NCBI GenBank assembly: GCA_017515595.1
Contig: JAFWFL010000091.1
Span: 1-32,264 of the forward strand
Length of the DNA: 32,264 bases
DNA from: Coriobacteriales bacterium
Lineage (GTDB): Bacteria; Actinomycetota; Coriobacteriia; Coriobacteriales; UMGS124
Direction of reading: 5' to 3'
Shown here: in pieces, positions 1-32,264 of the stretch
How the letters are laid out: every line of letters starts with the position of its first letter
How positions within the stretch are numbered: position 1 is the stretch's first letter
The notes under the pieces: generated by a model
What the model was told of the DNA's origin: nothing
The model's database searches: none
The model's input: the letters and a program-made list of their open reading frames with translations, nothing else
Translations under genes and position numbers: made by a program

Positions 1-578
1 CAATCTGGGTCCAGGATGCTCACCAGCCGGGTCACATGCATTACCAGATCTTCGACGACAATTATGCTGAGGATGTTCCCAATATGGGCGAAGGCATGAC
101 CCTTCTGGGCGACTGGGCAACCATGATTCCACAGGCAATCGAGGATGGTTATGTAGTTAAGGCTGACACCCTCGAGGAGCTCGCCCAGGCCATCGACGTC
201 CCGGTAGACAACTTTGTTGCTACCGTTGCCCGCTACAACGAGCTTGCCGAGGGCAACTATGACTACGAGCCTGATTTTGGCAAGCTTGGCTACAAGGTCA
301 AGAAGATTGCCAAGGCTCCGTTCTATGCCGCACCTCGTATCGCTTACGTCATGAATACGCTTGGCGGTCTTGAGATTGATGGCAACATGCAGGTACTTGA
401 CGCTGAGTTTAAGCCCATCCCCGGCCTCTTTGCTGCAGGCAACAACTCCGGTTGCTTCTTTGGTGGCATTTACCAGGACATGAGCGTCCCCGGCATGAGC
501 GTTGGACGCGCGCTTCTCACCGGCCGCGTAGCCGCATGGCGTGCTCTTGGCCTCGTAGGCGCAGGTGAGCAGGCATAA
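1..578 (+). CDS. FAD-dependent fumarate-reductase-like flavoprotein, 3' end only
   Basis: The frame is open from the window edge (first full codon at 3) to a TAA at 576-578, so only about the last 190 residues are present and the FAD-binding N-terminus lies outside. What remains matches the C-terminal half of the flavocytochrome c / fumarate reductase flavoprotein family: a capping-domain helix region (ATVARYNELAEG), then the segment APFYAAPRIAYVMNTLGG, and the closing flavin-binding segment FKPIPGLFAAGNNSGCFFGG with GMSVGRALLTGR. Family members transfer electrons to small unsaturated acceptors, usually outside the membrane; the substrate cannot be told from this piece. It converges on the membrane LuxR-type gene at 672-2234 across a shared hairpin terminator. 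Similar flavoproteins occur at 5407 and 22210, so the window is rich in this family. Confidence 0.88.
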   Translation, partial: IWVQDAHQPGHMHYQIFDDNYAEDVPNMGEGMTLLGDWATMIPQAIEDGYVVKADTLEELAQAIDVPVDNFVATVARYNELAEGNYDYEPDFGKLGYKVKKIAKAPFYAAPRIAYVMNTLGGLEIDGNMQVLDAEFKPIPGLFAAGNNSGCFFGGIYQDMSVPGMSVGRALLTGRVAAWRALGLVGAGEQA

Positions 579-610
579 TCCGGCTCTTCACGTAATTCCG
601 TCGCTTCTAA

Positions 611-648
611 AAGATGCCGAGAAACTCGCAATGGTTTCTCGGCATCTT
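611..648. terminator. Bidirectional hairpin terminator between convergent genes
   Basis: A perfect 15-bp inverted repeat (611-625 and 634-648) with an 8-nt loop lies between the flavoprotein stop (578) and the LuxR-type stop (672). The arms contain TGCCGAGAAAC, an instance of the window-wide GCCGAGAA word. T-rich sequence follows on the plus strand, and the stem would also serve the opposing transcript. Confidence 0.8.
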
Positions 649-671
649 ATTTGGTTGGATGGTATTGATTG

Positions 672-2234
672 TTAACTGTGCTTCTGAGAATAATCGCTCA
701 GGGCTATGAGAAGCTCTTCTCGGTTTGTAACTCCTGCTTTGAGGTATACCTTTCCAATGTGAGCCTTTACGGTGCTTTGCGCGAGGTTGAGACGCTCGGC
801 GGTCAGGCGTATGGTGTAGCCTTTCATGAGCAAATTAAATACATCTTGCTCGCGTGGAGAAAGGCCAATACACTCGGCAAAGCTGTTAAGAACGGTATCC
901 TGGTCCTGCTCTTTGTCTTGTGGTTTGTCTAAGGGCTCATCTGTCTCGAACCGCACCAGGCGGGCAATTTGTTCAGAAGAAAACATCATGTAGAGCACAA
1001 TTCCTACGACAACATCAATGACGCTAATGGTGATTCCTGAACCAAAGATGCTTCCCAAGACACCTGATGTCATGAGCAGACGGCCTAAGAATCCTCCGAG
1101 CGCCCGGGCAAAGAATAAGTATCCGCCAATTTGTGCCGTAGAAGCGCCGGTTGAGCGTATGGCAATACAAATAAATGCCGTAAACATTGCATCCAGCAGG
1201 ACCCTGACTCCTCCCGAGACCCAGCTCAGCACAATGCTTGCCGCACCGCTAAAGAGCGGCATGGTAACAAAGAGCACAATCGATACAATGAGAATCGAGA
1301 AGAAGACTTTGGGAACAAGCGTTTGTTTTTGCTCTGGAAAGGCAATCACAAGCCAGGCAAACAGGAAGCACAAAACGAGGCTTACAAACTCAATAAGCGA
1401 ATAGGTTATTGCGGCATCTACCTGCTCGGCAGCGACAATGGGAGCCGAGCGGGTGAGGCCGGTAGCAAAGAAAACCACAAAGCTCGCAACGCCAAGTCTT
1501 ACAAGCGTAGCCCGCGATAAAGCAGACTCATTATGCAGTGCATAATCTGCCGAGAAGAAGTTCATGAACTTGCCGGACGAGTATAAAGCCTCAGCGTCTG
1601 CAGCATCTGCCGGGTGGCTTTTTGACAATAAGAGGTCTTTCATCTTGAAGCTATAGGGCAAGCCAATAACATTTGCCAGGGCATACGCGACTATAACCGG
1701 TGTTAATACAAGAATGGCAATACGGCACTCAACCGGTACGGCTGTTACAACAAAGAAGTAAATAGCGGCAACTACTTTCGCAAGCGCTATGTTAATGAGA
1801 ATCTCTTTGGTTTCGAGACTACGCAGAACATCAAGATACCGGAGCGATGCCCAGGTAATACCAAACGCAGTCAAACCAACATCCAGGGCAAGCAACCCCG
1901 GTGCAACAAAGCCTGTATCAAGCAATCTGCTCAGAATTACACTTATGGCAAGGAAAGCCGCAACAACATAATGAGTGGCGCGGGACTTAAAAGAATACTC
2001 GCTGAGTTTATAAAAGAGAGCCATAAAAAGCCAGCATGTTAGCTCGGCAAGCGGCAGCCAAAAAACAAAAGCATCATGTGCCACTGATGTGAGCGAAGAA
2101 GCATACTTACTGGTAAACAGAGTAAACGACATAGTTTTGACATCGAGCCATCCAAACAACAAGCCCCAGGTCAAAAACGTCAGAGAAGGCCATCTTTGGT
2201 TAAGTGAAGCAAACAAAGTCATGCGCACATTCAC
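672..2234 (-). CDS. Membrane-embedded LuxR-family transcriptional regulator
   Basis: This 520-residue protein has about a dozen hydrophobic segments over residues 15-425, then an acidic linker (DEPLDKPQDKEQDQD) and a C-terminal LuxR/GerE helix-turn-helix at about 455-515 (LSPREQDVFNLLMKGY, AERLNLAQSTVKAHI). The architecture, an MFS-like membrane sensor fused to a LuxR DNA-binding domain, is characteristic of Coriobacteriia, where such genes often sit beside flavin reductases; the ligand is not known to me. The start is a GTG at 2234 because GGAGGTG lies 8 nt upstream; the next ATG is four codons in. The neighbour that converges on it is a flavin reductase, which is a plausible but unproven target. 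A second protein of this kind is encoded at 25849-27441. Confidence 0.9.
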   Translation of the reverse strand: MNVRMTLFASLNQRWPSLTFLTWGLLFGWLDVKTMSFTLFTSKYASSLTSVAHDAFVFWLPLAELTCWLFMALFYKLSEYSFKSRATHYVVAAFLAISVILSRLLDTGFVAPGLLALDVGLTAFGITWASLRYLDVLRSLETKEILINIALAKVVAAIYFFVVTAVPVECRIAILVLTPVIVAYALANVIGLPYSFKMKDLLLSKSHPADAADAEALYSSGKFMNFFSADYALHNESALSRATLVRLGVASFVVFFATGLTRSAPIVAAEQVDAAITYSLIEFVSLVLCFLFAWLVIAFPEQKQTLVPKVFFSILIVSIVLFVTMPLFSGAASIVLSWVSGGVRVLLDAMFTAFICIAIRSTGASTAQIGGYLFFARALGGFLGRLLMTSGVLGSIFGSGITISVIDVVVGIVLYMMFSSEQIARLVRFETDEPLDKPQDKEQDQDTVLNSFAECIGLSPREQDVFNLLMKGYTIRLTAERLNLAQSTVKAHIGKVYLKAGVTNREELLIALSDYSQKHS

Positions 2235-2386
2235 CGTAACCCCACCTCCAAGCCAAATTTCGCACAGAAGTAGTTTACCAACTCAACAATTCACTGTAAA
2301 GCTGTAAAAACTTGTACACACCCTTGTGAACAGAAACTATTAGCTCTGGTCTTTACTTGCTGGGGATGAATGAGCGTCTTCTATCT

Positions 2387-3511
2387 TTATGAGTCTTGCT
2401 GGGTGCTCTTAGTGAACTTCTGGCCGTCTTTTACTTTGATGTAGATGAAGTTGCTGGAGCCTTCTTCTATGAAGGCCAGAGCATCTTTGGTGGGGGTGAA
2501 CTTGTTAGTCATTTTGTAGCCGAGCTCTTCGTTCTCTACAAGGACCAGTTTGTCTTCGACTATATCCCAGGTTCCGGAGCCGAGGTAGCTGCTCAGCGGG
2601 CCTTCATAGAAGGTGTATGTTCCATCTTCTTGGAGAGTGATGGTGAAGTCTCCGGCGAAGCCTTCTTCAAAGATGTACGTACCTGCGAGATCCTGTTTGG
2701 TGGGAAGCGGAGCTTCTTCTACGAGCGTGAGGGTCATATGGATGTCGCCGTTGCCCAGAAGGGTGGTCATCTCTTGCGGGGTCTTGTTTGTGATGGTTCC
2801 GAGTTTGGTGTATGACCAGGTATTGCTGCCATAGAAAACCACAATCTGGTTGCTTTCATAGAGCACAATATCACAAGCAGATGTGGTTATTTGTTCATCC
2901 TGGCTGGGGAGGGTTGCGCCAAGCGGGCCGTACTGCTCAAAGCCACCGTGCATAGACATAGGGATGTCGAGTGGCTTGTCTGCCACAAGCTCTTTGAGGG
3001 CATCAACGGATGGGTTGTCTTCCCATGCGACTCCTACTGCCTGACCGTCTATGGTCATCTCAAGATGAGTCTTTACCTCTTTGTCTCCGTATGGCAAAGC
3101 TCCTGTGACCGTCTCGCCTTCCCAGGTAAGGATTCCACCAAACTCTTTGATATTGGTATATCCCAGCTCTGCGAGTTTGCCCGAGGCCTCTACGCTGCGT
3201 TTTCCGCTTCTGCAATGTACCAAAATAACCTGTTCCTTATTGGGCAAAAGCTCTATGACCGATTCGTCTATTGATTGGAGCGGAATGCAAATAGCACCGG
3301 GTATATGCCCTGATTCATACTCCTCCTGCGTGCGCACGTCAAGAATTATGATGTCTGGCTGAGTGCTCATGATAGCCGCGGCTTCCTCTTGGCTAATATG
3401 CTCATAAGTAGCCGAGTCTGTTTGTGCAGCGCAAGCATAAAGCGTGGTATTACCCGGAGTACCTCCAAACAGAAGCGCAGCTAAAGCAGATATCAAGACA
3501 AAATACTTCAT
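2387..3511 (-). CDS. Secreted rhodanese / cyclophilin-like / lipocalin-like fusion protein
   Basis: The 374-residue product starts with a signal peptide (MKYFVLISALAALLF). A rhodanese domain spans about 35-125, with the active-site loop HCRSGKRS at Cys100 and the motif ILDVRTQEEYESGHIPGA. A cyclophilin-like domain of the DUF/Cyclophil_like2 type spans about 130-235 (MTIDGQAVGVAWEDN, FYGSNTWSYTKLG). A beta-rich, lipocalin-like C-terminal domain follows (LAGTYIFEEGF, ITLQEDGTYTFYEG). The intact cysteine suggests sulfur transfer or persulfide handling outside the membrane. The three-domain combination is unusual and its role is unknown. ATG 3511 is chosen over ATG 3520 because GGAAGGG lies 9 nt before it and directly abuts the other. 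LYAC near residue 27 is a poor lipobox, so lipidation is uncertain. A good sigma-70 promoter lies at 3565-3592. Confidence 0.82.
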   Translation of the reverse strand: MKYFVLISALAALLFGGTPGNTTLYACAAQTDSATYEHISQEEAAAIMSTQPDIIILDVRTQEEYESGHIPGAICIPLQSIDESVIELLPNKEQVILVHCRSGKRSVEASGKLAELGYTNIKEFGGILTWEGETVTGALPYGDKEVKTHLEMTIDGQAVGVAWEDNPSVDALKELVADKPLDIPMSMHGGFEQYGPLGATLPSQDEQITTSACDIVLYESNQIVVFYGSNTWSYTKLGTITNKTPQEMTTLLGNGDIHMTLTLVEEAPLPTKQDLAGTYIFEEGFAGDFTITLQEDGTYTFYEGPLSSYLGSGTWDIVEDKLVLVENEELGYKMTNKFTPTKDALAFIEEGSSNFIYIKVKDGQKFTKSTQQDS

Positions 3512-3564
3512 GAGACTCATCCCTTCCGGTTTGCGCTTGAACGTTGTAACTCAAAAACACCTGT

Positions 3565-3592
3565 ACTATAGCATGAAGACAAAAGGAATCAA
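3565..3592 (-). promoter_or_regulatory. Sigma-70-type promoter for the rhodanese fusion gene
   Basis: On the minus strand TTGATT (3587-3592), a 16-bp spacer and TATAGT (3565-3570) precede the start codon at 3511 by about 50 bp. Both boxes are close to consensus. This is a sequence prediction only. Confidence 0.6.
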
Positions 3593-3804
3593 GGGGCAAA
3601 ATGTGAGTGGGAGGTTAAGGAATTGAAGTGTTGAATGGAAGAGGGAGGCTAGTAGAAGGGACGACGTTTTATTTTACGCGGGCAGGCTCACAAGTTTTCT
3701 TGTTTTTCTCTGGATAGATATACAGCATTTTTTGTATGATTTAGAATATACTGCTCAAGAAACATACAGCCCTGTAAGGAGTATCAGAGGGCCGGAGGGC
3801 AAAC

Positions 3805-5160
3805 ATGACAGAAGACCAAGAAAAGCTCCAGGCGTTAGAAGACGCCGAGAAGGCCATAGAGATTGCTTATTCTACCGGCAGAGTAGACAGAGCTACCATT
3901 ACAAAAGCCGCCCAAGATGCAGCTGCCGAGGCTGTAGAGATGACGGGTGTTGCGCTCGACGCAGATGCCGTAGCAGATGAAGCGACCCGTATTCGGATAA
4001 TTACCGAGCAAAGCGGCAACGTTGCCAACATAAAAGAAGCCCGTAAGCGCGAGAAGGAAGCGCGCAATAATGCCAAGCTTCATCATAATGCCGCGACAAA
4101 AGCGGCAAAACGCGCCTACGACGCAGTGAAGTTCAGCAACCCCAACAAAATGGGTTTTCTCCGCGTAGTACAAGTCATATTTGCAATACATATTTTGACG
4201 GTTATCCTGTGGCTTTTGCTTACGTCGCGCGACAACATGGTTTATGACGTAAGCTCGGTCATGGACTGGATCATGATTATCCTCGAAAGCGTTGCCTTCT
4301 GGATGTTCATAAACCGGTATAAGATAGCCAGGCCGTTTGTTATTGGTATGGCCGCATTCGGTTTGATAGTACCGGCAGTGGTAGATATTTCAACAGGTCA
4401 ATTCAACTTGTTTACGCTTTTAATCAACGGAGCATTTTATGTCTTCTTAATTCTTTACTTTGCTCTGAGCAAGCGTGTTCAGGCAACTCTGGTGAATGAT
4501 CTCTCCAAGCGGACAGGCGACTATGACAAAGAAAACTTTGTGATTAACCGCCGTGGCTGGCCGTTTATCCGGAACCTCATCATTTATTTCTTTGTCTTCT
4601 CTGTTCTGGGCCACTGGATGGAAATTGGTATGTGCCAGTTTATTATCTGGGGCCTCGTCGAGGGTGATTATGATCCTACTAACACCATGCTCTGGCGCGA
4701 CTGGCTGTTCCCGTTTGCCATGGAGGGAGCAGCGGTCGATATCATCGCTTTGCTCCTGTACCCGTTCTTTATGTGGATGAAAAAGCGGCTCAATCCCCAG
4801 ATACTTGCCTATGTATTCAGTTTTATCGCAAACGCGCTGTTCTGCTCGGTCATCGAATTCTTTACGGGCCTTTGCTTTAACGCTGATTTGCAACTGTGGG
4901 ATTACTCGAACCAGTTCTGCAACATCATGGGCCAGGTATGCCTGCAAAATACCCTGGCGTTTGGTGTAGCTGCATCAATTATTACCTGGTGGGTATACCC
5001 GTTGCTCGAGAAGTTCATTGCCCAGGTACCCCGCGATATCATGAACATCGTATTTGTTGCGGTGGTAGTGTTTGGTATAACCATAATGGCGCTCTACTGG
5101 GTCATTATCAGTCCGGAGGTTGTGGACAGCCTCTTTGGCATAGCCGTCCCTTCTGCGTGA
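3805..5160 (+). CDS. CmpB-like multi-pass membrane protein with long helical N-terminus
   Basis: The 451-residue protein begins with about 110 soluble, Ala/Lys/Glu-rich residues likely to form a long helix or coiled coil, followed by roughly nine membrane segments. The C-terminal half matches the 'putative ABC transporter permease CmpB' family (PF06541 type): FFVFSVLGHWMEIGMC, then CSVIEFFTGLCFNADLQLWDYS and FCNIMGQVCLQNTLAFG. Members of that family are widespread in Firmicutes and Actinobacteria and have no established transport substrate; the ABC label is historical. No ATPase gene is adjacent. GGAGGG sits 5 nt before ATG 3805. The gene stands alone, between an oppositely oriented rhodanese gene and a hairpin terminator at 5199-5240. 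Confidence 0.75.
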   Translation: MTEDQEKLQALEDAEKAIEIAYSTGRVDRATITKAAQDAAAEAVEMTGVALDADAVADEATRIRIITEQSGNVANIKEARKREKEARNNAKLHHNAATKAAKRAYDAVKFSNPNKMGFLRVVQVIFAIHILTVILWLLLTSRDNMVYDVSSVMDWIMIILESVAFWMFINRYKIARPFVIGMAAFGLIVPAVVDISTGQFNLFTLLINGAFYVFLILYFALSKRVQATLVNDLSKRTGDYDKENFVINRRGWPFIRNLIIYFFVFSVLGHWMEIGMCQFIIWGLVEGDYDPTNTMLWRDWLFPFAMEGAAVDIIALLLYPFFMWMKKRLNPQILAYVFSFIANALFCSVIEFFTGLCFNADLQLWDYSNQFCNIMGQVCLQNTLAFGVAASIITWWVYPLLEKFIAQVPRDIMNIVFVAVVVFGITIMALYWVIISPEVVDSLFGIAVPSA

Positions 5161-5198
5161 GTAAACATAACCCTTTCCCTGTTTACTCCCGATTTCTG

Positions 5199-5240
5199 GC
5201 CGAGAAGAAGGCACAGGTCAGAAGATCGGGCTTCTCGGCA
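5199..5240 (+). terminator. Hairpin terminator built from the GCCGAGAAG word
   Basis: GCCGAGAAG and CTTCTCGGC form a 9-bp stem about 40 nt downstream of the CmpB-like stop codon. It is the second of three places where the GCCGAGAA word is arranged as an inverted pair. The following run is not strongly T-rich, so efficiency is uncertain. Confidence 0.5.
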
Positions 5241-5311
5241 TATCATATCCTCGCCTTCCTGATACGCAAAATCGCTCTGAATGGGTGATGCGCAATTTTT
5301 GAGGACAATTG

Positions 5312-5317
5312 TATAAT
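5312..5317 (+). promoter_or_regulatory. Candidate -10 box for the Tat flavin reductase gene
   Basis: A consensus TATAAT lies 90 bp before the ATG at 5407. I do not see a convincing -35 at the usual distance, so this is a weak call. Confidence 0.3.
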
Positions 5318-5406
5318 CTGTGGCACCCTGACGTTACTGTTATGGTTGGGGATGCATCTACGCATGGCTGCACAATTTGCGCCGTGCACGTTTGAAGGGA
5401 GTAAGC

Positions 5407-7011
5407 ATGGACGTTTCGAGAAGGACTTTTTTGGGAGCAGCAGCTGCAACAACAACCGCGCTCGCAACGTTAGGTGCAGTGGGCCCTGTAACCCAGGCAT
5501 TGTCTGATGACGCGGCTGCCGAGCTCGCGTTTGATGCAGAAGAAGACTGCGACGTTGCTGTTGTGGGTGTTGGATGTGCCGGCATTAGCGCTTGCGTAAA
5601 AGCAGCCGAGATGGGCGTCAAGGTAGTGGGATTCGACCGCGCCACGAGTGTCTCGGCCACAAACGCCTGCATGGTTGTAGGAATTTACGGCGTGGGAAGC
5701 GCCGAGGCAATAGGTCCTAACTTTACCTATATGTCGAGCAAGACCAACTACCAGTTCAACAACCGCTTCTTGCGCAAGTATCTGGAGATTATTGATGACC
5801 AGTGCCAGCGCTATATGGACAAGGGCGTGGAGATGCGCAGGGTTGAGTCTGACCCCGCCAAGACCGAGAGCGGCTTGGCGAACCTTCAGTACATGTTTGT
5901 AGCCCGTGGTCTTGACCGCGGCGACCAGTTTGCTGCAATGCTTGACACCTATGATAACCTCACGCTTAACTGGGAGACCCAGGTTACCAAGATTATTATG
6001 GAAGACGGCAAGGCTGTGGGTCTTCTCGCCAAGGGTCCTGACGGTACGATTACCAAGTACAACGTCAAGGGCGGCATTGTTGTATGCACCGGCGGTTTTG
6101 GCGCAAACGAGGAAGTTGCCCGCGCACGTATGGGCGGCGCCTATGCCATGATTACCGGCAGCATTTATAACGACGGCGCAGGCATTAGCATGATGCAGGA
6201 AGCCGGCGCTCAGCTTGGCAAGAACTTCGCGTTCAACGCAACCGAGGGCGGCGCCTTGAACCCCAAGGCATCGTGCGGCAACACCGTTATGAGCCCTATG
6301 TACAACGGCATGCTGAGAGCGACCCTCATGGGCGACGTCCTTCTCAACAAGCGCGGCGAGCGTTTTGTGGATGAAGCCATTATGTGCAAGAAAACCATGA
6401 TGTTCTGCAGCGAGCCGGTAACGCGTGAGGGCTGCCACTTCTATGCGATTATGCCTCAGACCGAGATGGACATGCTCAAGACCATGACGCTCAACGACTT
6501 CTGCGAGCAGCGCTACGGCTTTACCATCACTCACGGCATGATCAAAAAGTTCCTTGCTTCGAACCCCATTGAGCACTTTGACGAGGATGCCCAGACCGCT
6601 ATTGACGAGGGCTGGTGCTGGAAGGGCAACACCTTTAAGGAGCTCGAGGAGGCCTCCGGCGTGCCCAATATTGAGGCAACCATGAACGAGTACAACGCCA
6701 TGTGCGAAGCCGGCGAGGATGGACTCTTCTTTAAGGATCCCGCATTCCTCAAGCCCTACACGCCTGATGACGCACCCTTCTATCTGATTGAGTGCTTCAT
6801 GGGACAGTGCTGCACCCAGGGTGGTATTTCCACCGACGGTGCGTGCCGTGCTCTTACGCCCGAGCGCGACGTCATCCCCGGCCTCTATGCAGCCGGCATG
6901 GACGCCGACCTCGAGAGTGTACCCTACATTATTGGCGCCACCTGCCACGGCTTCAGCATTGGCTCAGGATACATAGCTGCTGAAGACGCCGCTATGAGGG
7001 CAATGGCATAA
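5407..7011 (+). CDS. Tat-exported FAD-dependent fumarate-reductase-like flavoprotein
   Basis: The 534-residue product begins with a twin-arginine signal (MDVSRRTFLGAAAATTTAL) and then a dinucleotide-binding motif (VAVVGVGCAGISA, residues about 47-60, acidic strand end GFDRA). It continues through a family-typical flavoprotein fold to a closing FAD segment (ERDVIPGLYAAGMDADLE, GFSIGSGYIAAEDAA). The family uses FAD to reduce small organic acceptors at the outer membrane face with electrons from quinol or a cytochrome; here no heme motif is present, so electrons must come from a partner. The start is ATG 5407 because AAGGGAG lies 6 nt upstream and the Tat motif follows directly; an in-frame upstream extension to 5377 lacks these. 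It is followed by the repeat array at 7030-7472 and the convergent transporter gene. The substrate is unknown. Confidence 0.9.
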   Translation: MDVSRRTFLGAAAATTTALATLGAVGPVTQALSDDAAAELAFDAEEDCDVAVVGVGCAGISACVKAAEMGVKVVGFDRATSVSATNACMVVGIYGVGSAEAIGPNFTYMSSKTNYQFNNRFLRKYLEIIDDQCQRYMDKGVEMRRVESDPAKTESGLANLQYMFVARGLDRGDQFAAMLDTYDNLTLNWETQVTKIIMEDGKAVGLLAKGPDGTITKYNVKGGIVVCTGGFGANEEVARARMGGAYAMITGSIYNDGAGISMMQEAGAQLGKNFAFNATEGGALNPKASCGNTVMSPMYNGMLRATLMGDVLLNKRGERFVDEAIMCKKTMMFCSEPVTREGCHFYAIMPQTEMDMLKTMTLNDFCEQRYGFTITHGMIKKFLASNPIEHFDEDAQTAIDEGWCWKGNTFKELEEASGVPNIEATMNEYNAMCEAGEDGLFFKDPAFLKPYTPDDAPFYLIECFMGQCCTQGGISTDGACRALTPERDVIPGLYAAGMDADLESVPYIIGATCHGFSIGSGYIAAEDAAMRAMA

Positions 7012-7029
7012 GTATTTAACAAAGTGCGA

Positions 7030-7472
7030 GGGGTCCGGCTGGTCTGACTGTCCCAAAGTAAAGGATCAGGACGCTCCGGACCCCCTCCGATGCCTAAAAG
7101 TAAAGGATCAGGACTGTTTGGGAGACCCTTCTGCCTCAAAGTAAAGGATCAGGACTGTCTAAACCCCTCTGATGCCTCAAAGTTAAGGATCAGGACTCTA
7201 TTTTTATGTGCCGAGAAGCCCTCGCTTTTTAAGACGGATCATATACCAGCACATATAATAATGTTAAGTAATATTCGCTTAGTTTGAAGAGTCCTGATCC
7301 TTTACTTTGAGGCAGAAGGGTCTCCCAAACAGTCCTGATCCTTTACTTTGGGACAGAAGGGTCTCCCAAACAGTCCTGATCCTTAACTTTGGGACAGAAG
7401 GGTCTCCCAAACAGTCCTGATCCTTAACTTTGAGGCAGAAGGGTCTCCCAAACAGTCCTGATCCTTAACTTT
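7030..7472. repeat. Array A: 4 direct + 5 inverted copies of an 18-bp word around an AT-rich centre
   Basis: The word AAAGTAAAGGATCAGGAC (some copies AAAGTTAAGG) occurs forward at 7055, 7097, 7138 and 7179. It occurs inverted at 7291, 7332, 7373, 7414 and 7455, so the period is 41-42 bp on both sides. The spacers are alike, with GGGAGACCC in one direction and GGGTCTCCC in the other, so the arms are complementary beyond the word itself. The centre (7197-7290, 94 bp) is AT-rich and holds one GCCGAGAAGCCC. A 9-bp inverted repeat (7030-7038 and 7076-7084) encloses the first copy. The array fills the gap between the flavoprotein stop and the convergent transporter, and the last copy contains that gene's stop codon. 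It is not CRISPR: the spacers are nearly identical and the arms are inverted. Confidence 0.9.
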
Positions 7473-9684
7473 TAGGCAGTTGGTTCTTTTGCGGCTTTAT
7501 GATGAACCGGTCGCAGATGAGTAAGAGGGCCGGGAGCAGGGTCAATACCAGTATGGCCGAGACAAACGCGCCTCTTGAGACAAGAGAACCTATGCTCGAA
7601 ATGTAGTATATGGTGCAGTACTGGCCAATCACAAAGCCGGCCATGGTGAGGATCATACCCGAGGTCAGAACCGTAGGAACGGCGCGCTTCAGGGCTTCTG
7701 TGAGGGCGTTCTCAGCCACAAGTCCGTCTTGGCGCAGCCTGCGATACTGGTCGCTCACAAGGATGCCGTAGTCAATGGTGGCGCCCATCTGTATTGACAG
7801 ACAAATGAGATACGACATAAAGTAGATAAACTGTCCCATAAAGTGCGAGAACCCCATGTTGACGAGGATCGCGCCTTCAATAATGAATACCAAAAGAAGC
7901 GGCAGCAAAAACGCCTTGAACGACAGCGCGACAATACAAAGAATTGCCGAGAAGGTAATGGCGTTCACCTTAAGCAGGTCACCCTCAAACGCATGGCCTA
8001 TGTCATAGTTTGACATAGGAATACCGGTAATGTAGTAATCATCGCCATATACCTCGTGAATTGCCGCGAACAGCTCGTCCATATAGGCCGAGAAACCCTC
8101 TACAGACGTCGTGTAATTGAGGTCGATGAGCATGCGGGTATACCGCGGTCCCTCAAAGACGGACCGCGCCATATTAAGCGTCTCTTGGAGCTCCGTGACC
8201 TGCTCGTTGTCTTCTGTGAGTGAGCTGGCGGCTTCGAGCAGTTTATCTGCGCGGACTTCATCTCCAAAACCCTGCAGTCTGAAGAAAAGCTTTACCGCGG
8301 TAATGTTCATGCCTGACAGCTCGGCAACGTCCTCGGCTGTGTAGTAGGTTATCGCAGCTTCGCCGGTTGTGACCATGGCAGAGATGGTATCTATCGCAGG
8401 GGTTCCGTCATTGAGCGTGAGTTTTTGGAGGTTTGTGACGAGTTCCCGCTGTTGGTCATAATCCTCATCATCAGTACCTCCGGGCACCAAGAGAGCGATG
8501 GGGGTTGTAGCGCCAAATACCCTGTTGACAACTGCGGTATCGGTGTTGTCGACGGTGTAGGATTCTTCAGTAAAACTATAGACGGTTTGGCTTGAATGGT
8601 ATGCTCCCAGGAGAACTACCGCGCACAATACAACCGCTACGGGGACTTTTGCCTTGATAATGCCGTGCGCGAGCTGTTCTCCGCCCAACTTGAGCGGTGT
8701 ATGGCGGGTAAGGCGCAAGGGCCTCTCCATAAAAAGCGTAATAGAAGGCATAAGCAAAAACACGTTAAGCATGCTGATGAGGATGCCTTTTGAGAGCACA
8801 AGACCAATATCAAAACCAATGGTAAAGCTCATAAACAAAAGCGACAACAAACCGGCCACCGTGGTGAGCGCGCTCGACGAGATGCGCATAAAGCACTGGG
8901 TGAGCGCCTCAACAAGAGCCTCCCGGGGAGCCATGCCGTCATCGCAGCAGCCGTTAAACGTATGGATGAGCATGATGGCGTAGTCAATGGAGAGTGCAAG
9001 CTGCAAAATGGCGCTCACGGCAAAGGTGATAAACGAGACATCGGCAAAAATAAAGTTTGTGCCCATGTTGATGATGATGGAAATCGCAAGCACAAAGATT
9101 ATAACAACCGGCTCGAGCCAGGCATGCGATGTAAGCAGGAGCACGAGGATCACAATAGTAACCGCGATCAGCATAACAATGGGGATTTCTTCTCCCACGC
9201 TCTTTTGAATGTCGAGAAGGGTTGCCTCGGCGCCGCCTACGTAGTATGTCCCAACCTGCGAGAACATCTCGCGCAGCTGAGGAATAAAAACTGCCGTGTC
9301 GCAGGAGTTGAGCGTTACTGTTATGAGGTTGTAAGTTGTGCCGTTGGTCTCGCGGGTATCGGTAGAAGCATCGTGAAGGGCGAATTGAATCTCTGGAAGG
9401 TCGTTAAGTTCTGTAACTATGTTCTCAAGAGTTTCTTCATCCTGGTCCATAAACATGAGACGCAGCTGCTCGCTTGAGCCAAACTCTTCTTCCATCACAC
9501 GGAGCGCGCGCTGAGTCATAGTGTCTTGGTCAAGATAGCGAATAAGATCATAATTGATGACGGTTTTGTCAATCATAGTTATGCTCCAGGCGGCAATCAA
9601 AAGAATGACCACCATAAAGAGCACTCTGTATTTTACAATCCAACCGGCAATCCTGCGCTTCAAGACATCTGACCTTTCCCGCAT
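7465..9684 (-). CDS. MMPL/RND-superfamily membrane transporter
   Basis: The 739-residue protein has the duplicated RND/MMPL layout: one membrane segment near residue 20, a large external loop (about 45-165), five to six membrane segments (about 175-350) including SIDYAIMLIHTF, then a repeat of the same plan with a loop at about 385-575 and a final membrane cluster holding GATIDYGILVSDQYRR. Family members export lipids, peptides or drugs using the proton gradient; the cargo is unknown. ATG 9684 has no visible ribosome site. A TTG at 9663 (residue 8) has GGGAAAGG 9 nt upstream, and the predicted promoter at 9700-9728 would put the transcript start only a few bases before ATG 9684, so TTG 9663 is a credible true start. 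The TAA stop lies inside the last copy of repeat array A, so the final residues (LPKS) are encoded by the repeat edge. Confidence 0.87.
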   Translation of the reverse strand: MRERSDVLKRRIAGWIVKYRVLFMVVILLIAAWSITMIDKTVINYDLIRYLDQDTMTQRALRVMEEEFGSSEQLRLMFMDQDEETLENIVTELNDLPEIQFALHDASTDTRETNGTTYNLITVTLNSCDTAVFIPQLREMFSQVGTYYVGGAEATLLDIQKSVGEEIPIVMLIAVTIVILVLLLTSHAWLEPVVIIFVLAISIIINMGTNFIFADVSFITFAVSAILQLALSIDYAIMLIHTFNGCCDDGMAPREALVEALTQCFMRISSSALTTVAGLLSLLFMSFTIGFDIGLVLSKGILISMLNVFLLMPSITLFMERPLRLTRHTPLKLGGEQLAHGIIKAKVPVAVVLCAVVLLGAYHSSQTVYSFTEESYTVDNTDTAVVNRVFGATTPIALLVPGGTDDEDYDQQRELVTNLQKLTLNDGTPAIDTISAMVTTGEAAITYYTAEDVAELSGMNITAVKLFFRLQGFGDEVRADKLLEAASSLTEDNEQVTELQETLNMARSVFEGPRYTRMLIDLNYTTSVEGFSAYMDELFAAIHEVYGDDYYITGIPMSNYDIGHAFEGDLLKVNAITFSAILCIVALSFKAFLLPLLLVFIIEGAILVNMGFSHFMGQFIYFMSYLICLSIQMGATIDYGILVSDQYRRLRQDGLVAENALTEALKRAVPTVLTSGMILTMAGFVIGQYCTIYYISSIGSLVSRGAFVSAILVLTLLPALLLICDRFIIKPQKNQLPKS

Positions 9685-9699
9685 TTTTGAGCGAAGGGT

Positions 9700-9728
9700 A
9701 TGATACTACTTATGGCAAAAAGCGTCAG
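9700..9728 (-). promoter_or_regulatory. Candidate promoter for the MMPL-type gene
   Basis: On the minus strand CTGACG (9723-9728), a 17-bp spacer and TATCAT (9700-9705) lie just upstream of the gene. A start near 9693 would give an almost leaderless transcript for ATG 9684 but a normal leader for TTG 9663. Confidence 0.4.
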
Positions 9729-9823
9729 TCTCGTAAAACCCAATCCACAGCAAACCAAAGAACAAAGAGTATGGAATTTGATTAAGATCGAGCCACACCG
9801 TTAGGCGCTGGAGCAGACTGCCC

Positions 9824-10060
9824 GCGCACGCTTATTGCATCTTTGGCGCCACATTAATTGGATTTATAAGGTGCTAGACGAGTTCTGGTGATGCTCGCGC
9901 ACGCTCACTATAGCTTTGGCGCCTCATTAATTGGATTAATTGGGTCAATAAGTTGTATGATTGATTACTGCCGAGAAGCCCCGCGCTTTTGACCTGGGCG
10001 TTCTTCTCGGCATGAATTCCCGGCGCGATTTGGCAACCCAATTAATTGGATTAATTAGGT
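9824..10060. repeat. Degenerate three-copy array (TTTGGCGCC / ATTAATTGGATTAAT) in a divergent gap
   Basis: Three related units start at 9842, 9915 and 10029 with TTTGGCGCC or TTTGGCAAC, followed by ATTAATTGGATT and a TAAGG, TTGGG or TTAGG end. The first two are preceded by a shared GCGCACGCT element, giving a 73-bp period. The third is 114 bp further on, and the extra length corresponds to a hairpin at 9969-10012. The array occupies the 483-bp space between the divergent transporter and RsmJ-like genes. No open frame with a ribosome site is evident there. Function unknown. Confidence 0.65.
9969..10012. repeat. GCCGAGAAG hairpin inserted in the 9.8-10.1 kb array
   Basis: TGCCGAGAAG (9969-9978) pairs with CTTCTCGGCA (10003-10012) around a 24-nt loop. 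It is the third inverted pair of the GCCGAGAA word in this window. It lies well upstream of the RsmJ-like gene and about 285 bp upstream of the transporter start, so it is not at any gene's 3' end. Confidence 0.65.
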
Positions 10061-10167
10061 TTATATACGTGGATTCCTGTGCGCAAAGGTATTTTTTGGA
10101 TAACACAGAAGGACGGGGGTTATGTGTGGTTTTGGACGACATTGGAGGGGGTTAAACCTGCTATGAT

Positions 10168-10881
10168 ATGCACGTTGAGAAACGGGGCTGTGAGAAGGGA
10201 TGTGACGTGGAGAATCTGCCGGCGACGCCTCAGGGTTTACAGTTGGAATACCAGGCAGAAGGGCTTACGCTTGTGGGCAACGGTCTCGCTCTGCGCGGTG
10301 ATTTTACCCACCTTCTGCCTCGTGTACAACCTGCGAATCTGAGCCGGGAGCTCCTGGTGCGAGCGGCGAAGATCAAGGGTTTTGACGGTGTTCCTCATGT
10401 GGTAGATGCCACTGCCGGCCTTGGTGAAGACTCTTTTTTGCTGGCAGCTGCCGGTTTTGAAGTAACGCTCTGCGAACGGGATGCTGTTATTGCAGTTTTA
10501 CTGCGGGATGCTTTGAACCGTGCGCAGGAATCTCCGCAGCTAGCCCAGATTGCAGGGCAGATGCATCTTTATGAGGGCGATTCTATTGACTTGCTTTCTC
10601 AGCCCGGACTCATGCCTCAGGTGGTGTATCTTGACCCAATGTTCCCCCAAAAGCGCAAGACAGATGCGCTCACCAATAAAAAGCTCCAGCTGTTTCAGCA
10701 GCTCGAGAGGCCCTGCGAAGATGAGGCCGAGCTCATGCAAGTGGCATACGATGCTCATCCGTTGAAGATCGTAGTAAAGCGCCCGCTCAAAGGCCCGTAT
10801 TTGGCCGAGAAAAAACCGAGCCATTCTCTGGCAGGCAAAGTGGTACGTTATGACTGCTACGTACTGCCGCGACGGGAATAG
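10168..10881 (+). CDS. rsmJ: RsmJ-like 16S rRNA guanine-N2 methyltransferase
   Basis: The 237-residue product carries the SAM-binding signature of the RsmJ (YhiQ) family: VVDATAGLGEDSFLLAAAGF (motif I), CERDAVIAVLLRDALNRA, and the catalytic-loop region VVYLDPMFPQKRKTDALTNKK. In Escherichia coli RsmJ makes m2G1516 in 16S rRNA; that specific site is inferred by family. The C-terminus (IVVKRPLKGPYL) also fits. The usual length is about 250, so the gene is complete. ATG 10168 has only a distant GGAGGGG; a GTG at 10207 has AGAAGGGA 6 nt upstream and may be the real start, which would remove 13 unconserved-looking residues. The next gene on the same strand is TatD-like, starting about 70 bp downstream after a double hairpin repeat. 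Confidence 0.8.
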   Translation: MHVEKRGCEKGCDVENLPATPQGLQLEYQAEGLTLVGNGLALRGDFTHLLPRVQPANLSRELLVRAAKIKGFDGVPHVVDATAGLGEDSFLLAAAGFEVTLCERDAVIAVLLRDALNRAQESPQLAQIAGQMHLYEGDSIDLLSQPGLMPQVVYLDPMFPQKRKTDALTNKKLQLFQQLERPCEDEAELMQVAYDAHPLKIVVKRPLKGPYLAEKKPSHSLAGKVVRYDCYVLPRRE

Positions 10882-10888
10882 AGGTACA

Positions 10889-10935
10889 CCTCATCAGTCG
10901 CCTACGGCGACAGCTTCCCCTCAAGGGGAAGCCTG
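10889..10935. repeat. Double-hairpin intergenic repeat (GTCGCC..GGCGAC, CTTCCCC..GGGGAAG)
   Basis: Two adjacent perfect inverted repeats, 10897-10911 and 10914-10931, lie between the RsmJ-like stop and the TatD-like start. From memory the pairing of these two stems resembles a dispersed element common in gut Firmicutes and some Actinobacteria, but I cannot search for it here. It could act as an RNA-stabilising or attenuating structure. Confidence 0.6.
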
Positions 10936-10951
10936 GACAACAGAAACGAGG

Positions 10952-11785
10952 ATGATGGTTATGGGTGAAGAAGAAGGTTCGCAGAGTCTAAATATAAGCG
11001 GTTTTTGTGCGCTTCATGATGCGCATGTTCATCTGGCTTTTATGAATGACAGGATTCAGGTTGCCAAGGACGCAGCAGAGAAGGGGAGCATGCTGTTCTC
11101 GAACACGGTTGTTCCTTCTGAGTTTGAGCCTCATGCTGCAGAGATGCAACCTTATTCCAACGTATTTGTTGGCTTGGGTATGCATCCCTGGTGGATCGAA
11201 GCTGACGACAGTCTGCGTCATGATATATTAAGCTGCTATTTGGACCTCATTCCTAAAGCCCGTTACCTGGGAGAAATAGGCCTCGATTTTGGTCTCAAAC
11301 ACGAACATACCCGCGATGCCCAGGTTGAATTCTTAACGGGAATCTGCCGCCAAGCCGCTGCGGAAGGCGGTAAAGTTATCTCAATACATGCGGTGCGCTC
11401 GGCCGCAACTGTGCTCGATATTCTCGAAGAAACCGGCTGTATATCTACCTGTACCTGCATTTTCCATTGGTTTAGTGACACCGGGTCATCACTCAACCGC
11501 GCCATACGCGCCGGTTGTATGTTCTCGGTGGGACGCTACATGCTCGCCTCCAAGCGAGGGCTCTCTTACGCGGCACAGATTCCTCTTGCACAAATGCTTC
11601 TTGAAACTGACGACCCCGAGGGCGAAGGTGTTACCTGGGGCTACAGTGCCATCGCAAAAGCGCTTGTAAGCGCGGTATTCTCCATAGCCCAGGCAAGAGA
11701 AAAGCACCCTCAAGGCAATCAACCAACTGCGCCAAAAGAATTATCAGCGCTTCTCAGCAACAATATGCACCGTGTATTTCTCTAA
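10952..11785 (+). CDS. TatD-family metal-dependent hydrolase (probable DNase)
   Basis: Metal-site motifs of the TatD amidohydrolase family occur in order: HDAHVHL (DxHxH), FVGLGMHPWW, YLGEIGLDF, KVISIHAVRSA, CIFHWFSDTGS and MLLETDDPE, in a product of about 275 residues, close to the usual length. TatD proteins are divalent-metal nucleases or related hydrolases in the cytoplasm; the substrate here is inferred. The open frame reaches back into the RsmJ-like gene, but that extension runs through the hairpin repeat and looks non-coding. Starts at 10952, 10955 or 10961 follow the GAGG at 10948-10951, and 10961 has the best spacing (9 nt). The 3' end overlaps the convergent leucine-rich-repeat gene by a few bases. 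Confidence 0.85.
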   Translation: MMVMGEEEGSQSLNISGFCALHDAHVHLAFMNDRIQVAKDAAEKGSMLFSNTVVPSEFEPHAAEMQPYSNVFVGLGMHPWWIEADDSLRHDILSCYLDLIPKARYLGEIGLDFGLKHEHTRDAQVEFLTGICRQAAAEGGKVISIHAVRSAATVLDILEETGCISTCTCIFHWFSDTGSSLNRAIRAGCMFSVGRYMLASKRGLSYAAQIPLAQMLLETDDPEGEGVTWGYSAIAKALVSAVFSIAQAREKHPQGNQPTAPKELSALLSNNMHRVFL

Positions 11786-12786
11786 GCTTTTTCTTTCGTA
11801 TTGTCCTCAGTTACTTCTTTTGTATTTTCCTCTGCCTGCTCTTCTTTGGAGCTATCCTCTGCTTGTTCTGTGGTGTCTTGCTTCCACTGCGTGGTTACGT
11901 TAGATGTCCAGCCGGTGCCGGCATCGCTTGACTCAATGCGTTCTACCTCGACTTCCTTTGACGAGTCGTGATATTCAATCACTTCGCAGCCAGAAGGTAA
12001 TGCGCCTTCTGCAATGGTTGACTCCGGGCCTACGGTTATGGAAGTGAGGGCATCGCATCCCGCAAACGCGTCCTTCTCGGCAGCTACTTTGCCTATGAAG
12101 GTAACGCTTGTAAGCGCTGAGCAGTTCAGAAATGCGTTGGCGGCGATTTCTGTGGCACCAACTGTTCCGTTGCTTGTAAAGCTTGTGAGAGACGTGCAGT
12201 TTTCAAAGGCATTTTGACCAATGCTGCGCAGGTTGGAGGCAACATTGACGGTCTCAAGAGCCGCACAGTCCTTAAATGATTCATCACCAAACCCGTAGCA
12301 ATTGGCGAACTCGGCTGTTGCGAGCGACGTACAGCCGGCAAATCCGCGGGCGCCAATGCTCCCAAGAGAAGATCCAAAGTTGATACCGGGCAAGGCCGTG
12401 CAGCCTTCGAACGCTGAGTTACTGATTGACTGCAACCCGTTTGCTGCGGGGATTGCGGTAAGAGATGTACAGCCCGCAAATGCGCGGTTGCCAATAAACC
12501 TGGTCTTTGCACCAAGTGAGACCGAGGTCAGCGAGGTGCAATTCTCAAACGCTTTTTCCTTAACGGCGGTTACGTTGAGCTCGTTTACCGTGTCGGGTAT
12601 CTTGACGGTTGTAGGGGAACCCTGATACCCTGCCACGGCAAATGCATCAGAGCCATTTGGAGCAAAAACGAGACCCTCAAGCATTTGCTCTTTTGAGCAT
12701 CCGGTCAGGCAGCCTGTTATGCCCATTGAGGCTAAAAACCCGCATGCTGCCAGGAACGATCTTCTCGTCATCCCGCTAGTTTGCAT
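11782..12786 (-). CDS. BspA-type leucine-rich-repeat surface lipoprotein
   Basis: The 334-residue product has a twin-arginine motif (MTRRSFLAACGF) followed by a lipobox (LTGC, about residue 30), so it is probably an exported lipoprotein. From about 55 to 265 it is made of LRR_5/BspA repeats of about 23 residues (AFENCTSLTSVSLGA, AFAGCTSLTAIPAAN, and so on, roughly nine units). It ends in a Glu/Thr/Lys-rich, probably disordered tail. Such proteins mediate adhesion or aggregation in oral and gut bacteria. ATG 12786 is preferred over an upstream frame because GGAGGG lies 6-7 nt before it. It is transcribed divergently from the RiPP-like operon and overlaps the TatD-like stop tail-to-tail. Confidence 0.85.
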   Translation of the reverse strand: MQTSGMTRRSFLAACGFLASMGITGCLTGCSKEQMLEGLVFAPNGSDAFAVAGYQGSPTTVKIPDTVNELNVTAVKEKAFENCTSLTSVSLGAKTRFIGNRAFAGCTSLTAIPAANGLQSISNSAFEGCTALPGINFGSSLGSIGARGFAGCTSLATAEFANCYGFGDESFKDCAALETVNVASNLRSIGQNAFENCTSLTSFTSNGTVGATEIAANAFLNCSALTSVTFIGKVAAEKDAFAGCDALTSITVGPESTIAEGALPSGCEVIEYHDSSKEVEVERIESSDAGTGWTSNVTTQWKQDTTEQAEDSSKEEQAEENTKEVTEDNTKEKA

Positions 12787-12950
12787 AATGTCCCTCCAGC
12801 TCTCCCAAATATTCAAACCACTTGTGACAATTATGCGGTTACGGGCCTCCGTTGACGCTCAGAACCGTCTCCGTTGGCGCTTAAAGAAAAAGAATCCATA
12901 TAGTCATCACACCATGATACGAAAAGGCCACTATTCTGATATTGTTTTAT

Positions 12951-12969
12951 TAGGGGGACTCATCCCCTA
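12951..12969 (+). promoter_or_regulatory. Leader hairpin upstream of the seven-gene operon
   Basis: TAGGGG (12951-12956) and CCCCTA (12964-12969) form a compact stem 37-55 bp before ATG 13006, inside the 219-bp divergent gap. Upstream, CTCCGTTGACGCT and CTCCGTTGGCGCT are near-identical direct repeats about 23 bp apart (around 12846-12881). Either could be a regulator site; I do not see a convincing -35/-10 pair. Confidence 0.35.
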
Positions 12970-13005
12970 TTAGTTTAAGTTATTATTCAAAAGGAGGACG
13001 GTTTT

Positions 13006-13968
13006 ATGAGTACTATTTCGAGTCAATGCAGTCGTCGTGGTTTTATTGCGGCAGCTTCTGCCCTTGCCATTGGCAGCATGGGGCTTATGATAGAACTGGC
13101 TGCGCGTCCTTCTGTTGCCGAGGCCGAGGATCTTTCGCTTATGGCAGATAACACGTCGGTTCTTCCTCAGAGCTCAAGCGTGCTTTTGACCAATGCTGAT
13201 GTCAGCAACCTTTCGCGCTACCAGCTTTATATTGCCCGCAATGAGATTTATGCACGTCACGGCTATATTTTTGCACAACAGGACCTGCGCGACTACTTTG
13301 CTCAGAAGATTTGGTATCAGCCAAGCATCCCCGCAGATCAGTTTGATGATGATACCCTGCTGAGCTACATCGAAGAAACCAACATCGGCAAGATTTTGGA
13401 GTATGAGAACGGCTCGGCACAAAAGGATTCATGCGTATTCCCGCAGAGCTCAAGCGTGCTTTTGGACGAGGATGACCTCGCGGGTTGCTCGGCCGTAGAC
13501 CTGTTCTTTGGCCGCAATGAGATTTATGCACGTCACGGCTACATCTTTAACACCGAGTATATCGCTGATTACTTCAATCAAAAGACCTGGTATAACCCCA
13601 CAACTCCGGCAGATCAATTTAATGAGTCGGTCCTCAGCTATATTGAGCAGACAAACATCGGTTTTATTCTGGCGCACGAGAACGGCGATGACCCGACTTC
13701 GCCCAACGCTTATATGTTCCCCGAGAGCTCAATTGCGTATTTGGGCGATGCCGAGCTGAGCCAGGCGACCCAGTTTGAGCTTTACATAGGCCGCAATGAG
13801 ATTTACGCACGTCACGGTTATATTTTTAACCAGGATGATCTTGGATATTACTTTGGCCAAAAAACATGGTATAATCCAACCACACCGTCAGACCAGTTTA
13901 CCGAGGCAGTGTTTAATGATTACGAGCAGGCAAACATCGCGAATATTCTCGCGTATGAGAATGCGTAA
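13006..13968 (+). CDS. Tat-signalled protein with three YARHG domains
   Basis: The 320-residue product begins with a twin-arginine signal (SRRGFIAAASALAIGSMGL) and an Ala-rich cleavage region. Three YARHG-type repeats of about 75-90 residues follow, each with a (P)xSSxxxL lead-in, RNEIYARHGYIF, then QKxWYxPxxPxDQF and ExxNIxxILxYEN. The DNA encoding the YARHG core is almost identical in the three copies (near 13239, 13513 and 13791), which suggests recent duplication or gene conversion. YARHG domains are extracellular and of unknown function. AAGGAGGA lies upstream of ATG 13006. It is the first gene of a tight same-strand run ending at 20563, so it may be the extracytoplasmic partner, immunity factor or receptor of the peptide system; that role is inference. 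Confidence 0.85.
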   Translation: MSTISSQCSRRGFIAAASALAIGSMGLMIELAARPSVAEAEDLSLMADNTSVLPQSSSVLLTNADVSNLSRYQLYIARNEIYARHGYIFAQQDLRDYFAQKIWYQPSIPADQFDDDTLLSYIEETNIGKILEYENGSAQKDSCVFPQSSSVLLDEDDLAGCSAVDLFFGRNEIYARHGYIFNTEYIADYFNQKTWYNPTTPADQFNESVLSYIEQTNIGFILAHENGDDPTSPNAYMFPESSIAYLGDAELSQATQFELYIGRNEIYARHGYIFNQDDLGYYFGQKTWYNPTTPSDQFTEAVFNDYEQANIANILAYENA

Positions 13969-14008
13969 CAACACTATCTAGGCAGAACGCGAATTGCGGA
14001 GGGTGCGT

Positions 14009-14470
14009 ATGGAGCGCCGGGAATTTGTTAAGAACACGTTTGGCCTTGTTTTGCTCGCTGCGAGCGCAGGGCTGGGTATTTTGGGAGCCGAGAGCGCCTT
14101 GGCAGCAGATGTGGTATCTGCAGAATCAAAGATACTGTTCACAACCCCTGCTGTTAAGGATGCGGAGGCAGCCGAGGGACCGGTGATACAAAGCGGCATC
14201 GAGCTTGTTGCTTTGGCGAACGAGAAAGGTGCGAATACCTTTGTGGGCCGTTACCGCGCTACCGAGCTGTTTACGGTCGATAAAATGGGCGTTCTTTTGA
14301 TTTCCCTCGCAGATGGTACGCATACCCTTGAAGACATGGCTCAAAAGATGTCCAAAGAATTTGGCCAGGCAGTTAATCCTGCAGATGTGGCCATGTTCTT
14401 TATAACGCTGGGACAAGCCGGTTATTTGCAAAACAAGGTGCTTGTTAATCTGTATGAGATACCCGCGTGA
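14009..14470 (+). CDS. PqqD-like peptide-recognition (RRE) protein with Tat-like signal
   Basis: Residues about 70-150 of this 153-residue product match the PqqD/RiPP recognition element fold: NTFVGRYRATELFTVDKMG, then LADGTHTLEDMAQKMSKEFG and VAMFFITLGQAGYL. Such proteins bind the leader of a precursor peptide and hand it to a radical SAM maturase. Oddly, the N-terminus is a twin-arginine signal (MERREFVKNTFGLVLLAAS), so the protein looks exported or membrane-held, unlike PqqD. ATG 14009 is chosen because GGAGGG lies just upstream; a TTG five codons earlier lacks one. The gene lies 40 bp after the YARHG gene and abuts the radical SAM gene. Confidence 0.75.
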   Translation: MERREFVKNTFGLVLLAASAGLGILGAESALAADVVSAESKILFTTPAVKDAEAAEGPVIQSGIELVALANEKGANTFVGRYRATELFTVDKMGVLLISLADGTHTLEDMAQKMSKEFGQAVNPADVAMFFITLGQAGYLQNKVLVNLYEIPA

Positions 14471-14478
14471 GGTCTGCC

Positions 14479-15885
14479 ATGGAATCTGTGGAATGCGATG
14501 AAATCAACCGGGATGTATTGCCTCCACCCGAGCTGTTTGTACTCCGTGACGGCCAGGGTCCCATGCTGTACGCGCCTCTGGGCAGGCTCGTGGCACGTGC
14601 GAACGAGCCGGCCATAGCTCTTGCGCTTGCCTATGCCAAAGACCCCGGCTCGTTTGAGAATATGGACGCTGACGAGCAGGCTGTTGTAAATATGTTCAAG
14701 GAGCGTGGGTTCTTTGAGCCACGCTCCTTCCCCCATCATGAAGTGGGCTTTAAGCCGGCTCAGGTAACGCTCTTCCCCACAAACCGCTGCAATTTGCGCT
14801 GCAGTTATTGCTATGCATATGGCGGAGAAGGGGGCAAAAACGGGGAGCCTCTTGTTACCATGAGTGCAGATGTTGCAAAGCGCGCGGTTGACCTTGTGGC
14901 GCACAATGCCAAAGAACGTGCGGACAACGGGGAGAACGTGCACAACTTCCTGGTTTCGATTCATGGCAACGGTGAGCCGTTTTGCGCCTATGACCTTATA
15001 AAAGAAATTATATGGTATGGCCGTGACCTGGCCGAGAAGCTCGGCATTCCGGCGGTATTTAATGCTGCGACAAACGGAGTGCTGAGTGAAGAACAGCTCG
15101 AATTTGTTGTTGCAAATTTTGATTCCGTGAACATTTCGTTTGACGGTTTGCCGCAGTTCCAGGATGCCAACCGCCCGCAAGCCTCGGGAAAAGGCTCATT
15201 TGCCATGGTTGATCGCACCATGAAGCGGCTTTCTGAGGCAAAGGTTGACTTTGGAATTCGTACTACCGTCACAGCTGACATGGTTGAGTATATGCCGCAG
15301 ATTGTTGAATTTGTGGCAGACAATTACCCCGGTATTGAGCAGCTCCATTTTGAACCCGTGTGGGAATGCGGGCGCTGCGTTAAATCGAGCTGTTCAATGC
15401 CCTCTTCAGAGGCATTTATCGAGAGCTATTTGGCATCAGTTAAAATTGCTGATGAGCGGGGTTTGCGCCTGGTTTTCTCGGGCGCGAGACACGACATGAT
15501 TGTAGATACGTTCTGCAAGGTATCAAGCGGGAGTTTTACCGTAACGCCTTTGGGAGACGTAACCGCTTGTTATGAGGTGAGCTATCGCAGCGATGCGCGC
15601 TCCGAGCGGTTCTTCTTTGGACATTATGACTATGAGCTGGGCGACTTTGTGTTTGATCAGAAGAAGCTCGACGAGCTCTCAAAGCTCAATGTTCATAATA
15701 TAGCGTTTTGTAATGATTGTTTTTGCCGCTGGCATTGTGCCGGTGACTGTGCGGCCAAAGTGCTCGATGGAATCTCGCTCGAAGAGCATAGCGGCAGCGT
15801 GCGCTGCGAAATAAACCGAGCGCTTACCCTCAACCAGATTCAGCGTAAGCTCGATTGGAGGCCCAAGGATGACGAGACAGTATAA
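14479..15885 (+). CDS. Radical SAM/SPASM peptide maturase
   Basis: The 468-residue product has an N-terminal region of about 90 residues that may be a further RRE-like fold (PMLYAPLGRLVARANEPA). The radical SAM core follows with CxxxCxxC at residues 104-111 (NRCNLRCSYCYAYGG). Other landmarks are HGNGEP, VNISFDGLPQFQDANR and FEPVWECGRCVKSSC. The SPASM-type C-terminus is Cys-rich (VTACYEVSYR, FCNDCFCRWHCAGDC, VRCEINR) and should bind auxiliary iron-sulfur clusters. Enzymes of this class make thioether or C-C crosslinks in cysteine-rich peptides. The next gene, which overlaps the 3' end, encodes such a peptide. ATG 14479 has GAGG 6 nt upstream; GTG 14467, overlapping the previous stop, is an alternative. 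Confidence 0.88.
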   Translation: MESVECDEINRDVLPPPELFVLRDGQGPMLYAPLGRLVARANEPAIALALAYAKDPGSFENMDADEQAVVNMFKERGFFEPRSFPHHEVGFKPAQVTLFPTNRCNLRCSYCYAYGGEGGKNGEPLVTMSADVAKRAVDLVAHNAKERADNGENVHNFLVSIHGNGEPFCAYDLIKEIIWYGRDLAEKLGIPAVFNAATNGVLSEEQLEFVVANFDSVNISFDGLPQFQDANRPQASGKGSFAMVDRTMKRLSEAKVDFGIRTTVTADMVEYMPQIVEFVADNYPGIEQLHFEPVWECGRCVKSSCSMPSSEAFIESYLASVKIADERGLRLVFSGARHDMIVDTFCKVSSGSFTVTPLGDVTACYEVSYRSDARSERFFFGHYDYELGDFVFDQKKLDELSKLNVHNIAFCNDCFCRWHCAGDCAAKVLDGISLEEHSGSVRCEINRALTLNQIQRKLDWRPKDDETV

Positions 15886-16261
15886 TGACCGTGCACTTAC
15901 TGAGCCAAGTGATGCCGCATTACCAAAACCCCAGATAGAGATCATTATCGACGGTAATAGCGTGTTCAAGCCGGGCCTCAAGACATATTTTGTAGATGAC
16001 TATAACAAAAATGAGGGTACTTTTACCGGTAAAGTGATGGGAGAGTATTGTACCTGCGACACGGTATTGGTACCGTACACGGTTTGTACCTGCGAAAGCG
16101 TTTGTTCCTGTAACCTTGTATGTACATGCGAGGCAGTTTGTACCTGCGAGAACGTGTGCAGTTGCGACGGTCATGTTACCTGCAGTTGTGTGGGCAACAC
16201 AAGTTCGGGAGGTACCTGGGTAAGCTGCGGTGCCCCCTGCGCCTGTGTTCCTGTGCATTAA
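15869..16261 (+). CDS. Cys-rich RiPP precursor peptide with CxC hexad repeats
   Basis: This 130-residue peptide has a cysteine-free first half of about 58 residues (leader-like; PQIEIIIDGNSVFKPG) and a second half holding 17 cysteines in eight CxC units. The centre is five consecutive hexads of the form V-C-T/S-C-x-x, encoded by an 18-bp period. The end (SCGAPCACVPVH) breaks the pattern after a Gly/Ser-rich patch. It overlaps the radical SAM gene by 17 nt and has GGAGG 8 nt before its ATG, so translation is probably coupled. By analogy with CxC-rich substrates of SPASM maturases (for example the clostridial Clo7bot/CcpM pairing) the cysteines are likely crosslinked as thioethers; the modification is inferred. 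A metal-binding protein is the main alternative. Confidence 0.8.
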   Translation: MTRQYNDRALTEPSDAALPKPQIEIIIDGNSVFKPGLKTYFVDDYNKNEGTFTGKVMGEYCTCDTVLVPYTVCTCESVCSCNLVCTCEAVCTCENVCSCDGHVTCSCVGNTSSGGTWVSCGAPCACVPVH

Positions 16262-16274
16262 GGAGGGTCTCATC

Positions 16275-17462
16275 ATGAAAAAGCACCAGAGTATTGGAGT
16301 TTCAGTCCTTGCGGCGCTCTTGCTGATGCTTGGCCTGACGGCATGCGTAAGTACTGATAACGGGACACCTGTAGACCAGAACACAACAGTGGCAGTTTCT
16401 GAGAATGATTCTGTGCAGACGCCTGCGCAAAATGATGAACCTGCTCCGCAGGGATCCAACGCGCTTGATATTGCTAAAGATGCACAGACTGCCAATGCAC
16501 AAAAAGAGGATACGCCCAAGGAAGAGCCTGCTGCAGCAGAGGAGTCCTCTGCGACAGAGGCGCCCGTCTCGGCAGATGCGCCTGAACAAGAGGAGCCTGC
16601 AGAGACCAATGCCTCCTCAGAAGAAGCCGCTGGAGTCAACACCTCTGACGAGAAGGACGTTGCTTCTGCTGAGAATACCGGCGAAGAAGCAACTGTGCCT
16701 GCTGGCAGCGCCGGTAAAGAAGACACTGAGGAAACTGATGCAAAACCGTTGCCCCAGAAGCCTTTTAAGAGCACACAGCCCCGCGATGCGGCCGAGCTTG
16801 ATGCTCTTGTTGACCAGGCCATAGCGCTGGCGGCTTGGCGCGCCGAGCATACCCCGCAAGAAGACCAGGGTGTTCTTATGGACAGCTCCTTTTCGCACTT
16901 TAGCGACGCAAACAAGGCCTACCGGTCTGGGGATTACAGGAAGGCAGCCCAGCTCTACGCCCAGGTTCTTGAAGTCTACCCCATGCACTACGGCGCGAGC
17001 GTGAATATTGTTCCAACCTATATGCAGCTCGAGCTCAATGATGATGCTGTTATTCAAGCATTTTCATGCCTTATACAGTTCCCCACCGAGGCCGGCGCCA
17101 TGTTGAATGCCCAGGCAGCAGCAACAGCTGCAGGCTTTGCTGAGAGTGATATTGAGAACTACCTGCGCGATGTTGCAAACTACGCGACTCTCGCCGGTTA
17201 TGGTAGTGCGGGAGAATATTGGGATGCGGTTTACGGTGACACGCTGAGGAGTTCTTTTGATTACAACAGCGTCTGGAATCGTATTGAGACCCAAATGGTA
17301 GACACCACACAGCCACCCGAGACGTATGATCGCACAGAATACGATGCTCTTGTTGCCGAGCTTAACCGGCTTGAGGAGCAAACACCTCGTGACCCTGAAG
17401 TTACTCAGCTCCATGCCTATCTTGAAGTAGCTGGTGTACAGCTGGGATTTGAGGCCGAGTAA
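16275..17462 (+). CDS. Lipoprotein with acidic linker and TPR-like helical domain
   Basis: The 395-residue product starts with a lipoprotein signal (MKKHQSIGVSVLAALLLMLG, lipobox LTAC at about 21-24). Residues about 25-165 are a low-complexity Glu/Ala/Pro/Thr region, probably an extended cell-wall-spanning linker. The remainder is helical with at least one clear TPR-like pair (FSDANKAYRSGDYRKAAQLY, then AQVLEVYPMHYGASVNIVP) and a similar second pair. ATG 16275 is chosen because AGGAGGG lies 9 nt upstream, 13 nt after the precursor stop. In the operon it may tether or receive the exported peptide; this is inference. Confidence 0.78.
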   Translation: MKKHQSIGVSVLAALLLMLGLTACVSTDNGTPVDQNTTVAVSENDSVQTPAQNDEPAPQGSNALDIAKDAQTANAQKEDTPKEEPAAAEESSATEAPVSADAPEQEEPAETNASSEEAAGVNTSDEKDVASAENTGEEATVPAGSAGKEDTEETDAKPLPQKPFKSTQPRDAAELDALVDQAIALAAWRAEHTPQEDQGVLMDSSFSHFSDANKAYRSGDYRKAAQLYAQVLEVYPMHYGASVNIVPTYMQLELNDDAVIQAFSCLIQFPTEAGAMLNAQAAATAAGFAESDIENYLRDVANYATLAGYGSAGEYWDAVYGDTLRSSFDYNSVWNRIETQMVDTTQPPETYDRTEYDALVAELNRLEEQTPRDPEVTQLHAYLEVAGVQLGFEAE

Positions 17463-17465
17463 AAC

Positions 17466-18881
17466 ATGCCTTCTGTGCTGCTCATACGCCCGCTTTGCGA
17501 AGGAGAGGAGCCCGAGTTTGCCGAGCCGCTGGGCATTGAGCGTCTGGCGGGGTACCTGCTGGCGCACGGAGTAAAAGACGTTGCTGTTTTTGACAGGCGT
17601 TTATATGCAGAAGAGCGCCGCGCCGGTATAACAAATGAAAATGCGCCGGGTTTTTATGACGACATAAAAACCCGGTATGCGCAAGGTGCGGGACCTGAGG
17701 TTATTGGCCTTTCGCTCATGACCTCCTCGGATGTTCCGGATGCACGGCGCATCATCAGCCGCTTGCGGAGTCTCTGGCCGCAAGCGGTGTTTTGTGCGGG
17801 CGGTGTGTATGTAACAACTTCTCCCCAAGAAGCTGCGCAGGTACTCCCTTTGGGCGTGCAGCTTATTCATGGTGAGGGTGAGGCTTCCTTGCTTGCATTT
17901 GCTCTGCATGGTGCGTTGCAGGCTCGGGAGTCCGAGCCTGCGTTGACCTCGCCCAATGAATGGGCAGTGCCCTACAGGCCTTATCCGGAGAGATATGCAA
18001 GACTTGGCTGCGCGGTTAATATGCAGACATCCCGGGGTTGCAGCGGAGCATGTACATTTTGCGCGACTCCTCAGCTCCCTGATGCTCTGCGCAGGTGGCA
18101 GCCGCGCGATTTGGAGCTTGTAGCTCAGGAGGTTCAGACTGCAGCCCAACGCTTGAGTGAACAGTGGTTATTGCCCATATTCAATATGGTTGATGATGAT
18201 TTTGGCCCTCTTGAGCGGCTCGAAGCGTTTGCGGAGTTGCTCACGGAGCGTCAAATAACCGTTGCGTTTGCCTGCGAAATGCGTCTGGCGTCGCTTGCAT
18301 CGCAAAAGGATCTTGCTGTCCGGTTGCACAATCTTAAAAACGCCGGTTTAACGAGGGTATTTTTTGGCGTGGAATCGGTTAATCCCCAAACGCTGCAGAC
18401 ATGGCATAAGCCCTCCCGGCCGCTTGATGAACTGCCTCAGGTGCTCGCCGCATTCAGAGAAGCACAGATTACCGTCCAACCCGGATACATTCTCTGGCAC
18501 AAAGGTCAGACGCTTGAAGAAGCCCGCAAAGAGGTTGCGTATCTCCACACTTTGGGAATTTACAGTCATCGCGCGGCCCTGAGCCGCCTCATTGTTTTTG
18601 ACGGATGCGCTTTGGCACAAGGTAACCGGGACATAGGCGGTTTTGAGCGAATGGATGAAGATGCCGAGCAGTTCTACCGGTCTTTCTCGGCAAATACTGC
18701 TGATCTTACCCATGCATGGACACAGGCTGCAATCAAAGAACCCTATGTAGCTGCCCAGGCACACCTCACCGGTGATACTACGCAGCTTGAGCAAGTCAGA
18801 GAGACTCTGCGCAGTATAAATGAGCGCTCGTATACAGCCTTTATGGGCGAAGGGAATAGTCTTGAGGGGTCAGGCGCATGA
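17466..18881 (+). CDS. B12-binding-type radical SAM protein
   Basis: The 471-residue product has an N-terminal Rossmann-like region (about 1-140; VIGLSLMTSSDVPDARRII, CAGGVYVTTSPQEA) typical of cobalamin-binding radical SAM enzymes. The radical SAM core follows with CxxxCxxC at 182-189 (SRGCSGACTFCATPQ) and conserved landmarks VDDDFG and GLTRVFFGVES. The classical DxHxxG cobalamin ligand motif is not evident, so B12 may bind base-off without a histidine or not at all. Known relatives methylate unreactive carbons or rearrange rings; in a peptide cluster a second tailoring step is the natural guess. It starts 3 nt after the lipoprotein stop and its stop overlaps the U32 start (ATGA), so it is co-translated with both. 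Confidence 0.85.
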   Translation: MPSVLLIRPLCEGEEPEFAEPLGIERLAGYLLAHGVKDVAVFDRRLYAEERRAGITNENAPGFYDDIKTRYAQGAGPEVIGLSLMTSSDVPDARRIISRLRSLWPQAVFCAGGVYVTTSPQEAAQVLPLGVQLIHGEGEASLLAFALHGALQARESEPALTSPNEWAVPYRPYPERYARLGCAVNMQTSRGCSGACTFCATPQLPDALRRWQPRDLELVAQEVQTAAQRLSEQWLLPIFNMVDDDFGPLERLEAFAELLTERQITVAFACEMRLASLASQKDLAVRLHNLKNAGLTRVFFGVESVNPQTLQTWHKPSRPLDELPQVLAAFREAQITVQPGYILWHKGQTLEEARKEVAYLHTLGIYSHRAALSRLIVFDGCALAQGNRDIGGFERMDEDAEQFYRSFSANTADLTHAWTQAAIKEPYVAAQAHLTGDTTQLEQVRETLRSINERSYTAFMGEGNSLEGSGA

Positions 18882-20563
18882 AATACGTTGTACCTGTACA
18901 GGCAGCAGACGAGGTGAGCGCCCTGGTGCATGCCGGGGCGGGCGAACTGTATTGTGGTTACCAAGACAGCTGGTGGGTTGAGCGCTATGGTGATCACGAC
19001 AGTGCAAGCCGCAGGCAGGGGAGAGCGAACCTTGCGACGCTTGATGAGCTGTGCGGTACTGCGAATATTGCTGCCGAGCAGGGGATCCCTCTGTACCTTG
19101 CGCTCAATGCACGCTATACCGAGCCACAGCTTGACTATCTTGAAGATCTCTGCAGGCGATTTTGGGATATGGGCGGTACCGGTGTTATAGTGAGCGACCT
19201 AGGGCTTTTGTGGCGCTTGAGAGATGTTCCGGGTCTAAAGAAATGTCTTTCGATCTTGGCGGTTGCCCAGAATGTGCCTACGCTCAAGGCTTTCCAAAAA
19301 CTTGGTGTGACGCGTGTTGTTTTGCCCCGCTTTATGGATGCGCCCGAGGCCGGAGCGCTGATGAGCGCGGTTGCCCCAATGGAAGCAGAGGTCATGGCGT
19401 TTTTTGATAAGTGTCCCTGGGTTGACGGATATTGTAGACATCGCCATGGAGTCTCGTATGCGCCACGTGAAGTAGCACGTGGGGTTGAAGCTCCAAAAGC
19501 GGCTCCTCTGTATACGTTCGATACAACCTATGTTACCCATGCCTGCCTGCAAAAAAGTATTACATACATAGAGCCGTATCCTTGTGCGGCTTGTTTTTTG
19601 CCGGAGTATGAAGCCGGCGGTGTAGGTTACGCGAAGCTTGGTGGCCGAGGCAGGCTCCTGGAGGAGCGCCTACGGGCCCTGCGCTTTTTGTGCAAGAGCA
19701 CGGAGCTTGGTTCCCATGAAGATCGAGCCCTTCTCTACCAATCAACCTACCAAAAAAATTGTGCCTGCTACTACGGAGACGCCCTTCAAAACCGCTCTGC
19801 GATAGAAGCAATTCCGCTCCCTCAGGATTCTCGGTATGGCATTGTGTTGGGCAGCCAAACCCGCATGCATGATTACCTGCGCGATTGCGCAAAGATAGCA
19901 GGTGGAGCATACCGTGACGACTCAAACGGTGTGATGCTCTGTATCCCGCCATTGTCACAAAGTGATCTTGAGACGCTGATAAACACCCTACAGACTCAAA
20001 GCTACAACTTCCCCGCCCGTTTCGCACTCTGCGTGAACGACCTGGGAACATACATTACCTGCGAAGAATACGCCAGGAGACAGTTTTCTAATGCGACTTC
20101 TGAGCAATCCCAAGCTACCAATACCACAACAGCAAGCTGTCCCTTCGTGTATAACGCTAAGACTACAACAGAGGGCTACCCCCTCGTGTATAACGCTGAG
20201 ACTACAACAGAGGGCTACCCCCTCGTGTATAACGCTGAGACTACAACAGAGGGCTACCCCTCATTATATAATTCCAAGAGCTTTGGGGAGAATTATTCTC
20301 TATCATATTATCCTCAAATCGAGGTTATCCCTGGTACCCTACTTTCCAGGCTCGATGACCCAGCCGAGGTCAAACACTTCCTATCTCCCGCAGAAAACCC
20401 ACCCCGCCCCATCTGGGGTCCAAATGCCGAGCCACGAACTCTCACCTATCAAGCACCACCCCAAACCCTCATTGACCATTGGACCCACCCCTCCTTCCAA
20501 GAGCCCTCCGCCCAATCCGCCCTCAAGTTTCTCCTCAATATCCCGCAACAAAATTCCCGGTAG
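18878..20563 (+). CDS. U32-family protein with repeat-bearing C-terminal extension
   Basis: The first 300 or so residues of this 561-residue protein match the U32 ('collagenase-like') family: AGAGELYCGYQDSWWVERYG, PLYLALNARYTEPQLDYLED, GTGVIVSDLGLLWRL and VTRVVLPRFMDAPEA. Conserved-looking cysteines (FDKCPWVDGYCRHRHG, EPYPCAACFLPEYEAGG) could hold an iron-sulfur cluster, as in UbiU/UbiV-type members that hydroxylate without oxygen; some U32 proteins are classed as peptidases. The tail contains three near-perfect 39-bp tandem repeats (20147-20263; VYNAETTTEGYPL) plus degraded flanking copies. It overlaps the B12 radical SAM stop by 4 nt. In this operon it might tailor the peptide or remove the leader; neither is shown. 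Confidence 0.83.
   Translation: MKYVVPVQAADEVSALVHAGAGELYCGYQDSWWVERYGDHDSASRRQGRANLATLDELCGTANIAAEQGIPLYLALNARYTEPQLDYLEDLCRRFWDMGGTGVIVSDLGLLWRLRDVPGLKKCLSILAVAQNVPTLKAFQKLGVTRVVLPRFMDAPEAGALMSAVAPMEAEVMAFFDKCPWVDGYCRHRHGVSYAPREVARGVEAPKAAPLYTFDTTYVTHACLQKSITYIEPYPCAACFLPEYEAGGVGYAKLGGRGRLLEERLRALRFLCKSTELGSHEDRALLYQSTYQKNCACYYGDALQNRSAIEAIPLPQDSRYGIVLGSQTRMHDYLRDCAKIAGGAYRDDSNGVMLCIPPLSQSDLETLINTLQTQSYNFPARFALCVNDLGTYITCEEYARRQFSNATSEQSQATNTTTASCPFVYNAKTTTEGYPLVYNAETTTEGYPLVYNAETTTEGYPSLYNSKSFGENYSLSYYPQIEVIPGTLLSRLDDPAEVKHFLSPAENPPRPIWGPNAEPRTLTYQAPPQTLIDHWTHPSFQEPSAQSALKFLLNIPQQNSR
20147..20263 (+). repeat. Three 39-bp tandem repeats inside the U32 gene
   Basis: Units at 20147-20185, 20186-20224 and 20225-20263 are almost identical and in frame, each encoding 13 residues (VYNAETTTEGYPL). 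Degraded copies precede and follow (SCPFVYNAK, SLYNSKSFGENYSLS). The copy number could change by slippage without breaking the reading frame. Confidence 0.9.
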
Positions 20564-20603
20564 TCCAAAACCATAACGGAGGCCTTCTCATCAAGAGTCA
20601 GAT

Positions 20604-21003
20604 GGCAAAAAGGTGACGATCCGTTGTCCGGGAAACTCCGTTCGGGCTTCTCCGCAAAAGCAAGTTGGCAAAAAGGTGACGATCCGTTGTCTCATGACCT
20701 TTATTTTGGTCTTTGACTGCTGGAAAATGGCAAAAAGGTGACGATCCGTTGTCTCAATTAACTCACGGTAGCGGTACTACTCAACTCGTAAGAGATAGAA
20801 TACCAGTTAAATGCATATTACGAGATTAAAATATAATTTCTGAAGATACTTACCGACAACGGATCGTCACCTTTTTGCCAACCAGCCCTCTCCGAGAAGG
20901 GCAAAAGGGTTGCTCGGACAACGGATCGTCACCTTTTTGCCAACTTGCTTTTGCAGAGAATCCCGAACGGGTTTCTCTGACAACAAATCGTCACCTTTTT
21001 GAC
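20604..21003. repeat. Array B1: 3 direct + 3 inverted copies of a 25-bp word around an AT-rich centre
   Basis: A 25-bp word (beginning GGCAAAAAGGTGACGATC and ending CGTTGTC) occurs forward at 20604, 20667 and 20729. It occurs inverted at 20855, 20917 and 20979, the last being degenerate, so the period is 62-63 bp throughout. Spacers carry a small hairpin of the form GAGAAACC..GGGCTTCTC followed by a GCAAAAGCAAGTT end. The 101-bp centre (20754-20854) is AT-rich. The array fills the space between the U32 stop (20563) and the convergent LysR stop (21011). Spacers and centre are homologous to array B2. It contains no open frame and no CRISPR-like unique spacers. Confidence 0.92.
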
Positions 21004-21010
21004 ATTTGCA

Positions 21011-21958
21011 TTAATGCCCAAGGTCTGTTTGAGGTGATGCTGGCTGGCGGTCAAATGTTTTGCCGTAGAGGCAGGCGATGTGTTTGGCGAGGGCCAGTTC
21101 GGGTTCGCCCAAAACCAGGGTGTTCATCCAGCTCAGGCAAAGTGACACCTTCATCTGCGCTCCTTGTTCGTCCACAAGCGGCAGAATTTTTACATGGGGA
21201 GCTTTTACTACGCGATAGGCGTGTTGCTGGGGCATGAACATAAAGGTATCTTTGTTCATGATGAGTTCTCCCGGGTCAACGGGGGAAAGCTGTACCGGAG
21301 ATATGCTTGCTTTAACAGCATGCATTTTGAGAAATCTCGTCATAACGGTATTGTCCGAGAACACTGCGATCATGCCGCCCGTGACATCTTTAAGCGTGAT
21401 GCTGTCCTTTTGCGACAAAGGATTATCTGTATGTACAAGGGATACCAAAAGATATTCTCCCAAAACAAAGTTTTCGAGCAGACGTCCGTCAAGATCGGCG
21501 CAAATACCAAATTGGAGAGTTCCCTCTTTAAGCCGCTGTCCAATCACCGCTGGTGTCGCTTCTACAAATACAAAACGAATATCAGGGTATTGTTTTTGCA
21601 GCGCACTCAGGTTTGCCGGATTCAGTGACCCGCCGTGGTCAGCCAAACAGGAAGCAGGCAAGCCGAGCGAAATGGTTTTACGATACTTTTTGGTGTAATC
21701 GCTGGGGCTGTCCTCAACAAATTGCATAGCTTCAACAGCAATTCGCGCTCGCGTTAAAAAGAAGCGGCCAAACTCGGTGAGGCTCAAACCTTTGGATGAG
21801 CGGACAAACAGCTCTTCTCCCAACTGTGACTCGAGGTTTTTGATGGCTTTTGAGAGGGCCTGCTCACTGATGCCAAGCTCGTTACTTGCGGTTGACATCC
21901 GCTCATGCTTTGCCGTTTCGACAAAGTACCGCAGCTGATAGATCTCCGGGTTTCCCAT
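21011..21958 (-). CDS. LysR-family transcriptional regulator
   Basis: The 315-residue protein has an N-terminal winged helix-turn-helix (LRYFVETAKHERMSTASNEL, then SEQALSKAIKNLESQLGEELF) and a LysR substrate-binding region (ISLGLPASCL, IRFVFVEATPAVIGQRLKEG, FGICADLDGRL). ATG 21958 is chosen because GAGGAGG lies 6 nt upstream; the frame upstream to 22030 is not conserved-looking. LysR proteins usually control the divergent neighbour in response to a small-molecule effector, here the Tat flavin reductase at 22210, so the effector may be that enzyme's substrate. The stop is 8 bp from array B1. Confidence 0.88.
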   Translation of the reverse strand: MGNPEIYQLRYFVETAKHERMSTASNELGISEQALSKAIKNLESQLGEELFVRSSKGLSLTEFGRFFLTRARIAVEAMQFVEDSPSDYTKKYRKTISLGLPASCLADHGGSLNPANLSALQKQYPDIRFVFVEATPAVIGQRLKEGTLQFGICADLDGRLLENFVLGEYLLVSLVHTDNPLSQKDSITLKDVTGGMIAVFSDNTVMTRFLKMHAVKASISPVQLSPVDPGELIMNKDTFMFMPQQHAYRVVKAPHVKILPLVDEQGAQMKVSLCLSWMNTLVLGEPELALAKHIACLYGKTFDRQPASPQTDLGH

Positions 21959-22099
21959 GTGCGCCTCCTCATGGTACAAGCCTGTTCCCTCAAGATAATG
22001 CCGGGCGCTCATCATACCATAGACCTCCAAAGTGTCAACCAGAAGTTGTTAGCAGCCCAAAACTTAGTTGAGAATGTATAAAAGAATGATAGGGCCGGA

Positions 22100-22130
22100 T
22101 ATAATGACGGCATCCCAAAAAAAGAGGGAT
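22100..22130 (+). promoter_or_regulatory. Candidate -10 and leader hairpin before the Tat flavin reductase
   Basis: A consensus TATAAT at 22100-22105 lies in the 251-bp divergent gap, without a clear -35. Just downstream, ATCCC (22112-22116) and GGGAT (22126-22130) form a short stem within the presumed leader. The LysR operator should be in this gap, but I cannot pick one T-N11-A site with confidence. Confidence 0.35.
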
Positions 22131-22209
22131 AGCGCGGTCTTCTCGGCAGTATTTGTTGTGGCCAAAAAGACCCGTTGTTCTAAGGAACTGTTTTTAGAAA
22201 GGACAGATC

Positions 22210-23844
22210 ATGAAGGACGCAATTTCTCGTAGGAATCTCATTAAGGGTGCCGCAGCAGCAACCGCAGCCGCAGGACTGGCTTCTGTTGCTAAGGCTGACG
22301 AAGCTCCGGATATTGAGTGGGGCCTTGAGGCTGACATCGTTGTACTGGGTACCGGCGGCGCTGGCCTTACAACCGCTATTACCGCAGCTCGTGCAGGCGC
22401 AGACGTACTTGTTCTCGAGAAGGCTTGCGAAGAGGATCAGGGCGGCAACACCCGCGTTTCGGGCAACATGTGGTGCATTCCTACCGATCTCGAAGAGGGC
22501 CTCAAGTATTATCTCAAGGCAAGCGAGCGCACCTCGGACAACGAGTATCTGACCGCTCTTGCTACCGCAGCTCACACCATCAATGAGGACTTTATTGGCG
22601 ATCTCGAAGGCGCCAACATCATTGAGTTCCCCATGTTCTCACCTGAGTATGACTCACTTCCCGGCGGCGACGCCATTCAGTCATACATGATGGGTTTCGG
22701 CGGAAACAAGCTCTGGATCTGCCAGCGCGAGACCGCTGCTCAGTACGACAACATCCGCTTTATGTATGAGACCCCCGGCATTCGCCTCATCACCGATACC
22801 AAGGGTATGATCCTTGGTGTTGTCGCCTTGGTTGACGGTGTTGAGACCAACGTCAAGGCCAAGAAGGCCGTTGTCCTTGCAACCGGCGGCTATGAGTACA
22901 ACCCGCTTATGGTTGAGAACAGCTATCCCGGTTGGCCTGTTTACAGCCGTGGTACCCCTTACAACACCGGTGACGGCATCAAGATGGCCCAGAAGGTCGG
23001 CGCCCAGCTCTGGCATATGAACGCCTCCGACTCCGGCCCCGCAGCTATGCTTTGCCCGGGCATTGACTTTGGTCATGGCGCTTATGACTCAGACCGCGTT
23101 CCTGCTAACTTCTCTTACACGAGTGCTTCTGCACGTTCGGCCGGCTTCATTTATGTTGACAAGCACGGCAAGCGCTTTATGCCCGAGAACCGTCCCGACC
23201 ATCATGGCTATGGCCGTCGTGAATACATCTTCTTCTATGATGGCGTTAAGTGCGAGTGGCCGCGTCTTCCTCTTTGGTGCATCTTTGACGAGCAGCAGGC
23301 TCAGGCAGGCCCCTGCGCATCTGCACCTGCAACCGAAGACACCACTGATGGCTTCACCTGGTTCTATGCACACAGCCACTATGTATGGAGCGCCGACAAC
23401 AGCGCTGAGGTTGAGAAGGGCTGGATTGTTAAGGCCGACACCATTGAGGAACTTGCAGCCAAGATGAATGAGATGCCCGACGGCGAGGGCAAGATGGATG
23501 CCGAGACACTCCAGGCAACCATCGAGAACTACAACGCTATGTGCGAAGCCGGCGAGGATACCGAATTTGGCCGTCCTGCCGATAGCATGCGTCCGCTCGT
23601 TGGCCCGTTCTACGCAGTACCGGTATATCCCAACCAGTACAACACCCAGGGTGGCCCCAAGCGTAACACCAAGGCCCAGACACTCGACGCCTTTGACGAG
23701 CCCATCCCTCGTCTGTACAACGTTGGCGAGTGCGGTGCAGGTTACGGCTGGGTTTACAACGGCGGTTGGAACAACTGCGAATCCATGATCTCCGGCATTT
23801 GGGCAGCAACCGATGCTATGACTCTCGAAGACTGGGACGCATAA
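22210..23844 (+). CDS. Tat-exported FAD-dependent reductase (fumarate-reductase family)
   Basis: The 544-residue product starts with a twin-arginine signal (SRRNLIKGAAAATAAAGL) and the FAD-binding motif DIVVLGTGGAGLTTAITAA with the acidic strand end LVLEKA. It continues through GGNTRVSGNMW and the closing segment FDEPIPRLYNVGECGAGYGW. It is the same broad family as the products at 1 and 5407 but clearly divergent from both. No heme-binding motif is present, so an electron donor encoded elsewhere is required. AAAGGA lies 8 nt before ATG 22210. The divergent LysR gene is the likely regulator. A strong hairpin terminator follows at 23884-23915. The organic acceptor cannot be predicted from sequence. 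Confidence 0.9.
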   Translation: MKDAISRRNLIKGAAAATAAAGLASVAKADEAPDIEWGLEADIVVLGTGGAGLTTAITAARAGADVLVLEKACEEDQGGNTRVSGNMWCIPTDLEEGLKYYLKASERTSDNEYLTALATAAHTINEDFIGDLEGANIIEFPMFSPEYDSLPGGDAIQSYMMGFGGNKLWICQRETAAQYDNIRFMYETPGIRLITDTKGMILGVVALVDGVETNVKAKKAVVLATGGYEYNPLMVENSYPGWPVYSRGTPYNTGDGIKMAQKVGAQLWHMNASDSGPAAMLCPGIDFGHGAYDSDRVPANFSYTSASARSAGFIYVDKHGKRFMPENRPDHHGYGRREYIFFYDGVKCEWPRLPLWCIFDEQQAQAGPCASAPATEDTTDGFTWFYAHSHYVWSADNSAEVEKGWIVKADTIEELAAKMNEMPDGEGKMDAETLQATIENYNAMCEAGEDTEFGRPADSMRPLVGPFYAVPVYPNQYNTQGGPKRNTKAQTLDAFDEPIPRLYNVGECGAGYGWVYNGGWNNCESMISGIWAATDAMTLEDWDA

Positions 23845-23883
23845 GCTTTAGGTCATCTGATAATTCATAATCCTCTCCCAAGG

Positions 23884-23915
23884 AAAGAGGGACGGGCTGA
23901 TGTCCGTCCCTCTTT
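23884..23915 (+). terminator. Intrinsic terminator of the Tat flavin reductase gene
   Basis: A perfect 12-bp stem (23884-23895 and 23904-23915) with an 8-nt loop, ending in TCTTT, lies 40 bp after the stop codon. Confidence 0.8.
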
Positions 23916-24010
23916 CAGTTTGTCTGTATGAAGTCTCATATATTGACAGCATAAAGTTGATGATTGGTTATCCAAGAAACCACATTCGTGCTTCTCAATA
24001 AAAGCCAGCT

Positions 24011-24409
24011 GGCAAAAAGGTGACGATTCGTTGTCCAGGAAACTCCTCTTGGGCTTCTCGGCACAACCCGGTTGGCAAAAAGGTGACGATCCGTTGTCCG
24101 AGAAACCTGTTTGGGCTTCTCCGCAAAAGCAAGTCGGCAAAAAGGTGACGATCCGTTGTCTACGGACCTCTTCTAAAATTATAATTTAATTGTGTAATAT
24201 TTATTTAACTGGTATTTTATCTTTAGCAAACTAAGAAATGCCCTTGCTGTAAGTTGATTGAGACAACGGATCGTCACCTTTTTGTCATTTTCTAGCAGTC
24301 AAAGACCAAAATATGGGTTATTAGACAACGGATCGTCACCTTTTTGCCAACTGGCCTTTATTGAGAAGCACGAATGTAGTTTCTCAGAATCAATTATTAC
24401 CTTTTTGCC
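24011..24409. repeat. Array B2: second copy of the 25-bp-word palindromic array
   Basis: Forward copies of the array-B word lie at 24011 (one mismatch), 24074 and 24136. Inverted copies lie at 24262, 24324 and about 24387 (degenerate), so the period is again 62-63 bp. The outer flanks are also mutually inverted: CACATTCGTGCTTCTCAATA on the left is matched by TTATTGAGAAGCACGAATGT on the right, so a very long hairpin is possible. The 101-bp centre (24161-24261) aligns without gaps to the reverse complement of the B1 centre at about two thirds identity by hand count. The right-arm spacer shares TTTGGTCTTTGACTGCT with the left arm of B1 in inverted sense. It lies between convergent genes. Confidence 0.92.
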
Positions 24410-24547
24410 ATCATACCCTTGCCGAGAAGCCCTTTGTTATCTTTACATTGATCATTGCTCTTGTGTTATACCACATTTGCTGAGATTTCTGCTGTTCCGG
24501 TTTCCGGCTGCCCAACGATGTTTTACTCAACTTCACGTACTTGGGTT

Positions 24548-25546
24548 TTATGAAAGTAATATGGCATTGCGCAGAGAATTGCGTTTTTGAACAAATGTTT
24601 TGGGCAGACGAAGCCTATGCTTCATTGTTGTCGCGATGTCTTTTATGAGAGCATCGAATTGCTCAGGATCATAAACTTTTTGACGTGAAACAGGGATTAC
24701 CCGAATGCCTAGTTTTTCAAGATGTTCTCTGCGCTCAGCATCACGTTCGTATTCAGGCATACCGTTATGGTATTGTAAACTGTTATACTCGAGAGCAAGT
24801 TTATTTTCAGCCCAATAAAAATCCGGTTTGATACAACCGGGCGTTGTGGGACGTACGGGTTTTCCCTGCCTATTCATCGCATAGTTCATAACCGGGTGTT
24901 TAAGGCCATAACCTCCATATTTGTGTGGAAGGGTCATCAGTAAATAAATACGTGTTTCCATGACCGAAGCAGAACCGTCTTCCATATATCCAAAAGTCCG
25001 GAAAGCTTTATTGAGAAAAGATCCGTGGACTTTTGAAAATGATTCTATATCTGTGAGCAGTGTTTCTTTTTGAATAAGAGGTTGAAGGCTGTAAATATAT
25101 GATCCTTGATAATTTTGATCAATGTATGTATAGGTTCCCGAGAATTCCATTGCAAGCATAAGACTTTTTGCAACAGGTAAGAAGCTGATTGTTTGTAAGA
25201 GACATACTTCAGGAGACTCAACAAAAACGTTATTGGATAATTGTAAAAATGAACCGGTCATAGGGGGCAGTGGCCAAACATGGCTTTTAATATTACAGGC
25301 AAATGACCGTGTTTTTGAGCAAGCTGTAGCGATATGGAGCGTTTTGCCAAAAACTGATTCGGGGGTTGAACCGGGTGGGAGGGCGAGGCGCTTCATAAGC
25401 TCGTTAATCTTTGATTGTGTGTACGCACAGTGCTCGGGCGATTTGATTTGAGTTTTGAGAGGTTCATTGAATATGTCGCTATGAATTCTGTACCAACGCC
25501 AAAACCGTATCGCTGATTCCCGTGCAATAAAGAGTGTCTGTTCCAT
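24548..25546 (-). CDS. DUF559-like protein with a PD-(D/E)xK nuclease-type C-terminus
   Basis: The 332-residue product ends (about residues 240-315) in a stretch resembling the DUF559/Vsr-like endonuclease fold: CIKPDFYWAENKLALEYNSLQYH, then ERDAERREHLEKLGIRVIPVSRQ. The Asp of PDF and Glu of LALEY could be catalytic residues. The N-terminal 220 residues are not recognised. Similar proteins are common and uncharacterised in Actinobacteria. The start is uncertain: ATG 25546 lacks a good ribosome site, while a TTG at 25564 has AAAGG 5 nt upstream. The gene follows array B2 on the opposite strand and has lower GC than the flavin reductase next to it. Confidence 0.6.
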   Translation of the reverse strand: MEQTLFIARESAIRFWRWYRIHSDIFNEPLKTQIKSPEHCAYTQSKINELMKRLALPPGSTPESVFGKTLHIATACSKTRSFACNIKSHVWPLPPMTGSFLQLSNNVFVESPEVCLLQTISFLPVAKSLMLAMEFSGTYTYIDQNYQGSYIYSLQPLIQKETLLTDIESFSKVHGSFLNKAFRTFGYMEDGSASVMETRIYLLMTLPHKYGGYGLKHPVMNYAMNRQGKPVRPTTPGCIKPDFYWAENKLALEYNSLQYHNGMPEYERDAERREHLEKLGIRVIPVSRQKVYDPEQFDALIKDIATTMKHRLRLPKTFVQKRNSLRNAILLS

Positions 25547-25734
25547 ATCCGGTATCTTACACAATGTTGCCTTTCAGAAAGTTTACAAAAACCTTACAGA
25601 AACGTGACAAAAAAATTGTCACAGGTCAATGGGTATGCGTGCAGAAGGAAATCTGTTTTTAACACATGTAATGAACACAAATGGCCTTGTACAGAGGTAC
25701 TGTAAACAATTATTAAGTATTCTCGAGACGAAGG

Positions 25735-25815
25735 TTGTTCAGCGGGCTTCTGGAAGGTTGTTTAGCGGACCTCTGCTGCGAGGAGTTCTTTGAGTTTATG
25801 GTACTGAATAGAATA
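25735..25815 (-). pseudogene. Vestigial duplicate of the 3' end of the downstream luxR-type gene
   Basis: The minus-strand 3' end of the regulator gene at 25849, from its stop codon into the gene, is repeated at 25762-25806 with the same TTAGCGGACCTCTGCT start and matching GAGTTCTTTGAGTT. Translated, this copy gives a regulator-like C-terminal tail ending AAEVR and a stop. A third, poorer copy (TTCAGCGGGCTTCTGG) starts near 25738. It appears to be what is left of a deleted tandem paralogue, or a local duplication. Confidence 0.7.
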
Positions 25816-25848
25816 GGCCAGATGCGTATCCTTGGGTCGGAGAATAAT

Positions 25849-27441
25849 TTAGCGGACCTCTGCTTCGAAGAGTTCTATGAGTTCTTGTTTGGAGTTGACG
25901 CCGCATTTGGTGTAGACATTTTTGATATGGCTCCAGGCAGTATTCTCGGATATATGAAGCTCCTCACAGATGGATTTTACTGTGAAACCTCGGGTGAGAT
26001 ACGCGCAGACCTGGGTTTCGCGTTTGGTAAGGTTGTGCTTGGCGGCAAATTCCTGTTCAAGGCGGGAGCGCAAGCCGCCTGCTTCTTCGCGGAGAAGTTC
26101 TTGCGCATCCTTGGCGGCTTGTTCCTGCGCAGCCTTGACCTGTGCAATAGCTTCTTGCTGCAGCTGATTCTGCTGAACGCGCGCACGGTTTTGCTGGAGA
26201 TACATAAACGCAAGTCCCAGCGGGTAAATGGCTATGAATGCAAGTATGGTGAGAAGCGGCACTCCGTGGGTGCTCCACGCGGCGTTGAGAAGAACGCCAA
26301 TGCCAAAGCCCAGTACAAGCATGATGTCAGATATTCCTGCGGTGAGTCCCACGTGGAAATACGGGTTGTATGAGCCGTTCGCAAGAAACGTCACAAGGTA
26401 TGCCGAGTAAACAAGAGCTATGGCTTCATAACAGCTGATCATTATAAAGCCTGCCGCGGGGCCAAAGGCATCAGCCGCGATAGCCATGATTGAGAAGATA
26501 ATCAAAAGCACCGGCATGACAATGCGGAATACCGGCTCGGGGTCAGGAGTTTTGCGGGTAAGAAGCGCCATGGCGCCAATGGCTGCCACTGCCGCGAGAA
26601 TGCAGAGATTAACGTTCACACCCGCAATGACAGACGTAAATGCTGAGTTAAAAACTGCCGTGTTGGTAATGCCCACCACAAAATGGCACACGACCATACA
26701 AAGCACCGCGCTTAAAAGACGCCTGCCGTCATTCCCGCCAAAGTCAACGATGTTTTGGAACTGCGGGGTATTGGGCTGATTGCCGAGATCAACGGCGGAT
26801 GCGAGGGTTTCTCGGCCAAGGCCGGATGGGCTTGCTCCGGGTGTACTACTGTATGGCGCAAAGGTTTCTTTGCGCATGATTTCCATGCATACCACAGACG
26901 CAGCGAGGCATGCAAACGAGAGAACCAAGGTTGCCGGAGAAGGAAGTACGTTAAAGAGCAGGCCTAAGAGGGCATGAAGGGTAAAAGCTCCAAGAAACAC
27001 CGCGAGCGCATATTGGTTTGAGCTCAAGATAAAGAGCTCAAACCAGGCAATTGTAATGAGGGCGCTGCCAATTCCGCGAATGATTCCAAAGATAATTGGC
27101 ATGGCGTAGGCAAAAGTGTCTCCGCGGACAAACTCAAAAGGCGGCTGTCCTTCTGAGCCGAGTGAGAAGAGCATTCCCAAGATCATGGCCGCAACAATGC
27201 ACGCATAACCCGCTCTTTGGGGAATGTGCCCAAGTGCGAGCTTTTGTTTATAGGCGAGAATCATCACCAAAAGAGCGACTGCCGCGTTTACGAGGTTACT
27301 TGCCACCATAAACGGCAGCTGGCTTACAAAGCCCACGTTGTTTGCCACCGTGCCCATGGCGCTCAAGTAACTCGCAGAACTTGCAGCCTGATAGAGCCCG
27401 TAACCGGCAGCAAGCAATATGCAGCGAACAACCTGCGGCAT
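25849..27441 (-). CDS. Membrane-embedded LuxR-family transcriptional regulator (second)
   Basis: The 530-residue product has about twelve hydrophobic segments over residues 5-420 (for example AGYACIVAAMILGMLFSL, LLTILAFIAIYPLGLAFMYL). A Gln/Ala/Glu-rich coiled-coil-like linker (about 420-460) leads to a C-terminal LuxR helix-turn-helix (LTKRETQVCAYLTRGFTVK, ELHISENTAWSHIKNVYTKC). It has the same plan as the protein at 672-2234 but its linker is helical rather than acidic. ATG 27441 is the start because upstream sequence to 27744 is not membrane-like and contains structured repeats; GGGAGAGGG lies 11 nt upstream. The ligand and target are unknown. A duplicate of the 3' end lies just beyond the stop. 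Confidence 0.88.
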   Translation of the reverse strand: MPQVVRCILLAAGYGLYQAASSASYLSAMGTVANNVGFVSQLPFMVASNLVNAAVALLVMILAYKQKLALGHIPQRAGYACIVAAMILGMLFSLGSEGQPPFEFVRGDTFAYAMPIIFGIIRGIGSALITIAWFELFILSSNQYALAVFLGAFTLHALLGLLFNVLPSPATLVLSFACLAASVVCMEIMRKETFAPYSSTPGASPSGLGRETLASAVDLGNQPNTPQFQNIVDFGGNDGRRLLSAVLCMVVCHFVVGITNTAVFNSAFTSVIAGVNVNLCILAAVAAIGAMALLTRKTPDPEPVFRIVMPVLLIIFSIMAIAADAFGPAAGFIMISCYEAIALVYSAYLVTFLANGSYNPYFHVGLTAGISDIMLVLGFGIGVLLNAAWSTHGVPLLTILAFIAIYPLGLAFMYLQQNRARVQQNQLQQEAIAQVKAAQEQAAKDAQELLREEAGGLRSRLEQEFAAKHNLTKRETQVCAYLTRGFTVKSICEELHISENTAWSHIKNVYTKCGVNSKQELIELFEAEVR

Positions 27442-27567
27442 GAGTTCTCGACCCTCTCCCTCGCAACTATAAACTTTTATATTTTCGCACAAAAAACGAT
27501 TCTTGGCAAAGATTTTGAGCTGTGCGGTTGGAGACAACGGGGGGAAGGGAAGAGGGGTAAAAAGGGA

Positions 27568-27645
27568 GCCGGTTCTTTTTGCTTGAGAAAGGAGCCGGTT
27601 CTTTTTTCTTATTTGGTCTGAGTAAAGAATTATGAAAAAAGAACC
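27568..27645. repeat. Repeats in the upstream region of the second luxR-type gene
   Basis: GGAGCCGGTTCTTTTT occurs twice in direct orientation (about 27566 and 27591), and GGTTCTTTTTT (27597-27607) is matched by its inverse AAAAAAGAACC at 27635-27645. The arrangement gives overlapping direct and inverted sites 125-205 bp upstream of the start codon, as expected of regulator-binding sites or a terminator for transcripts entering from the integrative element. Confidence 0.55.
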
Positions 27646-27739
27646 GCCCACCTTTCTTATCTCGGTTTCATGAAGGATATATGGTCGAGAATACGTGCCG
27701 ATAAGCGTTTCATTTGTAAAAGCGCAGTTAAAGGTGTTT

Positions 27740-27849
27740 CTCACAGATTACCTGTGAGATATTGACATTAAAACCGCAGGTAGAACGATTAACAGGTACC
27801 TTCGTGTCCTAAAATGTCCTAACCATATTTTTAAAACCGCTGGTAAACG
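27740..27849. repeat. Candidate integrase-binding repeats / attachment-site region
   Basis: A perfect 7-bp inverted repeat CTCACAG/CTGTGAG (27740-27758) is followed by near-direct repeats TTAAAACCGCAGGTAGAACG (27768-27787) and TTAAAACCGCTGGTAAACG (27831-27849), with TGTCCTAA twice between them (27805 and 27815). They straddle the 3' end of the integrase gene, where the element's end and arm-type sites are expected. No tRNA target is visible and the other end of the element is outside the window, so the core site cannot be fixed. Confidence 0.4.
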
Positions 27850-28909
27850 TACTTATCATCTCTTTTTTACCTGGCCGCTCATAGGTCGCATAAGTAATAA
27901 TCGGCTTGGTATGACCCAGTAATCTTGCAATATCTTCTGTTTGCATTCCGTACTCATGGTGCATCGCTGTGGCGAAAGTTGGGCGGAGGTTGCGGAATAG
28001 GATGCGCTCCAAATTATGGCTATCAAGCAGCTTATACCAATGCTTACGCAATGCTTGGATGCCTATTGGTTGACCGGCTCCGTCATCTGTTATGTAAGTA
28101 TAGCCTTGTAATTTGGCTTGAGACTGAAGGTCCATGAGCCGTGATGCATACGGCTCCATGATAATGGCGTAACGGTTGCTTTGCTCTGTTTTGGTGCGCT
28201 CGGTACCGTCCCGGTTCAGCACGATAAGCCCGTTAGCGTCAACCTCACGTATCACTTCAACAACGGCCAGCTGATCTATGTATTCAATCTCGCCTGTTTT
28301 AACACCAAGCGTCTCGCCTGGTCTTAGTCCGGCACATGCACCAAAGATGAACGGAGCCTCGACGATTGTGTATTTCACGGCGTTGTAATACGTCTCGATA
28401 TCGCTGCTATGAATGATTGCCTTATCGAACGTCTTCGTTTTCGTTGTGGGCTGCTCAAATGTGATATCAAGCGGATTATGGTCTATCATCTCAAGCATGA
28501 CTGCATGCTTCATGATGTTGCGCATGATGCCCAAAATTCTGGTTGATGTATTCGGAGGCAGTGTTAAAAGCCATCGCTGGAAAGTACTCGGTTTGATCTC
28601 ATCAACATATGATGTGCCCCACTCGGGGTTGATGTATTTCTTCCAGCATGATCTGACGTTGTCCATGGTTCTCGGAGCACTTGCGCGCTCATACTCAGGG
28701 TAGGTAAGAGTTTTGTAAATCTCTGCAATTGTCATGATGTGGGGCTTGGATGTGTCTATAGATGCATGAATCTCTGACATACGGCGCTCGGCATCAACAC
28801 GCGACCCGTACACGGTCTCGGATCGGCGGCGACCTCCGTCGAGCCAACGAAGCCGGTATACTTGTTTTCGCATTCTTTGTATACAGCCAAATGTTCGGCG
28901 CTGTTTCAT
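27809..28909 (-). CDS. Tyrosine recombinase (integrase) of an integrative element
   Basis: The 366-residue protein has an N-terminal arm-type binding region, a SAM-like core-binding domain (about 60-150) and a catalytic domain with R196 (AGLRPGETLG), K240 (RTKTEQSNRY), R309, H333 (RLLGHTKPII) and nucleophile Y343. The box II histidine is replaced: the segment reads FRNLRPTFAT where HxLRHTFAT is usual, so R306 stands at the first His position. Many active relatives tolerate changes here. AAGGAGT lies 8 nt before ATG 28909. Its stop codon lies next to repeats that may be its binding sites. Lower-GC genes to the right suggest the element extends past the window end. Confidence 0.88.
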   Translation of the reverse strand: MKQRRTFGCIQRMRKQVYRLRWLDGGRRRSETVYGSRVDAERRMSEIHASIDTSKPHIMTIAEIYKTLTYPEYERASAPRTMDNVRSCWKKYINPEWGTSYVDEIKPSTFQRWLLTLPPNTSTRILGIMRNIMKHAVMLEMIDHNPLDITFEQPTTKTKTFDKAIIHSSDIETYYNAVKYTIVEAPFIFGACAGLRPGETLGVKTGEIEYIDQLAVVEVIREVDANGLIVLNRDGTERTKTEQSNRYAIIMEPYASRLMDLQSQAKLQGYTYITDDGAGQPIGIQALRKHWYKLLDSHNLERILFRNLRPTFATAMHHEYGMQTEDIARLLGHTKPIITYATYERPGKKEMISTFTSGFKNMVRTF

Positions 28910-28989
28910 GGTAGAATACTCCTTGTCGTTGGCGGAACGGCACCTTTGCCCTGCAGCTGAGTTGGAGCAGCTGTGGGGCGCTCTTTGTT

Positions 28990-29892
28990 TTATTCCGCTG
29001 GAATGAGCCCCATATTATCAAGTATATGAGAGATTATGTTACTTCTGCCTGAAAATGATTCGACCAAATCGACAATAGCATCAATCATGTCTTCATAGTC
29101 TTTTTCTGTTAGCAGATGAGAAATATGTAACAAGAAACCTGCGAAATTTATATTTTTCCTATTACCTATATGTGCGCAATACAGCCTCTCGTCATGTGCG
29201 CACATATTTCTTACTTTGACTATGGTATTAATCCACTTTCTCATATTAATGGGATCAATATATTGATGCTTTTTATCTCCACTTGTAATTGATGACACCA
29301 TCTTGCAAACGGCTTTTCTATCATTTGGTTGCATGAGATTGTATAGATGTTCGATGTTGCCGAATGTCAAGTCTGTGGCAAGAATCCAAATTGGGACTTC
29401 ATTATATTTATTGCGATAATGGATAATAGGTTCACGGCTGCTATTGTTCTTTTTATCATATAGCAGGCTTTGCAATTTTTGTTTGTCATCAATATAGGTC
29501 TTCAATCCAAATTCTAAATATTGTTCTTCGGTAGAAAAGTTCTCGTCTTTAAGATAGGCATTGGGCTCTTGATGTGCTTCAGCAAAGCAATAAGAGCATG
29601 TGGTTTTTAGCATAGCTTCTACTTTTGTAGTGTAATGGAATGTCAATTCACGTAGTGATCTATCCATAAGGAATAACAGATAAACGTCATTAAAACTTGT
29701 CCCTTGCTTATATCTGTCTTCATTGTGCCTTTTAGATTCATCCATGTCTAAAAAAGGCGCTTTGTATCCATTTACTACTGAATAATATCCTTCTGTTTCT
29801 AATATGTGCTTTGAATCTCCATCAATAATTAGGCCACGATTTTTTAGTAAATCTAACTGTTGATTAATAGTTAAGAACGGTTTCTTAGTCAT
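28990..29892 (-). CDS. Abi_2 (AbiD/AbiF-type) abortive-infection HEPN protein
   Basis: The 300-residue product matches the Abi_2 family from its start (PFLTINQQLDLLKNRGLII, then LETEGYYSVVNGYKAPF) through the middle (LLFLMDRSLRELTF) to the end. A HEPN-type RNase motif RxxxxH is present as R228-NMCA-H233 (KVRNMCAHDERLY); a second R-x4-H spelling occurs at R81-H86 but may be chance. Family members stop phage growth, probably by cleaving RNA, and some AbiF loci carry a cognate non-coding RNA. The ATG at 29892 is preceded by AGGTGG 7 nt upstream. That ribosome site lies in a partial third copy of two 33-bp hairpin repeats (29914-29979), and a good promoter lies at 30025-30052. Confidence 0.85.
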   Translation of the reverse strand: MTKKPFLTINQQLDLLKNRGLIIDGDSKHILETEGYYSVVNGYKAPFLDMDESKRHNEDRYKQGTSFNDVYLLFLMDRSLRELTFHYTTKVEAMLKTTCSYCFAEAHQEPNAYLKDENFSTEEQYLEFGLKTYIDDKQKLQSLLYDKKNNSSREPIIHYRNKYNEVPIWILATDLTFGNIEHLYNLMQPNDRKAVCKMVSSITSGDKKHQYIDPINMRKWINTIVKVRNMCAHDERLYCAHIGNRKNINFAGFLLHISHLLTEKDYEDMIDAIVDLVESFSGRSNIISHILDNMGLIPAE

Positions 29893-29894
29893 AA

Positions 29895-30018
29895 AACACC
29901 ACCTAAAAGCAATTGGAGCGACAACCTAAAAGGCAGCCGCTCCAAGTGGAGCGACAACCTAAAAGGCAGCCGCTCCAAGTGTGGACGGAATCCCGTAAGA
30001 TTACCCGTCGTGCCACTG
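29895..30018 (-). ncRNA. Structured leader RNA with tandem hairpin repeats upstream of abi gene
   Basis: Two perfect tandem 33-bp units (29914-29946 and 29947-29979) each form a hairpin with a stem of at least 7 bp (TGGAGCG/CGCTCCA). A partial third copy (CTTTTAGGTGG on the minus strand) supplies the ribosome site of the Abi_2 gene. Transcription from the promoter at 30025-30052 would place these in a leader of about 120 nt. Repeated short RNA units before a toxin gene recall type III (ToxIN-like) antitoxin RNAs. An in-frame reading (HLERLPFRLSL twice) exists, but its only ATG lies upstream of the predicted transcript start, so I prefer an RNA function. Confidence 0.5.
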
Positions 30019-30024
30019 CCTATT

Positions 30025-30052
30025 ACTATACCCAAAAACGCCACAAAGTCAA
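30025..30052 (-). promoter_or_regulatory. Strong sigma-70-type promoter for the repeat leader and Abi_2 gene
   Basis: On the minus strand TTGACT (30047-30052), a 16-bp spacer and TATAGT (30025-30030) are close to consensus. The predicted start is near 30018, about 125 nt before the Abi_2 ATG. Confidence 0.65.
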
Positions 30053-30186
30053 ATATTAATATCTGATACACATGTTACTTTTACCGTCTTCTCCAGTAGC
30101 GCAGTTACTACCTACTACCCAGCGCGAGCTTGGGGTGAAGCTCCAATATGGAATACTTCTGTTTTGACAGATAGGCAAGCGGGTCA

Positions 30187-30221
30187 CGAGGAGGTTATAC
30201 ATTTGTAACCTCCTCGTTTTT
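30187..30221 (+). terminator. Plus-strand intrinsic terminator with no annotated gene before it
   Basis: A perfect 11-bp stem (30187-30197 and 30206-30216) with an 8-nt loop is followed by TTTTT on the plus strand. On the minus strand, where the flanking genes lie, no T-run follows. A further small stem GAGCTT/AAGCTC lies at 30126-30143. Confidence 0.7.
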
Positions 30222-30223
30222 AG

Positions 30224-30796
30224 CTAGAGCAAAGAGCCAAGTATAAAGAAATCGTCGTTTTGGATATAGTTGCTGAGTGTGTTATCAGGGAAGTCCGTGT
30301 TTTGAATCATATTTATAACGTCACGTGGTATTGAGAACGAGATTATCTTTATCTCATCGCCATCACTGGTATCGGCAACAGCCCAATATTGGACCTCATC
30401 TATACCTGTTAAATCTGCATGTCTGATAAAGTCGCATGCGTTGTAATAGTTCTGGTCAATTGTTTGCTTATTAGTTAGCTGAGAGTTGACCTTGGCCTTT
30501 ATGACAACGGTGCCATATCCATTATCAATAACGCTGAGAAGATCACCGAATTGCAGACTTTTAATCTCAGTAGGTGGTACTTTTACTGCAGCCTGAATCT
30601 GTGAATCACTCTGAGTTGTTTGTGATCCGGTTGTTTGATTTGCAGTTTGCTGTTTTGAGAATGCATCAGGATTGATGATATAGGCTATTACTGAGATAAC
30701 GGTGAGTACACCGAATACGATCAGACACCACTTCAATACAGTTTTACCAGTAGACTTTTTCTGATTTGCAAAACGAGTCCCATTCCTTGTGCTCAT
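30224..30796 (-). CDS. Single-pass membrane-anchored protein of unknown function
   Basis: I do not recognise this 190-residue protein. A basic N-terminus of about 20 residues leads to one membrane segment (VLKWCLIVFGVLTVISVIAYII, about 20-42), then a Gln/Thr/Ser-rich linker (45-68) and a compact domain of about 120 residues with mixed strands and helices (TVVIKAKVNSQLTNKQTIDQ, YNACDFIRHADL). Single-pass proteins with such a C-terminal domain are common cargo of integrative elements. GGAGGT lies 7 nt before ATG 30796. It is separated from the repressor gene by an 8-bp inverted repeat at 30838-30859. Confidence 0.7.
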   Translation of the reverse strand: MSTRNGTRFANQKKSTGKTVLKWCLIVFGVLTVISVIAYIINPDAFSKQQTANQTTGSQTTQSDSQIQAAVKVPPTEIKSLQFGDLLSVIDNGYGTVVIKAKVNSQLTNKQTIDQNYYNACDFIRHADLTGIDEVQYWAVADTSDGDEIKIISFSIPRDVINMIQNTDFPDNTLSNYIQNDDFFILGSLL

Positions 30797-30837
30797 GATT
30801 ACCTCCGATACTGAACATATTTCTGCGGTGATCCACT

Positions 30838-30859
30838 GCTTACACTCATCTGTGTAAGC
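30838..30859. repeat. 8-bp inverted repeat between repressor and membrane-protein genes
   Basis: GCTTACAC (30838-30845) and GTGTAAGC (30852-30859) form a perfect stem with a 6-nt loop, 42-63 bp upstream of ATG 30796 and just downstream of the repressor stop. On the plus strand it is followed by GCTTTT. It may be a weak terminator or an operator. Confidence 0.5.
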
Positions 30860-30879
30860 GCTTTTGCCATTATCTGCAT

Positions 30880-31230
30880 TTACCCAGCAGCTTTCCGCCC
30901 GGTATCCATGTCAGATTTGGTTTCGTCCGTCCCCCGTTGAGCTGTGGCGACTGAATCAATCGACTCACGGCCTCTCGCATCTGTGGTGCGGTATGTGTCG
31001 AGGAGAGTGGATTCAGCAGGAGTGAGAGCAGGTGCTTGAGGGAAGTCACGGCCTGCTAGCTCATCGAGAGTACAGTTATAAATATCAGCTAGCAAGCACG
31101 CATCAATAAAATTTATTTCACGATACCCGCTTTCCCAGTTACTATAACGTGTTCTTGACACTCCAAGTGCATCTGCTATTTCTTGTTGTGTCATATTATT
31201 GCGCTCTCTAAATTCCTTTAAACGTAGCAT
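30880..31230 (-). CDS. XRE-family phage-like repressor
   Basis: The 116-residue protein starts with a Cro/CI-type helix-turn-helix (RLKEFRERNNMTQQEIADAL, then SRTRYSNWESGYREI) and a short linker ending TLDELAGRDFP. It then has a charged, probably flexible tail without a recognisable peptidase or dimerisation domain. GGGAGGG lies 4-5 nt before the ATG. It is transcribed divergently from the gene at 31390 across a symmetric operator/promoter region (31258-31332), the layout of a phage or integrative-element lysogeny switch. Confidence 0.85.
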   Translation of the reverse strand: MLRLKEFRERNNMTQQEIADALGVSRTRYSNWESGYREINFIDACLLADIYNCTLDELAGRDFPQAPALTPAESTLLDTYRTTDARGRESIDSVATAQRGTDETKSDMDTGRKAAG

Positions 31231-31257
31231 AAACCCTCCCTATAACAATATGTGTAC

Positions 31258-31332
31258 ATAATAAGAAAATTACGCATTATGTGTCAATAGCAAACATAAA
31301 GTATTGACATGACACATAATGCGGAGTATAAA
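31258..31332. promoter_or_regulatory. Divergent promoters with paired 14-bp inverted operators
   Basis: TGACACATAATGCG at 31310-31323 is perfectly inverted as CGCATTATGTGTCA at 31273-31286. The rightward promoter is TTGACA (31304-31309), 17 bp, TATAAA (31327-31332), so one operator fills its spacer. The leftward promoter is TTGACA (31282-31287), 18 bp, TATTAT (31258-31263), so the other operator overlaps its -35. Occupancy of both would silence both directions. Confidence 0.75.
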
Positions 31333-31389
31333 ATATGTATGTCACATATAGTGTCATACATTATCCGCCACCGTCCGAAAGGAACCGCT

Positions 31390-31683
31390 ATGGAGCCGAT
31401 CACAGCCGCCAACATGAATGAAACAGTTGCAATTACTTTCAACGACATTCTCGACATCGCACAGAGTTGTTTTTCTGGCAAGTGCATATATGATGATTGC
31501 GTTGTAACGGTAGCCAGTACAGCTGACAACATCCTTAGCAGCTTATGCATTGGCGAGGGTCGTATTGTTAGCTGCACAAGGAAACAAGCTCTGCACGTTG
31601 TGCAAAGCGTTGCCCACCTTTATAAAGAAACAGTTCGCCAGGCTTCAGTTGCCATGTCAGGAGCTCTCGGCGACCTCATATAA
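31390..31683 (+). CDS. Small protein of the integrative element, first rightward gene
   Basis: I do not recognise this 97-residue protein. It is predicted mostly helical, with a cysteine-containing middle (AQSCFSGKCIYDDC) and a helical end (ALHVVQSVAHLYKETVR). ATG 31390 has AAAGGA 7 nt upstream; the in-frame ATG at 31309 lies between the predicted -35 and -10 and is not the start. Being the first gene under the repressed rightward promoter, it may be an early regulator. A strong hairpin terminator follows at 31698-31736. Confidence 0.65.
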   Translation: MEPITAANMNETVAITFNDILDIAQSCFSGKCIYDDCVVTVASTADNILSSLCIGEGRIVSCTRKQALHVVQSVAHLYKETVRQASVAMSGALGDLI

Positions 31684-31697
31684 CCCTCCCAAGGGAA

Positions 31698-31736
31698 GAC
31701 AGCCCCAGTACTGGACGTGAACAGTCTGGGGCTGTC
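31698..31736 (+). terminator. Intrinsic terminator after the first rightward gene
   Basis: A perfect 11-bp stem (GACAGCCCCAG at 31698-31708, its inverse at 31726-31736) is followed by TGGTTTCTT, 15 bp after the stop codon. Confidence 0.7.
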
Positions 31737-31847
31737 TGGTTTCTTGCCTGTGCCTGTCTCACCCGGCCTTGAACAAGCTGGACTATATACCCCAAAGAGC
31801 AGAGACAGGTACAAGCAGGAAATCGGAATAGAGAGGGAGGTGAGAAC

Positions 31848-32093
31848 ATGGCAAAATATGACAATATCAACCAGATTATCAGCGATAAGATTTACAAGTA
31901 CCGGTGTGATCATCCGGTCAATAATAATCCGATGACATTATTAGACGTCTCTAACCAGATTGGTATTAGTCGCTTTGTTTTATCTGATTTAATGAATGGT
32001 AAATCTACTCCTTCACTTACAAACATGTTATTGATTGCCGATTTTCTGAACTGTCCTTTGGATGAATTGGCAGGTCGTACAGTAAAGCCCTAA
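31848..32093 (+). CDS. Small XRE-family DNA-binding protein
   Basis: The 81-residue product is a single helix-turn-helix domain (MTLLDVSNQIGISRFVLSDL, MNGKSTPSLTNMLLIADFL). It ends NCPLDELAGRTVKP, closely echoing NCTLDELAGRDFP in the repressor at 30880, so the two share a family and possibly operators. GGGAGGTGAG lies upstream of ATG 31848. It could be a Cro-like or excisionase-like regulator. It lies about 110 bp beyond a terminator, so it may have its own promoter or rely on readthrough. Confidence 0.75.
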   Translation: MAKYDNINQIISDKIYKYRCDHPVNNNPMTLLDVSNQIGISRFVLSDLMNGKSTPSLTNMLLIADFLNCPLDELAGRTVKP

Positions 32094-32264
32094 TTCTCCT
32101 CAGCTCTACCCGCAGCCTCCTGGGTTGCGTAGCGTCGCGCGCTTCCTCCTTTCAGCGCCTGAACCAGACAATGTCTAGCTTCACTGGTACGGGAGAACCT
32201 TTAGGGCATTGTTGCTGCCAGTATGATGGGCTGAAAAAACCGTTCATGTTCACGAGATCGCCTG
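32094..32264. other. Window-end sequence without a recognisable feature
   Basis: I see no gene, tRNA or clear terminator here. An ATG at 32247 could open a frame that leaves the window but lacks a good ribosome site. Confidence 0.4.

Follow-up and report, generated by a model that had tools for sequence, protein, structure and literature searches.

A six-gene candidate RiPP system of Coriobacteriia with a Tat-signalled recognition protein and a U32 protein that may act on the terminal His of the precursor

Gene content and distribution of the locus

The window, by which we mean the whole stretch of 32,264 nucleotides that was analysed (contig JAFWFL010000091.1 of a Coriobacteriales bacterium), contains seven open reading frames that run head to tail on the plus strand from 13006 to 20563, as determined by ORF calling. 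They are referred to here as g1 to g7:

13006..13968, plus strand: g1, three YARHG domains and a Tat-like N-terminus; adjoins the conserved system and lies outside it
14009..14470, plus strand: g2, RRE (PqqD-like) protein with an N-terminal Tat signal, assigned by RBS plus ATG and by fold
14467..15885, plus strand: g3, SPASM radical SAM maturase with a fused N-terminal RRE
15869..16261, plus strand: g4, Cys-rich RiPP precursor (predicted)
16275..17462, plus strand: g5, lipoprotein with weak TPR similarity, assigned by RBS plus ATG
17466..18881, plus strand: g6, B12-binding radical SAM protein
18878..20563, plus strand: g7, U32 protein with a C-terminal extension

The start of g2 is most likely the ATG at 14009, which is preceded by GCGGAGGGTGCGT, rather than the TTG at 13994. 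Translation of g5 starts at the ATG at 16275, with AGGAGGG upstream, and not at the GTG at 16230. With the corrected starts, the gaps from g1 to g7 are 40, -4, -17, +13, +3 and -4 bp, in agreement with an earlier sequence-only reading that had described one strand, gaps of at most 40 bp and several overlaps. The protein families named in that reading were also recovered: YARHG, Radical_SAM (g3 and g6), B12-binding and Peptidase_U32 are assigned by Pfam, and PqqD (g2) is marginal by sequence and supported by structure. Export or lipid signals, which it had placed in three members, correspond to a Tat-like signal in g1 that is barely below threshold (TAT_signal, 15.7 bits versus 16.7), the RRxF Tat motif of g2 and the lipobox of g5. 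Neither an Rfam family nor a tRNA was found in the window, and PHROGs and PADLOC gave nothing specific.

Two features flank the operon. On the minus strand, 11782-12816 encodes, divergently from the operon, a BspA-type leucine-rich-repeat protein that has an RR motif and whose N-terminus is lipobox-like. A 26-bp repeat, GGCAAAAAGGTGACGATCCGTTGTC, forms two intergenic arrays (20581-21007 and 24011-24348), each with three forward and then two or three inverted copies at a spacing of ~62 bp; the window holds 11 copies, where none would be expected by chance.

Close relatives of g3 (54-78% identity) are present in 21 of the 398 genomes of the class that were searched, the window's own included, and when the class was searched with the g4 alignment, g4 turned up in precisely these 21 genomes. 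Extending the search to 397 genomes of the order brought the members to 31, and in the further 10 g4 again always accompanies the radical SAM gene. The Cys-rich gene was therefore never found without a radical SAM neighbour (21/21, plus the 10 further members), as the initial proposal of a linked pair had implied. The system occurs in MAGs of Coriobacteriia, some of them titled Eggerthellales or Coriobacteriaceae; RiPPs in this class appear little studied.

Related loci usually show the order g2-g3-g4-g5-g6-g7. G399 has g7 upstream of g2; g6 and g7 have changed places in G161 and G417, and in G214 both of these genes are found several kb from the core genes. Because g1 (YARHG Pfam, 222.9 bits, cut-off 27) gave no tblastn match at any related locus, we take the conserved system, as judged by sequence comparison, to be the six genes g2-g7, with g1 excluded. 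Of the seven genes first thought to be co-conserved, g1 alone drops out as a member; g2-g7 recur together in about 20-30 genomes, which is more than a chance grouping. Among 46 genomes taken as a test set, 18/21 module genomes have g6 and 19/21 a strong g7 match, and each of the two genes is found in 0/25 of the others. Both genes are missing from G279, G365 and G462 and are therefore not essential; two genomes of genus g72, together with G462, hold the core genes without them.

The maturase and its Cys-rich precursor

The g3 protein is assigned to Radical_SAM by Pfam. CteB (5why), which forms thioethers in thermocellin, is the best structural match to its AF2 model over the full length (Z 32.1, residues 20-463), and the matched range includes the N-terminal part, whose strands and helices are ordered as in an RRE. 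Eleven Cys are invariant in g3, even when relatives of ~31% identity are included: those of the CxxxCxxC motif plus eight more, which would be enough for two auxiliary clusters. The best NCBIfam match is PapB (NF047865), at 124.5 bits far from the equivalog cut-off of 340, and the SCIFF maturase (TIGR03974) scores 115.4 bits, below its cut-off of 425. Like the ranthipeptides (CteB thermocellin/SCIFF and PapB freyrasin), which have a thioether to a non-alpha carbon, the locus combines a SPASM maturase carrying a fused RRE with a Cys-rich precursor; in the case of g3, it is the predicted fold that is CteB-like. Unlike them, g2-g7 has a CxC hexad core, an extra RRE bearing a Tat signal, a lipoprotein, a B12 radical SAM protein and a U32 protein. 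In G161 the radical SAM gene is split over two frames, possibly by a frameshift.

The alignment of g4 members shows a conserved leader (LPKPQIEIIVDGNSVFKPGMKTYFVD), a core of variable length and a fixed C-terminus, located in the window as follows:

15920..16003, plus strand: leader motif LPKPQIEIIIDGNSVFKPGLKTYFVDDY, in which P19, K20, P21, I25, D28, G29 and P35 are invariant
16049..16195, plus strand: core of C[ST]C[DE]xV hexad repeats
16220..16258, plus strand: fixed C-terminus VSCGAPCACVPVH, from the alignment

The leader includes the segments PKPQIEIIVDG and SVFKPGMKTYFVD, and the fixed end, SCGSPCACVPVH, reads SCG(S/A)PCACVPVH across members. Each core contains 9 to 21 Cys, and in most members all of these but one belong to CxC pairs; a spacing of 6 between pairs is the commonest (82 cases), followed by 8 and 12. 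No signal peptide was found in g4, and no family in NCBIfam, Pfam or PHROG covers it. A short precursor with a conserved leader and a variable core, encoded beside a maturase, is the arrangement expected of a RiPP system, and g4 and g3 show it.

PapB acts on Cys-Xn-Asp (n of 0-6) and on Cys/Glu pairs as well (PMC9413430), which by analogy makes C[ST]C[DE] a plausible substrate of the PapB type. A Cys-Asp/Glu link of this kind is uncertain, since not every CxC is followed by an acidic residue; V, L or N often stands there instead, and a strict Cys-X-Cys-Asp/Glu substrate rule was rejected for that reason. Bufferins are Cys-rich exported metallophores. As a best guess, the product of g4 would be a cell-surface peptide that is cross-linked or binds metal.

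Since no NCBIfam equivalog cut-off was reached, g2-g7 looks, from its sequences, like a RiPP family not yet described in the open-access literature or NCBIfam. The original suggestion of a new RiPP system has gained from the layout of the precursor, its co-occurrence with the maturase, the CteB-like enzyme, the RRE and the lack of a curated family; it has lost its seventh gene. Two points had escaped the sequence-only reading: the Tat signal sits on the RRE protein and not on the peptide, and the U32 gene goes together with the last residue of the precursor.

Lipoprotein, tail enzymes and the last residue of g4

TPR_19 and TPR_16 match g5 weakly (Pfam, E about 3e-4). A lipobox is present in nearly all g5 members, and those of G022 and G462 appear membrane-anchored; lipid anchoring is in keeping with a product acting outside the cytoplasm, for which g5 might be a receptor, an anchor or an assembly factor. 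The g6 protein exceeds both Pfam cut-offs (B12-binding, 37.6 bits; Radical_SAM, 45.6 bits) and has an invariant CxxxCxxC motif (C192, C196, C199), the features by which B12-dependent radical SAM enzymes are recognised. C-methylation is a usual chemistry among such enzymes. A tie between g6 and the Val of CVPV was considered and dropped: both are missing only in genus g72 and G462, which is too few events. The aminopyruvatide pathway, too, involves a B12 radical SAM enzyme together with a partner RRE (PMC11002830), and both have counterparts in g2-g7; unlike that pathway, the g2-g7 system has no MNIO and no P450.

The U32 domain of g7 (PF01136) scores 46.9 bits against a gathering score of 22.4. 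UbiU (NF047963) is matched by g7 at 49.8 bits, below the cut-off of 440, and sub-threshold by 18/18 aligned members. C179 and C186 are invariant, and hmmscan end points place C186 at about the position of UbiU C176. By sequence, g7 had no match in PDB. UbiU and UbiV contain [4Fe-4S] clusters and hydroxylate ubiquinone precursors independently of oxygen, and the UbiU C176A variant is without its cluster (PMC10470549). In its U32 domain and UbiU-like Cys positions, g7 resembles UbiU/UbiV and TrhP; it differs from them in a long C-terminal extension and in being linked to a peptide rather than to a quinone or tRNA. For U32 proteins in radical SAM RiPP systems, a search of the open-access literature gave nothing relevant, and we know of no peptide substrate for the U32 family.

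The g7 of the window is probably a fusion, because its U32 part and its C-terminal part are separate genes in G063 and G022 (L050, L051); the separate C-terminal part has no Pfam match. The linker of the window's g7 carries an insertion with an imperfect 13-aa tandem repeat, TEGYPLVYNAETT, which is missing from aligned relatives. In G418, a second U32 copy is found beside a partial g6.

The presence of the U32 protein and the last residue of g4 are closely associated. All 26 U32-bearing genomes have a g4 that ends in VPVH, and the terminal His is missing in 4/4 resolved genomes without a strong U32 match, where the ends are IPVRVR (G279), IPVYY (G365), VPVT (G407) and LIYR (G462). The two features agree in 30/31 genomes; the U32 losses are few, and several of the genomes are incomplete MAGs. 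G432 is the exception: it has a VPVH end and no U32 was found in this genome, which is 76% complete and has a contig break inside g6. Fisher's test gives p 3.6e-5 without G432 and 1.6e-4 with it, relatedness being ignored. The four U32-lacking genomes represent three lineages in the radical SAM tree, in which G462 is on a long branch. Both G407 and G462 are incomplete genomes. G407 has retained g6, with a pyruvate phosphate dikinase-like gene directly after it, so the absence of U32 there is not due to a contig end. G399, which is congeneric with G279 and G365, has both g6 and g7 together with a VPVH end. Because the presence of U32 predicts the last residue of g4, the U32 protein most likely acts on, or reads, the C-terminal His.

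The Tat signal of g2 and the proposed route of the peptide

By sequence, g2 matches recognition proteins weakly: the PqqD match in Pfam is marginal (21.1 bits, cut-off 23.4), the scores against PqqD (TIGR03859; 19.9 bits) and ApyI (NF050149; 14.9 bits) are below the cut-offs of 46 and 200, and PqqCD is weakly matched in PDB (E 0.037). The predicted model of g2 has the RRE fold, PqqD-like with three strands and three helices, and is best matched by leader-bound lasso-peptide B1 proteins (Z 9.2 and 9.1), followed by PqqD (Z 8.1). Its N-terminus forms a separate element:

14009..14104, plus strand: g2 Tat signal MERREFVKNTFGLVLLAASAGLGILGAESALA, with putative cleavage after ALA

RRxF is present in 30/30 complete g2 copies. 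The N-terminus reads [MV][DE]RRxF and continues in a hydrophobic run, so that g2 has the twin-arginine motif and hydrophobic stretch of a Tat substrate; R3, R4, F6 and G12 are invariant in 19 aligned members. The TAT_signal model TIGR01409 matches 2/19 members at E 0.01 and leaves the window copy unmatched. TatC was found in 29/30 genomes tested, and not in G462 (80% complete), where the Tat motif of g2 is present. Unlike PqqD and other RREs, g2 carries a Tat signal and sits beside a maturase with an RRE of its own. A search of the open-access literature gave nothing on RRE/PqqD with Tat in a RiPP context.

The Tat system translocates partners that have no signal when they are complexed with a signal-bearing one, as in PaoABC and HybOC (PMC4273604). 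By analogy, g2 may be the escort that takes g4 through Tat, since g2 alone carries the signal; unlike in those hitchhiker complexes, a peptide-recognition domain would do the carrying and a RiPP would be its cargo. The Tat signal could also serve g2 alone.

More distant loci place the signal elsewhere. In family f12, the relative of g3 is ~31% identical and no relative of g2 was found at the loci. The f12 precursor begins with a leader (EEPKVFRIAQ) and a Tat signal, continues with a lipobox-like Cys and with C[ST]C[DE]xV hexads, of which some members have fewer, and ends in HYWYP. Proteins of a Candidatus Chlorohelix plasmid are built similarly: EEKPQVFAV is followed by a Tat signal and a passenger domain, and the CxC tail closes with HYWYPN or HYWHPN. 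A Tat signal is likewise present on a Caballeronia CxC protein. All three share with g4 a CxC core and a related maturase (about 29-33% identity), and those of f12 and Chlorohelix also a leader resembling KPQ[IV]. They differ from g4 in the Tat signal on the precursor and in further radical SAM enzymes, and those of f12 and Chlorohelix in the HYWYP-like end. In these sequences, CxC proteins next to related maturases tend to be Tat-signalled, and in the g2-g7 family it is the RRE protein that carries the signal.

The f12 examples (L052-L056) are multi-radical-SAM loci whose CxC-repeat precursor has a Tat signal and an HYWYP end, and had no matching NCBIfam family. An f12 protein that starts with MRWVLP was rejected as a relative of U32 (no Pfam or NCBIfam match, hhalign probability 0.5%). 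On the Chlorohelix plasmid (L100, 3468-5991), two Tat-signal proteins with the KPQVFAV leader, one of them annotated as WD40 repeat, adjoin three radical SAM genes.

We propose the following sequence of events. The RRE fused to g3 would, as its fold suggests, bind g4 via the leader, and g3 would most likely form Cys thioether cross-links within the CxC hexad repeats. Within the fixed end CVPVH, g6 would most likely C-methylate and g7 most likely hydroxylate at or near the last His in an oxygen-independent manner. The peptide would then be held by g2, which would take the folded complex through the Tat translocon, and outside the cell the product would probably meet the lipid-anchored g5. As a whole, this reading of g2-g7 as an undescribed six-gene RiPP system with a thioether core, a tailored tail and Tat export carried by g2 is in our view reasonably probable. 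Its two most specific parts taken jointly, namely that the Tat-signalled RRE carries the finished peptide as a folded hitchhiker and that U32 is a C-terminal His hydroxylase, are offered as a tentative suggestion.

The same RiPP system would be compatible with g2 being exported or anchored alone, either as a receptor or holder on the outside, for a peptide exported by a different route, or as a means of fixing maturation to the membrane. The Tat signal shows no more than that g2 itself is a probable Tat substrate, and g3 has its own RRE, so that g2 need not act in the cytoplasm. Against this, RRE folds normally bind leaders in the cytoplasm, and the g2-less relatives with Tat on the precursor suggest a shared need for Tat export of the peptide; we regard g2 acting alone as somewhat unlikely. 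A different chemistry of g3, such as epimerisation or carbon-carbon cross-linking, with free thiols of g4 binding metal, would agree with a best family match far under its cut-off (124.5 of 340 bits) and with CxC repeats that seem suited to metal binding. CteB, however, gives the best structural match along the whole of g3, its RRE included, and the precursor is rich in Cys, which makes such chemistry unlikely in our estimate.

The enzymes g6 and g7 might belong to a neighbouring pathway, for instance for a cofactor or an RNA base, and not act on g4 at all. U32 proteins and B12 radical SAM enzymes act on many other substrates, the two genes are distant from the core in G214, and the core stands without them in the two g72 genomes and G462. 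Their restriction to module genomes (0/25 others) and the agreement between U32 and the last g4 residue speak against this pathway, to which we give little credence. A reading of g4 as an ordinary Cys-rich protein, secreted or metallothionein-like, with coincidental neighbours is very improbable: in its favour, g4 has no characterised homologue, yet g4 co-occurs perfectly with the maturase across 398 genomes, has a RiPP-like leader and core, and is without a signal peptide.

Export of RiPPs commonly occurs via dedicated ABC transporters or Sec-type signals. If the proposed route through g2 is true, a recognition domain that serves as Tat carrier would represent a novel principle of export and might be put to use for transporting cross-linked peptides. 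For oxygen-independent hydroxylases, the pairing of U32 with the terminal His offers a directly testable case of a new substrate class.

Relatives of g2 or g7 were not found on plasmids. A Methylocystis plasmid (L101, about 6419-6818) holds an unannotated CxC-rich ORF directly 3' of a distant radical SAM relative.
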